A DNA stretch of 64,000 bases, taken from positions 186,001 to 250,000 of the forward strand of contig NZ_MVBC01000003.1 of NCBI RefSeq assembly GCF_002007105.1, written 5' to 3'. The notes under the pieces are model-generated. The model made no database searches, was not told the origin of the DNA, and saw only the letters and a list, made by a program, of their open reading frames with translations. The translations under genes were made by a program, and so were the position numbers. Each line of letters begins with the position of its first letter. The first letter of the stretch is position 1. This DNA comes from Hymenobacter sp. CRA2 (GTDB lineage: Bacteria; Bacteroidota; Bacteroidia; Cytophagales; Hymenobacteraceae). Shown here one piece after another: positions 1-64,000 of this stretch.

Positions 1-1166
1 TTCAGGTACAGCACCTCCCCTTCCGGCAGGATGGATTTCGGCGTCAGTTCCCGGGCTTTCAGGATCTGGTTGGTATGCTTGTCGATTTTGATTTTGGTGA
101 GCACCTTTTCGTGCCCGATGCCGCGGCGCGGGTCCTTGTTAATCTCGTCGATGAGCTCCTGAATGGTGTGCACCCCGTCACCGGTCACGGCCGCTGGGGT
201 GCGCTTGGCCGCGGCCACCAGCTTGCCGTTGATGACGAGCAGGCGGAAGTCGAAGCCTTCGATGAACTGCTCCACGATGACGGCCTGGGAGTATACCTGC
301 GCCGCCTTCAGGCCCGCCAGCGCCTCCTTCCAGTTTTTGATGTTGATGGTGGCGCCCTTGCCGTGGTTGCCGTCGAGCGGCTTGGTCACGATGGGGAAGC
401 CCAGCTCCTCGATGGCCTGCTTCAGTTCGTCGGCGTCGTACACGGTGGTGCCGCGGGGCACGGGCACGCCCGAGGCCTGCAGCATGCGCTTCGTGCGGTT
501 TTTGTTGCCGGCTATTTCCACCGCCGCGTGCGAGGTGTTCGACGAGGTAGTGGCCCAGATGCGCTTCTGGTTCACGCCGTAGCCCAGCTGAATGATGTTG
601 GAGCCCTCCAGCTGAATGTAGGGAATGCCGCGCGAAGCGGCTTCGGCCACGATGCTGTGGGTGCTGGGGCCGAAGAATTCGTCTTCGCGGATTTCGTGCA
701 GCTCATCCACGATGGCACGCACGTCATATTTTTCCTTGCGAATCAGAGCGTTGAGCAGATCTACGGCAGCTTCGGCAGCTACGCGGCCCGCCCGCTCTTC
801 CTGGTACTCAAACAGGACGATATCCACGCCATCCTCGTGGGCGGACCGGGCCTTGCCCCAACTCACGGGCATGCCCGCCATGCGCTGCAGCACCAGCGCC
901 ACATGCTTGACCACGTGGCCCCACGGCTCGCCGTCGGCCAGCTCCTCGCGCGTAAGCGGGGGGCGCTTGCTGGCGGTACGGGTGTTTTTGCTGCAGGGCA
1001 GCTCCAGCTCCGGCAGCAGCTTAATCAGCCGGCCGTCGAGGCCCGGCACGGCGTTGCTCCAGGTGTCGGCCAGATCTTCCAGGTCCAGCTTCATTACGAT
1101 AACCTTACGGTGCTTCACGGACCAGTAGCTCGGCCCGCGCATCGTGCGGAGGTCAACGATTTTCAT
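1..1166 (-). CDS. cphA: Cyanophycin synthetase, N-terminal part (runs off the left edge)
   Basis: Cyanophycin synthetase joins Asp and Arg into the storage polymer multi-L-arginyl-poly-L-aspartate using ATP, in the cytoplasm. About 388 residues are visible from an ATG at 1166. The start reads MKIVDLRTMRGPSYWS, the typical opening of CphA (family knowledge). From about residue 224 an ATP-grasp domain begins (KRMLQASGVPVPRGTTV, then VTKPLDGNHGKGATINI, the ATP-binding lysine and glycine-rich loop). The C-terminal Mur-ligase half lies outside the window, so intactness cannot be judged. Transcribed leftward; 723 bases separate it from the divergent sigma factor gene. The name rests on motif recognition over a long region and is fairly secure. 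Confidence 0.88.
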   Translation of the reverse strand, partial: MKIVDLRTMRGPSYWSVKHRKVIVMKLDLEDLADTWSNAVPGLDGRLIKLLPELELPCSKNTRTASKRPPLTREELADGEPWGHVVKHVALVLQRMAGMPVSWGKARSAHEDGVDIVLFEYQEERAGRVAAEAAVDLLNALIRKEKYDVRAIVDELHEIREDEFFGPSTHSIVAEAASRGIPYIQLEGSNIIQLGYGVNQKRIWATTSSNTSHAAVEIAGNKNRTKRMLQASGVPVPRGTTVYDADELKQAIEELGFPIVTKPLDGNHGKGATINIKNWKEALAGLKAAQVYSQAVIVEQFIEGFDFRLLVINGKLVAAAKRTPAAVTGDGVHTIQELIDEINKDPRRGIGHEKVLTKIKIDKHTNQILKARELTPKSILPEGEVLYL

Positions 1167-1553
1167 AAGAACGGGTGTTGAGAAGAGGGAGGGAATTGTG
1201 CCCGCTTCTACGTTGTCGAGTGGCCTTGGGATATGCCTGAGTTAGCTTTACGGGCACTTTTTAGCTGCTTTTCGGTATATATCTCACCGGCTGGGCAGCT
1301 GGCTACTTAGCTTTCCTCCGTATTCGTATTGTACCAGCCGGAGCTTGCTGCGTCGATGCCTTCGCGGGGATATGCCGTCGGGTAGGTATCGGGCACGGCC
1401 ATGTTACGGTGGAGCTTGCGGGCCTGCTTCCCGTAAATTCCTTCAAAACAGTCAACTAGCCCTTCGATTTCTGCCAGTTTTTCAGGCACTTATTCGCTTT
1501 TCCCGAGGTTTTATGCGCAGGGTGCCGACCAGCACCTTGTTTGGAATAAGGAG

Positions 1554-1586
1554 AAAAACCGTTGCTCATTGGGCTACGGTTTTTTT
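1554..1586 (+). terminator. Hairpin with flanking A/T runs
   Basis: AAAAACCGT and ACGGTTTTT form a 9-bp stem around a 13-base loop, followed by extra T residues on the plus strand. It looks like an intrinsic terminator that could work in either direction. No gene clearly ends at it. Confidence 0.45.
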
Positions 1587-1687
1587 CGTTTTGGCCCCCG
1601 CAAAAAAGTTTTGCCGCCGTGCAATCCAGCCCCTTGCCCGGCCCCGTAAGTATAGCAGACCGGCTTAGCCGGCACGCTAGGTTTGCT

Positions 1688-1716
1688 AAAGCCCTCACTT
1701 ATTAAGTGAGGGCTTT
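1688..1716. terminator. Hairpin AAAGCCCTCACTTA / TAAGTGAGGGCTTT
   Basis: A 14-bp perfect stem with almost no loop and A/T flanks on both sides lies 174 bases before the sigma factor gene. It resembles a bidirectional intrinsic terminator that would insulate the sigma operon from upstream transcription. Confidence 0.5.
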
Positions 1717-1889
1717 GTGCGTTTATAGCCGCTTGGTCTTCTACGTGCTTAAGTATTATTGCATTTATTATCAAATACTTATCTAACGAAGCCATACATA
1801 TCCCCAAAAAAGTCGGGAAGCCGCTGTAACCTTCCCGAACTAGCGCGGTGTCCACAAGCAAATAACCCACCCGCTAGCGCCTCCCTGCC

Positions 1890-2441
1890 TTGGAATCCCT
1901 GTCGGACAACGCCCTTATGCTGAAGGTCAAGGCCGGTGAGGTGGACCGCATGGGCCTGCTTTTCGAACGCTACCACCGCAAGCTCTTCGCTTTTCTCTAC
2001 CACATGCTCGGCCGGGCCGAGGCCAGCGAAGACTTGGTGCAGACAGTGTTCTACCGCATGCTCAAGTACCGGCACACCTACACCGGCGACGGGAAATTTC
2101 GCACCTGGATGTACCACCTGGCCCGCAACGTGCTGGCCGACCACCTGAAGCAGAACCGCCACGCCGTGCGCCACACCGATGTGGCGGCTATGGCTGAAAG
2201 CATCGCCGGGGGCCCCCGCGCCGATGAGCGGCTGCAACAGGAGCAGGAAGTGGCCACGCTGCACCGGGCCCTGGCCCGGCTCAGCGCCGACCACCGCGAA
2301 ATCCTCGTGCTTAGCCGCTTTCAGGAGCTGAAGTACGCGGAAATAGCCCGGGTGCTGGACATCACCGAAGGCGCCGTGAAGGTGCGCGTGCACCGCGCCA
2401 TGCACGAGCTGAAGGCCATGTATTTAAAAATCGAAAACTGA
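1890..2441 (+). CDS. ECF-type RNA polymerase sigma factor (sigma-70 family)
   Basis: A 183-residue sigma factor of the extracytoplasmic-function type, which directs RNA polymerase to a specific regulon. Region 2 spans about residues 20-88 (FERYHRKLFAFLYHMLG, SEDLVQTVFYRML, FRTWMYHLARNVLADH), and region 4 about residues 122-172 (LSADHREILVLSRFQEL, YAEIARVLDITEGAVKVRV, the helix-turn-helix). The apparent start is TTG at 1890; no ATG lies upstream in frame close by, and an internal ATG at 1917 would cut into the N-terminus. It is followed after 9 bases by a zinc-finger anti-sigma gene and two DUF4097 genes, forming one operon. The pairing suggests that the neighbour controls its activity. Confidence 0.9.
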   Translation: MESLSDNALMLKVKAGEVDRMGLLFERYHRKLFAFLYHMLGRAEASEDLVQTVFYRMLKYRHTYTGDGKFRTWMYHLARNVLADHLKQNRHAVRHTDVAAMAESIAGGPRADERLQQEQEVATLHRALARLSADHREILVLSRFQELKYAEIARVLDITEGAVKVRVHRAMHELKAMYLKIEN

Positions 2442-2450
2442 CGGGAAGCC

Positions 2451-3371
2451 ATGAGCTGCGAACATACCCAGGAGCACCTGCTCGATTACCTGAACCACCA
2501 ACTGAGCCCGGACGAACGGCAAACCGTGGAAACGCACCTAACTGGGTGCCCCGATTGCCAGATCGAGCTGCATACCACCCAGCAGCTGTGGCAGAAGCTG
2601 GGCAGTGTGCCCGCACCGGAGCCCAGCGAACATATTCGTCCGGCCTTCTACGCCATGCTCGCTTCCTTTAAGGAAGAGGAGTTGAAGCCGCAACGCCCCT
2701 CGGCCTGGGTGGAGGTACGGCAGTGGCTGCAAGCGGTGTTCACGCCGCAGTTTGTGGGCCAGGTGGCCTACAGCGTGTGCCTGCTGGTGCTGGGCGTAGC
2801 CGGTGGCTACTGGCTCACCACGCAGCGGCAGGAGGCGGCCTCGGCCTCGACCGGGCAGCAACAGCAGTTGGCGGCGCTCAGCAGCCAGGTGCAGGAAATG
2901 CGGCAGGTGATGCTGCTCTCCCTCATCGACGACCCCTCGGCCACGGAACGCCTGCGGGCCGTGAGCTACACCAAAGAGCTGAAGCGGCCCCAGCCGCGGG
3001 TAGTAGAGGCCCTGCTGAGCACGCTCAACCACGACGACAACGTGAACGTGCGCCTCGCTACGCTCGAAGCCCTGGCCGAGCTGGCTCCCGCCGACCCTAA
3101 GGTGCGCCTGGGCCTGGTTCGCTCCCTCTCGCAGCAAGACTCGCCGCTGGTGCAGTCGGCGCTGGCCGATGTGATGGTGCAGCTGCAGGAAAAAGACTCG
3201 GTGAAGCCCTTGCGGCGTCTGCTGGCCCAGCCCGATCTGAACGAGGCCGTCAAAAACAAACTTCAGGAAAGCATTCGGTCCCTGTCTGGGGACGACTCCA
3301 ACCTTACTCCAAGCACCCATGAAACTCTGCTTCATACCCAGCCTGCTCAGCCTGCTGACCTTGTTATCTAG
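2451..3371 (+). CDS. Anti-sigma factor: zinc-finger, one membrane segment, HEAT-like repeats
   Basis: 306 residues. The N-terminus has the zf-HC2/ZAS pattern: a Cys near residue 3 and H-x3-C-x2-C in HLTGCPDCQ at about 29-37, which in this family binds zinc and holds the sigma factor (established for ZAS anti-sigma factors). One transmembrane segment follows at about residues 98-118 (VGQVAYSVCLLVLGVAGGYW). After a Gln-rich linker, residues about 165-285 carry repeated helical units (PRVVEALLSTLNHDDNVNVR, LATLEALAELAPADPKVRLG, PLVQSALADVMVQLQEKDSV) that look like HEAT repeats, an unusual periplasmic sensor part. The last 53 bases overlap the next gene in another frame. Topology is inferred: zinc finger in the cytoplasm, repeats in the periplasm. 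Confidence 0.85.
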   Translation: MSCEHTQEHLLDYLNHQLSPDERQTVETHLTGCPDCQIELHTTQQLWQKLGSVPAPEPSEHIRPAFYAMLASFKEEELKPQRPSAWVEVRQWLQAVFTPQFVGQVAYSVCLLVLGVAGGYWLTTQRQEAASASTGQQQQLAALSSQVQEMRQVMLLSLIDDPSATERLRAVSYTKELKRPQPRVVEALLSTLNHDDNVNVRLATLEALAELAPADPKVRLGLVRSLSQQDSPLVQSALADVMVQLQEKDSVKPLRRLLAQPDLNEAVKNKLQESIRSLSGDDSNLTPSTHETLLHTQPAQPADLVI

Positions 3372-4200
3372 CGGCCCCTGCCAGGCGCAATCCGACCGCG
3401 AAGGCACCGAGAAAATCAGCCGCGAGTTTGCCCTGACCGGCGACGCCGGCCGCAGCACCCTGGCCCTGTACAACATCAACGGCTCGGTGACGGTGGAAGG
3501 CTACAACGGCAACCGCGTGGTGGTGGAAGCCACCAAAACCATCAGGGCCGACAACGCTCAGCTGCTGGAGCAAGGCAAAAAGGAGGCCCAGGTCGGCTTT
3601 ATGCAGCGCAACGACAGCGTGGTGGTGTACCTGCAGGGGCCCCACGATTCGCGGCCCCAGCGCCTGACGCACCGCCGCAACGAGTACCACGGCCGCATCG
3701 ACTACAGCTACGAGTTCAACTTCGTGGTGAAGGTGCCCGCAGGCATGAAGGTGGACGTGTCGACGGTAAACGGCGGCAAGCTGCTGGTGCAGAACGTGAC
3801 CGGCCCGTTGCAGGCCCGCAACGTCAACGGGGCCGTGGTCATCCAGAACGCCCGCGAGGCCACGCTGGCCCACACCGTCAACGGCAACGTGGAAGTCAGC
3901 TACGCCGCAGCGCCTACCAATGCGGCCTCCTACCACACCATCAACGGCAACATCGTGGTGAGCTACCCGCCGAACGTATCGGCCGACCTCTACTTCAAGA
4001 GCATGCACGGCGAGATGTTCACCGATTTTCCCTCGGCCGAAGTGCTGCCGGCGCGCGTGTCGCAAAACCAGCAGAACACCGGCCAGGGCACCAAATACAA
4101 ACTCAGCAAAGAGACGGCCGTGCGGCTGGGCAAGGGCGGACCCGATTTCCGCTTCGAGACGCTCAACGGCGACGTCACCATCAAACAGCAACCCCGATGA
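3319..4200 (+). CDS. Exported DUF4097-family beta-repeat protein (first of pair)
   Basis: 293 residues with a signal peptide (MKLCFIPSLLSLLTLLSS, cleavage probably after CQAQ near residue 24). The mature part has the DUF4097 pattern of short beta-strand units that repeat an NG turn: YNINGSV, GYNGNRV, STVNGGK, ARNVNGA, HTVNGNV, HTINGNI, ETLNGDV. Such proteins are predicted to fold as beta-solenoids in the envelope; their function is unknown. The start lies inside the anti-sigma gene in another frame, and a later start would remove the signal peptide, so the 53-base overlap is probably real. The stop overlaps the start of the next paralogue (ATGA). Likely co-regulated with, or a target of, the sigma factor. 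Confidence 0.85.
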   Translation: MKLCFIPSLLSLLTLLSSGPCQAQSDREGTEKISREFALTGDAGRSTLALYNINGSVTVEGYNGNRVVVEATKTIRADNAQLLEQGKKEAQVGFMQRNDSVVVYLQGPHDSRPQRLTHRRNEYHGRIDYSYEFNFVVKVPAGMKVDVSTVNGGKLLVQNVTGPLQARNVNGAVVIQNAREATLAHTVNGNVEVSYAAAPTNAASYHTINGNIVVSYPPNVSADLYFKSMHGEMFTDFPSAEVLPARVSQNQQNTGQGTKYKLSKETAVRLGKGGPDFRFETLNGDVTIKQQPR

Positions 4201-5027
4201 AATTTCTGGCTTCCTCCACCCTGCTGCTCCTGCTTAGCCTGACCGGTGCGCTGCCGCTGGCCGCCCAATCCAAGGAACAACTGGTAGTGGCGCTGAGCGC
4301 ACCCGGCAAGCCCGGCCGCCTGCAACTGAAACTGGTCAACGGCTCCATCAAAGTACAGGGCTACAACGGCAAAGACGTGGTCATCGACGTGGCCCAGCGC
4401 AGCAACAGCCGCGACACCGGCCCGACCACGCCCACCCCGCCCGGTATGCGCCGGCTCTCTAAGGTGTCGGGCCTGGACATCTCGGCCCAGGAGCGCGACA
4501 ACACGGTGTATGTGCGCAGCCTCTCGCCGCCTTCCAGCCCGATAGATTTCACCATCAAGGTGCCGCGGCAGTTTTCGCTAACCCTGGCCACCGTCAACGA
4601 CGGCGACATCACCGTCGACAACGTGAGCGGGGAGCTGGAACTATCCAACGTCAATGGCGACATTCGCCTGGACGACGTGGCCGGCTCGGCCGTGCTGAAC
4701 ACCGTGAACGGCGAGGTCACGGCCAAGTTCAATGACCTGACGAGCGGCACGCCCATGGCTTTTTCCACCGTCAACGGCAAAATCGACGTGAGCCTGCCCA
4801 CCAAGACCAAAGCCAGCCTGAAGCTGAAGTCGGACCGCGGCGACATCTTCAGCGACTTCGACATGAGCACCGATGCCGCCGGCACACCCAAGGTGAACCG
4901 TACCGGCAAGGACGGTACCTACCGCATCAGCACCGACAGCTGGACCTACGGCAAAATCAACGGCGGCGGCGCCGAGTTCATGATGAAAACCCTCAACGGC
5001 GACATCGTCATCCGCAAGGCCAAGTAA
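4197..5027 (+). CDS. Exported DUF4097-family beta-repeat protein (second of pair)
   Basis: 276 residues with a signal peptide (MKFLASSTLLLLLSLTGAL, cleavage near PLAAQS at residue 23). The repeat pattern matches the preceding gene: VNGSIKVQGYNG, ATVNDGDITVDN, SNVNGDIRLDD, NTVNGEVTAKF, STVNGKIDVSL, KTLNGDIVIRK. It overlaps the upstream gene by four bases (ATGA), so the two are probably translationally coupled. It is the last gene of the sigma/anti-sigma operon; a perfect 14-bp terminator hairpin follows at 5151. The molecular role is not known; an envelope location is inferred from the signal peptide. Confidence 0.85.
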   Translation: MKFLASSTLLLLLSLTGALPLAAQSKEQLVVALSAPGKPGRLQLKLVNGSIKVQGYNGKDVVIDVAQRSNSRDTGPTTPTPPGMRRLSKVSGLDISAQERDNTVYVRSLSPPSSPIDFTIKVPRQFSLTLATVNDGDITVDNVSGELELSNVNGDIRLDDVAGSAVLNTVNGEVTAKFNDLTSGTPMAFSTVNGKIDVSLPTKTKASLKLKSDRGDIFSDFDMSTDAAGTPKVNRTGKDGTYRISTDSWTYGKINGGGAEFMMKTLNGDIVIRKAK

Positions 5028-5150
5028 CGCTTACCTGCTCCGACTAGCCCGGCCGGAGCGGCGGACTTCTGCTTGGTGTTTGGGTGAATGAGTAGCTCCC
5101 GCGCACCCGCCAGCCCCGGCCACCGGTATTTTGCTACCCGGCAGCCTTTT

Positions 5151-5186
5151 GCAAAACCCGACTGCCTACAGTCGGGTTTTGCTTTT
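5151..5186 (+). terminator. Intrinsic terminator of the sigma/DUF4097 operon
   Basis: GCAAAACCCGACTG and CAGTCGGGTTTTGC form a perfect 14-bp stem with a 4-base loop, followed by TTTT. Its position shows that the next gene starts after it, at 5244 and not at the earlier in-frame codon at 5088. Confidence 0.85.
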
Positions 5187-5243
5187 CCCGGCTGTAACGC
5201 GTCCGCTGCTCAACCGTATGCAGCCTCGCCACATCTGCTTACC

Positions 5244-5684
5244 ATGTCTGCCGCTTCCGTTTACTTTCACAATTCCCTGGCTACCGTCTCGTACCACGCC
5301 TCGGGCTACGTTTGCCTTACCTGGAGCAACGCCGCCATTGCTGAGGATGAGCTGCGCGCCCTTTACACGCACACCCTCCACGCCCTGACACACTACCGCA
5401 GCAGCAAGCTGCTCACGGATCAGCGCGCGCGGCAGCCACTGCCGGTGGAGGCGCAGCAGTGGATTGTGCGCGAATGGATACCTGCGGCCGTGCGCGCCTC
5501 GGGCTACAGCCACTGCGCCATTGTGGAGGGCGTGCTGCCCGAAACCAGCGCCCCGGCCCGCAATGTGGGCAACGCCCTACAAACGTCCCTCTCCTTCCGG
5601 TATTTCACCGACCCCGAGCCGGCCGGCGCCTGGCTGGCTGAACAGAACGGCGTTTCACCTGAGAAACTCACCCAGCATAGCTAG
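5244..5684 (+). CDS. Conserved small protein of unknown function
   Basis: 146 residues from the ATG at 5244 (MSAASVYFHNSLATVSYHAS). The frame is open further upstream, but the terminator at 5151-5186 makes an earlier start unlikely. It has no signal peptide or membrane segment. The pattern of an early strand (VSYHASGYVCLTWSN), a helix (IAEDELRALYTHTLHALTHY) and a central DQRARQPLPVEAQQWI segment recalls small alpha/beta STAS-like or SpoIIAA-like proteins found as unknowns in Hymenobacter relatives; that is a guess. It is monocistronic, ending at the hairpin at 5726. Confidence 0.7.
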   Translation: MSAASVYFHNSLATVSYHASGYVCLTWSNAAIAEDELRALYTHTLHALTHYRSSKLLTDQRARQPLPVEAQQWIVREWIPAAVRASGYSHCAIVEGVLPETSAPARNVGNALQTSLSFRYFTDPEPAGAWLAEQNGVSPEKLTQHS

Positions 5685-5725
5685 GCGCAACTTTAGCTTC
5701 TAAACCAACGACGCTAAGTTTATCT

Positions 5726-5752
5726 AAACCCTTGCTCCCTGAGCGAGGGTTT
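5726..5752 (+). terminator. Terminator after the 5244 gene
   Basis: AAACCCTTGCTC and GAGCGAGGGTTT form a 12-bp stem with one G-T pair and a 3-base loop, 42 bases after the stop codon, followed by a T-rich stretch (GGTGTTTTTG). Confidence 0.7.
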
Positions 5753-5806
5753 GGTGTTTTTGAGGACTGCGCAGCTAGGCTGTGTGAGCAGTAAGCCAAA
5801 GAACGC

Positions 5807-5847
5807 GTCATGCTTCATCTGACGTCCGCTTGTCGAAGCATTCCTAC
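5807..5847 (+). repeat. GTCATGCT...CGAAGCAT dispersed repeat, variant arm
   Basis: The sequence GTCATGCTTCATCTGACG continues with TCCGCTTGTCGAAGCATTCC. A diverged copy lies at 16145-16188, and the left arm of the palindrome at 19984 has the same central insert (ATCTGGCGTCCGC). It belongs with the GTCAT-ended intergenic repeats of this window. Only one arm is present here. Confidence 0.55.
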
Positions 5848-5924
5848 CAAGCAATGAGGCGGTATACGTACCTACTAGCAAGCACGTAGCGCGGTAATGA
5901 GGATAGTTTTTGTTTCTTGCCGCC

Positions 5925-6143
5925 ATGGCAACTCCCGTAGAAATCTTCCGCCTGTTCGATCTGCAGGACCAGTGCGCCTGCATTTGGGACGAAGCTACCC
6001 AGGTATCCACCCACCAGGAGGGCCACGATACCGTCAACGTGTACCGTATGCCCGCAGGCTTTTCCGTCGCCGTGCGCATTGGCGGGCCCGAACACAAGGT
6101 GTATCAGGTCGATTTGCTCAGTGCCTCTGCTTCCGAGGTCTGA
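5925..6143 (+). CDS. Small hypothetical protein (72 residues)
   Basis: Starts at the ATG at 5925 (MATPVEIFRLFDLQDQCACI) and ends with LLSASASEV. It has no signal peptide or membrane segment. The composition is protein-like, with balanced charges and a plausible beta-rich pattern (VNVYRMPAGFSVAVRIGG). I do not recognise a family. It stands alone between a dispersed repeat and the terminator before tRNA-Cys. A slightly longer start at 5910 is possible. Confidence 0.6.
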   Translation: MATPVEIFRLFDLQDQCACIWDEATQVSTHQEGHDTVNVYRMPAGFSVAVRIGGPEHKVYQVDLLSASASEV

Positions 6144-6250
6144 TGCCCGTTAGGGCCTAAAGGCATTCCTGCGGACCATTGATAGGACGCAGGTTGTCCT
6201 GAACGGCCAACACCTGACGCCTTAGCATCTACCTCCGGCCAATAAAAGCA

Positions 6251-6285
6251 AAAGCCCCGCAACTGCTCAGCTGCGGGGCTTTTTT
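6251..6285. terminator. Bidirectional terminator next to tRNA-Cys
   Basis: AAAGCCCCGCA and TGCGGGGCTTT form an 11-bp perfect stem. T residues follow on the plus strand and a T-rich stretch on the minus strand. It would end both the small plus-strand gene and the minus-strand tRNA-Cys transcript. Confidence 0.75.
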
Positions 6286-6291
6286 CACTGG

Positions 6292-6362
6292 AGGTGACGA
6301 GCGGATTCGAACCGCTGTAGGAGGTTTTGCAGACCTCTACCTAGCCACTCGGTCACGTCACC
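6292..6362 (-). tRNA. tRNA-Cys (anticodon GCA)
   Basis: On the minus strand a full cloverleaf can be read. The 7-bp acceptor is GGTGACG/CGTCACC, the anticodon stem-loop contains CTGCAAA with anticodon GCA, and the T-arm has the standard GGTTCGAATCC. The discriminator base is T and is followed by an encoded CCA (6289-6291). A Bacteroidota-type promoter lies just upstream (6382-6412) and a terminator downstream. Confidence 0.95.
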
Positions 6363-6381
6363 TTGATGGGCCTTAGGGCCG

Positions 6382-6412
6382 CAAACATACGGCATCCGGC
6401 GCGTTTACCAAA
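6382..6412 (-). promoter_or_regulatory. Promoter of tRNA-Cys, Bacteroidota type
   Basis: On the minus strand TTTG (6409-6412) is followed after exactly 19 bases by TATGTTTG (6382-6389). This matches the known Bacteroidota -33/-7 consensus of TTTG and TAnnTTTG. Transcription would start about 10 bases before the tRNA 5' end. Confidence 0.75.
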
Positions 6413-6486
6413 CTAAAACCCGCAGATTTCCCCGCTGCACGGGTAAGCGACTGGTTTCGTGCGCAAAAAAATCAGCCAAGCGGCCA

Positions 6487-6522
6487 CAAAAAAGCCCCCG
6501 ACCTCGCGGCCGGGGGCTTCTT
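6487..6522 (-). terminator. Terminator of rpsA
   Basis: AAGCCCCCG and CGGGGGCTT form a 9-bp stem 28 bases after the rpsA stop; on the minus strand it is followed by a run of six T residues. Confidence 0.8.
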
Positions 6523-6549
6523 CTAGCCTACGCAAGGCAGACGCAGCAA

Positions 6550-8592
6550 TTAAGCGTTGTCTTTCTTGTCGTCAGCGTTTTCGTCCGACGAAGTCAGGTT
6601 CTTCACGGTGTCAACTACGTCACCAGCGAGGTCCTTGGCTTTGTCAACCACGGCCGAAGCGGCGTCGGCGATGGTGCTCAGCAGACCACCTTCAGCGGGA
6701 GCAGCTTCCTCGGCGGGAGCGGCTTCAGCTTTGGCCGGCTTGGCAGCGGGGGTGCTCAGCTTCTGCTCAGCAGCCTCACGCTCGTTGCCCATCATCCGGT
6801 CACGCAGGGCGCTCAGGGCGTCCAGGTCACCCAGGGTCGACTTCTCGGCTTTCTTCAGGTCGGCCGCTTTGCCTTCACCTTGGGCCGAAGCACCACCAGC
6901 GTTGCCACCGGTCGGCTTCTTCTTGGTGAACTTCGACATGCGGTTGTCCTCATCCTGCTGGCCCTGGCCGTAGGTGGCCGTGTGCGACAGCACGATGCGA
7001 CGGTCGTCCTTCGAGAATTCCACTACGCGGAAGTCCAGCGACTCGCCCACTTCCGGCGAACCGCCGTCAGCTTTGGCCAGCGACTTGGGGTAAGCGAAGC
7101 CTTCGATGCCGTAGGGCAGCTCGAGCACCGCACCGCGGTCGGTTTTCTCGGTGATGGTCGCCTTGTGGGTCGAGCCGGGGGTGAACACCGTCTGGAAGGT
7201 ATCCCAGGGGTTTTCTTCCAGCTGCTTGTGGCCCAGGGCCAGACGACGGTTGGCTACGTCCAGCTCCAGCACTACCACGTCCAGACGGTCGCCCACCTTC
7301 ACCATTTCGGAGGGGTGCTTCACCTTCTTGGTCCACGACAGGTCCGATACGTGCACGAGGCCGTCCACACCTTCTTCCAGTTCCACGAACAGGCCGAAGT
7401 TGGTCAGGTTGCGCACCAGGCCGTTGTGCTTGCTGCCTACAGCGTACTTCGAACCGAAGTCAGCGCGGGTCCAGGGGTCTTCGGTCAGCTGCTTGATGCC
7501 CAGGCTCATCTTACGGTCTTCGCGGTCGAGGGTCAGGATCTGAGCCTCCACTACGTCGCCCTGCTTGATGAAGTCCTGCGGGTTGCGCAGGTGCTGGCTC
7601 CACGACATTTCCGACACGTGGATCAGGCCCTCAACACCCGGCACGATTTCCATGAACGCGCCGTAGTCGGCTACGTTCACGATGCGGCCTTGTACTTTGG
7701 AGCCGGGCTGCAGGTCTTGCGGCAGCGAATCCCACGGGTGCGGGGTCAGCTGCTTCAGGCCGAGCGAGATACGCTTCTTGGCTTCGTCGAAGTCCAGTAC
7801 TACCACGTTCAGCTTCTGGTCGAGCTGCAGAACTTCCGACGGGTGAGCGATACGGCCCCACGAGATGTCGGTGATGTGCAGCAGGCCGTCGACGCCGCCG
7901 AGGTCGATGAACACGCCGAAGTTGGTCATGTTCTTGATAACGCCCTCGAGGATCTGGCCTTTCTCCAGGTTGTTGAGGATGGCTTCGCGCTGCTTCTCCA
8001 GGTCCTTCTCGATGAGGACTTTGTGCGAAACAACCACGTTGTCGAAAGCGGCGTTGATTTTTACCACTTTCACTTCCATGCGACGACCAACATAGATGTC
8101 GAAGTCGCGGATGGGCTTCACGTCGATCTGCGAGCCGGGCAGGAAGGCTTCTACGCCGTCCAGCTCCATGATCAGACCGCCTTTGGTGCGACGCTTCACC
8201 ACACCTTCCAGGATGGTGTCGTTCTCCAGGGCGTCGTAGATGGCCTTCCAAGCCTGCTTGATCTTCGCCTTCTTGCGCGAGAGGATCAGCTGGCCGTTGG
8301 CATCTTCCTGGTCTTCGATGAAGACTTCCACTTCATCACCGGCTTTCAGGTCGGCCAGGTCGCGGAATTCCGAACGCGGAACCAGACCATCCGACTTGAA
8401 GCCGATGTTCACGATTACGTCGCGGTCACCGACCGAAACGACCGTGCCCTTCACAACCTGCTCCTCCTCTACGGTGGTCAGGGTGCCGGCGTACATTTCT
8501 TCGAGACGGGCGCGCTCCTCTTTCGAGTAGATGCCACCGAAGCTGTTGGCTCCGACGTTGTCCCAATCGAAGTTGTCTACTACTTCTGCCAT
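6550..8592 (-). CDS. rpsA: 30S ribosomal protein S1
   Basis: 680 residues from the ATG at 8592 (MAEVVDNFDWDNVGANSF). S1 binds mRNA on the 30S subunit and promotes initiation, which matters greatly in Bacteroidota because they rarely use Shine-Dalgarno sites. Six S1 RNA-binding repeats are visible; five of their cores read GTVVSVGDRDVIVNIGF, GVVKRRTKGGLIMELDG, GVIKNMTNFGVFIDLGG, GRIVNVADYGAFMEI and GLVRNLTNFGLFVELEE, and the last begins ATITEKTDRGAVLELPY. The C-terminal 80 or so residues are an Ala/Lys/Glu-rich low-complexity tail (KPAKAEAAPAEEAAPAEGG) absent from E. coli S1. The gene is monocistronic, with a structured 5' leader and its own terminator. An in-frame extension upstream to 8766 is leader sequence, not protein. 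Confidence 0.95.
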   Translation of the reverse strand: MAEVVDNFDWDNVGANSFGGIYSKEERARLEEMYAGTLTTVEEEQVVKGTVVSVGDRDVIVNIGFKSDGLVPRSEFRDLADLKAGDEVEVFIEDQEDANGQLILSRKKAKIKQAWKAIYDALENDTILEGVVKRRTKGGLIMELDGVEAFLPGSQIDVKPIRDFDIYVGRRMEVKVVKINAAFDNVVVSHKVLIEKDLEKQREAILNNLEKGQILEGVIKNMTNFGVFIDLGGVDGLLHITDISWGRIAHPSEVLQLDQKLNVVVLDFDEAKKRISLGLKQLTPHPWDSLPQDLQPGSKVQGRIVNVADYGAFMEIVPGVEGLIHVSEMSWSQHLRNPQDFIKQGDVVEAQILTLDREDRKMSLGIKQLTEDPWTRADFGSKYAVGSKHNGLVRNLTNFGLFVELEEGVDGLVHVSDLSWTKKVKHPSEMVKVGDRLDVVVLELDVANRRLALGHKQLEENPWDTFQTVFTPGSTHKATITEKTDRGAVLELPYGIEGFAYPKSLAKADGGSPEVGESLDFRVVEFSKDDRRIVLSHTATYGQGQQDEDNRMSKFTKKKPTGGNAGGASAQGEGKAADLKKAEKSTLGDLDALSALRDRMMGNEREAAEQKLSTPAAKPAKAEAAPAEEAAPAEGGLLSTIADAASAVVDKAKDLAGDVVDTVKNLTSSDENADDKKDNA

Positions 8593-8629
8593 GATATTGC
8601 AGTTGGCCCTCGTTACACGTCCGGCGCAG

Positions 8630-8699
8630 GGCCCGCCTCCGGAACGCGTTGTTGGTTGATTACCAGCGCCAAAGCGCCGTTCCGCCACCTTGGCGGGCC
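8630..8699 (-). promoter_or_regulatory. Three-stem structured leader of rpsA
   Basis: The rpsA 5' leader of about 100 bases can fold into nested stems. The outer stem is GGCCCGCC/GGCGGGCC (8692-8699 with 8630-8637), the middle one CGGAACG/CGTTCCG (8678-8684 with 8640-8646), and the inner hairpin GCGC-TTTG-GCGC (8666-8677). The fold begins next to the expected transcription start. It may serve autoregulation by S1, as known for rpsA in other phyla; this is inference from base pairing only. Confidence 0.55.
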
Positions 8700-8700
8700 G

Positions 8701-8708
8701 CAAAGATA
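8701..8708 (-). promoter_or_regulatory. Probable -7 box of rpsA
   Basis: TATCTTTG on the minus strand matches the Bacteroidota -7 consensus TAnnTTTG. A clear TTTG at -33 is lacking; only a T-rich GGTTTTTAC lies at about the right distance. The same GCAAAGRTA context (plus strand) occurs before smpB and the second desaturase. Confidence 0.5.
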
Positions 8709-8763
8709 CGAATTTTGAGCGAGTAAAAACCAGCAGTGGTGAAATGCAAGAATTTTTACGCTT

Positions 8764-8784
8764 CAATACCTCGAGAAGGTATTG
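8764..8784 (-). terminator. Small hairpin after the 8791 gene
   Basis: CAATACCT and AGGTATTG form a perfect 8-bp stem with a 5-base loop directly after the stop of the minus-strand gene. There is no T run, so it may be a weak terminator or an mRNA end-protecting hairpin. Confidence 0.4.
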
Positions 8785-8790
8785 ATGGTA

Positions 8791-9132
8791 TTACTCCGGC
8801 ATCAAGACAACTTCTTGGAAGTTGTGCGGATTGTACTTGAGCTCACACGTGTCCCCACTTTTAAATTCATAAACCGAGGTAGTTGATACAACTGCATCGG
8901 CAGTACCACCATTGACTTTATACCTAACCCGAGTATTCCTACTGGTTACACTTAGAATAACACTGTATGCTTCTTTTCCATTCTGAAGCAATCCATTTCG
9001 CCATTCTCGTCTGATTAACTCTATTGCTACCAATAAAACCAGCAGCCCGATTAGCAAAGCAAGGTCTCTCCTATATACTTGGATAAAGCTCAAGAGCTTC
9101 GTCAGACTTGATTGTTTATTCTTACGCCGCAT
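8791..9132 (-). CDS. Small membrane-anchored protein of unknown function
   Basis: 113 residues from the ATG at 9132 (MRRKNKQSSLTKLLSFIQVY). A basic N-terminus is followed by one transmembrane segment at about residues 24-40 (LALLIGLLVLLVAIELI) and a beta-rich C-terminal part (YSVILSVTSRNTRVRYKVNG) of about 65 residues, probably periplasmic. No family is recognised. Base composition is clearly more AT-rich than in neighbouring genes, which suggests recent acquisition. An earlier start at 9177 would include a hairpin (9136-9156) and is less likely. Confidence 0.65.
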   Translation of the reverse strand: MRRKNKQSSLTKLLSFIQVYRRDLALLIGLLVLLVAIELIRREWRNGLLQNGKEAYSVILSVTSRNTRVRYKVNGGTADAVVSTTSVYEFKSGDTCELKYNPHNFQEVVLMPE

Positions 9133-9177
9133 TTGTTGCGTTCCACTAGAACGCAAATATCTTCCACGAACGCACAC

Positions 9178-9217
9178 AAAAAAGCAGCAGCCTGCTTCAA
9201 TTAAAGCAGGCTGCTGC
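9178..9217 (-). terminator. Terminator of the first desaturase gene
   Basis: GCAGCAGCCTGCTT and AAGCAGGCTGCTGC form a perfect 14-bp stem with a 6-base loop. On the minus strand six T residues follow. It lies just after the desaturase stop codon. Confidence 0.85.
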
Positions 9218-9234
9218 CATTCTATTAACCAAGT

Positions 9235-10299
9235 TTACGCCCGACCCATCTGCCGCAAAAACAGCACGTGCGACAGCACGGCCGAGCGCATGCGCGGGAA
9301 TTCGTTGTAGACTACGTCGAACTCCTGGCACACCTGCTTGATGATTTTGTTGATGGCTGGGTAGTGAACGTGCGAAATCTTCGGGAACAGATGGTGCTCT
9401 ACCTGGAAATTCAGCCCGCCGACCAGCCAGCTGATGACGCGGCTGTTGGTGGCGAAGTTAGCGGTGGTCTTAATCTGGTGAATGGCCCACTCGTCGTCCA
9501 TCTTCAGCGAAGCTTCATTGGGCATGGGGAAAGCAGTGTGCTCCACGGTGTGGGCCAATTGAAACACCAGGCTCAGTACGAAGCCGGCTACGCAGGTGAT
9601 TGTCAGGAAGCCGACGAGCCAGGGCAGGAAGCCCAGGGTGTAGATGGGCAGGGCCACGTAGAGCACAAGGTTGAGCACCTTGAAGCCCCAGAATACCAGA
9701 TGGTCGCTCAGGGCCATCTTCTTCAGATCTACCGAGCCGATTTTGCGCTTGAAGTACTTCTGGTAGTCCATCACGAAAATCCACGACAGGTAGAGCATGC
9801 AGTACAGGAACCAGAAGTACAGGTGCTGGAAGCGGTGCAGGCGGTAGCGTTTCTGGGTGCTGCTCAGGCGCATCCAGGGCTGCACGTCAATGTCGTCGTC
9901 AATGCCGTCGATGTTGGTGTAGGCGTGGTGCACCACGTTGTGCTTCATATTCCACATAAAGCTGCTGCCACCGAGCACGTTCAGGGTGAAGGCGGCGAAG
10001 TGGTTTAGCCAGCGGTGCTGTGAGAAGGAGCCGTGGGCGCCGTCGTGCATCACATTGAAGCCGATAGCGGCGATGAAGCCGCCAAGTAGAACGGCTTCGA
10101 GCAAGGCCACGGCCGTGGGCGGGGTAAAGAACACCAGGTGCACGTATAGCGCCACGAAGCCTGCGAGCAGCAAGACAGCCTTGGAGAGCAGGCCAGTGCT
10201 ACCGGCGGTGGATTTTCCGGATTCCTCGAAGTGGAGGCTGATGCGGCGTTTTAGCTCGGCGTGGAAGGAGCGCGAGGCGGCAAATTTGGGGAGTGACAT
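9235..10299 (-). CDS. Membrane fatty acid desaturase (first copy)
   Basis: 354 residues from the ATG at 10299 (MSLPKFAASRSFHAELKRRI). It is a membrane di-iron desaturase of the acyl-CoA/acyl-lipid type, which puts double bonds into fatty acyl chains and so adjusts membrane fluidity. The three histidine boxes are present: HDGAHGS, HHAYTN and QVEHHLFP. Hydrophobic pairs lie between them (VLLLAGFVALYVHLVFF, LYCMLYLSWIFVMDY, LPWLVGFLTITCVAGFV). A close paralogue lies at 20104-21180. An upstream in-frame extension to 10491 is not needed: the paralogue begins at the same Met. Position specificity cannot be read from the sequence. Confidence 0.9.
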   Translation of the reverse strand: MSLPKFAASRSFHAELKRRISLHFEESGKSTAGSTGLLSKAVLLLAGFVALYVHLVFFTPPTAVALLEAVLLGGFIAAIGFNVMHDGAHGSFSQHRWLNHFAAFTLNVLGGSSFMWNMKHNVVHHAYTNIDGIDDDIDVQPWMRLSSTQKRYRLHRFQHLYFWFLYCMLYLSWIFVMDYQKYFKRKIGSVDLKKMALSDHLVFWGFKVLNLVLYVALPIYTLGFLPWLVGFLTITCVAGFVLSLVFQLAHTVEHTAFPMPNEASLKMDDEWAIHQIKTTANFATNSRVISWLVGGLNFQVEHHLFPKISHVHYPAINKIIKQVCQEFDVVYNEFPRMRSAVLSHVLFLRQMGRA

Positions 10300-10483
10300 T
10301 CGGCAATGGTGATGCGCCCCGGCCGCCAGTAGCGCCGAGGCCGAGCCGAAGAACCCCTCCGACGATAGGTCGCAGCTCCAGCGGCAGCGTTTCCACCGCG
10401 AGTTACGCTTATTCCAACGGCGGGCTAGATAGTCTGGTTCATATGCTTGGCGCGGCACCTCTTCTGCAATAGCCAAAAAGGGT

Positions 10484-10513
10484 GAATCCAAGCCCTACGG
10501 CTAGTATTCACCC
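10484..10513 (-). terminator. Terminator after the 10565 gene
   Basis: GGGTGAAT and ATTCACCC form an 8-bp stem around an 8-base loop; on the minus strand it is followed by TTTTT. It ends the small membrane protein gene upstream. Confidence 0.65.
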
Positions 10514-10564
10514 CTGGAAGTATTTTTGAATGACAAGCCCGCAGAGCTAGCCGTTCGGCGTGCC

Positions 10565-10927
10565 CTACCGTTTTTCGTTGGCCCGGTAATCGGTCAGCAA
10601 GTAGTTGGCCAACGCCACCGCGAAGAAGGAGACAAAGTAGCGGCGGGCATTGCGCTGCTTCAGGGCGCCGGTAGCCCAGGGCAACAAAAGCAACGCGGGC
10701 ACAAACGGGGTTTCCAGCTGCCCATGCACCCGCAAAGGCACCACCCGCTTTAGGCCCACCGGATGATCGGTCAGGGCATTGAGCACGCCTTGCGCACCGG
10801 CAAAGGCGTAGCAAAGGCGGCGGGCTGGCCCACGCAGATGGAACAGCGTCGGCGCCAGGGCCTGCAGGGCCACAAAGCCGTAATCAATGATGCCGTGAGC
10901 CGTGGGGCCGATGGGTTTTGCCTTCAT
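10565..10927 (-). CDS. Small multi-pass membrane protein, unknown
   Basis: 120 residues from the ATG at 10927 (MKAKPIGPTAHGIIDYGFVA). Hydrophobic segments (YGFVALQALAPTLF, LCYAFAGAQGVLNAL, FVPALLLLPWATGAL, YFVSFFAVALANYLL) suggest about four membrane spans. The GPTAHGIIDYGF opening and LTDHPVGLKRVVPLRVHGQ segment resemble small unknown membrane proteins of Hymenobacter and Spirosoma relatives, but I cannot name a family. It may be transcribed with the 86-residue gene upstream (50-base gap). Confidence 0.7.
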   Translation of the reverse strand: MKAKPIGPTAHGIIDYGFVALQALAPTLFHLRGPARRLCYAFAGAQGVLNALTDHPVGLKRVVPLRVHGQLETPFVPALLLLPWATGALKQRNARRYFVSFFAVALANYLLTDYRANEKR

Positions 10928-10977
10928 GGGTAAACAGGAGGAATCAACAGGAAGACCGGATGAGCTGCACGCGGCCC

Positions 10978-11238
10978 TCAGCTTTCGTCAACGGTAGTGG
11001 TGTGTGCGATGGGGTAGCCGGCGGCTTGCAGGGCATTTTTGATAGCCGGCCATTCCGGCTCGGCGCCGGTAGCGGAGGCTACTACCGCTTCGCCCGGCGC
11101 GACGCGGTCGACCAGCAAGTGGTGCTGCTGGAGCAGCTCGCGGGCTTTTACCAGGCTCGCGTCGTCGGTCATATCCGGCAGGGCAAGGTGGTAGCGCACG
11201 AGTTGGTTGTTATTGGCCGTGGAATCAGGAGTAAGCAT
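10978..11238 (-). CDS. Small hypothetical protein (86 residues)
   Basis: From the ATG at 11238 (MLTPDSTANNNQLVRYHLAL). A strand-helix-strand-helix pattern (QLVRYHLALPDM, SLVKARELLQQHHLLVDRVA, GEAVVASATG, WPAIKNALQAAGYPIAHTTT) suggests a ferredoxin-like fold similar in shape to heavy-metal-associated domains, but the CxxC metal motif is absent. No signal peptide. Function unknown. Confidence 0.6.
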   Translation of the reverse strand: MLTPDSTANNNQLVRYHLALPDMTDDASLVKARELLQQHHLLVDRVAPGEAVVASATGAEPEWPAIKNALQAAGYPIAHTTTVDES

Positions 11239-11317
11239 GGTGAGGGAAGTAAGTGGGTTGTGCCATGACTACGCAGCAAGCAAGCTTCAGGGTTGACTCT
11301 CGTCGGTCCGATAAACT

Positions 11318-11366
11318 AAACTGCCGGCCGGGCGGCGTCACGTTGACGCTGCCCGGCCGGCAGTTT
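11318..11366 (-). terminator. Terminator of the leu operon
   Basis: AAACTGCCGGCCGGGC and GCCCGGCCGGCAGTTT form a perfect 16-bp stem whose loop contains a further short stem (GCGTCA/TGACGC). It lies 24 bases after the leuB stop. There is no long T run, but the stem is very strong. Confidence 0.7.
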
Positions 11367-11389
11367 GCCTTTCCCCTCTCCCGCCGACC

Positions 11390-12511
11390 TCAGATAATCG
11401 TGCTCAGGCCTACTTCGATATTCTCGCGGTACAGCGGCGACTCCAGCCGCTCGGCCACCTGAAAGGCAATGTAGCTGCCCACCTGCTCGGTGGTGTACGG
11501 CGCCTCGGGGTTCAGTTCGGGCGTGAGGACGTTGTGGTCGAGGGCTTTCTGCACGGCGGCCTTCACCGTGTCGGCCTCCTGCAGCAGGCCGAAGTGCTCC
11601 AGCATCAGGGCCACCGACAAGATGGTGGCAATGGGATTGGCAATGCCCCGGCCGGCCGCCTGCGGGTAAGAACCGTGAATGGGCTCAAACAGCGCCACCG
11701 TATTGCCCACCGACGCCGAGGGCAGCAGGCCCAGTGAGCCGGCAATGACCGAAGCTTCGTCGCTGATGATGTCGCCGAACATGTTTTCGGTCAGGATGAC
11801 GTCGAACTGCTTCGGGTTCAGAATCACCTGCATAGCCGCGTTGTCGACGAACAGGTAATCAACCTGCACGCCGGGGTGCTCGGACGCCAGTTGCTGCACT
11901 ACTTCGCGCCAGAGGCGGGACGTTTCCAGCACGTTGGCCTTATCCACCAAGGTGAGTCGACGGCGGCGCGTTTCGGCAGCCTGGAAAGCTAAGCGGGCAA
12001 TGCGCTCGATTTCCTCGCGCGAGTAAGTGCAGTGGTCGTAGGCCGAGCCGTCCGCCGTGCGGCCCTTGGCGCCGAAGTAGATACCGCCGGTCAGCTCGCG
12101 GAAGATGAGCATGTCGGTGCCCTGAATACGCTCCGGCCGCAGCGGCGAGTGCGGCAGCAGCACGTCGTAGGCCGTGACGGGGCGGATGTTGGCAAACAGG
12201 CCCAGCGACTTACGCAGGCGCAGCAACCCTTGCTCGGGGCGTACCGGGGCGGCGGGGTCGTTGTCGTACTTCGGGTCGCCGATGGCGCCGAGCAGCACCG
12301 CGTCGGCCTGAAAGCAGGCCTGCAGCGTGGCATCGGGCAAGGGGCTACCGGTGGCGTCGATGGCGCAGGCGCCCATCAGCTGGTAGTCGTAGTCAAACTC
12401 GTGCCCGAAGCGTTCGGCCACGGCATCGAGCACCTTGATGGCTTCGCGGCAGACCTCGGGGCCGATGCCGTCGCCGGCCAGTACGGTGATTTTCTTGCTT
12501 AGAATGCCCAT
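11390..12511 (-). CDS. leuB: 3-isopropylmalate dehydrogenase
   Basis: 373 residues from the ATG at 12511 (MGILSKKITVLAGDGIGPEV). It catalyses the NAD-dependent oxidative decarboxylation of 3-isopropylmalate to 2-oxoisocaproate, the third stage of leucine synthesis in the cytoplasm. Visible family motifs are GDGIGPEV at the N-terminus, LRLRKSLGLFANIRPV (substrate arginines), RELTGGIYFG, LVDKANVLETSRLWR and NMFGDIISDEASVIAGSLG (catalytic Asp). The start overlaps the end of leuD by 13 bases, indicating translational coupling. It is the last gene of leuACDB; a strong terminator hairpin follows. Confidence 0.95.
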   Translation of the reverse strand: MGILSKKITVLAGDGIGPEVCREAIKVLDAVAERFGHEFDYDYQLMGACAIDATGSPLPDATLQACFQADAVLLGAIGDPKYDNDPAAPVRPEQGLLRLRKSLGLFANIRPVTAYDVLLPHSPLRPERIQGTDMLIFRELTGGIYFGAKGRTADGSAYDHCTYSREEIERIARLAFQAAETRRRRLTLVDKANVLETSRLWREVVQQLASEHPGVQVDYLFVDNAAMQVILNPKQFDVILTENMFGDIISDEASVIAGSLGLLPSASVGNTVALFEPIHGSYPQAAGRGIANPIATILSVALMLEHFGLLQEADTVKAAVQKALDHNVLTPELNPEAPYTTEQVGSYIAFQVAERLESPLYRENIEVGLSTII

Positions 12512-13095
12512 ACCCGTTGCTGTTCGTAGGCCTCGATGGCCTCTTTTTGGTTGACCAAGAAATCGATGTCGTCGTAGCCGTGGAGCAGGCATTCCTTCTT
12601 GTAAGGGTCGAGGTCGAAGGGAATGTTTTTCTCCCACACCGGCACGAAAAGCTGCTGTGCAGCCACGTCGATGATAAAGCCAGTGTGGGGCTCCTGTTCC
12701 ACCTCGGCAAAAAGTCGTTGCAGCACTTCATCGGAGACCTGCAGCGGCAACAGGCCGTTGTTCAGGGCGTTGCCGCGGAAGATATCGGCGAAGTAGCTGC
12801 TGATGACCACGCGGAAGCCCGCGTCGTAGAGGGCCCAGGCGGCGTGCTCCCGGGAGGAGCCGCAGCCGAAGTTTTTGCCGGCCAGTAGTATCTGGCCCGC
12901 GTAGCGTGGGTTATTCAGCACGAAATCGACCTTGGGCTGCCCGTCGGGCTGGTAGCGCCAGTCTCGGAACAGGTTTTCGCCGAAGCCTTCGCGCGAGGTA
13001 GCCTTCAGAAAACGAGCCGGGATAATCTGGTCGGTGTCGACGTTTTCGACGGGCAGCGGCACGGCGCTGGAGCGCAGAACTTCAAACTTTTCCAT
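12499..13095 (-). CDS. leuD: 3-isopropylmalate dehydratase small subunit
   Basis: 198 residues from the ATG at 13095 (MEKFEVLRSSAVPLPVENVD). With LeuC it isomerises 2-isopropylmalate to 3-isopropylmalate. Motifs of the swivel domain are seen: VDTDQIIPARFL, KNFGCGSSREHAAWAL and ISSYFADIFRGNALNNGLLP. Length fits the family (about 200). It lies 13 bases after leuC and overlaps leuB by 13 bases. Confidence 0.95.
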   Translation of the reverse strand: MEKFEVLRSSAVPLPVENVDTDQIIPARFLKATSREGFGENLFRDWRYQPDGQPKVDFVLNNPRYAGQILLAGKNFGCGSSREHAAWALYDAGFRVVISSYFADIFRGNALNNGLLPLQVSDEVLQRLFAEVEQEPHTGFIIDVAAQQLFVPVWEKNIPFDLDPYKKECLLHGYDDIDFLVNQKEAIEAYEQQRVWAF

Positions 13096-13108
13096 GAGCT
13101 AAAGGCGC

Positions 13109-14557
13109 TTAGAAGCTGGCGGCCGCGTCGACGAGCTGCCCTTCGGATTCGGTGACAAATGTGGTTTCGAGCAGGGCGGCCACGTCCACCAGGCGGCCTT
13201 CGACGGCGGTAATGGCCGCCACCAGCGGGCTGGCCAGCAGGGTGCGGGCGCCGGGCCCCTGGCGGCCTTCGAAGTTGCGGTTGGAGGTGGACACGCAGTA
13301 GGCGCCGGCCGGAATCTTGTCTTCGTTCATGGCCAGGCAGGCGCTGCACCCCGGCTCACGCAGCTCGAAGCCGGCTTCGGCCAGCACTTTGTCCAGGCCT
13401 TCGGCCCGGGCCTGCTGCTCCACGGCTTTGGAGCCGGGCACGATGATGGCCTCCACGTGCGGGGCCTTCTGCCTGCCGCGCACGTAAGCGGCCACGGTGC
13501 GCAAATCCTCGATGCGGGAGTTGGTGCAGCTGCCGATGAATACGTGGCTGATTTCCTTGCCCAGCAAGGACTCGCCGGGCGCGAAGCCCATGTACTGCAG
13601 GGCTTTACTGAAGCCGACGGCTTCGCTTTCGGCCACCGCCAGTGGAATGGGCGTGCTCAGCGCAATGCCCATCCCAGGGTTGGTACCGTAGGTTATCATG
13701 GGCTGAATGTCGGCCGCGTCGTAACGCACTTCGGCGTCAAATTCAGCGTCGGCGTCGGAGTAAAGCGTCTGCCAGTAGGCCAGGGCCTGCTGCCACCGCT
13801 CGCCCTGCGGAGCGTAAGGACGGCCCTGCAGATACGCGAAGGTGGTTTGGTCCGGGGCTATCAGGCCGCCGCGGGCGCCCATCTCGATGCTCATGTTACA
13901 GACCGTCATGCGGCCTTCCATGCTCAGGCCGCGCACGGCCGCGCCGGCATACTCCACGAAGTAGCCGGTAGCGCCGCCCGTGCCGAGCTGGGCAATGATG
14001 TACAGGATGAGGTCTTTGGCTGTGACGCCGGGGCGCAGTTGACCGTCGATGGTGATGCGCATGCGCCTGGGCCGGCTCAGCAAGAGGCACTGCGAGGCCA
14101 TGACCTGCGCTACCTGGCTGGTGCCGATGCCGAAAGCAATGGCGCCGAACGCACCGTGCGTGGAGGTGTGCGAGTCGCCGCAAACGATGGTCATGCCCGG
14201 CTGGGTGAGGCCTAGCTCCGGCCCGATGACGTGCACGATGCCCTGCCGCTGGTGCCCCAGCCCGTAGAGCTCCACATCGAACTTCTCGCAGTTTTCGGTA
14301 AGCTTATCCACCTGCGAGCGGGATAATTCGTCCTCGATGGGCAGGTGCTGGTTGCGGGTCGGCACGTTGTGGTCGGCGGTGGCCACCATCTGCGTCCGGC
14401 GAAAGAGCGGCAGCCCGCGGGCTTCCAGTTCGTCGAAGGCCTGCGGGCTGGTGACTTCGTGGATGAGGTGCCGGTCGATATAGAATACGTCCTGGCCGCC
14501 CGCAATGGAGCTGACCACGTGCGCGTCCCAGATTTTGTCGAAGAGAGTCTTGGCCAT
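13109..14557 (-). CDS. leuC: 3-isopropylmalate dehydratase large subunit
   Basis: 482 residues from the ATG at 14557 ([20 protein letters not shown]). It is the aconitase-type subunit that carries a [4Fe-4S] cluster. Cluster cysteines are seen in IGSCTNSR (about residue 342) and GCSACLAMN (about 402-405). The substrate region [20 protein letters not shown] is complete. A longer open frame reaches 14707 but passes through a palindromic repeat, so the shorter start, standard for the family, is chosen. Gene order on the minus strand is leuA-leuC-leuD-leuB. Confidence 0.95.
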
Positions 14558-14597
14558 GATGGGCGGGGTGGGATTAGGCTTTTGGGCTACTTCGTCC

Positions 14598-14710
14598 GTC
14601 ATGTCGAGCGCAGCCGAGACATCTCGCTCGGGTGCTAATCGTCTCGTTGGACGAGCAGGATTACTATCCGATGTCAGCACGCGAGATGTCTCGGCTGCGC
14701 TCGACATGAC
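14598..14710. repeat. Palindromic element with perfect 30-bp arms between leuA and leuC
   Basis: The left arm (14598-14627, beginning GTCATGTCGAGCGCAGCC) and right arm (14681-14710) are perfect reverse complements over 30 bases. The 53-base centre contains GGATTACTATCC, a short self-complementary tip also found in the repeat at 19984 and, as GGTTACTATCC, at 23908. Similarity to the 23908 copy continues right of the arm to 14730, up to the leuA stop. It lies inside the leu operon, so it should form a large hairpin in the mRNA. Confidence 0.85.
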
Positions 14711-14728
14711 GAGCTTTTTCCGCTTGTT

Positions 14729-15895
14729 CTAACCAGCCGTAATGAGGTTTTCCTGCTCGATGAGCACGTGCAAATCCTGATCTACTACCTCTTTTTTGTG
14801 GTCGGCCAGGGTCAGGAAGGAGGCGTAGGCCTTGTTGAGGGCAGTACGCTCCAGGTCGTAGCCGAGCTTTTGGAGTCGGTAAGCCAGGGCAGCGCGGCCG
14901 GAGCGGGCCGTCAGCACGATGGAGGAGTCGGCCACACCTACTTCGTGCGGGTCGATGATTTCGTAGGTTTCGCGGTGCTTGATGACGCCGTCCTGGTGAA
15001 TGCCGCTGGAGTGCGAAAAGGCGTTGGCACCCACGATGGCCTTGTTGGGCTGCACGGGCATGCTCATCAGGTGCGAGACCATGGCCGAAGTCTCAGCCAG
15101 CAGGCGTGTGTTGACGTTGGTGTGCAGATTCAGGTAAGGATGCTGGCGCATGACCATCACTACTTCCTCCAGGGCCGTGTTGCCGGCCCGCTCCCCTACC
15201 CCGTTGATGGTACACTCGATTTGGCGGGCCCCGTGGAGCACGCCCGAAATGGAGTTGGCGGTGGCCATGCCCAGGTCGTTGTGGCAGTGCGTGGATAGCG
15301 TCACGCCCTCGATGCCGCGCACGTTTTCGCGCAGGTACTTGATTTTGGCGCCGTACTCCCCGGGCAGGCAGTAGCCGGTAGTGTCGGGAATGTTGAGCAC
15401 GGTGGCACCGGCGCGAATGGCGGCTTCGCACACGCGGGCCAGAAACTCGTTGTCGGTGCGGCCGGCGTCTTCGGCGTAGAACTCCACGTCCTCCACGAAG
15501 CTCTTGGCCAGCTTCACGGCCGCCACGGCGCGCTGCAGCACATCCTCGCGGGTGGTTTGTAGCTTGAAGCGCACGTGCGAATCGGAAGTACCGATGCCGG
15601 TGTGAATGCGCGGCCGGCGGGCGCCGCGCAGCGCCTCGGCCGCCACACGGATGTCGTTTTCGACGGCGCGCGAAAGGCCGCAGACGGTAGCTTCCTTGAC
15701 CTGGGCAGCAATGGCCTGCACGGCCGCGAAGTCGCCGGGGCTGGAAACCGGGAAGCCCGCCTCGATGACGTCGACGCCCAGAAGCTCCAGCTGCGCGGCA
15801 ATGACCAGCTTTTCGTCCCGGTTGAGCTTGCACCCCGGCACTTGTTCGCCGTCGCGCAGGGTGGTGTCGAAGATCTGTACTTTCTGAGCTGCCAT
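14729..15895 (-). CDS. leuA: 2-isopropylmalate synthase, short form without regulatory domain
   Basis: 388 residues from the ATG at 15895 ([20 protein letters not shown]). It condenses acetyl-CoA with 2-oxoisovalerate, the committed step of leucine synthesis. Motifs of the TIM-barrel are present: [28 protein letters not shown] (metal-binding HCH) and [14 protein letters not shown]. Residues about 330-388 form only the short helical linker; the C-terminal leucine-binding LeuA dimer domain of the roughly 520-residue enzymes is missing. Short forms are usual in Bacteroidota, so feedback control must occur in another way. A 19-codon upstream ORF (15961-16020) may provide control at the RNA level. 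Confidence 0.93.
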
Positions 15896-15960
15896 GAGCG
15901 TGAGGTTCGGTTCAGCGGATTGCAGGCCGCAAGAACACCGCGTAACCCCGGCGCCAAAAA

Positions 15961-16020
15961 CTATTTTTTCACAGGGCTACTATTTCTAAAAGCCAAATCC
16001 ATATCTACATAGGTCTGCAT
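15961..16020 (-). CDS. Candidate leader peptide of leuA (19 codons)
   Basis: ATG at 16020 to TAG at 15961 encodes [19 protein letters not shown]; it ends 65 bases before leuA. The part FRNS (codons TTT AGA AAT AGT) lies within a 14-base block that is identical, and in the same reading phase, to a block upstream of ilvE (18342-18353). The phase-matched similarity continues past the stop codon (TTTTTG, then V-L-A) to 15928. The low-GC codons, including AGA, stand out in this genome. That it is translated and regulates leuA is inference. Confidence 0.45.
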
Positions 16021-16144
16021 ATCAAGTATTTATAAAACATCGAAATACAACGGCTAACGCGCTGCTGACGTCTGCCGCACACAGTGGAAAGGCAGATTAC
16101 TTGGATTAACGGGCTTCTGAAAAGACGTTAATGCCTCCCCGAAC

Positions 16145-16188
16145 ATCATGCTCCATATGGCGTCTGCTTACCGAAGCATAACCGTGCC
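16145..16188 (+). repeat. Diverged copy of the GTCATGCT...CGAAGCAT repeat
   Basis: ATCATGCTCCATATGGCG followed by TCTGCTTACCGAAGCATAACC aligns with the copy at 5807-5847 and has the same central insert. It lies between gpmA and leuA. Apart from this and the leuA leader, I see nothing else in the 341-base gap. Confidence 0.45.
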
Positions 16189-16236
16189 AGAGCTTTAAGC
16201 CCCCGGCTGGACAGGCGCCACGGGCAGCCCGCACGC

Positions 16237-16941
16237 CTACGCCCCATTTTGGCTTTCTAGGTAATAGTGCCGGATGCGGTTGAACTGCTCGTCCAGTTCA
16301 AACACCAGCGGCACCCCGGTGGGAATGTCCAGTTGCGCAACTTCCGCGTCGGAGAGGTGGTCGATGTACTGCACCACCGCGCGCAGGCTGTTGCCGTGGG
16401 CGCACACGATGACGTTGCGTCCCTGGTGCACGGCCTTCATGATGTGCTCCGTCCAGAAGGGTAATACCCGCGTCATGGTTTCGCTCAGGTTCTCCGTCAG
16501 CGGCAGCTCCCGGTGCGTGAGGGTGTGGTAGCGCGGGTCGTGGCCGGGAAAGCGCGGGTCGTCGGGGGTGAGAGCGGGCGGGTGCTCCTGCGGGTCGCGG
16601 CGCCAGCGTTGCACCTGCGCCTCGCCGTACTGGGCGGTGATTTCAGCTTTATTGAGCCCCTGCAAGCTGCCGTAAAACCGCTCGTTGAGGCGCCAGGACT
16701 TTTCCACCGGAATCCAGAGCAAGTTCATGGCTTCCAAGGCCAGGTGCAGGGTTTTGATGCTGCGCTTCAGGTAAGACGTGAAGCCCACGTCGAAGCTGTA
16801 GCCGTGTTGGCGCAGCGTTTCGCCGGCGCGCACGGCCTGCGCGGCGCCCGCGGCGGAAAGGTCGACGTCGGTCCAGCCGGTAAAGCGGTTTTCCAGGTTC
16901 CACACGCTCTCGCCATGGCGGAGCAGTACCAGTTTCTTCAT
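16237..16941 (-). CDS. gpmA: 2,3-bisphosphoglycerate-dependent phosphoglycerate mutase
   Basis: 234 residues from the ATG at 16941 (MKKLVLLRHGESVWNLENRF). It interconverts 3- and 2-phosphoglycerate in glycolysis. The phosphohistidine motif LLRHGESVWN has the catalytic His at residue 9; other motifs are FTGWTDVDLSAAG, TSYLKRSIKTL, NERFYGSLQGLNKAE and VCAHGNSLRAVVQY with the second His. Length is somewhat below the 245-250 of classical enzymes. It lies 138 bases downstream of ilvE on the same strand. A longer reading to 17013 adds a segment without family similarity. Confidence 0.93.
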   Translation of the reverse strand: MKKLVLLRHGESVWNLENRFTGWTDVDLSAAGAAQAVRAGETLRQHGYSFDVGFTSYLKRSIKTLHLALEAMNLLWIPVEKSWRLNERFYGSLQGLNKAEITAQYGEAQVQRWRRDPQEHPPALTPDDPRFPGHDPRYHTLTHRELPLTENLSETMTRVLPFWTEHIMKAVHQGRNVIVCAHGNSLRAVVQYIDHLSDAEVAQLDIPTGVPLVFELDEQFNRIRHYYLESQNGA

Positions 16942-17079
16942 GCCGGAAAATAAGCCCGGCGCGCATGAGGTAACGATTAGCAAGCACGGGTAGCCGGCAT
17001 CCGCCGCACGCAAGGCCTGCCTGGCAGCGCGGCCCTTCGGCCTTTAAGCCTGCTCGGAATGACCTGATTTGCGGTCATT

Positions 17080-17979
17080 TTACTCCCGCGCCTCCACTAT
17101 AGCCTCCACCGCCTGGCCCGTCACGAGAGCGGTGTAGCGGCGGGCCAGCTCGGCACCGAGAGTTTCAGCGAAGGGCTTCCCGAACACGATGTCGTCCACC
17201 GAAGCCACGCCAACGACTTCGGCGGCGGTGCCGGTCATGAAGGCGCCGGTGGCGCCGCGCAGCTCCTCGGGGCGGAAAAACGTTTCGGTGACCCGGATGC
17301 CGGCTTCGCGGGCCAGATCGATGATGGTGTTGCGGGTGATGCCACGCAGAATGCTACCCGCCGACGGCGTAAACAGCTCCCCGTCGCGTTCGAAGAAGAA
17401 GTTGGCGCCCGGGCCCTCGGCTACGTAGCCGTGCATATCGAGCAGCAGGGCCTCGTCGTAGCCGCGGTTTTTGGCCTCGGTACTGGCAATGATAGAGTTG
17501 GCATAGTGCCCTGATACCTTGGCCTCGATGGGCACGGCCCTGGGATTGGGCCGCTCGTAGGGCGAAATGGTCAGACGCAGGGACTGGTCGCCGAGGTACC
17601 TACCCCAGTCCCACACGGCCATGAGCAGGTTGCCGGCCGGCGGACACTTCAGGCTCATGTTGGGCGCGGCAGCGTAGGCCAGCGGGCGGATGTAGGCGTC
17701 GCTCAGCCCGTTTTTCGCCAATAGCTGGTAGCTGATTTCGGTCAGCTCCGCCACCGAATAGCTCAGCGGCAAGCCGATGGCCTGACAGGAGTAATGGAAC
17801 CGCTCGAAGTGCTCCTTGGGCTTGAAAATCCGGGTGCCGCTGGGCGTGTTATAGGCCCGAATGCCCTCAAATACGGCGTAGCCGTAGTGCAGCGACTGGG
17901 CATACATTCCGCAGGTGGCCTGCTCGGCCGAAACAAACTCGCCGTCCAGAAACGCGACGGTATTGCTGGTGAAGTACAT
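17080..17979 (-). CDS. ilvE: Branched-chain amino acid aminotransferase
   Basis: 299 residues from the ATG at 17979 (MYFTSNTVAFLDGEFVSAEQ). A fold type IV PLP enzyme that transaminates 2-oxoisocaproate, 2-oxoisovalerate and 2-oxo-3-methylvalerate to Leu, Val and Ile. Motifs are HYGYAVFEGIRAY, YIRPLAYAA, EAKVSGHYANS with the PLP lysine near residue 154, DEALLLDMHGYVAEGPGANF and ITRNTIIDLAREAG. The open frame extends upstream to 18117 but the family start is the Met at 17979. Its upstream region carries an element also found before leuA, pointing to shared control. Confidence 0.94.
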   Translation of the reverse strand: MYFTSNTVAFLDGEFVSAEQATCGMYAQSLHYGYAVFEGIRAYNTPSGTRIFKPKEHFERFHYSCQAIGLPLSYSVAELTEISYQLLAKNGLSDAYIRPLAYAAAPNMSLKCPPAGNLLMAVWDWGRYLGDQSLRLTISPYERPNPRAVPIEAKVSGHYANSIIASTEAKNRGYDEALLLDMHGYVAEGPGANFFFERDGELFTPSAGSILRGITRNTIIDLAREAGIRVTETFFRPEELRGATGAFMTGTAAEVVGVASVDDIVFGKPFAETLGAELARRYTALVTGQAVEAIVEARE

Positions 17980-18412
17980 CGGTACGGGCAGTAGTAACGC
18001 AGCAGGTAAGAAGTAAATGCTTTCGGCACGCGCCCTAAACGACGACCGGGCAGCTCCGGCCATACATTTCAGTAACGGCGGGCAGGCGTGCGGAACCGTG
18101 AGCGAAACGCTCTGCACGGGGGTGAAATAGAGGGTGGCGGAGGAGTATTTTCGAGCCTTGGGGAGCCGTGCAGGCCGGTTTGTTCTTTAGCTTGCGCCTT
18201 CCGGGTGGCCAGTTGCCATCGGATGCAGCGGCGTGAGCGTGAAGCACTTGGTGGACCGGCACTACACAACGCAGCCGTCCCTTGGTGGCCTGCAAGTACA
18301 AGCCGCGTACGCCGCAGCAAAAACCGGTTTTGGGAGTAGTTACTATTTCTAAAATCTAGCGCCCGCCAACCAACCAACTCATTATCACAACCTTGCAATA
18401 AGCCCCGCTACA
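17980..18412. other. Long intergenic region before ilvE
   Basis: 433 bases between the divergent ilvE and the 18413 gene. No convincing protein gene is seen. A minus-strand frame stays open for 109 codons (18398 to 18069) and contains the leader-like segment described at 18291-18362, but its later part is not protein-like. The region is long enough for a regulated ilvE leader. Confidence 0.5.
18291..18362 (-). promoter_or_regulatory. Leader-like element of ilvE, homologous to the leuA leader
   Basis: On the minus strand this reads ALDFRNSNYSQNRFLLRR followed by TRLVLA. Aligned without gaps to the leuA leader (15928-15999) it keeps F-R-N-S, then F-L, then R-x-V-L-A at identical spacing, with silent differences in the VLA codons. 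The stretch is rich in Leu, Val and Arg, as expected for an attenuator peptide of branched-chain amino acid genes. No Met is in frame; a TTG start is possible. No stop codon follows for about 75 codons, which argues against a classical short leader peptide. Confidence 0.45.
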
Positions 18413-19954
18413 ATGCCAAACGGCAGTATCGACCCCGTATTTCAGCTTGTTAAGTCGCTGACTCGCTCCGAGAAGCGGCACTTTCGGCTGTTTTCGGGCC
18501 GCTCGGGGTCGGCGGAGGACCTGAAGTTCATGCAGCTTTTCGATGCGCTGGATGCACTGGGCCAGTACGACGAGGAGCGCATCTTGGCGCAGGTACCGGC
18601 CATCCGGAAGGTGCAGCTGGCCAACCTCAAGGCCAACCTCTACCGGCAGCTGCTGAGCAGCCTGCGCCAATACCACGCCGGCCAGAACATCGACATTCAG
18701 CTCCACGAGCAGCTCGACTACGCCCGCGTGCTCTACAACAAGGGTTTCTACCAGCAGGCGCTCCGGATGCTGGAGCGCACCAAGCAGCAGGCCCAGCAGG
18801 CACGGCTGCCGCACGTGGCCCTTCTCGCCCTGGACTTCGAGAAGCTCATCGAGTCGCAGTACATCACGCGCAGCCTGCGCGGCCGGGCCGAAGATCTGTC
18901 GGCCGAATCCCTGGACACGGTGCAGCACGTCACGCAGTTGCACCGGCTCAGCAACGTAGCACTGCGCATGTACGGCCTGTATTTGCGCGTAGGCCATGCC
19001 CGCAGCCAGCGGGATGCCGAGCAGATAACCGACCGTTTTCGGGCGGCGCTAGCCGGGATTGACGTCAGCCAGGGCGGTTTCTACGAGTGCCTGTACTACT
19101 ACCAGGCACAGGTGTGGTACTACACCATCATCCAGGATTTCCGGGCCTGCTACCGCTACGCGCAGAAGTGGGTGGACCTGTTTGAGCAGGCGCCCGACAT
19201 GATGGAGCAGCAGCCCATGCTCTATATCAAAGGCCTGCACAACTTGCTGGCCTCGCTCTACAACCTACTCTACTACAGCAAATTCACGGCGGTACTGGCC
19301 AAGCTGGAAAGCTTCGCCGCCTCGCTCACGCGCCCCACGCCGAATACCGACGTGCTGCTCTTTCAATACATCTACACGCACAAAATCAACGCCGCTTTCC
19401 TGGAAGGCCGCTTCGCCGACAGCCTGCAGCTCATGCCCGACCTACTGGAAAAGCTGGTGCTGTTTCAGCCGCAGCTCGACCTGCACCGCCGGCTGATTTT
19501 CTACTACAAGATTGCCAGCCTGTACTTCGGCAGCGGCAACTACCGCAAGGCCATAGAGTACCTGAACAAAATCATTCAGTACAAAGACGTCACCCTGCGC
19601 GAGGACATTCAGTGCTTTGCGCGCATCCTGAACCTGATAGCCCACTACGAGGCGGGCCACGACGAAATGCTGGAGTACCAGATCAAATCGGTGTACCGCT
19701 TCCTGGGCAAGATGAACGAGCAGCAGCAGATGCAGGTGGAGATATTCCGCTTCCTGCGCGGCGTGGGTCATCTGGCTCCGCACCAGCTCAAGGATGCGTT
19801 CAGTGCTCTGAAAGACCGGCTGCTGGAAATATCAGAAAACCCGTACGAGCGGCGCCCCTTCCTCTACCTGGACCTCATTTCCTGGCTGGAAAGCAAGATT
19901 GAAGACGTGCCGGTAGAAGAAATCATGCGGCGCAAATTCGCCCGGATGAAGTAG
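18413..19954 (+). CDS. Large helical TPR-like protein, unknown
   Basis: 513 residues from the ATG at 18413 (MPNGSIDPVFQLVKSLTRSE). The whole protein is alpha-helical, with repeated tyrosine- and leucine-rich helix pairs resembling TPR or related solenoids (YARVLYNKGFYQQALRML, YYQAQVWYYTIIQDFRACY, YKIASLYFGSGNYRKAIEYL). It has no signal peptide or membrane segment, so it is cytoplasmic. I know it only as a conserved unknown of Bacteroidota. The opening VKSLTRSEKRHFRLFS may be a nucleic-acid or ribosome-contact segment; that is speculative. Monocistronic; a palindrome follows. Confidence 0.75.
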   Translation: MPNGSIDPVFQLVKSLTRSEKRHFRLFSGRSGSAEDLKFMQLFDALDALGQYDEERILAQVPAIRKVQLANLKANLYRQLLSSLRQYHAGQNIDIQLHEQLDYARVLYNKGFYQQALRMLERTKQQAQQARLPHVALLALDFEKLIESQYITRSLRGRAEDLSAESLDTVQHVTQLHRLSNVALRMYGLYLRVGHARSQRDAEQITDRFRAALAGIDVSQGGFYECLYYYQAQVWYYTIIQDFRACYRYAQKWVDLFEQAPDMMEQQPMLYIKGLHNLLASLYNLLYYSKFTAVLAKLESFAASLTRPTPNTDVLLFQYIYTHKINAAFLEGRFADSLQLMPDLLEKLVLFQPQLDLHRRLIFYYKIASLYFGSGNYRKAIEYLNKIIQYKDVTLREDIQCFARILNLIAHYEAGHDEMLEYQIKSVYRFLGKMNEQQQMQVEIFRFLRGVGHLAPHQLKDAFSALKDRLLEISENPYERRPFLYLDLISWLESKIEDVPVEEIMRRKFARMK

Positions 19955-19983
19955 AGCGTTTTTGGCAAAACCCTGAAACGGAA

Positions 19984-20084
19984 CTGTCATCCTTTATCTG
20001 GCGTCCGCAAAGCAAAGGACCTTCTCACGCCAGATGGATTACTATCCAACGTGAGAAGGTCCTTCGCTTTGCTCGGGATGACAG
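19984..20084. repeat. GTCATCC palindromic element between convergent genes
   Basis: Ends are CTGTCATCC and GGATGACAG. Inner arms AAAGCAAAGGACCTTCTCAC (20009-20028) and its reverse complement (20051-20070) pair with one mismatch. The tip contains GGATTACTATCC, as in the element at 14598. The left arm carries an extra TTTATCTGGCGTCC absent from the right arm. It lies between the stops of convergent genes and could end transcription from both sides. Confidence 0.85.
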
Positions 20085-20103
20085 CTACGAACAGCGCCTG
20101 TTG

Positions 20104-21180
20104 CTACGCCGCGCGGCCCATCTGGCGCAGGAACAGCACGTGCGACACGACGGCCGAACGCATGCGCGGGAATTCGTTGTAGACTACGTCAAACTCCACG
20201 CAGGCCTGCTTGATGATCTTGCTGATGGCCGGGTAGTGCACGTGCGAAATTTTCGGGAACAGGTGGTGCTCCACCTGGAAGTTCAGGCCGCCCAGCAGCC
20301 AGGTTACCACTTTGTTGTTGGTGGCGAAGTTGGCCGTGGTCTTGAGTTGGTGAATGGCCCACTCGTCCTCCATTTTATAGGTTTGGGCGTCGGGCACGGG
20401 GAAGGTGGCGGGCTCTACGGTGTGGGCCAGCTGAAACACCAGGCTGAGCGAGAAACCGGCTACGCAGGCAAAAATCAGGAAGCCGATAACCCACGGCCCG
20501 AAGCCGACCATGTAAATGGGCAGGGCCACGAACAGCCCCAGGTACAGCACCTTAAAGCCCCAGAACACGAGTTGGTCGCTCAGTTCCATCTTCTTCAGCG
20601 GTACCGAGCCGATGCTGCCCTTGAAGTACTTCTGGTAGTCCATCATCACCACCCAAGCCAGGTAGAACATCGCGTACAGAAACCAGAAGTAGTAATGCTG
20701 GTAGCGGTGCAGGGCGCGGCGGGGCTGGGTCTCGCTCAGGCGCAGCCAGGGCTGGGCGTCGATGTCGTCATCCACCCCGTCGATGTTGGTATACATGTGG
20801 TGGATGAGGTTGTGCTTCATGTTCCACATGAAGGAGTTGCCACCGAATACGTTCAGGGTGAAAGCCGCGGTCTGGTTCAGCCACTTGTGCTCGGAAAACG
20901 AGCCGTGCGAGCCGTCGTGCATCACGTTGAAGCCGATGGCGGCCCCTACCCCGCCCATCAGCACGCACTCCAGAATGGCCCAGCCGGCCGAGGGCGTGAA
21001 GAACACGAGGTGCACGTAAAGGAACAGCAGCGCCCCGGTGAGCAGTGCGGCTTTGGTGAAGAGCGTAGCGTTGCCGGTGGTGGGTTTTCCGGCCTGCTCG
21101 AAGTAGTCGTTGACGCGACGCTTCAGCTCCTGGTGAAACGATTCGTGCTGCCGGACGGCGGCAAACTTGGGTACGGACAT
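20104..21180 (-). CDS. Membrane fatty acid desaturase (second copy)
   Basis: 358 residues from the ATG at 21180 (MSVPKFAAVRQHESFHQELK). Paralogue of the gene at 9235-10299 with the same three histidine boxes (HDGSHGSF, HHMYTN, QVEHHLFP) and a nearly identical C-terminus (EFPRMRSAVVSHVLFLRQMG). The membrane segments are comparable (LLTGALLFLYVHLVFF, VIGFLIFACVAGFSLSLVF). It introduces double bonds in fatty acyl chains at the membrane. A -7-like box lies 28 bases upstream. Differences from the first copy are concentrated in the N-terminal third, so different substrate or temperature roles are possible. Confidence 0.9.
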   Translation of the reverse strand: MSVPKFAAVRQHESFHQELKRRVNDYFEQAGKPTTGNATLFTKAALLTGALLFLYVHLVFFTPSAGWAILECVLMGGVGAAIGFNVMHDGSHGSFSEHKWLNQTAAFTLNVFGGNSFMWNMKHNLIHHMYTNIDGVDDDIDAQPWLRLSETQPRRALHRYQHYYFWFLYAMFYLAWVVMMDYQKYFKGSIGSVPLKKMELSDQLVFWGFKVLYLGLFVALPIYMVGFGPWVIGFLIFACVAGFSLSLVFQLAHTVEPATFPVPDAQTYKMEDEWAIHQLKTTANFATNNKVVTWLLGGLNFQVEHHLFPKISHVHYPAISKIIKQACVEFDVVYNEFPRMRSAVVSHVLFLRQMGRAA

Positions 21181-21207
21181 GCAGTAAAGAAAACAGGATT
21201 GGGGCCG

Positions 21208-21215
21208 CAAAGGTA
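21208..21215 (-). promoter_or_regulatory. Probable -7 box of the second desaturase
   Basis: TACCTTTG on the minus strand fits the Bacteroidota -7 consensus TAnnTTTG, 28 bases before the start codon. No good -33 TTTG is seen at the expected distance. Confidence 0.4.
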
Positions 21216-21393
21216 CGGCAGAAATGCGGCGGCGGGTTTGGCGGACGTGAAATCAACCGCGCCGGCGCACATGAGTTTTGTCAGACACCGCCGTCCGGCG
21301 ACTCGTTCCGTATCAGCTTGGCAAATTGCCCGTTCAGCTACAATGCCCTGTTCTGCTGGCTAAAAGACGGTGTGCCTGTCGGCGCCACCGGTG

Positions 21394-22605
21394 CTACTTC
21401 CGCGTCAGCAGGGCTACGTCGGCGGCAGCGCCCACGGGCAGCCCGGGCTGCAGCAGCGGCTGTAGCTCGGCAAACGGCAGGTACACCCGGATTTCGCCCT
21501 GGGCGTAGGAGGCCAGTTCGTACGGCTGGTACACGAACATGGCGCCGCCGCTGGTCAGGTACACGTTGTGCGTGACGTGAATGCGGTCGACCAGCAGGGT
21601 CTCATCCAGCTTGTCGGTGGGCGCGAGGTGCATGATGCGGCGCACTGCCCGGTCCAGGATGGGCTCCAGCCGGGCCTCGCTGCCGGCCCGGAAGATGTCG
21701 GCGTAGCGCAGGGCCCGGCCGCTGCGGGTATCGAAGCTGATGACCCTGGTGCCGTAGTTGCCGTGGGCACCGCCGGTGTAGCTGTAGTCCATGAAGCCCA
21801 GGCTCAGCAGCGGCGCCTGGTTCCAGAGCACGTAGGTGAGCTCCTGCGAATCGTAACGCAGGGCGTAGCTGGGCATTTCGGTAGAGTCGTCGGCGGTAGA
21901 GGCAAAATCGGCCGCATCGGCGCGGTAATCCCGGGCGTAGCTGCGCTGCTGCTCCTGCCAGTACTGCTTCAGCACGGGCGCCGGCTTGGCATCGGTGGTG
22001 TCGCCGCGCAGGGTGCGCAAAATGCCCGCGGTGAGCGGCGCCGGCCCGTCGATGGGCAGCAGTACGTGCAGCGTCTGATGCGCGTAGGGGGAGCTGCTCT
22101 TGCCCGGGAAGGCAGCCACCGAATCGGTAAAAAAGTGAGCCACAAAGTGGAGGCTGCCCACTGGCTTCACGCGGCGCAGGCGTACCGGTTTCATGCCCAG
22201 GAAACCCACCAGCTCGTTGCCGTCCTCGCGCACGCGCAGCACCGGGCCGCTGTCTTCGTCCTCGGGGACGGGTTTGAGGTCGGCTTCGGTGGTCAGCTCC
22301 ACGGCCACGTCCTGCGGCTCGCCGTCGGGGGCAATGTAGGCTTCGTAGAGCCGTGGCAGGTCGTCGGTGCTGCCCTCGGCGGGAATAGAGGTAAGGTGCA
22401 GAGTAAGGCTGTCGGTGGTGCCGGGCAGCAAGCCGCGGTACTGCCGGTACCAGGCCCCGGGCGGGTTAGCGGAGGCAGCTTCCGCAGTGGCGGCGGGCGC
22501 GGGGCGGCGGGCCTGGGTGGTGGCTTGCTTATCAGGTTGGGAGTTGCAGGCGGTCAGCAGTGCAGCGGCCCCAAGGACCCGGCTCAGCGAGGATAGGGAA
22601 GACAT
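21394..22605 (-). CDS. Lipoprotein with DUF3298/RsiV-like C-terminal domain
   Basis: 403 residues from the ATG at 22605. The N-terminus is a lipoprotein signal with lipobox LLTAC (about residues 16-20), so the protein is probably lipid-anchored in the envelope. After a Thr/Ala-rich linker comes an N-terminal domain with SLTLHLTSIPAEG, then a C-terminal part with FMDYSYTGGAHGNYGTRVIS (the G-G-A-H motif of DUF3298) and YELASYAQGEIRVYLPFAEL near the end. DUF3298 is shared with the anti-sigma factor RsiV, where it binds lysozyme; whether this protein binds a ligand is unknown. Monocistronic. Confidence 0.8.
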   Translation of the reverse strand: MSSLSSLSRVLGAAALLTACNSQPDKQATTQARRPAPAATAEAASANPPGAWYRQYRGLLPGTTDSLTLHLTSIPAEGSTDDLPRLYEAYIAPDGEPQDVAVELTTEADLKPVPEDEDSGPVLRVREDGNELVGFLGMKPVRLRRVKPVGSLHFVAHFFTDSVAAFPGKSSSPYAHQTLHVLLPIDGPAPLTAGILRTLRGDTTDAKPAPVLKQYWQEQQRSYARDYRADAADFASTADDSTEMPSYALRYDSQELTYVLWNQAPLLSLGFMDYSYTGGAHGNYGTRVISFDTRSGRALRYADIFRAGSEARLEPILDRAVRRIMHLAPTDKLDETLLVDRIHVTHNVYLTSGGAMFVYQPYELASYAQGEIRVYLPFAELQPLLQPGLPVGAAADVALLTRK

Positions 22606-22846
22606 ATGGTGTGGTGGATAGCGGCGTGGGCGTGGCGTTCGGTGCTACGTTGGCGGCAGCAAAGCTGGGCTAAGTAGCTCAATCAAAAAAATTTTACCGA
22701 CGCATCCGACGGGTTTGCCGATCGATATGCCTCGTTGGTGGCGCAAGGAGCTTACCGTTGAGGCGCTGGCATAGGCAGGGTCAATAACCGCATCGGAGCT
22801 TTTATAGTATGTCTTGGGGAAATCCAACCGCAACCACACCACTTCC

Positions 22847-23746
22847 ATGAGTTTTATTAAAGTAGGGCAAGACACCCAAGGCAACGATATCAACCTGTTT
22901 TACCAGGACTGGGGCCAGGGCGACCCGGTAGTACTGATTCACGGCTGGCCCGCCGACCACCAGATGTGGGAGCACCAGTCGCATACGCTGGCTCACTACG
23001 GCAAGCGCGTCATTGCCTACGACCGCCGCGGCTTCGGCAAGTCGGATAAGCCCTGGAACGGCTACGACTACGACACCTTAGCAGCTGACCTGAACGCCCT
23101 GCTCGAAGGCCTCAACCTGCAAAACGTGACGCTGGTGGGCTTTTCGATGGGCGGCGGCGAAGTGGCCCGCTACATGAGCCGCTACGGCGGCGCCCGCGTG
23201 AGCAAAGTGGCCTTTATTTCGGCCGTGACGCCTTACCTGCTCAAGACCGACGACAACCCCGACGGCGTCGGCAAGGACACCTTCGACGATATGGTAAAAA
23301 ACCTGCGCAAGGACCGCCCCGACTTCCTGCAAACCTTCGGCAAGCAATTCTTCGGCGTGGGCGTGGTGAGCAAGCCCGTCAGCCAAGCCACACTGGACTG
23401 GATGCAGATGATCTGCCTGCAGGCCGCGCCGCACGCCACCGAAGCCTGCATCCGCGCCTTTAGCGAAACCGACTTCCGCCAGGACGTGCCGGCCATCCAG
23501 GTACCCACGCTCATCATCCACGGCACCAGCGACAAGACTGTGCCCGTGGATTCGAGCGGCGACCTACTGGCCAAGATGCTGCCCAACGCCACCTACATCC
23601 GCTACGACGGCGAGCCGCACGGCCTCTTCGCCACCGAAGATGGTAAGGACCGCCTGACTCAGGACCTGCTGAGCTTTACGGGCGCCAGTACTTCGCCCAC
23701 GAGCACCGATGAGGGCGGCTACAACGCCGCCAGCCGCCAAGCATAA
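22847..23746 (+). CDS. Alpha/beta hydrolase, non-heme chloroperoxidase / arylesterase type
   Basis: 299 residues from the ATG at 22847 (MSFIKVGQDTQGNDINLFYQ). The catalytic triad is visible: Ser100 in GFSMGG, Asp229 in HGTSDKTVP and His258 in GEPHGLF. The oxyanion segment is VLIHGWPADHQMWE, and AYDRRGFGKSDKPW is typical of cofactor-free haloperoxidases/esterases. No signal peptide, so cytoplasmic. The C-terminus has a short Ser/Thr-rich tail after FTG. The substrate cannot be told. An extension to 22814 adds MGKSNRNHTTS without family support. Confidence 0.88.
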   Translation: MSFIKVGQDTQGNDINLFYQDWGQGDPVVLIHGWPADHQMWEHQSHTLAHYGKRVIAYDRRGFGKSDKPWNGYDYDTLAADLNALLEGLNLQNVTLVGFSMGGGEVARYMSRYGGARVSKVAFISAVTPYLLKTDDNPDGVGKDTFDDMVKNLRKDRPDFLQTFGKQFFGVGVVSKPVSQATLDWMQMICLQAAPHATEACIRAFSETDFRQDVPAIQVPTLIIHGTSDKTVPVDSSGDLLAKMLPNATYIRYDGEPHGLFATEDGKDRLTQDLLSFTGASTSPTSTDEGGYNAASRQA

Positions 23747-23843
23747 CCACACCTGATTTCCCGCCGCCGCACGCCTCGTCAGAGCTATTCTGGCGGGGCG
23801 TGTTGCGTTATTGTGCCTGGCGTCGCAGTTGTTTCGTCGCCAA

Positions 23844-24049
23844 GACTAGAGCTAGCTCAGCTCCCCGTCCTCAGTTGAGGAGGGGCTGGTTGAAAGACTA
23901 GGGTTAAGGTTACTATCCGCCATCAGCCCGCGAGATGTTTCGGCTGCACTCGACATGACGATGACGAGCTTTGTCGGACGTTCTGATGACTGGCCAACCA
24001 CCCCTAGCCCCTCCTCAGCTGAGGAGGGGAACTAACCTTAACTCTAGCT
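23844..24049. repeat. Composite nested palindrome in the gap 23747-24101
   Basis: Outer arms of about 50 bases are imperfect inverted repeats, each holding a small palindrome of the type CCCCTCCTCAGCTGAGG (perfect 22-bp palindrome at 24008-24029; left copy at 23873-23894 with one inserted G). Between the arms lies one half of a different repeat: GGTTACTATCC (23908) followed by CGCGAGATGTTTCGGCTGC and CTCGACATGACG, matching the right half of the element at 14598. No gene is seen in this 355-base gap. Confidence 0.75.
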
Positions 24050-24066
24050 TTTGTGCTTAAACAGGG

Positions 24067-24093
24067 CAACAAAAAAACCGGGTAGCAGACGCT
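24067..24093 (-). terminator. Terminator of the HNH gene
   Basis: On the minus strand ACCGGCGTAGC and GCTACCCGGT pair with one bulge around a 4-base loop and are followed by seven T residues, just after the HNH gene stop. Confidence 0.75.
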
Positions 24094-24101
24094 ACGCCGG
24101 T

Positions 24102-24599
24102 TCAGTTGTTTAGATACGCGTGCCAGGTCTGGTCGATGGTGCCGGCACTGAGCTTGAGGAAACTGGCCAAGGTGGGTTTCTTGGGCTTTTGTCTGACGAT
24201 CAGGCCGGCTTCCTCGGGCGTTTTGTGCCCCTTGGCGTGGTTGCAGCGGGCGCAGGCCGTCAGCAGGTTGCCCCAACTGGAGTCGCCGCCCCTACTCCTG
24301 GGCATCACGTGGTCCAGGGTTAGGTTTTTGGTGGAGCCGCAGTATTGGCACTCAAAGTTGTCGCGCTTCATGATGTTGTGCCGGCTCAGGGCAATGCCCT
24401 TGTACGGCACCCGCACGTAGCGCTGCAGTTTGATGATACTGGGTTTGGGAAATGCCTTCGACACGGTGCGCAGAAACGCGCCCTCCTTGTTGGCAATCAA
24501 CTCGGCTTTGTCGAGGTAAAGCAACACGAAGGCCTTCTGCACGCTGCAAAGGGTAATGGCGGTATAGTCGCCATTCAGCACGAGCACTTTTTGGTCCAT
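24102..24599 (-). CDS. HNH endonuclease family protein
   Basis: 165 residues from the ATG at 24599 (MDQKVLVLNGDYTAITLCSV). The C-terminal half is an HNH domain: two zinc CxxC pairs (CQYCGS and CARCNHAKG), the catalytic LDHVMPRSRGG and the NLLTACARCN helix. The N-terminal half (SVQKAFVLLYLDKAELI) is shared with the common chromosomal HNH proteins of Bacteroidota and Cyanobacteria. These are probably housekeeping or mobile nucleases of unknown target; there is no methyltransferase or phage gene beside it. A GTG start two codons upstream (24605) is possible. Confidence 0.88.
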   Translation of the reverse strand: MDQKVLVLNGDYTAITLCSVQKAFVLLYLDKAELIANKEGAFLRTVSKAFPKPSIIKLQRYVRVPYKGIALSRHNIMKRDNFECQYCGSTKNLTLDHVMPRSRGGDSSWGNLLTACARCNHAKGHKTPEEAGLIVRQKPKKPTLASFLKLSAGTIDQTWHAYLNN

Positions 24600-24756
24600 A
24601 CGCACGATGGTGGTAAACGGCCGGAACTAGCGGTAAGCTAGGGGTTTCCGGCTGTTTACGCAACCGTCCCACGTGGAGGTTGGTTCATTTCAAGAAGCGG
24701 CTCCACAGGGGTATGAGCATAATAGCGGTACCACTGGCAGACTACGGCAGCACCGG

Positions 24757-24954
24757 CCGTCATTGCGAGCCGCGCGAAGCAATCCTTCCTTCAGTAGCAC
24801 CGCCGACGCAATACTTATATGCCTCAAAGTCGGCAGCACGAAGCCGGCCCTGCACGAAAACGCAGACGCAAGTTTCGTGCAGGGCCGTTCTGGGTAGTGC
24901 CAGTTGAGCCGCTGTGCCTCGGGAGGAAAGATTGCCGCGCTTCGCTCGCAACGA
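24757..24954. repeat. Nested palindromic element of about 200 bp, left of the NlpC/P60 gene
   Basis: Outer arms begin GTCATTGCGAGC (24759) and end GCTCGCAACGAC (24954) and are inverted over about 33 bases with some mismatches. Inside sits a perfect 14-bp hairpin, GGCCCTGCACGAAA/TTTCGTGCAGGGCC (24846-24886). The same two-level design recurs at 25851-26058 on the other side of the gene. No gene is seen between 24600 and 24969. Confidence 0.75.
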
Positions 24955-24969
24955 CTGCGGGCCGAACCG

Positions 24970-25773
24970 CTACTCGGGCAGCAGGCGCTTGATCAGGCGC
25001 AGCTTGTGGGTGTACTTCTGCCGCTGGCGGTTGTAGATGCCGTTGTGGTCGAGCGGGTCGATGCGCACCTCGCCGCTGGCGTGCAGAATCTGCTGGTCGT
25101 CGAGCACCATGCCCACGTGCACGATGTTGCCCTCCGCGTTGTCGAAGAAAGCCAGGTCGCCGGCCTGCGTCTGGGACACGAAGTGCACGATGCGGCCGTG
25201 GTCAATCTGCTGGCGCGCGTCGCGCGGGAGCTGCACGCCGATGAGGCCGTAGAGCTGCTGCATCAGCCCGGAGCAGTCGACGCCGAACAGGGTGCGGCCG
25301 CCCCACAGGTACGGCGCCTTCAGAAACAGCTGCCCGGCTTTGAGCAGCAGGGCCGTGCGTTTGTCGGTGGGGCCGTGCAGGCCGTGGCCGTTGAGCGGGT
25401 TGGTGGCGGCCCCGTTGTAGAAGTAGGAATCTTCGCCGAGGCGCAGGGTCATGCCGTCGAAAAACGGCAGACGGGCGCCCAGCGTGACGGGGATGCGCGC
25501 CGCCGAGCTGCTCACTACCTGCACCACATCGAGGCTGCGCGGGTGGTCCTGCGCGCTCCAGGCGGCCAGGTACTCAGCCGAAACGGGCTGGTGCTGCTTG
25601 AGGTCCATCCACCCGACGTAGTTATCGGCCGCGGTGCGGATTTGCTGCCAGTTGCCCTGGGCGAGCAGCACGCTGTAGCAGTCGCCAAAAATCAGCTGCG
25701 TTACGATTTCGGCTTTGTCCGAAGGCTCGGCGCGCACCGGCACGACGCTCAGAGCACAAATTCCGTGTTCCAA
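24970..25773 (-). CDS. NlpC/P60 (C40) peptidoglycan endopeptidase with SH3 domains
   Basis: 267 residues from the ATG at 25773 (MEHGICALSVVPVRAEPSDK). The N-terminal half contains bacterial SH3-like units (VPVRAEPSDKAEIVTQLIFG, GNWQQIRTAADNYVGWMD), which bind cell wall. The C-terminal half is the NlpC/P60 hydrolase: Cys167 in FGVDCSGLMQ, His219 in IVHVGMVL and His231 in LHASGEVRID form the catalytic triad. It cuts gamma-D-Glu-diaminopimelate-type bonds in peptides (family knowledge). No signal peptide is apparent, as in cytoplasmic recycling enzymes of the YkfC type, so it may act on imported muropeptides. Flanked on both sides by 200-bp palindromic elements. Confidence 0.9.
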   Translation of the reverse strand: MEHGICALSVVPVRAEPSDKAEIVTQLIFGDCYSVLLAQGNWQQIRTAADNYVGWMDLKQHQPVSAEYLAAWSAQDHPRSLDVVQVVSSSAARIPVTLGARLPFFDGMTLRLGEDSYFYNGAATNPLNGHGLHGPTDKRTALLLKAGQLFLKAPYLWGGRTLFGVDCSGLMQQLYGLIGVQLPRDARQQIDHGRIVHFVSQTQAGDLAFFDNAEGNIVHVGMVLDDQQILHASGEVRIDPLDHNGIYNRQRQKYTHKLRLIKRLLPE

Positions 25774-25850
25774 TGATAATCAGGGGTAAATCAGCCTGCA
25801 AGGTACGGAAGGAAATGGTGCAGCAAGCAGCGCTGGCGGGGCCCTTAGCC

Positions 25851-26058
25851 ATCATTGCGAGCAACGCGCGGCAACCGCCTTCCCCTCGCGGCACGTCGAG
25901 GCCACTCGCACTACCCCAAAACGGCCCCGCCCGAAACCTGAGCTGCAGGCTTCGGGCGGGGCCGTTTTTCGGTTGGCGGGTATTTTATCAGCGTTGTTAC
26001 CAGAAGACGGATTGGCTAACGCCTTCCTGCGGTTGCCGCACGTTGCTCGCAATGACAG
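25851..26058. repeat. Nested palindromic element of about 200 bp, right of the NlpC/P60 gene
   Basis: Outer arms: ATCATTGCGAGCAACGCGCG (from 25851) and, inverted, CGTTGCTCGCAATGAC (ending 26056), about 33 bases with mismatches. Inside is a perfect 18-bp hairpin, AAAACGGCCCCGCCCGAA/TTCGGGCGGGGCCGTTTT (25918-25968), with a 15-base loop and a T flank, which can end smpB transcription. The layout mirrors the element at 24757. Confidence 0.8.
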
Positions 26059-26070
26059 CGAGAGGAGCCG

Positions 26071-26541
26071 CTAGTACTGGCTGCGGTCCATTTCGCGCTT
26101 CACGTCGCGGGCTTTGATGTCCTCGCGCTTATCGAATAGCTTTTTGCCCTTCGCCAGGGCAATTTCCACCTTAGCAAAGCCCCGCTCGCCGATAAAAATG
26201 CGCAGCGGAATGATGGTCAGGCCCTGCTCCTGGCTTTTGTCGTGCAGCTGACGCATTTCCTTCTTGGTGAGCAGCAGCTGGCGCGGGCGGGTGGGCTCGT
26301 GGTTGTTGTAGGTGCCCTGGGTGTACTGCGCGATGGTCACCCCGTGCAGCCACAGGGTGCCGTTGCCTCCGAAGGTGCAATAACCGTCGGTGATGTTGGC
26401 GTTGCCCACGCGCAGGCTCTTGATTTCGGTGCCCACCAGCACCATGCCGGCGGTGTACTTGGCAAGGAAGGAGTATTCGTAGCCCGCCCGGCGGTTTTGG
26501 ATATTGACGTTGCGCGGGGCGGTTTCTTTGGCTTTGGCCAT
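26071..26541 (-). CDS. smpB: SsrA-binding protein SmpB
   Basis: 156 residues from the ATG at 26541 (MAKAKETAPRNVNIQNRRAG). It binds tmRNA and brings it to stalled ribosomes for trans-translation. Motifs are NRRAGYEYSFLAKYTAGMVL, GTEIKSLRVGNANITDGYC, NNHEPTRPRQLLLTKKEM and the basic C-terminal tail with GKKLFDKREDIKARDVKREM, which enters the mRNA channel. Length is typical. A -7-like TACCTTTG box lies 106 bases upstream, implying a long leader. Confidence 0.96.
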   Translation of the reverse strand: MAKAKETAPRNVNIQNRRAGYEYSFLAKYTAGMVLVGTEIKSLRVGNANITDGYCTFGGNGTLWLHGVTIAQYTQGTYNNHEPTRPRQLLLTKKEMRQLHDKSQEQGLTIIPLRIFIGERGFAKVEIALAKGKKLFDKREDIKARDVKREMDRSQY

Positions 26542-26646
26542 GATATGGGTCGGGAGTCGCGGGGAGGATGAAAGCAGCGGTAGCGGCCGAGGCCGGCGTC
26601 ATTCGTGTACGGATAATACGCAGGCAGCGGGCCGTTGGCGGGGCGG

Positions 26647-26654
26647 CAAAGGTA
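26647..26654 (-). promoter_or_regulatory. Probable -7 box of smpB
   Basis: TACCTTTG on the minus strand, in the same GGCAAAGGTA context (plus strand) as before the second desaturase. A -33 TTTG is not evident. If used, smpB has a leader of about 100 bases. Confidence 0.4.
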
Positions 26655-26739
26655 GCAGGGGCCTCCAGGGTTTCGCCCCGAAGGGCGGAGCGGCGGGGCA
26701 GCTGCCTTCTGCTGAAGGTGTTGGCGGCGCTTCTACTTA

Positions 26740-27333
26740 TTAGTCTTCGGGCGGCTTGGGGTTCCCTTGTTGTGCCACCAGGCTGTGCATCATTGCCGCA
26801 AAGGATGGATAGAGCATTTTCATAGGAAGGGGCTCGTCGTAAAACAGCTCGTGGTCAAGCATCACAACGGGGCAATCCTTGTCGGGTTGATTCTGGTGGT
26901 TGGTGTCAAAGTAGACCACTCCCCAGTCGAAGTAGTCAGCAAACGGGATGTAGCCTTTCGCCACCAGGCTGGCCGACTCAGGGTATCCGAAGTAGTGGTC
27001 GAGCAGCCCTTTCTTCCACTCCCGAATGCTGTGGCGAAAGAAGGTAATGCCGTCGACCGGCAGCAACTCCCAAAAGTGCTGGTAGCCCAGGAACTGCTTG
27101 TACAACGCCGGATAACGCAGGTTTAGTCGGCTTTCCAGCTCTTCGATGTCTGCGGCGGTAACGGTGCTGGGTATGGCTTTCCAGGGCACGTTGCCTTCCT
27201 CGTCCTCCTCAGCGTCTTCCTGCATTTCCAGTGGAATCAACTCCTGCGGCCCGCGCATGATGGGAGTCTGCCTCAAGTAGTCCAGCGCATTATCGACAAA
27301 CTGGTGAACTACATCGATATCGGCATCAGTCAT
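26740..27333 (-). CDS. SMI1/KNR4 (SUKH) family protein
   Basis: 197 residues from the ATG at 27333 (MTDADIDVVHQFVDNALDYL). An acidic stretch (MQEDAEEDEEGNVPW) precedes the SUKH core: AADIEELESRLNLRYPALYK, FLGYQHFWELLPVDGITFF, GYIPFADYFDWGVVYFDT and the C-terminal helix SFAAMMHSLVAQQGN. SUKH proteins often act as immunity proteins for polymorphic toxins, but many are stand-alone with no known role. No toxin gene is adjacent. It lies between smpB and tsaD on the same strand. Confidence 0.8.
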   Translation of the reverse strand: MTDADIDVVHQFVDNALDYLRQTPIMRGPQELIPLEMQEDAEEDEEGNVPWKAIPSTVTAADIEELESRLNLRYPALYKQFLGYQHFWELLPVDGITFFRHSIREWKKGLLDHYFGYPESASLVAKGYIPFADYFDWGVVYFDTNHQNQPDKDCPVVMLDHELFYDEPLPMKMLYPSFAAMMHSLVAQQGNPKPPED

Positions 27334-27412
27334 CGGATTGACAGGTTTGGGCTTGTCTAGGTGGGCTCGGCTACCGGGTGCCAGAGCAAGCATGGCCGGC
27401 TGCTGGGTTTGC

Positions 27413-28432
27413 TTACGCCAGCTTCAGCCGCGGGTCGGGGCTGGCCAGCTGCGAGGCGAAGTCGCCGGCCTCGTACTGAAAGTGCGCTGCCATGGCAATC
27501 ATGCCGGCGTTATCGGTGCAGTACTGGAAGGCGGGAATGAACACCTGCCAGCCCAGCTCCCCGGCCAGCCGCTGCAGCTCGGCGCGCAGGCCGGAATTGG
27601 CCGCTACGCCGCCGGCAATGGCAATGTTGGTCAGGCCGTAGTCCTTGGCGGCGCGGCGCAGCTGGCGCATCAGCGTCTGCAGGATAGTGTGCTGGATGCT
27701 GGCGCAGAGGTCGGGCAGGTTTTCCTCGATGAACTTGGGGTTCTGCTGCGTCTGCTGGCGCAGGAAGTACATCACAGCCGTTTTCACCCCGCTGAAGGAG
27801 AAGTCGTAGCCGGGCATCTGGTTTACCGGGAACGGGAAGCGCAACGGGTCGCCCTGCTGGGCCAGCTTGTCGAGGCGGGGGCCGCCGGGGTACGGCAGGC
27901 CGAGCAGTTTGGCCGTCTTGTCGAAGGCTTCGCCGGCGGCGTCGTCCTGCGTCTGCCCGATGATTTCCATCTCCATCGGGCTGCGCACCACCACCAGCTG
28001 GGTGTGGCCGCCGCTCACCGTCAGGCACAGGATGGGAAAGGCCGGCCGCGGCTCCTCAATGAAGTGCGCTAGAATGTGAGCCCGCATGTGGTTGACGGCA
28101 ATCAGCGGCTTGCCCAGGGCCAGCGCGAAGCTTTTGGCAAACATGCCACCGACGAGCAGGGAGCCCAACAGGCCCGGCCCCTGGGTAAAGGCCACCGCGT
28201 CGAGGTCTTCCTTGTTGATGCCGGCTTTGGAGAGGGCAGCCTGCACCACCGGCAGAATGTGCTGCTGGTGGGCACGCGAGGCCAGTTCAGGAACCACGCC
28301 GCCGAATTGTTCGTGTACTTGCTGCGAGGCCACCACATTAGCCAGGATGTTGCCCCCGGCAATAACGGCCGCCCCCGTGTCGTCGCACGACGACTCGATG
28401 GCCAGAATGATTGGGCTTGGGTTCGTAGACAT
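27413..28432 (-). CDS. tsaD: tRNA N6-threonylcarbamoyladenosine transferase TsaD
   Basis: 339 residues from the ATG at 28432 (MSTNPSPIILAIESSCDDTG). It transfers the threonylcarbamoyl group to A37 of ANN-decoding tRNAs with TsaB and TsaE. Motifs of the ASKHA fold: AIESSCDDTGAAV, the metal-binding HMRAH (about residue 112), TVSGGHTQLVVV, GEAFDKTAKLLGLPYPGGP, AGGVAANSGLR and CTDNAGMIA. Length is usual. The start codon lies within one arm of an ATGAGTAT-type inverted repeat. An upstream extension to 28462 is not supported. Confidence 0.96.
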   Translation of the reverse strand: MSTNPSPIILAIESSCDDTGAAVIAGGNILANVVASQQVHEQFGGVVPELASRAHQQHILPVVQAALSKAGINKEDLDAVAFTQGPGLLGSLLVGGMFAKSFALALGKPLIAVNHMRAHILAHFIEEPRPAFPILCLTVSGGHTQLVVVRSPMEMEIIGQTQDDAAGEAFDKTAKLLGLPYPGGPRLDKLAQQGDPLRFPFPVNQMPGYDFSFSGVKTAVMYFLRQQTQQNPKFIEENLPDLCASIQHTILQTLMRQLRRAAKDYGLTNIAIAGGVAANSGLRAELQRLAGELGWQVFIPAFQYCTDNAGMIAMAAHFQYEAGDFASQLASPDPRLKLA

Positions 28433-28539
28433 GAGTATTGAGAAGTGAGACGTGAGTATCAAGGAGAAACAGCCCGTCGAGCCGGCAGACTAGCCGCTGG
28501 TTTATCAGGCTGACTTCTCAGGTCTTCATACTCATGTCT
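28426..28539. repeat. TAGACATGAGTAT inverted repeat at the tsaD start
   Basis: TAGACATGAGTAT (28426-28438) and its reverse complement ATACTCATGTCTA (28527-28539) flank a spacer of about 90 bases containing GAGAAGTGAGACGTGAGTATC, a run of GTGAG-like units. The left arm includes the tsaD start codon. It resembles in style the GTGAACTAGTGAG element at 33264. Confidence 0.5.
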
Positions 28540-28669
28540 AGCTTATTAGCTTTTTTTGCAGAATTTCCGTTCGGTTGGAGCGTATGAGCATCCATCCGGC
28601 CGGCGTTTACGTCTTGCTGCCGGGCGGCTTCGTGTCCGGCCCGTTTTTTACCACACCGCCCACAACCGC

Positions 28670-31600
28670 GTGCAAGTTATAAAGGCCATCCTGAAGGTGT
28701 TGCTGGGGCTCGTGCTCCTGCTGGCGCTGCTAGTGGGTGCGGCCGTGCTGGCCTTGCGCATTCCGGCGGTGCAAACGGAGGTAGCACAGCGGGCCACCGA
28801 AATCCTCTCCGACAAGCTGGACCAGCCCGTCAGCATCGGGCGCGTGGATATCCGGCCGTTTACCAAGGTGGTGCTGGAGCGGGTGCAGGTGCTCGACAAG
28901 CGCGGCGGCAACCTGTTCTACATCGGGGAGGTGGAGGCCGACATCAGCACGTTCTCGATATTCACCCCCAACAAGCTTTACCTCAGCAAGGTTATCCTCA
29001 CCGAGCCCCGCTTCGAGCTGGTGACCTACCCCAACTCGCCCCACGAGCAAACCAACCTCGACGAGTTCCTGACGGCCTTTCAGCGCCTGCTCGGCGCCCC
29101 CGATACTACCAAGGTCAGCAAGCCTTTTGACTTCAAGGTGGAAGCGGTGGGGCTGCGCAACGCCCGCTTTGTACTCGACCGCAAAAACGTGCCGCGTGTG
29201 CCGGAGTACGGCAAGTCCATGGACTATGCCCACATGTACATCGACAGCGTGTACGCCGACCTCTCGCAGATCTGGTTTCGGGGCGACACCATCCACGCCC
29301 AGGTCGACGGGCTGCGCGCTATTGACCTACCGTCGAAAACGCGGCTGCGCGAGCTGACGGCCGGCATGACCTACGCCACCAAGTTCTGGGAGTTCGACAA
29401 GCTCAACCTGCGCGTGGGCCGCTCACACCTCGCCGATTACGTCCGCTTCGATTACCAGCACTTCCTGAATTTCACCGACTTCAACGACTCGGTGAAGGTG
29501 ACGGCCCGGCTCAAGCCCAGCCGCGTGTACTCCGATGACATTGCCCTGTTTGCCCCGCAGCTCTGGGGCTGGGGCGAGCAGGTGCTGATTTCGGGCGAGG
29601 CCAAGGGCTACGTGCGCGACTTCGCGGCCAAAAACCTGGACCTGCGCTACAGCAAGGGGGGCACCCGCATCCTCGGCAACGTGTCGGCGCAAGGACTGCC
29701 CAACTGGCAGGAAACCTTCGCCGATCTGCGCCTGCGGCCCGGCACCGTGGTCAATCCCGTGGACCTGAAGCCGGTGCTGCCGGCCTCGGTGTACCCCTAC
29801 TTCCAGCGCCTGGGCACCGTTACGCTGAACGGGCAATTCCTGGGGCTCTACAACGACTTCGTGGCCAACGGCGACTTCAAAACGCGGCTGGGCAACCTGA
29901 CGGCCGACGTGAACCTGAAGTTCAGGAATGATCCGCGCAACTCCAGCTACGAGGGCACCGTGCGCACGGCCGGCTTCCAGCTGGGCAAGCTGCTCGGCGA
30001 CGAGTCGCTGATCCGCGACGTGGCCGTGAATGGCAAAGTCTCCGGCGTGGGCTTCGACCCGGACGCGGCCCGCGTGCAGGCCAACGCCAACATTGCCTCG
30101 GTGTGGGTGAGAGGCTACCGCTACCGCAACATCGTGGTGACCAATGGCCGCCTGACGCGGCAAGAGTTCGACGGACGCGTGAGCATCAACGACCCCAACC
30201 TGCAGCTCGTGGGCGAAGGCACCGTGAACTGGGCCCGCGGCAAGCAGGCCTTCGACCTGGTGAGCAGCGTGCGCCACGCCAACCTGCAGGCGCTGGGCAT
30301 CATCAGCCAGCCGCTGGTGCTGAGCACCCAGGCCGATGTCCGCTTTCAGGGCCTGACACTGGACGAGCTGCTAGGTCGCATTCATCTGCGCGACACCCGC
30401 CTGACCCTGCAGGGCCGCACCGTACACCTCGACACGCTGGACCTCTTGGCGACCCGCCGCGAGGGCGACCGGCTGCTGGCCATGCGCTCCGAAGCTTTCC
30501 GCCTGCGGGCCCGCGGCAACTACCAGTTTTCCCAGGCCCTGCGCGACGTGCAGCGCCTGGTGGAGGAGTACCGCCTGAATTTCCAGGGCGACGCGGCCGC
30601 TACGGCCGCCTATTACCGCCGCAAGCGCCGCGAAGCCACCCCCGACTACAACATCAACCTCTCGCTGGATTTGCGGCGGCCCAACCCGCTGCTGCACGTC
30701 TTCATGCCCCAGCTGACGCTCAGCGACTCCACCCACGTGGAGGGCTCGTTCCGCAACGGGGCCACCTCCATTCTGCAGCTGGGCGGCTCGGCCCGCGCGG
30801 TGCAGTACGACAGCATCCGGGCCGAGCAGGTGTCCTTTGACCTGCTCACCTCCAAGCTGCCCGATGCTCCGGACGTACTGGCCCAGGCCAGCGTGACCAG
30901 CACCCGGCAGCAGTTGCCGGGGCTGGGCCGCACCGAGCAGTTTTATGTGGAAGGCGTGTGGGACCAGGACAAAATCAACTTCTCCTCCTCGCTGGCCCAA
31001 ACGGGCACCACCAACCGCGCCCAGATCAACGGGGCGCTGGATTTCCTGCCCAACGCGGTGCAGATCTTGTTCCGGCAGTCGGGCGTGAACCTGCTGGGGC
31101 GCGAGTGGATCATTGCCCAGGACAACGCCATTGTTATTGCCGGCGGCGGCCACGAAATCACGGTGCCGAACTTCTCGCTCTCCAATGGTCCGCAGCAGAT
31201 TCTGGCCACGGGTGAGGTGTCGGAAGACCCGGCGCGCAGCCTGCACCTGGAGGTAAAGAACCTGGAGCTGGCCACGCTTTCGCCCCTGACCAACCAGAAC
31301 ATGCGCGGCCGCGTGAATGCCACCGGCGACGTGCGCGGGGTGTTCGGGCAGCTGGTCACGGCTGCCCGCCTCACCGTCGATTCGCTGTACTTCGACAACA
31401 CGCTCATCGGCAACGTGGCCGGCGTGGCCAGCTGGGACAACCAGGCCTCGCGCCTCGGCACCAACCTCTCGGTGACGCGCGACGGGCAGAACGTGCTGAG
31501 CGTGGCCGGCACCATTGCGCCCACCGGGGCGCCGCAGGACCAGCTTAACCTGACCGGTGCCCTGAACGACGCGCCGCTGAAGCTGGCCGAGCCCTTCCTG

Positions 31601-33262
31601 GCCGGCGTACTGACCAACCTGGGTGGCACCGGCCGCGGCACCCTGCGCCTTACCGGGCCTTTCGCGGGGCCCTCGCTACGCGGCACCGTGGACGTGACCA
31701 GGGGCCAGCTGACCTTCGCCTACCTGAACACGACCTACACCTTCGACGACCAGATTCGCTTCTTCGAGGACCGCATGGTGTTCCGCAGCATCAAGCTGCG
31801 CGACGTGCTCGGCAACCAGGGCACCCTCGACGGCACCATTTATCACCAGGGCTTCCAGAACATGCGCCTGGCCCTGAAGGCCAACTTCCGCCGCATGCAG
31901 GTGCTCAACACCACGCGCCGGCAAAACGAGCTGTACTTCGGCACGGCCTTCGCCACCGGCGACGCCACCGTGACCGGCCCCACCGACAACCTCGTCATCA
32001 ACGTGCGGGCCCGTAGCGAAGCCGGTACGCGCCTGTCGCTGCCGCTGGACAACGCCACCACGGTGCAGCAGGCCAGCTACATCAAGTTCGTCAACCACAA
32101 CCGCTCCGACACCGTCCGCACCGATACCACGGCGGCCAAGCCGGCGGTGGATTTGTCGGGCATTATGCTCAACGCCACCTTCGACGTGACGCCGGACGCC
32201 TACATGGAGGTGATTCTGGACGAAACCACCGGCGACGTTATCCGCGGCTCGGCCACGGGGCAGCTGCGCATGAACATCGACACGCGCGGCGAATTCAACA
32301 TGTACGGGCAGCTGGAAGTGGTGCGCGGGGCCTACAACTTCACCTTGCAGGGCTTGGTTAATAAGGAGTTTCAGGTGCGCCCCGGCGGCACGCTCACCTT
32401 TAACGGCGACCCGATGCAGGGCCAGATGGACGTGACGGCGGCCTACACCCAGCGCACCTCGCTGGCCCCGATCTTGGGCGGCAGCGCCGGCTCCGACGGC
32501 TCCAGCGGCATTCAGGCCTACGCCAGCGTAACGGCCGTGATGCACCTGACGGGCGACATGCTGCTGCCCCGCATTCAGCTTGGGCTGGAGTTCAACGATG
32601 CGCCCTCGTCCATCGAAGGCCAGCTGACCTCTTTCCTCTCCAACATCCGCAACGACGAGCAGGAGCTGAACCGGCAGGTATTCTCCCTGCTGCTGTTCCG
32701 CCAGCTTACTTCCATCGGCGGCTTCAGCAACGCCGCCCTGGCTACGGGCAGCAGCGCCGTGCAGAACAGCTTGGGCCAGATTCTGTCGACGCAGCTCGGG
32801 CTGCTGACCTCGCAAATCGACCAGAACCTGGAAATTGCCTTCAACTTGGACGGCGTGAGCGAGGAAGAGCTGCGCAACCTGCAGGTACGCCTGAGCTACA
32901 GCCTGTTGCAGGGCCGCTTGCGCGTAACGCGCTTCGGCGGCATCACCAACAACACCACTACCAACAACGGCACGCCCACGCCCGGCCCCCAAACCTCGCT
33001 CATCGGCGACCTGGGCCTGGAGTACTTCGTGCGGCAGGACGGCAAGTACCGCGTGCGCCTGCGCTACGAAACCACGCCGCGCGAGTACACGGCCGCCATC
33101 ACCGCCAACCAGGCCCGCGCCGGCCTTTCGGTGGTGCAAACCGAGCAGTTCGACAACCTCACCGAGCTCTTTGCCCGTAAGCGCCTGCGCCGCCGCGAGC
33201 AGGCCCGCCGCAAGGCCCGCGAACAGCTCATCATCGACGATGACCCGCGCACGGCGCTTTGA
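28670..33262 (+). CDS. tamB: TamB-like translocation and assembly module protein (DUF490)
   Basis: About 1530 residues from a GTG at 28670; a TTG at 28556 would give 1568, but the added part looks non-coding. One N-terminal membrane anchor (residues about 5-26, VLLGLVLLLALLVGAAVLAL) is followed by an AsmA-like start (VAQRATEILSDKL, VSIGRVDIRPFTKVVLERVQ) and a very long beta-rich region, as in proteins thought to form a periplasmic bridge for lipid transport or outer-membrane protein assembly. The C-terminal TamB domain is recognisable at about residues 1130-1480 (RGAYNFTLQGLVNKEFQVRP, FNGDPMQGQMDVTAAY, LNRQVFSLLLFRQL). A Bacteroidota protein of normal size. Likely expressed alone; a large palindrome follows the stop codon directly. 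Confidence 0.9.
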   Translation: MQVIKAILKVLLGLVLLLALLVGAAVLALRIPAVQTEVAQRATEILSDKLDQPVSIGRVDIRPFTKVVLERVQVLDKRGGNLFYIGEVEADISTFSIFTPNKLYLSKVILTEPRFELVTYPNSPHEQTNLDEFLTAFQRLLGAPDTTKVSKPFDFKVEAVGLRNARFVLDRKNVPRVPEYGKSMDYAHMYIDSVYADLSQIWFRGDTIHAQVDGLRAIDLPSKTRLRELTAGMTYATKFWEFDKLNLRVGRSHLADYVRFDYQHFLNFTDFNDSVKVTARLKPSRVYSDDIALFAPQLWGWGEQVLISGEAKGYVRDFAAKNLDLRYSKGGTRILGNVSAQGLPNWQETFADLRLRPGTVVNPVDLKPVLPASVYPYFQRLGTVTLNGQFLGLYNDFVANGDFKTRLGNLTADVNLKFRNDPRNSSYEGTVRTAGFQLGKLLGDESLIRDVAVNGKVSGVGFDPDAARVQANANIASVWVRGYRYRNIVVTNGRLTRQEFDGRVSINDPNLQLVGEGTVNWARGKQAFDLVSSVRHANLQALGIISQPLVLSTQADVRFQGLTLDELLGRIHLRDTRLTLQGRTVHLDTLDLLATRREGDRLLAMRSEAFRLRARGNYQFSQALRDVQRLVEEYRLNFQGDAAATAAYYRRKRREATPDYNINLSLDLRRPNPLLHVFMPQLTLSDSTHVEGSFRNGATSILQLGGSARAVQYDSIRAEQVSFDLLTSKLPDAPDVLAQASVTSTRQQLPGLGRTEQFYVEGVWDQDKINFSSSLAQTGTTNRAQINGALDFLPNAVQILFRQSGVNLLGREWIIAQDNAIVIAGGGHEITVPNFSLSNGPQQILATGEVSEDPARSLHLEVKNLELATLSPLTNQNMRGRVNATGDVRGVFGQLVTAARLTVDSLYFDNTLIGNVAGVASWDNQASRLGTNLSVTRDGQNVLSVAGTIAPTGAPQDQLNLTGALNDAPLKLAEPFLAGVLTNLGGTGRGTLRLTGPFAGPSLRGTVDVTRGQLTFAYLNTTYTFDDQIRFFEDRMVFRSIKLRDVLGNQGTLDGTIYHQGFQNMRLALKANFRRMQVLNTTRRQNELYFGTAFATGDATVTGPTDNLVINVRARSEAGTRLSLPLDNATTVQQASYIKFVNHNRSDTVRTDTTAAKPAVDLSGIMLNATFDVTPDAYMEVILDETTGDVIRGSATGQLRMNIDTRGEFNMYGQLEVVRGAYNFTLQGLVNKEFQVRPGGTLTFNGDPMQGQMDVTAAYTQRTSLAPILGGSAGSDGSSGIQAYASVTAVMHLTGDMLLPRIQLGLEFNDAPSSIEGQLTSFLSNIRNDEQELNRQVFSLLLFRQLTSIGGFSNAALATGSSAVQNSLGQILSTQLGLLTSQIDQNLEIAFNLDGVSEEELRNLQVRLSYSLLQGRLRVTRFGGITNNTTTNNGTPTPGPQTSLIGDLGLEYFVRQDGKYRVRLRYETTPREYTAAITANQARAGLSVVQTEQFDNLTELFARKRLRRREQARRKAREQLIIDDDPRTAL

Positions 33263-33263
33263 C

Positions 33264-33345
33264 GGTGAACTAGTGAGATGGTGAGCTAGTGAGTCTGATG
33301 TTCCTACGGAACGGCACTCGCTAGTTCACCATCTCACTAGTTCAC
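33264..33345. repeat. GTGAACTAGTGAG palindrome between tamB and ftsX
   Basis: Arms of 29 bases, GTGAACTAGTGAGATGGTGA and following (from 33266) and its inverse (33317-33345), pair with two mismatches. The tip is GTTCC-TAC-GGAAC. Each arm also has internal tandem units (GTGAnCTAGTGAG). It begins one base after the tamB stop codon and may end its transcript. Confidence 0.8.
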
Positions 33346-33364
33346 AACTTACCTTTACGCTTCC

Positions 33365-34258
33365 ATGCCCCAGTTTCGCCCTGCCCGTAAGAAAAAACTC
33401 GGTTCGTACCCGCATACCATGGTGGTATTCAGCATCACCATGGCGCTGCTGGTCATCGGGCTGTTCGGGCTGCTGCTGGCGCACGCGCACAAGCTTTCGG
33501 AGGCGGTGAAGGAAAACCTGGAAATGCAGGTGTACCTGGAGCGCGACCTGCCCGAAACCCAATTGCTGCGCCTGCAGCGCACCCTGGCCCAGAAGCCCTA
33601 CATCGCCTACCGCGACGAGCAGCCGCAGGTGCGGTTTCTGTCGAAGGAGGAGGGCGCGCGGCAGTTTGTGGAGCTGACGGGCGAGGAGTTTCAGCAGTTT
33701 CTGGGCGACAACCCGCTGCGCGACGCCTATATCCTGCGCATCAACCCGGAGTACGCCGATTCGGTGCAGCTGCGCCGCATCAGCCAGGATCTGCGCCAGC
33801 AGCAGGGCGTGTACGAAGTAACCTACGTGCAGAGCCTGATCAGCTCCATCAACCAGAACGTGCGCAAGGTGAGCCTGCTGCTGCTGGGCTTCGCCGTGCT
33901 ACTGACGCTGGTGGTAGCGGTGCTGATCAACAACACCATCAAGCTGGCCCTGTTCTCGCAGCGCTTCCTCATTCGCTCCATGCAGCTGGTGGGCGCCACG
34001 CCGTGGTTTATCCAGAAGCCGTTTTTGCGCCGGGCCACCTGGCAAGGTATCATCAGCGGAGCGCTGGCGGCCTTGCTGCTGCTGGCCCTGCTGCAGTACG
34101 CCTACTACCAGCTGGACGAGCTGCGCCTGCTGCGCGACGACCGGCTCATCGGGGCCATGCTCGTGGCGTTGCTGGTGCTGGGCGGCGTTATCGGCTTCTT
34201 CAGCTCGTACCGGGCCGTGCGCAAATACCTGCGCATGTCGCTGGATGAATTGTACTAG
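33365..34258 (+). CDS. ftsX: Cell division protein FtsX, permease-like
   Basis: 297 residues from the ATG at 33365 (MPQFRPARKKKLGSYPHTMV). FtsX, with the ATPase FtsE, forms an ABC-type complex that controls peptidoglycan hydrolases at the septum. One N-terminal membrane segment (MVVFSITMALLVIGLFGLLL) is followed by a periplasmic domain of about 130 residues (VYLERDLPETQLLRLQRTL) and three C-terminal segments (VSLLLLGFAVLLTLVVAVLI, AALLLLALLQYAY, GAMLVALLVLGGVIGFFSSY) with the typical FSQRFLIRSMQLVGATPWFI loop. ftsE is not adjacent, which is usual in this phylum. Confidence 0.93.
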   Translation: MPQFRPARKKKLGSYPHTMVVFSITMALLVIGLFGLLLAHAHKLSEAVKENLEMQVYLERDLPETQLLRLQRTLAQKPYIAYRDEQPQVRFLSKEEGARQFVELTGEEFQQFLGDNPLRDAYILRINPEYADSVQLRRISQDLRQQQGVYEVTYVQSLISSINQNVRKVSLLLLGFAVLLTLVVAVLINNTIKLALFSQRFLIRSMQLVGATPWFIQKPFLRRATWQGIISGALAALLLLALLQYAYYQLDELRLLRDDRLIGAMLVALLVLGGVIGFFSSYRAVRKYLRMSLDELY

Positions 34259-34293
34259 GAATGCTAGCAGGATGAGCTTTTCAGCCCTGTTAC

Positions 34294-34327
34294 TTGCTGC
34301 CCGGGCAACCCTAAAGCGGTAGCTTTG
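34294..34327 (+). promoter_or_regulatory. Putative promoter of the DUF3098 gene
   Basis: TTG at 34294-34296 and TAGCTTTG at 34320-34327 match the Bacteroidota -33/-7 pattern with a 23-base spacer, a little long. The expected transcription start is about 60 bases before the ATG at 34397. Confidence 0.45.
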
Positions 34328-34396
34328 CATCTGCGGACTGCACCCGCCTTGCAGCGGTCTGCCGTCCGGCCTTCACTTTTCCGTATTTCCCGACTT

Positions 34397-34696
34397 ATGT
34401 CTGCTACTCCTCCCCGTTTCGCCTTCGGGCCGCGCAACTACCGCCTGATGTTTATCGGGCTTGCCTTACTGGCGGCTGGTTTTATCACCATGAGCCTCGA
34501 CGGGGCCGACTACGGCGAAGGATTTCTGGGCCTGACGCTCGGGCCGCTGCTGCTGGCGGCCGGCTTCGTGGTGGAGTTTTTTGCCATCATGGCCAAATCG
34601 GGTCCGGCCCCCGTGGCCCCGTCTACCGCTGAGGCCACCGGCACGTCCTTCGCCCCGACGGCGGCTCCCACGCCGCCCACGTACCAGCGCCGCTAA
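34397..34696 (+). CDS. DUF3098 family small membrane protein
   Basis: 99 residues from the ATG at 34397 (MSATPPRFAFGPRNYRLMFI). Two membrane segments (MFIGLALLAAGFITMSL and LGLTLGPLLLAAGFVVEFFA) and the FGPRNYRLMFIGLALLAAGF motif identify DUF3098, a family placed between ftsX and uppP throughout the Bacteroidota. The Ala/Pro/Thr-rich C-terminus is not conserved. Function is unknown; conserved position suggests a role in envelope growth. It ends 9 bases before uppP. Confidence 0.88.
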   Translation: MSATPPRFAFGPRNYRLMFIGLALLAAGFITMSLDGADYGEGFLGLTLGPLLLAAGFVVEFFAIMAKSGPAPVAPSTAEATGTSFAPTAAPTPPTYQRR

Positions 34697-34705
34697 CCGC
34701 TTCGG

Positions 34706-35512
34706 ATGAACTACTGGCATGCCCTGCTGCTCGCTATTGTCGAGGGCTTAACCGAGTTTTTGCCCGTGTCCAGCACTGGGCACATGATTATTGCCTCCGC
34801 CCTGCTAGGCATTCCGCCCACGGCCTTCACCAAGCTCTACCTGGTGGTTATCCAGTTCGGGGCTATTCTGTCGGTGCTGGTGGTGTACTGGCGGCGCTTT
34901 TTCCAAAGCTTTGATTTTTACCTGAAGCTGCTGGTAGCCTTTCTGCCCATCGTGGTGGTAGGCTTGCTGCTGAAAAAGCACATCGACGCTTTCCTGGAAT
35001 CGGTCACGACGGTGGGCGTTACGCTGCTGCTCGGCGGTATCGTGCTGGTCTTCATCGACAAGTGGTTTCCGCAGGAAGACCCGCAGCACCACGGCCACCC
35101 CGTCACCAATCCCGGCTGGCGGCAGGCCTTCATCATCGGCTTGTTTCAGTGTATTGCCGTGGTACCGGGCGTGAGCCGCTCGGCGGCTACTATCATCGGC
35201 GGCCTGACGCAGAAGCTCACCCGCCGCGCCGCCGCCGAGTTTGCCTTCTTCCTGGCCATGCCCACCATGGCCGCTGCCGCCGCCAAGGACCTGCTGGATT
35301 ACTTTCAGGAAGGCCACGTGCTGACGGCTAACGACCTGAAGCTCCTGGCGTTCGGCAACGTGGTGGCCTTTGTAGTAGCCCTGCTGGCCATTCGCTTTTT
35401 CGTGAACTTCGTGGCGCGCTACGGCTTCCGGGCGTTTGGCATTTACCGCATCATCGTGGGCCTGATCATCCTGACCATGATCGGCCTGAGCATTCCCCTG
35501 AACCAGCTATGA
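34706..35512 (+). CDS. uppP: Undecaprenyl-diphosphate phosphatase
   Basis: 268 residues from the ATG at 34706 ([20 protein letters not shown]). It dephosphorylates undecaprenyl diphosphate and so recycles the lipid carrier of peptidoglycan synthesis; it also gives bacitracin resistance. Both catalytic motifs are present: [16 protein letters not shown] and [13 protein letters not shown]. About eight membrane segments are readable. It overlaps truB by four bases (ATGA). Confidence 0.96.
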
Positions 35513-36342
35513 GCCACGCGCAGCCTCCCCGCAAGCCGCAGCGGCCCCAACCCGAGCAAGAACCTGGCGAGGTACTGCTCATCGACAAGCCGCTGCGCTG
35601 GACGTCGTTTGACGTGGTGAAGAAGGTGAAGTACGCCTTGAAGCCGCGCAAAATCGGCCACGCCGGCACGCTGGACCCGCTGGCTACCGGCCTGCTGATC
35701 CTGTGCACGGGCAAGAAAACCAAGACTATCGACCAGATTCAGGCGCAGGAAAAGGAGTACACCGGCATCTTCCGCCTGGGCCAGACCACGCCGTCGTTTG
35801 ACTTGGAAACCGCCGTGGACAGCGAGCAGCCCTGGGAGCACCTCACCCGCGAGCAGCTGCTGGCCGCTGCTGCTAAGCTTACGGGCCTGATCGAGCAGAC
35901 GCCGCCGCTGTTTTCGGCCGTGAAAATCAACGGCGAGCGGGCCTACGAAGTGGCCCGCCGCGGCGACGTGGCCGAAATCAAAAGCAAAACCGTCGATATC
36001 AAAGCCTTCGAACTGCCCGAAATCGACGGACCGAACGTGCACTTCCGCATCGTGTGCTCCAAGGGCACCTACATCCGTAGCCTCGCCCGCGACTTTGGCG
36101 AGCTGCTGGGCTGCGGCGCCCATCTGACGCAGCTGGTGCGCACGCGCATTGGCGAGTACCGCCTGGAAAATGCGCTGTCCATGGCCGATATCGAAGCCCA
36201 GCGGCCGCCCCGCCCCGAGGGCGAAGCCGAGCGGCCGCGCCGGGCGCGCATGCCCCGCGTCGAGCGCCGCGCCGGCATCGAGCACTACGATGCGACGCAG
36301 CAGGCGCCTGATGCGGGCGCTGAGCAACCGGCGCAGCAGTAG
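35509..36342 (+). CDS. truB: tRNA pseudouridine(55) synthase TruB
   Basis: 277 residues from the ATG at 35509 ([20 protein letters not shown]). It makes pseudouridine 55 in the T-loop of tRNAs. The catalytic Asp56 lies in [13 protein letters not shown]; other motifs are [54 protein letters not shown] and [18 protein letters not shown]. The N-terminal 20 residues and the C-terminal Pro/Arg/Ala-rich tail of about 45 residues are low-complexity extensions. Overlap with uppP suggests translational coupling. Confidence 0.95.
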
Positions 36343-36390
36343 CGTCCCAACAACAAGCCCGCGCCCTGGCGCGGGCTTGTTGTTGGGACG
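36343..36390 (+). terminator. Perfect 23-bp hairpin after truB
   Basis: CGTCCCAACAACAAGCCCGC continuing GCC pairs perfectly with its inverse, leaving a 2-base loop; it starts right at the truB stop codon. There is no T run, so it may protect the mRNA 3' end or terminate with a factor. The rest of the gap to ribF (to 36592) shows nothing clear. Confidence 0.65.
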
Positions 36391-36592
36391 CATCCATCAG
36401 CCCAGCACGGGCAGCGACAAAGGGCAAATGCTCCCGTAACGACGATTAGCCCGCGCCACGGGCGGGCCTACAGCCGTTCGTGCCTACTTTCGCGCCGCCA
36501 AAACCCTTTCCGACGCCTTTTCTCTGCCGGCTGCTGTTGACCCTCCTTTCGCAATCCGCGTACTCAGTGCAATCAGCCGTAATCCGCGATTC

Positions 36593-37546
36593 ATGCAAGT
36601 AGTCCGTGACCCCGCCGCCTTTCCGCGTCTGACCAACGCCGTAGTGACCAGTGGCACCTTCGATGGCGTGCACCTGGGCCACCAGAAAATTCTGCAGCGT
36701 CTGCAGGAAGTAGCCCGCCAGACCGGCGGCCCCAGCGTGGTCATCACCTACTGGCCGCACCCGCGGCTGGTGCTGGCCCCGCCGCCCTCCCACCCCGAGC
36801 CCAAGACGCTGTACTTGCTCAATACGCTGGAAGAGCGCATCGAAAAGCTCGATGCCTACGGCGTGGACTACCTGCTGATTGTGCCCTTCACGGAGGAGTT
36901 TGCCGGGTGGAGCTCCGAGCAGTACATCCGCGAGCTGCTGCTCGATACGGTGGGCACCAGCAAGCTCGTCATCGGCTATGACCACCGCTTCGGCAAAAAC
37001 CGCGAAGGCAGCTTCGAGTACCTGCAGCAACACGCGGCCGAGTACGGGCTGGAAGTGGAGGAAATCCCGCGCGCCGACGTAGATGCAGTGGGCGTGAGCA
37101 GCACCCGCATCCGCCGCGCCCTGGAAGTGGGCGACGTGGGCACAGCCAACCGCTACCTCGGCTACGACTACCCCTTTACCGGCACGGTGGTGCGCGGCCA
37201 GCAGCTCGGGCGCACGATTGGCTACCCCACGGCCAATATTCAGTGCGAAGAAACGTTGAAGCAGGTGCCGGGCCGCGGCGTGTACGCCGTAATGGCCACC
37301 ACGGCGGCGGGCACCCGGCACCCGGCCATGCTCAATATTGGCGTGCGGCCCACGGTGGGCGGCAGCCTGCAGGAAACGGTGGAGGCGCACTTGCTCGACT
37401 TCGACGGCGACCTGTACGACCAGCCGCTGACCGTGCAGTTTGTGAACCGCCTGCGCGATGAGCAGAAGTTCAGCGGCCTCGACGCGCTGAAGGCCCAGCT
37501 TGCCCTCGATGCGGATGCGGCCCGCCAGCACTTGGTGGGCGGCTAA
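36593..37546 (+). CDS. ribF: Bifunctional riboflavin kinase / FAD synthetase
   Basis: 317 residues from the ATG at 36593 (MQVVRDPAAFPRLTNAVVTS). The N-terminal FMN adenylyltransferase domain has GTFDGVHLGHQKIL, VIGYDHRFGKNREGSFEYL and SSTRIRRALEVGDV. The C-terminal riboflavin kinase domain has GTVVRGQQLGRTIGYPTANI and HPAMLNIGVRPTVGG. It converts riboflavin to FMN and FAD in the cytoplasm. It belongs to the conserved ftsX-uppP-truB-ribF neighbourhood; the next gene starts 30 bases later and may be co-transcribed. Confidence 0.96.
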   Translation: MQVVRDPAAFPRLTNAVVTSGTFDGVHLGHQKILQRLQEVARQTGGPSVVITYWPHPRLVLAPPPSHPEPKTLYLLNTLEERIEKLDAYGVDYLLIVPFTEEFAGWSSEQYIRELLLDTVGTSKLVIGYDHRFGKNREGSFEYLQQHAAEYGLEVEEIPRADVDAVGVSSTRIRRALEVGDVGTANRYLGYDYPFTGTVVRGQQLGRTIGYPTANIQCEETLKQVPGRGVYAVMATTAAGTRHPAMLNIGVRPTVGGSLQETVEAHLLDFDGDLYDQPLTVQFVNRLRDEQKFSGLDALKAQLALDADAARQHLVGG

Positions 37547-37576
37547 CGGGCCCGCTTTTTGCACCACCCTCCTTGC

Positions 37577-38830
37577 ATGAATTACTTCCGACTTCTTTTC
37601 CTGGCGAGTTGCTGGCTTCTGGTCAGCACCGCCGCCCAGGCCCAGGGCAAACTCAGCGGCGTGGTGCTCGACTCGCTCACGCAGCAGCCACTGGAATTCG
37701 CCAGCGTGTTTCTGGCCAACACCACCTTCGGCTCGTCGACCAACGAGCAGGGCAAATTTGAAATCAACCGCGTCCCGGCCGGCACCTACGATTTGGTGTG
37801 CTCCTACGTGGGCTACCGCCTCACCAAGCAGAGCCTGACGGTGAACGGCCCGCAGCAGCTGACCTTGCTGCTGGCGCCCGTGGGCAACAAGCTGGGCGAA
37901 GTGGTTATCAAGCCCGAGCCCAACAAGCCCGAGGAGTACCAGCAGTTTTCGACGCTGTTTCTGGGTGGCACGGCCTTCTCCGAGCAGTGCCACATCAACA
38001 ACCCCGAGGCCATTCGCGTCTTCTACGACGAGGAGGAACACACCCTCACGGCCCGCGCCAAGGAGTACGCGGAGGTGCAAAACGACGCGCTCGGCTACCG
38101 CCTGAAGTACTACGGGCTGGAATTCTCCTACGACACCGACGACCGGTCTGTCTCTTACTACGGCCAGCCGGTGTTCGAGGAAATGAAGCCCAAGGACGAA
38201 GCGCAGCGGCAGCTGTGGGCCGCCAACCGCCTGACGGCGTACAAGGGCTCCTTCATGCACTTCCTGCGCAGCGTGTACCGCAACAAGCTGCGCACCGAGA
38301 ACTTCATGGCCCAGCAGATCAAGATAACGGTGAACAAGCGCTTTGGCCTGACCGACAGCCTGCGCCAGGTGATGCTGGAGCGCCACCCCGACGGCAGCGA
38401 CCTGACCAAAGCCGAGAAAGACTCGCTGGACCTCTGGAGCCGCTCGGGCCCGATCTACGCCACGCTCAACCCGGCGGCCCTGCCCATCGACAGCATCCGT
38501 CGCGTATCGCCCGACGGCAAGCACGTGTACCTGCGCTTCACCGGCGAGCTGCAGGTAGCCTACTTCGGCGAAAAGGCCGATTCGCGCTACAAGCGCACGA
38601 TGTCGTCCCTGGGGCCGTCGCGCACGCCCTATCCCACGCCCCGGCAGGTGTCGCGCCTGCGCCTGAACGGCCGGCAGGCCGAAATTCAGGCCGACGGTTC
38701 GCTGCTGAACCCCCTGGATGTGTCGGTGGGTGAATACTGGGGCTTCGAGAAAATCGGCGAATTTTTGCCTTTCGACTACGTAGTGCCGACCGCCACCGCG
38801 GCGCCCGCGCCCAAGCGGCCCAATAACTAG
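37577..38830 (+). CDS. Exported protein with carboxypeptidase-like regulatory domain (paralogue 1)
   Basis: 417 residues from the ATG at 37577 (MNYFRLLFLASCWLLVSTAA; signal peptide cleaved near AQAQ, residue 23). Residues about 24-105 are a CarboxypepD_reg-like beta-sandwich (GVVLDSLTQQPLEFASVFLA, NEQGKFEINRVPAGTYDLVC, SYVGYRL) of the kind that precedes TonB receptors, here without any barrel. The remaining 300 residues are of unknown fold and are shared with the paralogue at 40591, with a conserved ending GEYWGFEKIGEFLPFDY. A surface or periplasmic role is inferred. Starts 30 bases after ribF; ends before a terminator hairpin. Confidence 0.82.
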   Translation: MNYFRLLFLASCWLLVSTAAQAQGKLSGVVLDSLTQQPLEFASVFLANTTFGSSTNEQGKFEINRVPAGTYDLVCSYVGYRLTKQSLTVNGPQQLTLLLAPVGNKLGEVVIKPEPNKPEEYQQFSTLFLGGTAFSEQCHINNPEAIRVFYDEEEHTLTARAKEYAEVQNDALGYRLKYYGLEFSYDTDDRSVSYYGQPVFEEMKPKDEAQRQLWAANRLTAYKGSFMHFLRSVYRNKLRTENFMAQQIKITVNKRFGLTDSLRQVMLERHPDGSDLTKAEKDSLDLWSRSGPIYATLNPAALPIDSIRRVSPDGKHVYLRFTGELQVAYFGEKADSRYKRTMSSLGPSRTPYPTPRQVSRLRLNGRQAEIQADGSLLNPLDVSVGEYWGFEKIGEFLPFDYVVPTATAAPAPKRPNN

Positions 38831-39165
38831 TTTCGGCCTTTGCTTATGCCGACTGCCCGCGGCCCGTGGCTTACTCCCGGGGCGCGGGCAGTCGGGCGTT
38901 TAAAGCGGGCGTTATCTGCGGTGCCTATGGCCTGACCGGCTTTCCGCCAAACGGCTAGTCTAGAAGATCTGTGAGCCGTCACGGAAAGATGGCAAAGGCT
39001 CAGCAGGACGCGCTTCTGTTTGCTGCCCGCATACCCTAGCAGTCAGGCAGTACACGCCTATTTTGCGTGGAAAAAGAATAATATTCGTTGTCTTAATCGT
39101 AGCGGGGGGCGTTGCATTATCAGAGCAGGGCAACCATTAATTCCTCTTGTAGCCTCCGGATTTGT
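38831..39165. other. Intergenic region with terminator and AT-rich promoter-like part
   Basis: 335 bases without a gene. A terminator hairpin occupies 38850-38894. The AT-rich part near 39058-39110, with TATTTTGC at 39058 close to a -7 consensus, may hold the promoter of the next gene; no clear -33 box is seen. Confidence 0.4.
38850..38894 (+). terminator. Hairpin after the 37577 gene
   Basis: CGACTGCCCGCG and CGCGGGCAGTCG form a perfect 12-bp stem with a 21-base loop, 20 bases after the stop codon. T residues follow weakly (GGGCGTTTAAA). Confidence 0.6.
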
Positions 39166-40572
39166 ATGGCACATATTTTACGCTTTATCCGGCCGCTGAC
39201 CTGGCTGTTGCTCTTCAGCGGCAGCACTTTGCAGCTAAGTGCGCAAAACGCCGGCTGGGAACAATCCTACGGCACTTCCGCGCCCGAAACCTGCACGCAG
39301 ACCCTGCGTCAGCCCGACGGCAGCTACCTGCTCATCGGGGAAAGCGGCTCCTACGCAGCCCGGCGCCTGTACCTGCTGCTCACCACGGCCCACGGCCGGC
39401 AGCTGTGGGAGCGGCACGTTGCCATTCCGGGGCTGTCTGGTTTCGTGCTCCGCAAGGCTACGCAGAACAATGCGGGCGACCTGCTCCTGGCCCTCTACAC
39501 CGAGGGCATCGAAGGGCAGACGAATTACCTGGTGCAAACGAGTGCTACCGGCGTCACGCGCTGGATGCGCACCTTTCCGCCGACGGCCGATCTGCGCTGG
39601 GCGCAGGACCTGGCCCCCAGTCCCAATGGCGGCTTTATCGTGGGCATGAACTCGCTCACCGGCGCGGCCCTACTCTACCTCGCCGCCGACGGCACGCAGC
39701 TGCGGCAGCAGCCCATCAATGCCTCGCTGGCCACCGACCGCACCTGGATTGAGAAAATCTTCCCGGTGCCGGGCGGCATGCTCTTGTCGGTGCGGACGGG
39801 AATACAATCGGCTGGGCCGCAGGCTAAGCTGGTTTTTTACTCGTACGAAGGCACCCGCGGCCCGGAAACGACTCTGCCGAACGTCGACCCGGCCTACGGG
39901 CTGGTGCCGCTGGGAGGCAATGACTACCTGGCGCTGGGGCAGAAGGTGCACCGGTTTACGCTCGGCCAGAATACTGTGCAGTGGACCAGTCAGCTTTCGG
40001 CCGAACAAGGCATTTTTATGGCCCGCTACGGCGTGCTGACGCCTACCGGCAGCTGCCTGCTGTACGGCAGCTCCATTTTGGGCAGCCACGTGGCCCGGCT
40101 GCATCTGCTGCTGCTCGACGTGACTACCGGCCTGCTGCAGGAGCCCAGCAGCTCCGGCAACCAGGCCGTCGTCACGCTGTGCGCGGGCCTGCACCTGGGC
40201 CTGGGCGGCCTGTTTGCCGAGCCCGGCACGGGCGCGTACGTGGTAACCGGCTCGCGCGAAAGCGGGGCCGAAACCGAGGAAGTGTTTATGCGCGGCGGTT
40301 CGTTGGCCGACTTGGCTGCCCCCGTTCCCGCGACCATGCAGGCCTGGCCCAACCCCGCAGCGGATGCCGACGAGCTGCACGTGCAGGGGAGCGTTGCCGC
40401 GAGCGGCCCCCTGGCGCTGTACGATACGCAGGGGCGGCAAGTAAAATCCTGGCCGGCGGCGTCCACTGGCGCGGCCCGGCTCTCGCTACGGGGCGTACCG
40501 GCCGGGGTATATACCCTCGCCGGCACCGACGGCAAAGGACGCCCGGCGCGCATACGCATCTTCAAGCGGTAA
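39166..40572 (+). CDS. Exported T9SS cargo with C-terminal sorting domain
   Basis: 468 residues from the ATG at 39166 (MAHILRFIRPLTWLLLFSGS; signal peptide ending near LSAQ, residue 27). The middle region (about 30-385) has repeated strands with GWEQSYGTSAPETCTQTLRQ, DGSYLLIGESGSY and GGFIVGMNS, a beta-propeller-like pattern common in Bacteroidota extracellular proteins. The last 75 residues are a type A sorting domain: MQAWPNPAADADELHVQGSV, GPLALYDTQGRQV, RGVPAGVYTLAGTDGK, ending RIRIFKR. It is therefore exported by the type IX system and attached outside. It lies between the two carboxypeptidase-like paralogues, 18 bases before the second. Confidence 0.82.
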   Translation: MAHILRFIRPLTWLLLFSGSTLQLSAQNAGWEQSYGTSAPETCTQTLRQPDGSYLLIGESGSYAARRLYLLLTTAHGRQLWERHVAIPGLSGFVLRKATQNNAGDLLLALYTEGIEGQTNYLVQTSATGVTRWMRTFPPTADLRWAQDLAPSPNGGFIVGMNSLTGAALLYLAADGTQLRQQPINASLATDRTWIEKIFPVPGGMLLSVRTGIQSAGPQAKLVFYSYEGTRGPETTLPNVDPAYGLVPLGGNDYLALGQKVHRFTLGQNTVQWTSQLSAEQGIFMARYGVLTPTGSCLLYGSSILGSHVARLHLLLLDVTTGLLQEPSSSGNQAVVTLCAGLHLGLGGLFAEPGTGAYVVTGSRESGAETEEVFMRGGSLADLAAPVPATMQAWPNPAADADELHVQGSVAASGPLALYDTQGRQVKSWPAASTGAARLSLRGVPAGVYTLAGTDGKGRPARIRIFKR

Positions 40573-40590
40573 CCTCGGCAGCTCAGGCGA

Positions 40591-41847
40591 ATGGCCACCA
40601 GACTCTATTGCCGCGGTCTTCTGCTGCTGTTGTGGCTGGCCGCCTGCGTCCTGGCGCGGCCGGCAGTGGCCCAAACCACCATCACCGGCGAAGTACGCGA
40701 CTCCGTGACGCAGGCGCCGCTGCCCTTCGCCAGCGTGTTTTTGGCCAATACCACCCGCGGCACCACTACCGATGAAGCCGGCCGGTTCCAGTTGTCGAAC
40801 GTACCGGAGGGCAGCTACGACGTGATAGTATCATACCTGGGCTACCGCCTGGCCACGCAAAGCGTGCTGGTAGGCAAGCAGCCAGTGAGCGTGCAGTTGC
40901 GGCCCGCCCCGGTCAGCAAGCAGCTGGCGGGCGTGGTCATCCGGGCCCGGCGCCACCGCAACCGCCCCGAGGACTACCAGGTCTTTGCCGACCTGCTGCT
41001 GGGGCGCACAAGCTTTTCGCGTCAGTGCCGCATTCGCAACCCTGACGGTGTGCGCGTAGACTTCGACATGAAATCCAGCGAGCTGACGGCCGAAGCGCCG
41101 GAGTACCTGCAGGTCGACAACTTCGCGCTGGGCTACCGCATCAGGTTTTATGGCCTGCACCTGAGCTACCAAAGCCAGTTGCTGGCGTACTATGCCTGGC
41201 CCGTGTTTGAGGAATTGCCGACGCGCAGCGCGGCGCAGCGGGCCCGGTGGGCCGCCAACCGGCGCCGCGCTTATTTTGGCTCCCTGACGCATTTTCTGCG
41301 CTGCGTGCGCACCGACCGGCTAGCCGAGGAAGGCTTCGTGGCCAACCGGCTGCGGCGCGTGCCTAACCCGCGCTGGGTACGCGCCGATAGCGCCCTGAAA
41401 GCGCAGCGCCAAGCCCACGCAGGCAAGGTATGGTACCCCAATGACTCGCTGATGCGCTTGTACTCGCAGGAGCCGCAGCAGCTGGGCTACCTCTACACCC
41501 GCCCCCTGCCCGCCGACAGCCTCCGCCGCGTGCTGCCGGGCGGTGAGCAGGTACAGCTGTACTTTCCGCACCTGACGCAGGTGACTTACTCCGGCGAGCA
41601 GCCCGATCCGGCCTACACGCCGCGCCCCGGCACGGGGCAGGCCGCGGCGCAGCCCAATGAGCAAATCTCGGTGCTGCACCTGATTGGCCCGCAATCCATC
41701 ATTTCGCCTTCGGGCCAGCTGCAGAACCCGTTGGCGGTGTTTACGGAAGGCTACTGGGGCTTTGAAAAAGTGGGCGAGCTGCTGCCCTTCGACTACGAAC
41801 CCGCCTTGGTGCCCGTGGTCATTGGGGGTGCGGGCAAGAAAGAGTAG
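40591..41847 (+). CDS. Exported protein with carboxypeptidase-like regulatory domain (paralogue 2)
   Basis: 418 residues from the ATG at 40591 (MATRLYCRGLLLLLWLAACV; signal peptide ending near AVAQ). Same plan as the gene at 37577: a CarboxypepD_reg-like domain (GEVRDSVTQAPLPFASVFLA, DEAGRFQLSNVPEGSYDVIV, SYLGYRL) followed by about 300 residues of unknown fold with shared blocks (FSRQCRIRNPDGVRV, AYFGSLTHFLRCVRTDRL, EGYWGFEKVGELLPFDYEP). The two were probably produced by duplication. It is likely to be in one transcript with the T9SS protein just upstream. Function unknown. Confidence 0.82.
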   Translation: MATRLYCRGLLLLLWLAACVLARPAVAQTTITGEVRDSVTQAPLPFASVFLANTTRGTTTDEAGRFQLSNVPEGSYDVIVSYLGYRLATQSVLVGKQPVSVQLRPAPVSKQLAGVVIRARRHRNRPEDYQVFADLLLGRTSFSRQCRIRNPDGVRVDFDMKSSELTAEAPEYLQVDNFALGYRIRFYGLHLSYQSQLLAYYAWPVFEELPTRSAAQRARWAANRRRAYFGSLTHFLRCVRTDRLAEEGFVANRLRRVPNPRWVRADSALKAQRQAHAGKVWYPNDSLMRLYSQEPQQLGYLYTRPLPADSLRRVLPGGEQVQLYFPHLTQVTYSGEQPDPAYTPRPGTGQAAAQPNEQISVLHLIGPQSIISPSGQLQNPLAVFTEGYWGFEKVGELLPFDYEPALVPVVIGGAGKKE

Positions 41848-41855
41848 GTTTGCGC

Positions 41856-41882
41856 AGGCCGCGCGGCGTTGCCGCGCGGCCT
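41856..41882 (+). terminator. GC-rich hairpin after the 40591 gene
   Basis: AGGCCGCGCGGC and GCCGCGCGGCCT pair over 12 bases with a 3-base loop, eight bases after the stop codon. There is no T run. Confidence 0.5.
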
Positions 41883-41913
41883 TAGCCTCGCTCTTTCCCC
41901 ATTCCCAACCTCT

Positions 41914-42618
41914 ATGATCAATAAAGTAGTGGCCGACGCGCAGGCCGCGCTGCAGGGCCTCACCGACGGCATGACGCTGATGCTCGGCGGCTTCGGCCTG
42001 TGCGGCATTCCCGAAAACAGCATTCAGGAAATCCTGCGCCTGGGCGTCAAGAACCTGACGTGCATCTCCAACAACGCCGGCGTCGATGACTTCGGCATCG
42101 GGCTCCTGCTGCAGCAGCGGCAGGTGAAGAAGATGATTTCCAGCTACGTAGGCGAAAACGCCGAGTTTGAGCGGCAGCTGCTCTCGGGCGAGCTGGAAGT
42201 AGAGCTGATTCCGCAGGGTACGTTGGCCGAACGCTGCCGCGCCGGCGGGGCGGGCATTCCGGCCTTCTATACCCCCGCGGGCTACGGCACGGAAGTGGGC
42301 GAAGGCAAGGAAAGCCGCGAATTCAACGGCAAGATGTACCTGCTGGAAACCGCCCTGCACGCCGATTACGCCCTGGTGAAAGCCTGGAAGGGCGACACGG
42401 CCGGCAACCTCATCTACAAGGGCACGGCCCGCAACTTCAACCCAATGATGGCCACGGCCGGCAAAATCACGGTGGCGGAAGTGGAAGAACTGGTGCCCGC
42501 CGGCGAGCTGGACCCCAACCAGATTCACACACCCGGCATCTACGTGCAGCGCATCTTCCAGGGCAAGGACTACGAGAAGCGCATCGAGCAGCGCACCGTG
42601 CGCGCCGCCGCGCAGTAA
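41914..42618 (+). CDS. scoA: 3-oxoacid CoA-transferase subunit A
   Basis: 234 residues from the ATG at 41914 ([20 protein letters not shown]). With subunit B it moves CoA between succinyl-CoA and 3-oxoacids such as acetoacetate, in ketone body and acid catabolism. Motifs are [71 protein letters not shown] and [12 protein letters not shown]. Length is typical for a separate A subunit. Its partner (43969) follows after an intervening serine hydrolase gene, an unusual arrangement. Confidence 0.93.
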
Positions 42619-42640
42619 CCCGCCCCATCTTCCGAAAGCT

Positions 42641-43951
42641 ATGAAACAGGCCGCTTCCGTTCTATTGCTTGCCCTGGTACTCGGCCACGGCGCCGTGGCC
42701 CAAACGTCCGCGCCGGCCAAAAAGGCCAAGCGCACCGCCGCGCCTGCGCTGGTAGCGCAGCCCCGCCCCCAGCCCGGCCTCGACCAGCTCCTGCAGGAGT
42801 ACACGAGCACGGAGCGGGAGCCCGGCGCTATTGCCCTGGTGGCGCAAAACGGCAAGGTTATCTACTGCCGGGCCTTCGGCTACGCCGACGTGGCGGCCAA
42901 AACGCCGCTGCAGCCCGACGCCATTTTCCGCATTGCCTCGCAGACCAAGGCTGTGGCCAGCGTGGGGCTGATGCTGCTCTACGACGAGGGCAAGTTTCAG
43001 CTCGACGACCCGGTGAGCAAGTACCTGCCGGCTTTTGCTCACCCGCAGGTGCTGGCTTCGTTCAACCCCAAAGACTCCAGCTACACCACCGTGCCGGCCC
43101 GGTCGGAAATAACCATTCGGCAGCTGCTCACGCACACCTCGGGGCTGGGCTACCCGGTTATCGGCAGCCCGGAAGCCCGTGCCATCTATGCCAAAGCCGG
43201 TATTCCGAGCGGTATCGGCACGCCCGGTGGGCTGCTGGCTACCTCGATGGACAAGCTCGGCGCTTTGCCGCTGCTGCACCAGCCGGGGGAGCGGTTTACC
43301 TACGGGCTGAGCGTGGACGTGGTGGGCCGGCTGGTGGAAGTGCTCAGCGGACAGCCGCTCGATGCGTTCTTGCGGCGGCGCCTGTTTGAGCCGCTGGGTA
43401 TGCGCGACACCTACTTCTACCTGCCCGCCGACCGGCAAAACCGGCTGGCCGTGCTCTACACCGAAGACGCGCAAACGAAAAAGACGGTGCCCATGCCGGC
43501 CACGGGCAACATGACGCCGGACTACCCCAAAGCGGCCGGCACGTACTTTTCCGGCGGCGCGGGCCTCTCGTCCACCATCGATGACTACGCCGTGCTGCTG
43601 CAGATGCTGCTCAACGAGGGCGAGTACGGCGGCCGGCGCCTGCTGCAGCCCGCCACCGTGCGCCTGATGACCACCAACCAGATCGGGGCCCTCGAACAGG
43701 GCGGCAACAAGTTCGGCCTGGGCTTCAGCATCACCACGGCGGCCACGGCCGCGAAATCCGGCCTTTCGGAAGGCAGCTACGAGTGGGGCGGCATCTTCGG
43801 CACCACCTACTGGGTCGACCCCAAGCTGAAGGTGGTGGCCCTGCTCTACACCCAGAAATACCCCAACACCACCGCCCGCGACCTGCCCGCCAAGTTCAAG
43901 CAGCAGGTGCGGCAGGCGGTAACGGCCGCGTCGGCCCCCTCGACCAACTAA
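42641..43951 (+). CDS. Serine hydrolase of the beta-lactamase / penicillin-binding fold
   Basis: 436 residues from the ATG at 42641 ([20 protein letters not shown]; signal peptide ending near AVAQ, residue 21). The class C beta-lactamase-like fold shows the S-x-x-K motif as Ser100-Gln-Thr-Lys103 ([16 protein letters not shown]), Y-x-x in [29 protein letters not shown] and the [16 protein letters not shown] segment. Such enzymes act as esterases, D-amino-peptidases or, rarely, beta-lactamases. The protein is exported while its operon neighbours are cytoplasmic, so its place between the CoA-transferase subunits is odd. Possible substrates include short hydroxyalkanoate oligomers; that is only a guess. 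Confidence 0.88.
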
Positions 43952-43968
43952 CCTCTGCTCCCACCTCC

Positions 43969-44628
43969 ATGCTTGATAAACACGGCATTGCCCGGCGCAT
44001 CGCGCAAGAAGTAAAAGACGGCTACTACGTCAATCTCGGCATCGGCATTCCCACGCTGGTGGCCAACTATATACCCCAGGGCATCAACGTGGTGCTGCAA
44101 TCCGAGAACGGGCTGCTGGGCATGGGCCCCTTCCCCACCGACGCGGAAGTCGACCCAGACCTGATCAACGCCGGCAAGCAGACCGTGACCACGCTGCCCG
44201 GCTCCTCGCTCTTCTCCTCGGCCGAGTCGTTTGCCATGATTCGCGGGGAACACGTGGACCTGACCATTCTCGGCGCCATGGAGGTATCCGAGCGCGGCGA
44301 CATTGCCAACTGGAAGATTCCGGGCAAGATGGTGAAGGGCATGGGTGGCGCCATGGACCTAGTGGCATCTGCCAAGAACATCATCGTAGCCATGCAGCAC
44401 GTGGCCAAGGACGGCTCCTCCAAGCTGCTTACCGACTGCACTCTGCCCATCACCGGCCTGCGCTGCGTGAAGAAAATCGTGACCGAGCTGGCCGTGCTCG
44501 ACGTGACGCCCGACGGCTTCGTGCTGCGCGAGCGGGCGCCGGGCGTGACGGTGGAGCAGATTCAGCAGGCCACCGCCGGCAAGCTCGTCATTCCGGCGGC
44601 CGGTGTGCCCGAAATGACGGGTGTGTAG
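43969..44628 (+). CDS. scoB: 3-oxoacid CoA-transferase subunit B
   Basis: 219 residues from the ATG at 43969 ([20 protein letters not shown]). Catalytic subunit of the CoA-transferase: the active-site Glu lies in [14 protein letters not shown]. Other motifs are [34 protein letters not shown] and [13 protein letters not shown]. It lies 17 bases after the serine hydrolase and ends the operon; a 15-bp terminator follows. Confidence 0.94.
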
Positions 44629-44654
44629 CGCCCAGCTGCCAACCAACCCTGACG

Positions 44655-44688
44655 AAAAGGCCCGCTGCGGATTCGCAGCGGGCCTTTT
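44655..44688. terminator. Strong bidirectional terminator between convergent genes
   Basis: AAAAGGCCCGCTGCG and CGCAGCGGGCCTTTT form a perfect 15-bp stem with a 4-base loop. It serves both the CoA-transferase operon and the convergent T9SS gene at 44700. Confidence 0.88.
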
Positions 44689-44699
44689 CATTGGCAGAG

Positions 44700-47600
44700 C
44701 TATTGGATAATGACCCGTTGGGCCGGCAGCGGCTCCCCGTTGGGCAGCCAGATGCGCAGCAAATACAGCCCCGCGGCCCGACCAGCGGTAGGCAGTTGCC
44801 ACTCGCCACTGCGGGCAGCGCGCAGGCTGCCGGCCTGCGCGGCCACGCGCTGGCCCACGGGCGAAAGCCACTCCACGCGCGTTTTGGCGGCGTCGGTGCC
44901 GGCAGGCAGCTTCACCGTAAGCAGATGGCCGGCGGGCACCGGGTTGGGCCACAGCTCCACCCGCGAACGGGCGGCCGCAGCCCGGGCGGGCAGCGCCGTA
45001 GCCGACTGCACGCAGAGGGTAAAGTCGCCGATGACGTTTTGGCCCGACGAGCCATTGGCCACGGCCAAGTAGTACGGCTGGCCCGGCGTGAGGGCGTCGA
45101 ACAACACGGTGCCCAGCGCCCGCGGCGCCAGGTTTTCCACGATGGTGTTTTGGCAGCTCACTAGCTGCAGCGGGCCGCTGCAGGTGCCGCCAGCCGTAAC
45201 GGGGCGATATAGGCGGGCCGAGGCTACTGTGACGTCTTCGCAGCGCAGGGTGAAGGCCGTGCTGGTGGGCACCACGCGGTACCACACATCCACCGCGCCG
45301 GTGTACCCGCAGTTGGATACCGGCATGCGCACCCCAGGCGTGGTGGTGGAGCTGCTGGCGCCGGTGGTGGTACCCGCTACCGGCGCAGTGCATTGCCCGG
45401 AGGCGTCGAGGGCCAGGGGCAGCGCCCCGCAGGGTTCGTCGTTGGTGATTACGGAGCGCAGGCAGAGCGTGAAGCGCAGGCCCGGCTCCGGGTCGGGCAG
45501 GGTGCTGAAGATGCGCACGTAATAGGTGCGGCCCGGCACCAGGAAGTTGGAGCCGATCCGGGGACTGGTGACGCGGATGCCACCGGTCCACGACGTGGCC
45601 CCGGCGGAGCTCTGCGTGGGCGATTCGCGTAGCTCCATGCCGCCCTGCAGCACCTGGTCGCCGCGCAGATACAGGACCATGCCCGAGGATGTGCGGCCCG
45701 CCGGTGCGGCCGGCGCCACGAAGCTGAACCACACGTCACGCTGCGGCGCGTTGGTGCCGCTCGGCGGAATCGAGACCGTGGCCCCGTCCAGGGTAAAGGC
45801 CGTGGGGCTGGTGCACTCCCCGGCCGACTGCGACATGGTCAGCGGCAAAGCGCCGGCAGCTTCGTCATTGGCTGGTGCCGGCCAATCGTTCAGCGCTATT
45901 TCGAAGGTAGCTTCGCCATCGGGCTTGGTGGCGGTAGGCCAAGCCACCGTCAGCACCCGCACCCAGTACGTGCGGCCCACCGTGAGCCCCGAGAGCAGCA
46001 GGCGCCCGGGCAGCGACGAAGGATTGGGCTGCCCCGAGAAGACCGGGTCGATGGCCCGGGCCAGGGCACACGCCAACCGCTGCGGGGTGGCGCCGGTGGC
46101 GCAAGGCGGCCCATTCGGACTATCAAGGACTTCCATTACCGCGTCGCGGGTGGTGCTCAGGTGCAGCGCGTGGCGCGTGGCCGTAGCCACGAAGGAATAC
46201 CACACGTCGGAGCCGCCGTTGGGCGCCGGGTTAGGCAAAGAAGTGGGCGCGGCGTAGCAGGGCGAAGTGGGGCGCGGCGGACCGGTGAGGGTAGTTGCCC
46301 CGTCGAGCGTGCCCGGGGTACCCGGCGCCAGCGGCGGCGTCACGGTCAGCGGCACGGAACCGGCGCAGTCGTCGTTGGCGGGTGGCGCGGCCAGCCGGCT
46401 TACGGCCACGATAAACGTCGCGTCTTCGAGCTGCACGGTTTCCCACTGGTTGTACACCCGCAGCAGGTAGGTGGTGCCGGGCGTAAGGCCCGTCAGTGGC
46501 AGGCGCCCGAGGCTATTAGCGGGCACCACCACGCACAATTGGTAATTGACTGGCCCGGTGGTGCAATTGCTCAGCACCTCCACGGCTGCCTGAAAGCGGG
46601 GCCGCAGCTGCACCTCCGCCACGCCGCCGACCGGGGCCACAAACTGGTACCACACATCCTTCGACGGCCCGCCCCCACCGAGTGCGCACGCGCCCAGCCC
46701 CGACTGGCCCACGCCGCTGGCGGTAGCGCCCCGCACCGTGCCGGCCGTGCCCGCGCTGCCCGGGGCCGGGTCCACTACCAAGGGTTGGGCGTTGGCGCAG
46801 TTGTCGTTGGCCGGCACCGGCGGCGCGCCGCCCAGCACTACCAGCGAAAACCAGGTGAAACCGGGCGTGAGCTGGTACACGCGGATAAAGTAGGTCTGCC
46901 CGATGTTCAGGTTGGTGTAGCGCAGCGGTGCCGGGCTGACGGCGCACGCCAGGCTGCCGCGCCCCGGTTCGTAATTGTCGCGCAGCTCTACCACAAAGGC
47001 ATTGGTGTGGCCACTGCCCGCCTTCACCTGAATTTCGTGGGTGGTTTCGGTTGCCCGAAAGGCGTACCACACGTCGCGGGCATCGGCGGGGCCGCCGCAG
47101 GTGGTGCTGGCGGGCAACGATACGGAGGCATCCTGGCAGTTGCCGCCGGTGAGGTTGGACTCGCGGGTGGTCTTGGACACCTGCACCCACACGGCGCTGC
47201 GGCCTTCGTCGTTGGCGGCGGGCGTGTACGTGCGGAAGCTCCTGCGGGTGCTGAGGGCCGGCGTCACGCTGCTGCCGCAGTCCATTTCCACCAAGTATTC
47301 ATAATCGGTATCGGGCAGCAGGCCCGTCAGCGTAGCCGAATCACCCGGGACGCCGGCTACCACTTGCGCAGCGGCATTGCCGGGCACGAATCCCGGAGGG
47401 CCGTAGTACACCCGCGCCGTACCGCCGGCCCCCTGCTGGCTTCGTATCCACGTGACCTTGGCCGTGGTGCGGCCCAGGCGGTCCAGGCTCACGGATTGCG
47501 GACCAACGCAGGACGGTTGGGTATTGGGCGTGGGCGTGAAGCGAAACAGCTGCCCGCTCGCTGGTTTGGTCAGAATACCCGTGTACGACCCGCTGGGGTT

Positions 47601-48251
47601 CAACGCAGGCGCGGCGCTCAGGTCGCTTACCATGAGGGTCCGGTCGTTGCGCAGGGCGTAATCGTAGAGGCTCACCCCCACGTAGGCGGCGCTGTAGGGC
47701 TGCGTATTGTCGACGCTGCCGGCTTCCGAGCGGTAGCTGTACTCGATGCGGTTGGCCCCTTCGTAGAGCCGCACCTGAAACGATACCACGGCCTGCGGGG
47801 CGCCTTTGCCCCAGCGCCAGTTCAGCCACTCCATGGCGAAGACGCGGTTGGGCGCCGTGCCTGTGGTGGCGTACCGCGCCGTGCCGCCGGCCCCGCTCAA
47901 ATCGGCCCACAGTGGCGCCAGAAACGCGTCGCCGACCCGTCTGAAATACAAGGACCCGGATTCAGGGCTTGAACTCGTCGGTACACCGTGCGCGTCGAAA
48001 CTCAGCCAGCCATTCGACGATATGGAGACGTCGGTATAATAGTAGCTACCCAGCACGAAGCTGAAGCCCAGCGGCACGCGCGTGGCCAGCGCGTCGTCGG
48101 TTTGGAGAGCGGGCAGCGGCTGCGCGCCCGTGCTCAGCGGCGCGTACGTACCGGCCGCGGCCTGAAACGTGTAGCCGTTGAGCGTTTGGGCTCGTCCAGC
48201 GGTGGCACTTAGCCACCAGAGCAGAATAAGCAGCGAGTAAAATCGGGTCAT
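44700..48251 (-). CDS. Large T9SS-secreted protein with fibronectin III and repeated modules
   Basis: 1183 residues from the ATG at 48251 (MTRFYSLLILLWWLSATAGR; cleavage near GRAQ). The first 240 residues are a beta-rich head (FSFVLGSYYYTDVSISSNGW). A fibronectin type III domain follows at about 245-345 (SVSLDRLGRTTAKVTWIRSQ, LLPDTDYEYLVEMDCGSS). After it come about five modules of 120-160 residues that start with NDEGRSAVWV, NDNCANAQPL, NDDCAGSVPL, NDEAAGALPL and NDEPCGALPL and contain DVWYQFVAP-like and GTTYLLRVYNQ-like segments. The C-terminal 85 residues are a type A sorting domain (VELWPNPVPAGHLLTVKLP, RAAGLYLLRIWLPNGE). Probably a surface adhesin; no catalytic motif is seen. Confidence 0.85.
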   Translation of the reverse strand: MTRFYSLLILLWWLSATAGRAQTLNGYTFQAAAGTYAPLSTGAQPLPALQTDDALATRVPLGFSFVLGSYYYTDVSISSNGWLSFDAHGVPTSSSPESGSLYFRRVGDAFLAPLWADLSGAGGTARYATTGTAPNRVFAMEWLNWRWGKGAPQAVVSFQVRLYEGANRIEYSYRSEAGSVDNTQPYSAAYVGVSLYDYALRNDRTLMVSDLSAAPALNPSGSYTGILTKPASGQLFRFTPTPNTQPSCVGPQSVSLDRLGRTTAKVTWIRSQQGAGGTARVYYGPPGFVPGNAAAQVVAGVPGDSATLTGLLPDTDYEYLVEMDCGSSVTPALSTRRSFRTYTPAANDEGRSAVWVQVSKTTRESNLTGGNCQDASVSLPASTTCGGPADARDVWYAFRATETTHEIQVKAGSGHTNAFVVELRDNYEPGRGSLACAVSPAPLRYTNLNIGQTYFIRVYQLTPGFTWFSLVVLGGAPPVPANDNCANAQPLVVDPAPGSAGTAGTVRGATASGVGQSGLGACALGGGGPSKDVWYQFVAPVGGVAEVQLRPRFQAAVEVLSNCTTGPVNYQLCVVVPANSLGRLPLTGLTPGTTYLLRVYNQWETVQLEDATFIVAVSRLAAPPANDDCAGSVPLTVTPPLAPGTPGTLDGATTLTGPPRPTSPCYAAPTSLPNPAPNGGSDVWYSFVATATRHALHLSTTRDAVMEVLDSPNGPPCATGATPQRLACALARAIDPVFSGQPNPSSLPGRLLLSGLTVGRTYWVRVLTVAWPTATKPDGEATFEIALNDWPAPANDEAAGALPLTMSQSAGECTSPTAFTLDGATVSIPPSGTNAPQRDVWFSFVAPAAPAGRTSSGMVLYLRGDQVLQGGMELRESPTQSSAGATSWTGGIRVTSPRIGSNFLVPGRTYYVRIFSTLPDPEPGLRFTLCLRSVITNDEPCGALPLALDASGQCTAPVAGTTTGASSSTTTPGVRMPVSNCGYTGAVDVWYRVVPTSTAFTLRCEDVTVASARLYRPVTAGGTCSGPLQLVSCQNTIVENLAPRALGTVLFDALTPGQPYYLAVANGSSGQNVIGDFTLCVQSATALPARAAAARSRVELWPNPVPAGHLLTVKLPAGTDAAKTRVEWLSPVGQRVAAQAGSLRAARSGEWQLPTAGRAAGLYLLRIWLPNGEPLPAQRVIIQ

Positions 48252-48397
48252 ACGGATGCGTTAGAGACAGAATAAAATCAGGGCGCGTGAAGCTACTATA
48301 CTGTCGGGATTATATACATCACTGAACCGATTTAACACCCGGAAACTCCCGGCGCCCAGCCGCGGCGCTATATTGCTGATTCATAACCATGCTGCCT

Positions 48398-49507
48398 ATG
48401 CGCCGTTACTTCTACCCGCTTCTGCTGCTGTTGTCGCTGAGCACGGCCGCCACGGCCCAGACCTCACCCAGCATCGACCGCACCGACATGCCCGTCATCG
48501 GGGATTCATTGCGCCTGAGCCAGGCCGCGCCGGTGCTACCGGCTTCGGCCCCGCCCCTGACGCGGCGCGGCCCCAACCAAACCTGGGACTACAGCACACT
48601 GACGCCAGTGAGCCAGCGGGTGGAGCGCTACAACAACCTCAATACCACGCCCGCCACGCTGCAGTTTGCCTTCGGGCCGTTGGGCGGGGTGAACCGCGCC
48701 ACGCTGGTGTCGCCGCAAAACCTGCCGGCCACCCCCGGCCTCACGCTGCCCGTCACCGACCCGGTGGAGTTCTACAACCTCTCCAACACGGACTTCCGCT
48801 CCGTGGGCTTCGGGGCCACGGTCAGCGGCTTTGGCCTGCCCGTGACGTACCAGAGCCAGGCGCTGCAGGACGTGATTTACCGCTTCCCCATCAGCTACAG
48901 CAGCCCGGCCGATTCCAGCAACTCGTATTTCCAGATCAGCGTGCCGGGCACGGGCTACCTCTCGCGCCAGCGCAAGCGCGTAAACCAGCCCGACGCCTGG
49001 GGTACGCTCACCACGCCCTTCGGCACCTTCCAGACGGTGCGCCTCGTGACGCGCCTCGAAGACCACGACAGCGTGGCCGTGGGTACCGACCCGGGTCAGG
49101 GCCTGACGCTGCCGGTGCAGCGCGAGTACAAGTGGCTGGCCAAGACAGTGCACGTGCCGGTGCTCACCATCACCACCAACGTGGTGGCCGGCCGCGAAGT
49201 CATCACCAACATCGAATACCGCGACAGTTACCGCCGCGTGCGTGTGACGAGCCCGGCCAATGCCGCCAAGCGCGCACCCCTGACGGCTTGGCCCACCGCG
49301 GCGGCCGCCGGCGAGGCCGTGAGGCTACAACTGCCCACGGCGGCCACGGTGCTGGTGACGGATCTGGCCGGACGGTGCCTGGGCGCGTTTCAGCTGCCGG
49401 CCGGCCGGCAGGTGCTACCGCTGCACCCGGCCTGGCAGGGCACGCTGGTGCTGCGCGTGCAGCAAGCGGACGGCGCCGTTAGCGTGGGCAAGCTGGTGCG
49501 GTACTAA
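48398..49507 (+). CDS. Exported protein with degenerate T9SS-like C-terminus
   Basis: 369 residues from the ATG at 48398 (MRRYFYPLLLLLSLSTAATA; cleavage near ATAQ). The mature protein is beta-rich (NQTWDYSTLTPVSQRVERYN, YLSRQRKRVNQPDAWGTLTT, TPFGTFQTVRLVTRLEDHDS), a pattern of unknown exported Bacteroidota proteins. The last 75 residues have the layout of a sorting domain (RLQLPTAATVLVTDLAGRCL, HPAWQGTLVLRVQQADGAVS, ending GKLVRY) but the usual P-N-P motif is replaced by AWPTAAAAG. It is divergent from the 44700 gene across 146 bases. An ATG three codons upstream (48389) is an alternative start. Confidence 0.78.
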   Translation: MRRYFYPLLLLLSLSTAATAQTSPSIDRTDMPVIGDSLRLSQAAPVLPASAPPLTRRGPNQTWDYSTLTPVSQRVERYNNLNTTPATLQFAFGPLGGVNRATLVSPQNLPATPGLTLPVTDPVEFYNLSNTDFRSVGFGATVSGFGLPVTYQSQALQDVIYRFPISYSSPADSSNSYFQISVPGTGYLSRQRKRVNQPDAWGTLTTPFGTFQTVRLVTRLEDHDSVAVGTDPGQGLTLPVQREYKWLAKTVHVPVLTITTNVVAGREVITNIEYRDSYRRVRVTSPANAAKRAPLTAWPTAAAAGEAVRLQLPTAATVLVTDLAGRCLGAFQLPAGRQVLPLHPAWQGTLVLRVQQADGAVSVGKLVRY

Positions 49508-49590
49508 ACTTCGCATTGCGGAGTAGGCCGGCGAGTCATTTGTTGTGCACTGCTGCGGAACACCACCGCCGCGGCTTGCGTTGCTATAGC

Positions 49591-49625
49591 TTGCGCAGTG
49601 GCGCCGCCCCGGCTGCCTACTTTTG
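49591..49625 (+). promoter_or_regulatory. Putative promoter of the GNAT-nitrilase gene
   Basis: TTG at 49591-49593 and TACTTTTG at 49618-49625 match the Bacteroidota -33/-7 consensus with a 24-base spacer. The second box fits TAnnTTTG exactly and lies 27 bases before the ATG. Confidence 0.5.
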
Positions 49626-49651
49626 CATGGCGCATTCACTTCTCTGCTCTC

Positions 49652-51406
49652 ATGGCTTCGACTTCCTCTGCCAAATCCAACGGCCAGGCCAAAAAGGCCG
49701 CTGATAAAACCGATAAGAAAACGGGGGCTACCACGGTGGGCACGCTAGCAGCGGGCACGCCTGCCGAAGATGCACGTCCCATTACCCCGGCCGTAGCTGC
49801 CCACAAGCTCGTGCTGCGCACGCTGCGTCGCTCCGACTACAAGGCCGTGCGCGACATCATGGACCAGGTGTATTCCAACATGGAAGGCGCCTGGGCCCAG
49901 GACGAGTACAACAACCTTCTCCGCAAGTTTCCCGAGGGCCAGATCTGTATCGAGGACAATGGCCGCGTGGTAGCCGCTGCCCTGGCCATCATCGTGCAGT
50001 ACTCCGACTTTGGCGACCGGCACACCTACACCAAAATTACCGGCAACGGTAAGTTCGACACCCACAACCCCGACGGCGACACGCTCTACGGCGTGGACGT
50101 GTTCGTGGACCCCGAGTACCGCAACCTACGCCTGGGTCGCCGCCTCTACGACGCGCGCAAGGAGCTGTGCGAAAACCTGAACCTGCGCGCCATGGTGGCC
50201 GGCGGCCGCATCCCCGGCTACGCCCAGTACGCCAGCGAGATGACCCCGCAGAAGTACGTGGAGATGGTGCGCAACAAGGAGCTGACCGACCCCATCCTCA
50301 CCTTTCAGCTGGCCAACGAATTCTACGTCCGCAAGCTCATCAAAGGCTACCTGCCCTACGACGGCGACTCCAAGGCCTACGCTACCCTGCTGGAGTGGAT
50401 CAACGTGTACTACGACGAGGATTCGGAGAAGCTGATCGGCAACCAGAAGTCGAACGTGCGCATCGGCATTGTGCAGTGGCAGATGCGCGGCACCAAGAGC
50501 TTGGAGGACCTGTTTCAGCAGATTGAGTTCTTCGTCGACACCGTGTCGGGCTACAAGGCCGACTGCGTGCTGTTCCCGGAGTTCTTCAACGCCCCGCTGA
50601 TGGCCCTCACCAACGAGGACTCGCCCTCGGTGGCGATTCGCGCCATGGCCGCTTTCACCGAGTCCATCGTGGCCAAGATGATGGAGCTGGCCGTGAGCTA
50701 CAACATCAACATCATTGCCGGCTCCATGCCGCTCTACACCGACGGCAAGCTGCACAACGTGAGCTACCTATGCCGCCGCGACGGCACCGTGGACGAGCAG
50801 TACAAGCTGCACGTAACGCCCGACGAGGCTTCGGCCTGGGGTATGCGCGGGGGCAATAAGCTCAAGTGCTTCAACACGGACTTCGGCAAAATCGGCATCC
50901 TGATCTGCTACGACGTGGAGTTCCCCGAACTCTCGCGCATGCTCTCCGACGAAGGCATGAAGATTCTGTTTGTGCCGTTCTGGACCGATACCAAAAACGC
51001 CTACCAGCGCGTGCGCCTTTGCGCCCAGGCCCGGGCCATCGAAAACGAGTGCTACGTGGCCATTACCGGCTCGGTGGGCAACCTGCCGCGCATCGAGAAC
51101 ATGGACATCCAGTACTCGCAGTCGGCCGTGTTCAGCCCCTCCGACTTCGCCTTCCCCCACGACGCCATCGTGGCCGAGGCTACGCCCAACACCGAGATGA
51201 CGCTCATCGCCGACCTCGACCTGGACCTGCTCAAGGATCTGAACACCTCCGGGGCCGTGCGCAACCTGCGCGACCGGCGCAAGGACCTGTACTCGGTGAG
51301 TTGGGTAAAGAAAACCGAGCGCGACGACGAGCTGCTGGCTCAGGGCGAGGAGCGCGGCAGCCTGCGCCCGGCGCGCAAAAACAAGCTGCAGCACACGGCT
51401 GGCTAG
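49652..51406 (+). CDS. GNAT acetyltransferase / carbon-nitrogen hydrolase fusion
   Basis: 584 residues from the ATG at 49652 (MASTSSAKSNGQAKKAADKT). A basic, disordered N-terminus of about 45 residues precedes a GNAT domain (RTLRRSDYKAVRDIMDQVY, then FVDPEYRNLRLGRRLYDARK with the acetyl-CoA loop) to about residue 250. The C-terminal half is a nitrilase-superfamily amidohydrolase whose triad is visible: Glu310 in FPEFFNAP, Lys385 in EQYKLHVTP and Cys419 in ILICYDVEFPE. The fusion is found in many Bacteroidota; the reaction is not established. A single polypeptide that combines acylation and amide cleavage suggests one substrate passes through both sites. Monocistronic. Confidence 0.92.
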   Translation: MASTSSAKSNGQAKKAADKTDKKTGATTVGTLAAGTPAEDARPITPAVAAHKLVLRTLRRSDYKAVRDIMDQVYSNMEGAWAQDEYNNLLRKFPEGQICIEDNGRVVAAALAIIVQYSDFGDRHTYTKITGNGKFDTHNPDGDTLYGVDVFVDPEYRNLRLGRRLYDARKELCENLNLRAMVAGGRIPGYAQYASEMTPQKYVEMVRNKELTDPILTFQLANEFYVRKLIKGYLPYDGDSKAYATLLEWINVYYDEDSEKLIGNQKSNVRIGIVQWQMRGTKSLEDLFQQIEFFVDTVSGYKADCVLFPEFFNAPLMALTNEDSPSVAIRAMAAFTESIVAKMMELAVSYNINIIAGSMPLYTDGKLHNVSYLCRRDGTVDEQYKLHVTPDEASAWGMRGGNKLKCFNTDFGKIGILICYDVEFPELSRMLSDEGMKILFVPFWTDTKNAYQRVRLCAQARAIENECYVAITGSVGNLPRIENMDIQYSQSAVFSPSDFAFPHDAIVAEATPNTEMTLIADLDLDLLKDLNTSGAVRNLRDRRKDLYSVSWVKKTERDDELLAQGEERGSLRPARKNKLQHTAG

Positions 51407-51434
51407 GCCCCGTTAGTTGCACTTTTTATGTAGC

Positions 51435-51466
51435 CAACCGGCCCGCTGCTTGCAGTGGGCCGGTTG
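51435..51466 (+). terminator. Terminator after the GNAT-nitrilase gene
   Basis: CAACCGGCCCGCTGC and GCAGTGGGCCGGTTG form a 15-bp stem with one G-T pair and a 2-base loop, 28 bases after the stop. Confidence 0.7.
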
Positions 51467-51651
51467 CGTTTATGGCCGCCTGGCACTTTGCCGCGCTGAT
51501 TGCAATGCAAATGAAGTAAGCATTTTCTTGTCATATTAATAGTATTTCCCTGCCACCAGGTGTAATTTGGCTGCATCACTCACCAGGATTATAGCCCCCT
51601 GCTTTGCTCCCTATCCGGCGGCCAGGACTGTAGTCGCCATTCCCCACTATC

Positions 51652-54600
51652 TTGATTACGAGCAAAACTTCTACCCTTCGCCGTCTGGGATTAGTTGCGC
51701 TGGGCCTGCTTCTGCCCTGGCCCGCCGTGCACGCCCAATCGGCTACCGACGAGTCGGCCTACGCCAAAGCCCTGCAGACCCGCGTGCAGTGGGCCGGATC
51801 GGGCTTCTCGGCCGAAGACATGCGCCTGAGCAGCGCCTACGCCGATGCCAACGGGCTGGAGCACGCCTACGTGCAGCAGGTGTACCGCGGCATCCCGGTG
51901 TACAACCGCGTAACGTCGCTGGCCTTCCTGAACGGCCGGCTGGCTTCGCACATGGGCGCGTTTTTGTCGACCAAGCAACTGCAGCGGTTGGCTGCTGCGC
52001 CTGCCATCAGCGCGGGCGTGGCCGTGCGCGCGGCCCTGCAGGCTGTGGCTCCGGGCAGCGCCGGTGAGCCGGCCCCGATCAGTAGTGCCGGCGGCCCCGA
52101 GGCCCTGCACACGTTTTCCGGCGCCGGCGTAGCCCGCCGCGACATCGTAACCAGCCTGGTATGGGTGCTCGACGAAACCGGCCGCGCCCACCTGGCCTGG
52201 AACGTGAACGTGGAGCTGCTGCACGCCCCCGACTGGTGGAACGTGCAGGTAGACGCGGCCACGGGCACCGTGGTAGCGAAAGACAACTGGACCGTGCAGG
52301 AAGTCCCGGCCGACCACACGGCCACCACGGTCACTACGGCCCTGAAGACGCCCCGCTTCGCCGCCACGGCGGCCCGCAACCCCTATGCGGCCGCTTACCT
52401 GCCGCCCGCCACCGCTACGGCCTCGTACCTGGTGGTGCCGTACCCTCGCCTGAGCCCTTCCGCGGGCGCCCTGCAGCTAGAAACCGATCCGTGGCTGAAA
52501 GCCGGTGCCGGCAACGACGCTACTACCCACGGCTGGCACTTCGACGGCGCCTTGGATTACGCCTATACCCGCGGCAACAACGTGGCCGCCTACGACGACG
52601 CAGGCAACACCAATAACCCCGGCAACTACACCAACTCGCAGTCGACGGGCAGCGGGCTGGCCTTCAACTACGCCCCCGACTTCACTACCTCGCCCAGCCT
52701 GGCGGGCAACCGCAGCGCGGCCGTGGTAAACCTGTTCTACTGGAACAACATCGTGCACGATGTGACTTACCAGTACGGCTTCACGGAAGCGGCCGGCAAC
52801 TACCAGCGCGACAACCTGGGCCGTGGCGGCCGCGGCGAAGACCACGTGAAAGCCGAGGCCCAGGACGGCGGCGGCACCAACAACGCCAACTTCAGCGCCC
52901 CGCCCGACGGCACCAGCGGCCGCATGCAGATGTACCTGTGGCGCGCGGCCACGCCGCCCCTGCAGGTGACGGCCCCGGCGGCCGTGGCCGGCAGCTACTC
53001 CATGGTCGAAAGCGTCTTTAGCACCGCCAACAAGCTGGCCAACGTCGGGCCGGTCTCGGGTCAGGTAGCCCTGTACACCGACGCGGGCAGCGCCCCGACT
53101 ACCAGCATTGCCTGCGTGGCCCACAGCGGCGCCCCCCTCACCGGCAAGATTGCCCTGATTACCCGCGGCGGCACCTGCGGCTTTGCGGCCAAGGTAAAGA
53201 ATGCCCAGTTGGCCGGCGCCATTGCCGCCATCGTTATCAACAACACCAGCGGCGCGCCCATCAGCATGGGCGGCACCGATAACACGGTGACCATTCCGGC
53301 CGTGATGATTGCGCAGGCGGATGGCGCGCTGCTGACCGCGCAGCTGGCCAACGGCGTGGCGGTAACGCTGAGCGGCCCCACCGCCAACGCGCCCCAGCTC
53401 GACGGCGACTTTGACAACGGCGTGGTGGTGCACGAGTACGGCCACGGCGTGTCCATTCGTCTGACGGGCGGCCCGGCCAACAGCAGCTGCCTCAACAACG
53501 CTGAGCAGGGCGGCGAAGGCTGGAGCGACTACCTCTCGCTGATGCTCAACACCGATTGGAGCACTGCTCAGCTTACCGACGGGCCCCGGCCGCGCGCGGT
53601 GGGCGCGTATGCCTCGGGCCAACCGATGTCGGGCCTGGGCATCCGCCGCTACGCTTATTCCACATCGATGAGCACCAACCCGCTGACGTATGCCGATGTG
53701 GCCCCTGCGCCCGAGGTACACAACATCGGGGAAATCTGGTGCGCGGCCCTCTGGGATATGACCTGGAACATCATCCAGCAGCAGAACCGCATCGAGCCGA
53801 ACCTGTACAACGCGGCCGGCAACGGTGGCAACATCACCTCGCTGCAACTGGTGATGCAGGGCATGAAGCTGCAGCCCTGCCAGCCCGGCTTCCTCGACGC
53901 CCGCGACGCCATTCTGAAAGCGGACTCGCTGCTCTACCAGGGCCGCTACCAATGCGCCATCTGGAACGCCTTTGCCCGCCGCGGTATGGGCTACAGCGCC
54001 CGCCAGGGCACCTCCACCAGCGCCACCGACCAGACGCCCGCCTTCGACATGCCGCCGCCCGTAACGCTGCAGCGTACCACGGCTTTCGTGTCCGGCAACA
54101 CCTTCGACGTGGCGCTGAGCGCAAAGTGCAACTGCCAGGTGCCGACGGCCCCCTACACCCTCACCGACGAGCTGCCCGCCGGCATGCAGTACGTAAGCAG
54201 TGTGGGCGGTACGTTCAGCAACAACAAGGTTACTTTCCCGAACGTGACCTTCACCAGCCCGGGCGAAGTAAAAACCTTCCGCTTTCAGGCGCAGGCCGAT
54301 GCTGCAGCCGCCTGCGCCGTGGCCTTGCCCGTCAATGACAACCAGGACGGTGCCACGCTGGGCAGCTTCACCAGCCAAGCCCTGACGGGTACTACGAACT
54401 GGACGAGCAGCACCGCGCTGGCCTACAGCCCCACGCACGCCTGGAACGCGCCCGCGCCTACCACGCCCACGGATTTTGTGCTGACGTCGGCGTCGTTTAC
54501 GCCCACGGGCCTCTCCACCCTTTCGTTCTACCACTACTTCAACTTCGAGGGCAGCTACGACGGTGGTACCGTGGAGCTGTCGACCGACAACGGCACGACC

Positions 54601-55239
54601 TGGGCCAACGCCGGCCAGTACCTGGTGGCCAACGGCTACAACAGCACCTTCGACGCATCGACCTCGGCACCCGGCCAGCGCTGCTTCTCGGGCCGTAGCG
54701 TGAGCACCACCGCCAACACGTTTATCCGCTCGCTGCTGGATCTGACCTCCTTTGCCGGCACCCCGCTGCGGGTGCGCTTCCGCGTGCGCACCGACACGGG
54801 CAGCCCGGGCACCTTCGAAGGCTGGTTCGTCGACGACATTCAGGTGCTGAACGGCTGCGGCGGTACCCAGCGTGTGGAGCTGCGCGACCCGGCTAACGCC
54901 GTAGTCGGCAGCGGCTCGACCATCACCTACCTGGTACCCGCCGGCGTGACGGCTCAGCATTCGATGGCCAAAATCAGCCAGTTTACGGCCCAGCCCAACC
55001 CCTTCGGCGCGCAGGGCCTGCGCCTGGCGCTGCAGCTGCCCACTGCCCAAAGCCAGGTGGAGCTAAGCCTGCTGGACGTAACCGGCCGCCTGGTAATGCG
55101 CCGCACGGCCCAGCAGGTGGGCGCCGGCGCCAGCACCGTGGCCTGGCCCGAAGCCGCCAAACTGCCGGCCGGCCTGTACCTGGTGCGCATCAGCCTCGCT
55201 GACGGCAGCAGCAGCACCGTGCGCGTGGTCCGCGAGTAG
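51652..55239 (+). CDS. Secreted M36 (fungalysin-type) zinc metallopeptidase with T9SS sorting domain
   Basis: 1195 residues from a TTG at 51652, followed by a basic signal peptide (ITSKTSTLRRLGLVALGLLL, cleavage near VHAQ). Residues about 50-220 are the FTP-type propeptide. The M36 catalytic part has HEYGH at 594-598 (zinc ligands and general base) and Glu694 in NIGEIWCAALWDM. A PA domain (about 450-570, GKIALITRGGTCGFAAKV) is inserted before the zinc site. Then come a DUF11-like beta domain (YTLTDELPAGMQYVSSVGG), a MAM/immune-inhibitor-like jelly roll (LSTLSFYHYFNFEGSYDGGT) and a type A sorting domain (FTAQPNPFGAQGLRLALQL, KLPAGLYLVRISLADG). Exported extracellular protease. Confidence 0.93.
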   Translation: MITSKTSTLRRLGLVALGLLLPWPAVHAQSATDESAYAKALQTRVQWAGSGFSAEDMRLSSAYADANGLEHAYVQQVYRGIPVYNRVTSLAFLNGRLASHMGAFLSTKQLQRLAAAPAISAGVAVRAALQAVAPGSAGEPAPISSAGGPEALHTFSGAGVARRDIVTSLVWVLDETGRAHLAWNVNVELLHAPDWWNVQVDAATGTVVAKDNWTVQEVPADHTATTVTTALKTPRFAATAARNPYAAAYLPPATATASYLVVPYPRLSPSAGALQLETDPWLKAGAGNDATTHGWHFDGALDYAYTRGNNVAAYDDAGNTNNPGNYTNSQSTGSGLAFNYAPDFTTSPSLAGNRSAAVVNLFYWNNIVHDVTYQYGFTEAAGNYQRDNLGRGGRGEDHVKAEAQDGGGTNNANFSAPPDGTSGRMQMYLWRAATPPLQVTAPAAVAGSYSMVESVFSTANKLANVGPVSGQVALYTDAGSAPTTSIACVAHSGAPLTGKIALITRGGTCGFAAKVKNAQLAGAIAAIVINNTSGAPISMGGTDNTVTIPAVMIAQADGALLTAQLANGVAVTLSGPTANAPQLDGDFDNGVVVHEYGHGVSIRLTGGPANSSCLNNAEQGGEGWSDYLSLMLNTDWSTAQLTDGPRPRAVGAYASGQPMSGLGIRRYAYSTSMSTNPLTYADVAPAPEVHNIGEIWCAALWDMTWNIIQQQNRIEPNLYNAAGNGGNITSLQLVMQGMKLQPCQPGFLDARDAILKADSLLYQGRYQCAIWNAFARRGMGYSARQGTSTSATDQTPAFDMPPPVTLQRTTAFVSGNTFDVALSAKCNCQVPTAPYTLTDELPAGMQYVSSVGGTFSNNKVTFPNVTFTSPGEVKTFRFQAQADAAAACAVALPVNDNQDGATLGSFTSQALTGTTNWTSSTALAYSPTHAWNAPAPTTPTDFVLTSASFTPTGLSTLSFYHYFNFEGSYDGGTVELSTDNGTTWANAGQYLVANGYNSTFDASTSAPGQRCFSGRSVSTTANTFIRSLLDLTSFAGTPLRVRFRVRTDTGSPGTFEGWFVDDIQVLNGCGGTQRVELRDPANAVVGSGSTITYLVPAGVTAQHSMAKISQFTAQPNPFGAQGLRLALQLPTAQSQVELSLLDVTGRLVMRRTAQQVGAGASTVAWPEAAKLPAGLYLVRISLADGSSSTVRVVRE

Positions 55240-55260
55240 CCTTCGGGAGCTACCAAAAAT

Positions 55261-55294
55261 AACGGGCCGCATTACCTGCGGCCCGTTGTTTTTT
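55261..55294 (+). terminator. Terminator of the M36 peptidase gene
   Basis: AACGGGCCGC and GCGGCCCGTT form a perfect 10-bp stem with a 7-base loop, followed by a run of T residues, 22 bases after the stop codon. Confidence 0.85.
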
Positions 55295-55332
55295 ACTATC
55301 CCATGCCGTCACAGCTATTAGAATTAAGAACG

Positions 55333-55386
55333 GCCCCAATGCAAAGGCCCCATCTCACGATTGAGATGGGGCCTTTGCATTGGGGC
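55333..55386 (-). terminator. Perfect 25-bp hairpin after the 55393 gene
   Basis: GCCCCAATGCAAAGGCCCCA followed by TCTCA pairs perfectly with its inverse around CGAT. It sits seven bases from the stop of the minus-strand gene. The stem is exceptionally long; T residues are few. Confidence 0.75.
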
Positions 55387-55392
55387 TTGAGC

Positions 55393-55761
55393 TTATTCTT
55401 CGGCGCCGCGGTGCGGGTTGGCCGGCTCGTCGGTTTCCCAGTTGTGGGTGCCGCTGCGCCGGAAACGGTCGTCGCCGTGGTGGGTATCGTCGAGCTCGGG
55501 CGGGGACTCCTGTCCGTAGCGCGGCACGAAGCCTTCAGCGGTAGCGTCGGAGCCGCCGGGGGCGCTGGTAGGTGTGCCAGGCTTGCCGAACTCCCCGTAG
55601 TTAGGGCTTTGGTTGCCGTGACCTACCGTAGCGGGGCCGGTCTGGCCTTCTTCGGGATTTTTCTTCAGCGCATCCTTGCCGCGCTGGATGTTTTCGTCGC
55701 CCTCACCGTTGAGGCCGTGGAATTCGTCAGGGTTCTGGCGGAAGCTCGATTCGTTGTTCAT
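55393..55761 (-). CDS. Small disordered hydrophilic protein
   Basis: 122 residues from the ATG at 55761 (MNNESSFRQNPDEFHGLNGE). It is rich in Gly, Asn, Asp, Glu, Pro and His and has no hydrophobic core, signal peptide or membrane segment, so it is likely intrinsically disordered. Segments such as GKDALKKNPEEGQTGPATVG and NWETDEPANPHRGAEE resemble stress-related hydrophilins in character only. It stands alone on the minus strand, ended by a 25-bp hairpin. No known family. Confidence 0.65.
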   Translation of the reverse strand: MNNESSFRQNPDEFHGLNGEGDENIQRGKDALKKNPEEGQTGPATVGHGNQSPNYGEFGKPGTPTSAPGGSDATAEGFVPRYGQESPPELDDTHHGDDRFRRSGTHNWETDEPANPHRGAEE

Positions 55762-55831
55762 GGGTAGGGAGGCCGGTGGAATGCAACTCGCCGGCGCTTA
55801 CCAGTACGCAACCCAGGAGCGGGAAGTTAGG

Positions 55832-56578
55832 CTACCGCTCGGCGCCCTGCGTGGCCAGGTGCGCGTAGTCGCGCAGCACCACCAGCAGGAATTCGTAATC
55901 GGCCATGGTGGTCTGAATGCCGGTTAGCTCGCGCACGCGCTGGGCCGCGGCAATAAGCGGGAAGTAGGAGCCGCGCTGCTCGCAATGGCTTAGCAGCTCC
56001 TGCAGCAGCCGGATGTCGTGGTCGGACAGGGCCGTGACCTGCGGAAAGCGCACGCGGTACTCTTCTTCGGGTACTTCCGTACCGAACAGACCGGTATCCA
56101 GGGTTTCGCGCGGGGTGGTGCGCACCACGGCCGTACCGGCGGCTATATCGCCCACGCGCTGGCCGCGGCCGCTGCTGGCAATGGTGACAATGGCAATGAT
56201 GCCCGAAAACAGGTTGATATCCACCAGACGCAACACCCAGCGCAGCAGGTACTGCGAGAAGCGCGGCGGCGCCCCGTTCAGGCTCACCACGCGCAGTTTC
56301 ATCAGCCGCTTGCCGATGCTCTGTCCGTTCCATAGCGCCTCGCTCACGAGGTGGTAAGCGAAAATGGGCAAACCAATGACGCAGACCAGTACGATGATGC
56401 CGGTGTCGCCGGCCGTGCCCACGGCGCTGCGCATGGCGGCGGCCAGCAGGATGCCCAACACCACCCAGCCCACCTGCACCACCCCATCGAGCAGGTACGC
56501 GGCAATTCGTTCGCCGACGCTGGCAGTTTCGTAGCTGATGGAGACGTTCTGGGTAGTCTGAATGCGTAATTGTGCCAT
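55832..56578 (-). CDS. RDD-family membrane protein
   Basis: 248 residues from the ATG at 56578 (MAQLRIQTTQNVSISYETAS). The RDD motif appears as VGERIAAYLLDGVVQVGWVV, followed by further membrane segments (IIVLVCVIGLPIFAYHLVSE, RWVLRLVDINLFSGIIAIV) and the NGQSIGKRLMKLRVVSLNG loop. The C-terminal 90 residues are soluble (HDIRLLQELLSHCEQRGSYF). It is divergent to the SpoIIM gene across only 80 bases, and the two families are regularly neighbours in the MoxR/DUF58 cluster. Function unknown; some RDD proteins act in ion or osmotic stress. A GTG-type start at 56608 is less likely. Confidence 0.88.
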   Translation of the reverse strand: MAQLRIQTTQNVSISYETASVGERIAAYLLDGVVQVGWVVLGILLAAAMRSAVGTAGDTGIIVLVCVIGLPIFAYHLVSEALWNGQSIGKRLMKLRVVSLNGAPPRFSQYLLRWVLRLVDINLFSGIIAIVTIASSGRGQRVGDIAAGTAVVRTTPRETLDTGLFGTEVPEEEYRVRFPQVTALSDHDIRLLQELLSHCEQRGSYFPLIAAAQRVRELTGIQTTMADYEFLLVVLRDYAHLATQGAER

Positions 56579-56658
56579 GGCGCGGCCAGCGAAGTAGTCG
56601 TAAATCAAGGTAAATGTAGCATCTTAGGGCTCGTACTGCGCCCACACGGCGCTTCTTT

Positions 56659-57651
56659 ATGCGTGAAGCCGTATTCATTCGCCGCAATCAGGAGCGGTGG
56701 CATCAGTATCAGCACGTTCCGGCCACCACGCCCGAAGAGCTGGCCGAACGGTTCGTGGCCCTTACCGACGATTTGGCCTACGCCCGCACGTTTTATCCGC
56801 GCGCGCCCATCACCGAGCACCTGAACGGGCTGGCCGCCAACTTCCACCAGCAGCTATACCGCCGCCGGGCGCAGGCCCGGCAGGGCCTGGGCTACTTCTG
56901 GCTCACCGAGTTGCCGCTGCTGCTGGCGCGTCACCGCCGCACCATGCTCGTGGCGCTGGGCCTGTTTCTGCTATTCACAGGTCTGGGCTGGCTTTCGGCG
57001 GCCGAAGACGACATGTTTGTGCGCCTGGTGCTGGGCGACGACTACGTGAACATGACGCTGGAAAACATCCGGCGCGGCCGGCCCATGGACGTGTACGGCT
57101 CCATGCCCGAGTCGGTGAGCTTCCTGCTGATTGCCTTCAACAACGTGAAAGTGGCCCTGGCGGCGCTGGCGCTGGGCATTCTGGGTACCGTGGGCACCCT
57201 GTTCGTGCTGTTTCAGAACGGTATGATGCTCGGCAGCTTTCAGTACTTCTTTTTCCAGCAGGGCCACGGCGTGGCGTCGCTGCTGAGTATTTGGGTGCAC
57301 GGCACCATCGAAATCAGCTGCATCGTGCTGGCGGCCGGCGCAGGCATGGTGCTCGGCAACAGCTGGCTGTTTCCGGGGTCGTTTCCGCGGGGCGAGTCGC
57401 TGCGGCGCGGCGCCCGCGACGCCGTGCGGCTGGCCGTAGGCCTGGTGCCGCTCATCGTACTGGCGGCCTTCATCGAGGGCTTCTTCACCCGCCTTGCGCC
57501 CGCGCATCCCTATGCCGTGAGCCTGCCCATCATCGGTTTGTCGCTGGTGCTGGTCATCGGTTACTTCGTGGTGTACCCGTGGTGGCTGCACCGCCGCGTG
57601 GCGCGCGCCGAGCTGGTGCTGCCCGACACCGACGACGAAGCCCCGCTCTAG
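56659..57651 (+). CDS. SpoIIM-family (stage II sporulation M-like) membrane protein
   Basis: 330 residues from the ATG at 56659 (MREAVFIRRNQERWHQYQHV). A cytoplasmic helical N-terminus (LTDDLAYARTFYPRAPITEH) is followed by five or so membrane segments (MLVALGLFLLFTGLGWL, LAALALGILGTVGTLFVLF, IWVHGTIEISCIVLAAGAGM, AVGLVPLIVLAAFIEGFF, IGLSLVLVIGYFVVYPWW). The FQNGMMLGSFQYFFF and WVHGTIEIS motifs define the SpoIIM/DUF95 family, here in a non-sporulating organism. It opens a six-gene plus-strand cluster with DUF4129, DUF4350, MoxR and DUF58 proteins. Confidence 0.9.
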   Translation: MREAVFIRRNQERWHQYQHVPATTPEELAERFVALTDDLAYARTFYPRAPITEHLNGLAANFHQQLYRRRAQARQGLGYFWLTELPLLLARHRRTMLVALGLFLLFTGLGWLSAAEDDMFVRLVLGDDYVNMTLENIRRGRPMDVYGSMPESVSFLLIAFNNVKVALAALALGILGTVGTLFVLFQNGMMLGSFQYFFFQQGHGVASLLSIWVHGTIEISCIVLAAGAGMVLGNSWLFPGSFPRGESLRRGARDAVRLAVGLVPLIVLAAFIEGFFTRLAPAHPYAVSLPIIGLSLVLVIGYFVVYPWWLHRRVARAELVLPDTDDEAPL

Positions 57652-57718
57652 CCCTGCTTATTCAGTATCTTACTGCTTCTCAACTGCCTCTGCCTGATTT
57701 TTACTCTTCTTTTTGAGC

Positions 57719-58657
57719 ATGCAACCCCAAGCCCCCCGCCCCTTTACCCGGCCGCAGGATTACTACCAGCTACGTGACTTCGGCCGGAAATTCGAAGCCA
57801 CGATTGAATTCTTCAAACACCACGGCGGCAACCTGTACCGCGTGCTGCTGCTGAGCCTGATTCCATTCGTCATCGGCATGATCATCATGGGCCTCAGCGT
57901 CTTCCCGTTCATGAACGAACTCAAGCCCGGCAGCACTACCCTTCCCGCCGATGCAACGATGGGCATGATAGCCACGGGCTTTGGCGCAGGCGGCCTATTC
58001 CTCATGGTATCGTTTCTTCTGATGACGGTACTCCTGTTCGGTTTCATCAAGTGCCGCATGGAGAAAGAGGACCCGAATGCCCCGATTACACCGGCGGAAG
58101 TGTGGGCAGCCAGCCGCGGCTACATCCTGCCGATGATCGGTTACGGCATTGTGGTATCCCTGCTGATGGGCGTCGGCTTCGTACTGCTGTTTATCCCCGG
58201 CATCTATTTGGCCTACGCCTTTGCCTTGCTTCCCTGCGTCATCATCTTCGAAAATGCGGGCCTGAGTGAAGCCATCAGCCGGCCACTAAGCCTGATTCAG
58301 GGCAAGTGGTGGTCAACGTTTGGCCTGATCCTGGTGGGCTCGATGGCCATTGGCCTCGTGGCCTTGACCGTTGCGGGCATAGTGGGCCTGATCGTGGCAC
58401 TGCTCTCGCCGGGGCCGTTGTCGCTGGATTCCCCGGGCTTTACGGCCGGCACCATTGCCCGCCTCATCATCAACTACGCCGCCTACCCCGTTATTTTCGT
58501 GCTCATTGCCTTCCAGTATTTCAACCTGGTGGAGCGCCGTGACGGGGTGAGCCTGCAGTGGAAAATAGACCAGCTGGGCCAGGAGCCGAAGGCGCACCAA
58601 GCCGACACGCAGGACGATACTCTCTTCCGCCCCAGCTACGGCGACCAGACGTACTAA
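57719..58657 (+). CDS. Multi-pass membrane protein of the SpoIIM/MoxR cluster
   Basis: 312 residues from the ATG at 57719 (MQPQAPRPFTRPQDYYQLRD). The N-terminus RDFGRKFEATIEFFKHHGGN is cytoplasmic; about six membrane segments follow (LLLSLIPFVIGMIIMGLSVF, GLFLMVSFLLMTVLLFGFI, GIVVSLLMGVGFVLLFIPGI, LILVGSMAIGLVALTVAGIV, YPVIFVLIAFQYFNLV). It resembles the membrane domains related to glycerophosphodiester phosphodiesterases in shape. The ending KIDQLGQEPKAHQADTQDD is soluble. Its stop overlaps the DUF4129 start (TAATG), so the genes are translationally coupled. Confidence 0.82.
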   Translation: MQPQAPRPFTRPQDYYQLRDFGRKFEATIEFFKHHGGNLYRVLLLSLIPFVIGMIIMGLSVFPFMNELKPGSTTLPADATMGMIATGFGAGGLFLMVSFLLMTVLLFGFIKCRMEKEDPNAPITPAEVWAASRGYILPMIGYGIVVSLLMGVGFVLLFIPGIYLAYAFALLPCVIIFENAGLSEAISRPLSLIQGKWWSTFGLILVGSMAIGLVALTVAGIVGLIVALLSPGPLSLDSPGFTAGTIARLIINYAAYPVIFVLIAFQYFNLVERRDGVSLQWKIDQLGQEPKAHQADTQDDTLFRPSYGDQTY

Positions 58658-59430
58658 TGCCCCTACTCTCTTTTGCAGCGCCGGTGTGGCGACGGTACGC
58701 TCTGGCAGGCAGCCTGCTGCTGGCCTCGGCCGCGTTGCCGTCGGTAGCCGCACCGGCGCCCCCAGCCGATTCGGTAACGCAGGCCAACCTGCCCCCGCTG
58801 GGGCCCACCCGCACCCTGCCGGCGCGGGAGCTGGCCCGCCTGCGCGCCGACGACGACCTGCAGTACCGCGAAGCGCCACCCGCCCAAAACCCGCTACTGC
58901 GCTGGTGGCAGCAGTTTTGGCGCTGGGTAGCCGAGCACCTGTTCGGCCCGGGCTCGGGGGCGTGGTGGAAGCTGGTATTTTACACGCTGGCGGCCGTGGC
59001 CCTGGCCCTGATTGTGTCGCAGCTGCTGGGCCTGGACCTCAACGGCCTGCTGCGCCGCCGCGGCCGGCGCGTGCCCGTCCCCTTCGAGCAGCTCACCGAC
59101 GACGTGCACGAAGAAACCCTGCCGGCGCGCCTGCTCGAGGCCGAGCAGCAGCAGCAGTGGCGCCTGGCCACGCGCCTGGGCTACTTGCTGGTGCTCAAGG
59201 CTCTTACCGACCGCGACCTGATTTACTGGCAGCCCAACAAAACCAACCACCAGTACCAAACCGAGCTGCGCGCCGCGGCCCCGCAGCGCCAGCCGTCCTT
59301 TGCCGAGCTTACCCGGCAGTTTGAGTACGTGTGGTACGGGGAGTTTGAGCTGACGGCCGCGCAGTACGAGCTGGTGCAGGCCGATCGGCAGGCCTTTTTA
59401 TCCGACCTCGAAACCCACCGCGCCGCCTGA
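58657..59430 (+). CDS. DUF4129 domain protein
   Basis: 257 residues from the ATG at 58657 (MPLLSFAAPVWRRYALAGSL). A signal peptide or N-terminal anchor (YALAGSLLLASAALPSVAAP) is followed by a proline-rich periplasmic stretch, one membrane segment at about 105-127 (KLVFYTLAAVALALIVSQLL) and a soluble domain typical of DUF4129 (LGYLLVLKALTDRDLIYWQP, FAELTRQFEYVWYGEFELTA). DUF4129 proteins accompany transglutaminase or MoxR/DUF58 genes. Overlaps the genes before and after it by one base each. Confidence 0.85.
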   Translation: MPLLSFAAPVWRRYALAGSLLLASAALPSVAAPAPPADSVTQANLPPLGPTRTLPARELARLRADDDLQYREAPPAQNPLLRWWQQFWRWVAEHLFGPGSGAWWKLVFYTLAAVALALIVSQLLGLDLNGLLRRRGRRVPVPFEQLTDDVHEETLPARLLEAEQQQQWRLATRLGYLLVLKALTDRDLIYWQPNKTNHQYQTELRAAAPQRQPSFAELTRQFEYVWYGEFELTAAQYELVQADRQAFLSDLETHRAA

Positions 59431-60674
59431 TGCTTCGCTCCATTCGCTGGCCCCTGGCTGTGCTCGGTGGGCTACTGCTACTCTGGGCCCTGGTAGGATA
59501 CTACTCGCCCAAGCCCCTGGACTGGACGCCCACTTACCGCAGCGACCAGAAAAAGCCCCTGGGCACTTACGCCCTGTACCACCTGCTGCGCCGGCCCGGC
59601 TCCTCATTGCGCACCGTGCGCGAGTCGCCCTTTGTGGCCTTGAGCGACTCCGCCAACCCTCCTGCAGCCTACGTGCTGGTGCAGAACGAATTCAAACCCG
59701 GCGGCGCCGACGCCCGCGCCCTCTACCGCTACCTGCGCACCGGGGGCACGGTGTGGCTGGCCGCCAACAGCTTCGAGCTGCGCGGCCGCCTCGATTCGCT
59801 GTGGTACCTGCCTGAGCGGACGGAACTGCCCTCGCAGCTGGTGAGCATCGTGCCGGATTCGGGCCATATCCGGCTGACCGACCCGCGCCTGACTTCTACC
59901 GAAACGCCGGCCGTGCTGCCCAACCGGGTGCTGGGAACCTCGTTCGACCACGACAGCGCCGGTGCCCTTGTGTTTGACGGTCCCGACTCGCTCAGCCACC
60001 GCCGCGACGCCACCGTGCTGGCCCGCACCACCGGCAACCGCCCGGTGCTGGTGCACCTGCCGGTGGAACGCGGCCACCTGTACCTATGCACCGTACCAGC
60101 CCTGTTCAGCAACTACGGCCTGCTCTACCGCCGCAACGCCGACTTTGCCGCCGGTGCCCTGGCCTACCTGCCGGCGGGCACCATTTACTGGGACGAATTC
60201 TACAAACAAGGCCGCGCGGGCAGTACTTCGCTGCTACGCGTGGTCGATGAGAGCCCCGCGCTGAGCTGGGCTTGGAACGGGCTGCTGATCGGCGGCGTGC
60301 TCTTTGCCGTGCTCGGCGCGCGGCGGCGCCAGCGCCCGGTGCCCACGCTCCAACCGCTGCCGAACACCACCCTTCAGTTTGTGCGCACCATTGCGGGGCT
60401 GTACCGGCAGGGGCGCAACCACCAGCCGCTGGCCGCACTGCGCATCCGGCTGTTTTTCGACTACCTGCGCACCCGCTTTCAGGAGCCGCTGCCGCTCGGC
60501 ATCGATGCGGAGTACCCCGCGCGCCTAAGCCGGCGCACCGGCGTGCCCGCAGCCGAAGTCAGCTCGCTGCTGGCGCGCCTGCACGGCTACCTAGATGCCG
60601 GCCACGTTTCCGAAACCGAACTTCACCAACTTCACCGCCTGCTCGCCGATTTTCGCCGCCGGGCCGAAAGCTAA
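59430..60674 (+). CDS. DUF4350 domain protein
   Basis: 414 residues from the ATG at 59430 (MLRSIRWPLAVLGGLLLLWA). An N-terminal membrane segment (residues about 7-24) is followed by PTYRSDQKKPLGTYALYHLL, the DUF4350 opening, then an alpha/beta glutamine-amidotransferase-like domain with YLRTGGTVWLAANSFELRG. A second membrane segment lies near residue 290 (WNGLLIGGVLFAVLGARR), followed by a cytoplasmic helical domain (FVRTIAGLYRQGRNHQPLAA). It starts at the stop of the DUF4129 gene (TGATG). Role unknown; always linked with MoxR ATPases. Confidence 0.85.
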   Translation: MLRSIRWPLAVLGGLLLLWALVGYYSPKPLDWTPTYRSDQKKPLGTYALYHLLRRPGSSLRTVRESPFVALSDSANPPAAYVLVQNEFKPGGADARALYRYLRTGGTVWLAANSFELRGRLDSLWYLPERTELPSQLVSIVPDSGHIRLTDPRLTSTETPAVLPNRVLGTSFDHDSAGALVFDGPDSLSHRRDATVLARTTGNRPVLVHLPVERGHLYLCTVPALFSNYGLLYRRNADFAAGALAYLPAGTIYWDEFYKQGRAGSTSLLRVVDESPALSWAWNGLLIGGVLFAVLGARRRQRPVPTLQPLPNTTLQFVRTIAGLYRQGRNHQPLAALRIRLFFDYLRTRFQEPLPLGIDAEYPARLSRRTGVPAAEVSSLLARLHGYLDAGHVSETELHQLHRLLADFRRRAES

Positions 60675-60761
60675 GCTGCCTTACCCGCTTCGTTTCTGAC
60701 CTTACCCCGCGCCGCTTTGCCGCCGGCTCCTCCCCAGGAGCGTAGGCCGCGGCCTCTGCTT

Positions 60762-61796
60762 ATGGAACCTTCGACCAATCATTCGCCCGAACCCAACGCC
60801 CCTGACACGCCGGCCGCTGCCGACACGCTGGCCTTCACGAACCGCACCGACCTGAGCCAGCTGGCGGGCACCACCGAGGCGGTGCGCCGGGAAGTGGGCC
60901 GGGTGCTCGTGGGCCAGCACGACCTGGTAGAGCTGCTGCTGGTAGCCCTGCTGGCCGATGGCCACGTGCTGCTGGAAGGCGTGCCCGGTGTCGCCAAGAC
61001 CCTTACGGCCAAGCTGCTGGCCCGCACGCTCGACGTGCCCTTCGGCCGCATCCAGTTCACCCCCGACCTGATGCCCTCCGACGTGCTGGGCACCTCGGTG
61101 TACGTGCCGGCCAAGGGCGCCTTCGAATTTCGCCCCGGCCCCATCTTCTCCAGCGTGGTGCTCATCGACGAAATCAACCGCGCACCGGCCAAGACGCAGT
61201 CGGCCTTGTTTGAGGTGATGGAGGAGCGCCACGTCACCTACGACGGCACCACCTACAACCTCGACGAGCCCTTCCTGGTGCTGGCCACTCAGAACCCCGT
61301 GGAGCAGGAAGGCACTTACCGCCTGCCCGAAGCTCAGCTCGACCGTTTCCTCTTCAAGGTGCTGGTGCCCTACCCTACCGAGGCCGAGGAAGTGCTGATT
61401 CTGCAGGGTCACCATGCCGGACCAGGCGGTTTGCCGCTGGAAGAAGTCAAGTCGGTGCTGTCGTCGGACCAGCTGAAGGCGCTGCGCCAACAGGTACGCC
61501 GCCAGCACGTGGAGCCGCGCCTGTTCGAGTACGTGGCCAAGCTCGTCGGGCTGACGCGCACGCACAAGTCGTTGTACCTGGGTGCCTCGCCGCGGGCCTC
61601 GCTGGCCTTGCTCAACGGCGCCAAGGCCCTGGCCGCCCTGCGCGGCCGCGACTTCGTGACGCCCGAGGACGTGCAGCACCTGGCCGCCCCGGTGCTGCGC
61701 CACCGCATTCAGCTCACGCCGGAGCGGGAGTTGGAAGGCCTCGGCCCCGATGACCTCGTGCGCCAGCTGATTCAGCAGGTCGAGGTGCCGCGGTAG
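60762..61796 (+). CDS. MoxR-family AAA+ ATPase
   Basis: 344 residues from the ATG at 60762 (MEPSTNHSPEPNAPDTPAAA). The Walker A motif is GVPGVAKT (73-80) and Walker B is VVLIDEINRAPAK; sensor 1 lies in LVLATQNPVEQEGTYRLPEA, and GASPRASLALLNGAKAL is the typical C-terminal lid motif. MoxR ATPases act as chaperones or insertases for partner proteins, often of the DUF58/VWA type encoded beside them. The N-terminal 25 residues are disordered. A longer frame to 60717 is not supported. A hairpin (61806-61857) separates it from DUF58. Confidence 0.94.
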   Translation: MEPSTNHSPEPNAPDTPAAADTLAFTNRTDLSQLAGTTEAVRREVGRVLVGQHDLVELLLVALLADGHVLLEGVPGVAKTLTAKLLARTLDVPFGRIQFTPDLMPSDVLGTSVYVPAKGAFEFRPGPIFSSVVLIDEINRAPAKTQSALFEVMEERHVTYDGTTYNLDEPFLVLATQNPVEQEGTYRLPEAQLDRFLFKVLVPYPTEAEEVLILQGHHAGPGGLPLEEVKSVLSSDQLKALRQQVRRQHVEPRLFEYVAKLVGLTRTHKSLYLGASPRASLALLNGAKALAALRGRDFVTPEDVQHLAAPVLRHRIQLTPERELEGLGPDDLVRQLIQQVEVPR

Positions 61797-61805
61797 AGCC
61801 CAGCC

Positions 61806-61857
61806 GTGGCCCTACGACCCCAACCGCAGATCAGCGAAGCTGAAGTCGTAGGGCCAC
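61806..61857 (+). other. Hairpin between the MoxR and DUF58 genes
   Basis: GTGGCCCTACGAC and GTCGTAGGGCCAC form a perfect 13-bp stem with a 26-base loop, nine bases after the MoxR stop. No T run follows. It lies in a 231-base gap and may lower expression of, or separately control, the DUF58 gene. Confidence 0.5.
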
Positions 61858-62027
61858 TACCATTGCTGAGGCTTGCCCCCAGCTACATGGGGCCAGAGTG
61901 CGTTTCAGCGGCTTGCCTCAGCTTGAAAACCAGCTTCCGTTTGCCCGAGCCGATTACTGCTTTGCCCAGCCAATCGATAGGCTTTTTACTCGTTCTGCCC
62001 TACGCGAACTGAACGTTCGCGCTACAT

Positions 62028-63392
62028 ATGCCTGCTTCTCCTCTCCGCGAGTTTTTCCGTGCCGTACTGCTGCCGCCGCGCTTTTTCGTGGCCCTGGCTG
62101 CCGTGCTGGTGCTGCTGACGGTGGCGCACTTCTGGCGGGTGCTGCTGGTGCCCGCGCAGGTGCTGGCCGGGCTCCTGGCGCTGCTCACGCTGCTCGATGC
62201 GCTGCTGGTATTTCGCGCGGCGCCGGGCGTGTTTGCCCGCCGGGTGCTGAGCAAACGCCTCTCCAACGGCGACGACAACGACGTGCGCATCGTGGTAGAA
62301 AACCGCTACCCGTTCGCGGCCCGCCTCGACGTCATCGACGACGTGCCGGTGCAGTTTCAGCGCCGCGACCTGGTGTTTCCGCTGCACCTGCCCAGCGGGC
62401 ACAGCACCACGCTGCAGTACCAGCTGCGCCCCACGCGGCGCGGCGAGTACGTGTTTGGGCAAACCAACGTGCTGGCCCGCTCGCCGCTGGGGCTGGTGCA
62501 GCGCCGCTACCGCTTCGGCGAGCAGGACGAGGTGGCGGCCGTGTATCCGTCGTTTCTGCAGATGCGCCGCTACGAGCTGCTGGCCCTTTCCAACCGCCTG
62601 AGCGAGGTGGGCGTGAAGCGCATCCGCCGCGTGGGTCAGAGCATGGAGTTCGACCACATCCGCCCTTACGCCCTCGGCGACGACCCACGCGCCATCAACT
62701 GGAAAGCCACCGCCCGCCGCCCCGGCCAGGGCGACCAGCTGCTGGTGAACCACCACGAGGACGAGCGGGCCCAGCAGGTGTACTGCATTATCGACAAGGG
62801 CCGCGTGATGCGCATGCCCTTCGCCGAGCTGGCCCTGCTCGATTACGCCATCAATGCCTCGCTGGTGCTCAGCAACATCGCCCTGCTCAAGCACGACCGG
62901 GCCGGTCTCATCACCTTCGCCCACGAGCCCGGCGACGTGGTGCCCGCCGACCGCCGCCGCGGCCAGCTGCCGCGCCTGCTCGAAGTACTTTACCGCCAGC
63001 AGACACGCTTTCTGGAGTCGGACTTTGAGCGGCTGGCGGTGCTGGTGCAGCGGCAAGTAAAGCAGCGCAGCCTGCTGGTGCTCTTCACCAACTTCGAAAG
63101 CCTGCACGGCCTGCAGCGCCAGTTGCCCTACCTGCGCCGCCTGGCCGCCCGGCACCTGCTGCTGGTGGTGTTCTTCGAAAACAGCGAGCTGCGGCAAGTG
63201 CTGGAAACGCCGGCCAGCACCACCGACGAGCTGTACGTGCAAACCGTGGCCGACAAATTCTCGCAGGACAAGCGCCGCATGGTGCTGGAATTACAGCGCT
63301 TAGGCATTCACGCGCTGCTCACCACCCCGCAAAACCTGACGGTGAATACCATCAACCGCTACCTGGAGTTCAAGTCGCGGGGGCTGATTTAA
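62028..63392 (+). CDS. DUF58 domain protein (MoxR partner)
   Basis: 454 residues from the ATG at 62028 (MPASPLREFFRAVLLPPRFF). Two membrane segments at about 19-60 (FVALAAVLVLLTVAHFWRVL, VLAGLLALLTLLDALLVF) are followed by a beta-sandwich (RIVVENRYPFAARLDVIDDV, PTRRGEYVFGQTNVLARSPL) and the DUF58 signature EFDHIRPYALGDDPRAINWK. The C-terminal part is VWA-like (VYCIIDKGRVMRMPFAELAL), with the metal-site D-x-S replaced by D-K-G. It is the usual partner of MoxR ATPases and is probably membrane-bound. Confidence 0.92.
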   Translation: MPASPLREFFRAVLLPPRFFVALAAVLVLLTVAHFWRVLLVPAQVLAGLLALLTLLDALLVFRAAPGVFARRVLSKRLSNGDDNDVRIVVENRYPFAARLDVIDDVPVQFQRRDLVFPLHLPSGHSTTLQYQLRPTRRGEYVFGQTNVLARSPLGLVQRRYRFGEQDEVAAVYPSFLQMRRYELLALSNRLSEVGVKRIRRVGQSMEFDHIRPYALGDDPRAINWKATARRPGQGDQLLVNHHEDERAQQVYCIIDKGRVMRMPFAELALLDYAINASLVLSNIALLKHDRAGLITFAHEPGDVVPADRRRGQLPRLLEVLYRQQTRFLESDFERLAVLVQRQVKQRSLLVLFTNFESLHGLQRQLPYLRRLAARHLLLVVFFENSELRQVLETPASTTDELYVQTVADKFSQDKRRMVLELQRLGIHALLTTPQNLTVNTINRYLEFKSRGLI

Positions 63393-63494
63393 GCGGCGGC
63401 TGAAAACTCGTTGCACCGGCGTATCCCGGGCGGGCATAGCAGGTATCGGCAAAGAAATTGCGCTGCATGGGTCAATTCCCCGTAAACTCGCCTC

Positions 63495-64000
63495 ATGCTT
63501 CGTTTGCTTTTCCTGTTGCTGGCCCTGCCGCTGGCCGTTTTTGCCCAGCCCACCAATACCCGCTCCCTGTTGCCCGTGCCGTCTCAGGTCAACTGGGGCA
63601 AAAGCCGCTTGTACTGGAAAGCGCCCCTGCAGCTACGGCTGGAGCGCGACGATGACCCGGCCGTGCGCGCCGCCGCAGAACGCCTCCTAGCAAATTTAGG
63701 TCGGCAGGCTGGCCGCCCGCAGGCCAGCGCCAAAGCTCCGCAGCTGCAAATCCGCTACGGGCAGCCGGGCCGCATGGAAAACTTCGATGAGGAGCGCTAC
63801 ACCCTGCGCGTGCTGCCCGCCGGCGTCACCATCGACGCGCCCACCAGCCTCGGGGCGCTACGTGCTCTGGCCACCTTGCAGCAGCTGTTCACGGCCGATG
63901 GCAAGGATTTTTACTTCCCCGAAGTCGAGATTCAGGACCAACCCCGCTTCGTGTGGCGTGGGCTGCTCATCGATGCGGCGCGCCACTTCATGCCGGTGTC
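63495..64000 (+). CDS. GH20 beta-N-acetylhexosaminidase, N-terminal part (runs off the right edge)
   Basis: 168 residues visible from the ATG at 63495 (MLRLLFLLLALPLAVFAQPT; signal peptide ending at FAQ, residue 18). Residues about 20-140 are the N-terminal GH20b domain (LLPVPSQVNWGKSRLYWKAP, YTLRVLPAGVTIDAPTSLGA, LRALATLQQLF). The catalytic barrel starts at about 155 with PRFVWRGLLIDAARHFMPV, highly typical of family GH20. The enzyme would release terminal N-acetylhexosamines, such as from chitin or glycoproteins. The catalytic Asp-Glu pair lies beyond the window. Confidence 0.9.
   Translation, partial: MLRLLFLLLALPLAVFAQPTNTRSLLPVPSQVNWGKSRLYWKAPLQLRLERDDDPAVRAAAERLLANLGRQAGRPQASAKAPQLQIRYGQPGRMENFDEERYTLRVLPAGVTIDAPTSLGALRALATLQQLFTADGKDFYFPEVEIQDQPRFVWRGLLIDAARHFMPV

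What the first reader, a model, noticed from the sequence alone, without database searches (positions are those of the whole stretch)
15928..18362. Shared leader element upstream of leuA and ilvE
Seen: on the minus strand, before both leuA (15928-15999) and ilvE (18291-18362), the 14-base block TTTTAGAAATAGTA is identical and reads F-R-N-S in the same phase. Without gaps the two then align as FRNS, six codons, F-L, four codons, R-x-V-L-A; V and A use different synonymous codons. Roughly 59 percent of bases match over 26 codons by my count. In leuA the block lies in a 19-codon ORF (15961-16020). Inference: a common leader (peptide or RNA) that links expression of two separate branched-chain amino acid units. 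LeuA lacks its leucine-binding domain, so RNA-level control would make sense. Weak point: the ilvE frame has no nearby stop and no Met.
Basis: partly seen in the sequence, partly recalled or inferred. Interest (0 to 1): 0.75.

Follow-up and report, generated by a model that had tools for sequence, protein, structure and literature searches.

The report
Shared control switch for leucine genes
The repeated DNA block in front of leuA and ilvE is probably not part of a messenger leader but half of a two-part docking site in front of their promoters, and the protein that may dock there is made by the neighbouring gene, which suggests a so far undescribed control of leucine, isoleucine and valine synthesis in these bacteria.

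Summary
The repeat is real: TTTTAGAAATAGTA occurs exactly twice in the 5.9-Mb genome, before leuA and ilvE. The leader interpretation fails: the block ends 16 nt before a rigidly spaced GTTTTTG-N19-T[AT]CTTGC that resembles a Bacteroidetes promoter, RNA pairs are not predicted, and its reading frame is not conserved. It is an upstream DNA operator, O1 (TTRGAAATAGTA). A similar second operator, O2 (TTNGNCNTYGTA), lies 68 bp further upstream. Both occur, 67-68 bp apart, in 93 of 94 leuA upstreams examined and before ilvE, ilvD and gltB-like genes in relatives. At ilvE, O2 overlaps the start codon of the divergent gene 18413-19954, a TPR protein (P3) related to the Bacteroides BT2802 family (BT2802 = RusR is recalled). 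Model hits at E<=5e-4 (cut chosen afterwards) occur in 93 of 95 P3-positive and 0 of 55 P3-negative Hymenobacteraceae genomes. The eight best-scoring P3 relatives outside the family are all divergent to leuA. Best explanation: P3 is a self-regulated transcriptional regulator of branched-chain amino acid synthesis acting at paired, helically phased operators. DNA binding, effector and sign of control are inferred, not shown.

The parts
15978..15989 (-).
16046..16057 (-). Operator O2 of leuA, TTAGCCGTTGTA, 68 bp upstream of O1
15955..15961 (-). -33-like box GTTTTTG of the predicted leuA promoter
   Evidence: consensus TTTG read in passages of PMC7366714
15929..15935 (-). -7-like box TTCTTGC of the predicted leuA promoter, 19 nt from the -33-like box
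14729..15895 (-). leuA, 388 aa, HMGL-like plus HCS_D2
18341..18352 (-). Operator O1 of ilvE, TTAGAAATAGTA
18409..18420 (-). Operator O2 of ilvE, TTTGGCATTGTA, 68 bp upstream of O1; on the + strand it contains the start codon of the P3 gene
18318..18324 (-). -33-like box GTTTTTG of the predicted ilvE promoter
18292..18298 (-). -7-like box TACTTGC of the predicted ilvE promoter
17080..17979 (-). ilvE, class IV aminotransferase (start ATG at 17979 read from the sequence)
18413..19954 (+). P3 gene: 513-aa TPR-type protein, relative of the BT2802 family; proposed regulator, divergent to ilvE

Best explanation
Each block is the promoter-proximal operator (O1, TTRGAAATAGTA) of a bipartite DNA control region. 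A second, related operator (O2, TTNGNCNTYGTA) lies 68 bp further upstream, and a Bacteroidetes-type promoter begins 16 nt after O1. The neighbouring P3 protein, a TPR-type relative of BT2802/RusR, binds O1 and O2 together on one face of the helix and so co-regulates leuA(CDB), ilvE and, in relatives, ilvD and gltB. At its own gene O2 covers the start codon, so P3 also controls itself. Shown: the sequence anatomy, its fixed spacing and conservation, the co-occurrence and the gene neighbourhood. Inferred: that P3 binds these sites; that it activates at leuA/ilvE (O1 centred near -58 by estimate) and dampens itself; that it senses a branched-chain amino acid or pathway intermediate through its TPR part.
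For: (1) Of 94 leuA upstreams (90 of the 98 LeuA rows plus 4 named records, at least two of which repeat the same genomes), 93 carry O1 (<=2 mismatches) and O2 (<=1) at 67-68 bp; the exception, L203, is a divergent leuA in a genome without P3. Best O2 at 68 bp with <=1 mismatch: 0 of 1,880 shuffles. (2) In the window's genome the two-part pattern with up to 3 mismatches hits leuA and ilvE only, both with 0 mismatches; the reversed control hits once. (3) Outer families keep O1/O2 at 66-67 bp (L281-L283) or 76-79 bp (L284, L286-L288), about one helical turn more. (4) P3 orthologs in 95 of 150 genomes; model hits at E<=5e-4 in 93 of 95 with P3 and 0 of 55 without; 90 of 90 genomes with the close leuA have P3. 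Four of the five genomes with P3 but without that leuA (G011, G051, G060, G063) still have a hit at E<=1e-3; none of them gave a sequence to the model. (5) P3 is divergent to ilvE (11) or leuA (24) in the 35 loci kept (best-scoring matches), including the 8 best-scoring relatives outside the family (36-53% identity). (6) P3 matches NF058569 BT_2802_fam over residues 7-505, E 3.6e-53; RusR is described as regulating ribose scavenging in PMC12596196 (passages); a nearer BT2802 relative (L313, 413 bits) stands divergent to a pfkB-family kinase gene. (7) In G113 and G091 a site with 0 mismatches to the two-part pattern lies before an ilvE-ilvD locus about 83 kb from P3 (G113) or on another contig (G091), so the site is not only a relic of the P3 start.
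Against: No DNA-binding domain was recognised in P3: Pfam up to E 1 lists mostly weak TPR models and no HTH, and Foldseek on the N-terminal 120 residues gives nothing better than E 1.0. P3 scores 181 bits against the family cut-off of 550. The ilvE copy of O1 is degenerate in the two other same-genus genomes with P3 (G006, G002), though G006 leuA keeps it. The co-occurrence is partly circular, because the model was built from leuA upstreams of these same genomes; it is not corrected for phylogeny; the E cut was chosen afterwards, and at 1e-3 two of 55 P3-negative genomes (G015, G039) have partial hits. Across 150 genomes the two-part pattern with up to 3 mismatches is not specific: 122 genomes match and the reversed control also hits widely. 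Nine P3 loci (L237-L243, L248, L249) have the site but no leu or ilv gene in the stretch fetched. Among 20 further, more distant relatives only 5 stand beside leuA. The -7 box TACTTGC differs from TAnnTTTG. There are no expression or binding data.
Confidence: 0.75

Rival explanations
1. Leader peptide or leader RNA (attenuator, riboswitch, T-box) shared by leuA and ilvE.
For: The block reads F-R-N-S in both copies and lies in a 19-codon ORF at leuA. In some Hymenobacteraceae loci (L236, L250, L251) a terminator-like hairpin is visible by eye before ilvE.
Against: 0 consensus RNA pairs in 57 sequences; the only Rfam match in the window at gathering threshold is a tRNA; in-frame ATG in 7 of 70 relatives; no phase relation to leuA in 34 loci; the block is upstream of the promoter-like pair; the window's ilvE leader folds no better than shuffles (z 0.99).
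Confidence: 0.04
2. The operators belong to another DNA-binding regulator (for example Lrp/AsnC or LysR type) and P3 is only a conserved neighbour.
For: No DNA-binding fold recognised in P3. Control of ilv, leu and gltB genes together recalls the E. coli Lrp regulon (recalled, not tested).
Against: Sites follow P3 across 150 genomes, and O1 lies at one fixed distance (65 bp) from the P3 start in 22 of 27 Hymenobacteraceae loci by a strict pattern. In 9 loci the site is beside P3 with no leu or ilv gene in the stretch fetched. Co-occurrence of other regulator families was not tested.
Confidence: 0.12
3. P3 controls these promoters without touching DNA, as a TPR partner of another regulator (Rap-like) or of RNA polymerase.
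For: All-helical TPR-type model; Foldseek lists Rap proteins and MalT domain III among weak hits, none at E<=0.001.
Against: The N-terminal 90 residues are well conserved, with invariant or nearly invariant Lys, Arg and Glu, and O2 overlaps the P3 start, a usual place for a self-operator.
Confidence: 0.12

Closest known systems
BT2802 / RusR of Bacteroides thetaiotaomicron (NCBIfam NF058569; that BT2802 is RusR is recalled)
   Same: P3 aligns over residues 7-505 of 513 to the family model, E 3.6e-53; RusR is named as regulator of the ribose genes BT2803-2809 (passages of PMC12596196).
   Different: 181 bits against a cut-off of 550; 23% identity to a kinase-adjacent relative; the likely targets are branched-chain amino acid genes; here a DNA site is predicted. 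The primary RusR paper was not held.
Bacteroidetes housekeeping promoter (sigma ABfr: TTTG near -33, TAnnTTTG at -7)
   Same: GTTTTTG-N19-T[AT]CTTGC at fixed spacing; consensus read in passages of PMC7366714.
   Different: The -7 box is usually TACTTGC or TTCTTTG rather than TAnnTTTG; start sites are not mapped.
Regulators with paired, phased operators next to a self-regulating divergent gene (AraC- or LysR-type logic; recalled)
   Same: Two related sites, helical phasing, divergent candidate regulator gene, one site over its own start.
   Different: P3 shows no HTH domain in Pfam and no sign of belonging to either family.
Leader-peptide attenuation of leu/ilv operons (enterobacteria; recalled)
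   Same: Same target pathway.
   Different: No conserved ORF or RNA structure here.

Membership tests
Leader-peptide attenuator | Conserved short ORF with a start codon across relatives | tested here: not met
   In-frame ATG before the block in 7 of 70 relatives with the exact block pattern, 6 of them with a stop before leuA
Leader-peptide attenuator | Element lies inside the transcript | tested here: inconclusive
   It lies upstream of a conserved -33/-7-like pair; transcript ends are not mapped
Riboswitch / T-box / known RNA family | Rfam match or predicted consensus structure | tested here: not met
   Only a tRNA in the window at gathering threshold; 0 pairs on A1
Dispersed repeat | Copies at unrelated loci | tested here: not met
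   2 exact copies in the genome plus one place with 1 mismatch; two-part pattern at leuA and ilvE only
Transcription-factor operator | Same site before functionally related genes in relatives, at fixed promoter distance | tested here: met
   leuA, ilvE, ilvD, gltB-like and a leuD/leuB-like locus (gene names partly by eye)
Transcription-factor operator | Bound by a protein | not testable with these tools
   No binding data
BT2802 family (NF058569) | Score at or above the curated cut-off of 550 | tested here: not met
   181 bits; even the kinase-adjacent L313 protein has 413. P3 is a full-length relative, not a member by this cut-off
BT2802 family (NF058569) | Full-length homology | tested here: met
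   Residues 7-505 of P3 on profile positions 5-502
Known HTH regulator families | Recognised DNA-binding domain | tested here: not met
   Pfam up to E 1 lists TPR models plus weak Csm6_6H, ANAPC3 and SiaC, no HTH; Foldseek on the N-terminus, best E 1.0
sigma ABfr promoter | TTTG near -33 and TAnnTTTG near -7 | tested here: inconclusive
   GTTTT with <=1 mismatch in 92 of 94; -7 box GTWCTT with <=1 mismatch in 77 of 94; it departs from the exact consensus
Lrp/AsnC or LysR regulon | A regulator of that family that tracks the site across genomes | not tested
   No search for these families was made

The most novel reading that the evidence does not exclude
P3 is the branched-chain amino acid master regulator of many Cytophagales and shows that the whole BT2802/RusR group is a class of TPR transcription factors with an unrecognised DNA-binding domain. 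They bind paired, helically phased operators 66-79 bp apart, one laid over their own start codon, and paralogs serve other pathways (glutamate synthase, a second ilvB-like gene, a ribokinase-like kinase).
Probability: 0.45. Interest if true: 0.8.

Novelty: new variant of a known kind. Interest (0 to 1): 0.62.

Why it matters
How Bacteroidota outside the gut genera control amino acid synthesis seems little studied; two searches of the held library listed no regulator of these genes in Cytophagales among the rows shown. This gives a candidate regulator, its predicted binding sites and its likely target genes. It also offers a concrete DNA target for testing how BT2802-type proteins, known from sugar use in gut Bacteroides, act.

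Tried and rejected
Leader peptide and leader RNA: rejected. Dispersed repeat: rejected. A palindrome for O1: suggestive in a few copies (TTTTGGAAAT...ATTTCCGAAAA in L007, L014, L015, by eye) but not general. The third near-copy at G000:C3:165615 (L003) has another spacing to its promoter-like boxes and does not match the two-part pattern, so I leave it out. One search used a spacer one base too long; its hits were mostly noise (the reversed control hit about as often) and were not used. Exact RGAAATAGTA was not seen in the 500 bp before leuA in the 76 loci L038-L113. The R1 model found hits at E<=0.001 in only 2 Cytophagales genomes outside Hymenobacteraceae, so it misses the milder O1 read by eye in 7 of 8 outer loci. 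A fold of the 312-nt ilvE leader gave no signal. Foldseek of the full model gave TPR solenoids, none at E<=0.001. The two-part pattern at up to 3 mismatches is too loose across 150 genomes. Literature: (listings only); passages of PMC12596196 and PMC7366714.

Full report
Observation. The 14-mer is present at the stated places and nowhere else exactly in the 5.88-Mb genome; one further place has a single mismatch. Extending to 137 nt gives 71 matches, against a chance mean of 36.7 and a maximum of 62 in 19,908 random pairs.

What it is. LeuA was found in 97 of 150 Hymenobacteraceae genomes, 98 rows. I examined the upstream DNA of 90 of these rows plus 4 named records (94 in all; L036 and L037 repeat the genomes of L032 and L189). 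The first profile used 90 of the 94 (L150, L153, L165 and L203 left out because the scan had picked a wrong place or none); there the core GAAAT is invariant and is followed at fixed distances by an A-tract, GTTTTTG and, after N19, T[AT]CTTG. This resembles the Bacteroidetes promoter, TTTG near -33 and TAnnTTTG at -7 (passages of PMC7366714). RNAalifold finds no pair in 57 sequences. The distance from O1 to the leuA ATG is spread over the three phases in 34 loci, and an in-frame ATG precedes the block in 7 of 70 relatives. So the block is most simply read as DNA upstream of a promoter, not a leader; transcript starts are not mapped.

A second operator. In 23 leuA promoters that are not next to the P3 gene, TTNGCCNTTGTA-like sequence recurs 68 bp upstream of O1. 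A joint scan of all 94 finds O1 (<=2 mismatches) and O2 (<=1) at 67-68 bp in 93; L203, with a divergent leuA and no P3 ortholog in its genome, is the one without. The shuffled control gives 0 of 1,880. O1 and O2 of the window's leuA share 8 of 12 positions. The same pair stands before ilvE, ilvD, gltB-like genes and a leuD/leuB-like locus in relatives; several ilvD and gltB copies have 2-3 mismatches in O2. In the window's genome the two-part pattern, up to 3 mismatches allowed, gives leuA and ilvE only, against one hit of the reversed control. Across 150 genomes the same looseness is not specific (122 genomes match, the reversed control also hits widely), but in the part of the list shown every place with 0 or 1 mismatch is in a P3-positive genome. 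In other families of the order the spacing is 66-67 bp (L281-L283) or 76-79 bp (L284, L286-L288), one helical turn apart, which suggests proteins on the same face of the DNA; L285 is weak in both parts.

The candidate regulator. At ilvE, O2 covers the start codon of the divergent gene 18413-19954, product P3. P3 is a 513-aa protein with weak Pfam TPR matches that aligns full length to NCBIfam BT_2802_fam (E 3.6e-53, 181 bits, cut-off 550). RusR is described as regulating ribose scavenging in PMC12596196 (passages); that BT2802 and RusR are one protein is recalled. P3 orthologs occur in 95 of 150 genomes (two more have only remote relatives). Model R1 hits at E<=5e-4 occur in 93 of these 95 (missing: G002, G051) and in 0 of the other 55; all 90 genomes with the close leuA have P3; 5 genomes have P3 without that leuA. 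The cut was chosen afterwards; at 1e-3 the counts are 94 of 95 and 2 of 55 (G015, G039, partial hits). R1 was built from leuA upstreams of the same genomes, so this test is partly circular; the sites in G011, G051, G060 and G063, which have no such leuA, are not. In 241 Cytophagales genomes P3 relatives were found in 72 and R1 hits at E<=0.001 in 24, of which 22 are Hymenobacteraceae. In the 35 loci kept (the best-scoring matches) the gene divergent to P3 is ilvE (11) or leuA (24), among them the 8 best-scoring relatives outside the family. There are exceptions: in 9 other P3 loci (L237-L243, L248, L249) no leu or ilv gene lies in the stretch fetched, although the site is there. In 20 further loci of more distant relatives (22-37% identity), leuA is found in 5, an ilvB-like gene in 3, gltB in 2, and none of the tested genes in 10; a pfkB-family (ribokinase-like) gene stands beside L313 (Pfam) and, by its near-identical start, L314. 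These fit a family of regulators set beside their targets, but do not prove it.

Mechanism. Shown: two related operators at fixed, phased spacing before branched-chain genes, and their link to the P3 gene. Inferred: P3 binds them, activates leuA/ilvE from O1 and tunes itself through O2. The AlphaFold model is all helical (mean pLDDT 84). Neither the full model nor its N-terminal 120 residues has a Foldseek match at E<=0.001 in the PDB, so the DNA-binding part remains unidentified; P3 might also act through a partner.

Against. The ilvE copy of O1 is degenerate in both other same-genus genomes that have P3 (G006, G002), although G006 leuA keeps it. Only 2 of 8 genomes of the genus have leuA at E<=1e-60. 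Co-occurrence is not corrected for phylogeny. Other regulators were not tested. The primary RusR paper was not held. No wet data exist here.

Novelty. Searches of the held library listed no paper on such a regulator of branched-chain genes in Cytophagales among the rows shown; most subscription papers are outside that library. I rate it a new variant of a known kind: operator control by a relative of RusR, with a new target pathway and a predicted DNA site.

Noticed in passing
L237-L243, L248, L249 (for example L238:1548-1843): In these 9 loci (several from the group that includes a named Pontibacter) the O2-O1 promoter beside P3 faces no protein gene but a conserved noncoding stretch of about 230 nt with an invariant run GTTTTGATTAGTTTTTAATTCCAGATT and a hairpin followed by TTTT; a possible regulated small RNA. 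No pair shows changes on both sides; in the 6 of these loci searched there is no Rfam match.
   Followed up: partly
L236:5884-5944 and L250:11915-11975: Two-part sites (67 bp, 1 mismatch in O1, 1-2 in O2) directly before a glutamate-synthase-like gene next to P3, suggesting that gltB can join the regulon (gene named by eye and by similarity to L301, a GATase_2 protein).
   Followed up: partly
L299, L303, L305 (ilvB-like); L301, L309 (gltB); L313, L314 (pfkB-family kinase): More distant P3 relatives are divergent to other pathway genes: a TPP enzyme like IlvB, glutamate synthase, a ribokinase-like kinase.
   Followed up: partly
Positions -37 to -21 relative to the R of O1 in leuA upstreams; window about 16008-16024(-): A third conserved motif between O2 and O1, roughly T......TCAG....TTA, role unknown.
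   Followed up: no
L236, L250, L251, upstream of ilvE: Long ilvE leaders with a terminator-like hairpin before the gene (seen by eye); the window's own leader shows no unusual structure.
   Followed up: partly
G010, G015, G019, G023, G027, G031, G039: A second type of leuA (63-65% identity to the window's) in genomes without a P3 ortholog and, in the one examined (L203 of G031), without the operators.
   Followed up: partly
L003:1501-1514 (G000:C3:165615): Near-copy TTTTAGAAATAGTT at another place in the genome, near promoter-like boxes with other spacing and without O2; probably chance.
   Followed up: yes
L066 (CALSPC010000005.1): A metagenome contig labelled Rhodobacteraceae carries a leuA 71% identical to the window's LeuA; the label may be wrong.
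   Followed up: no
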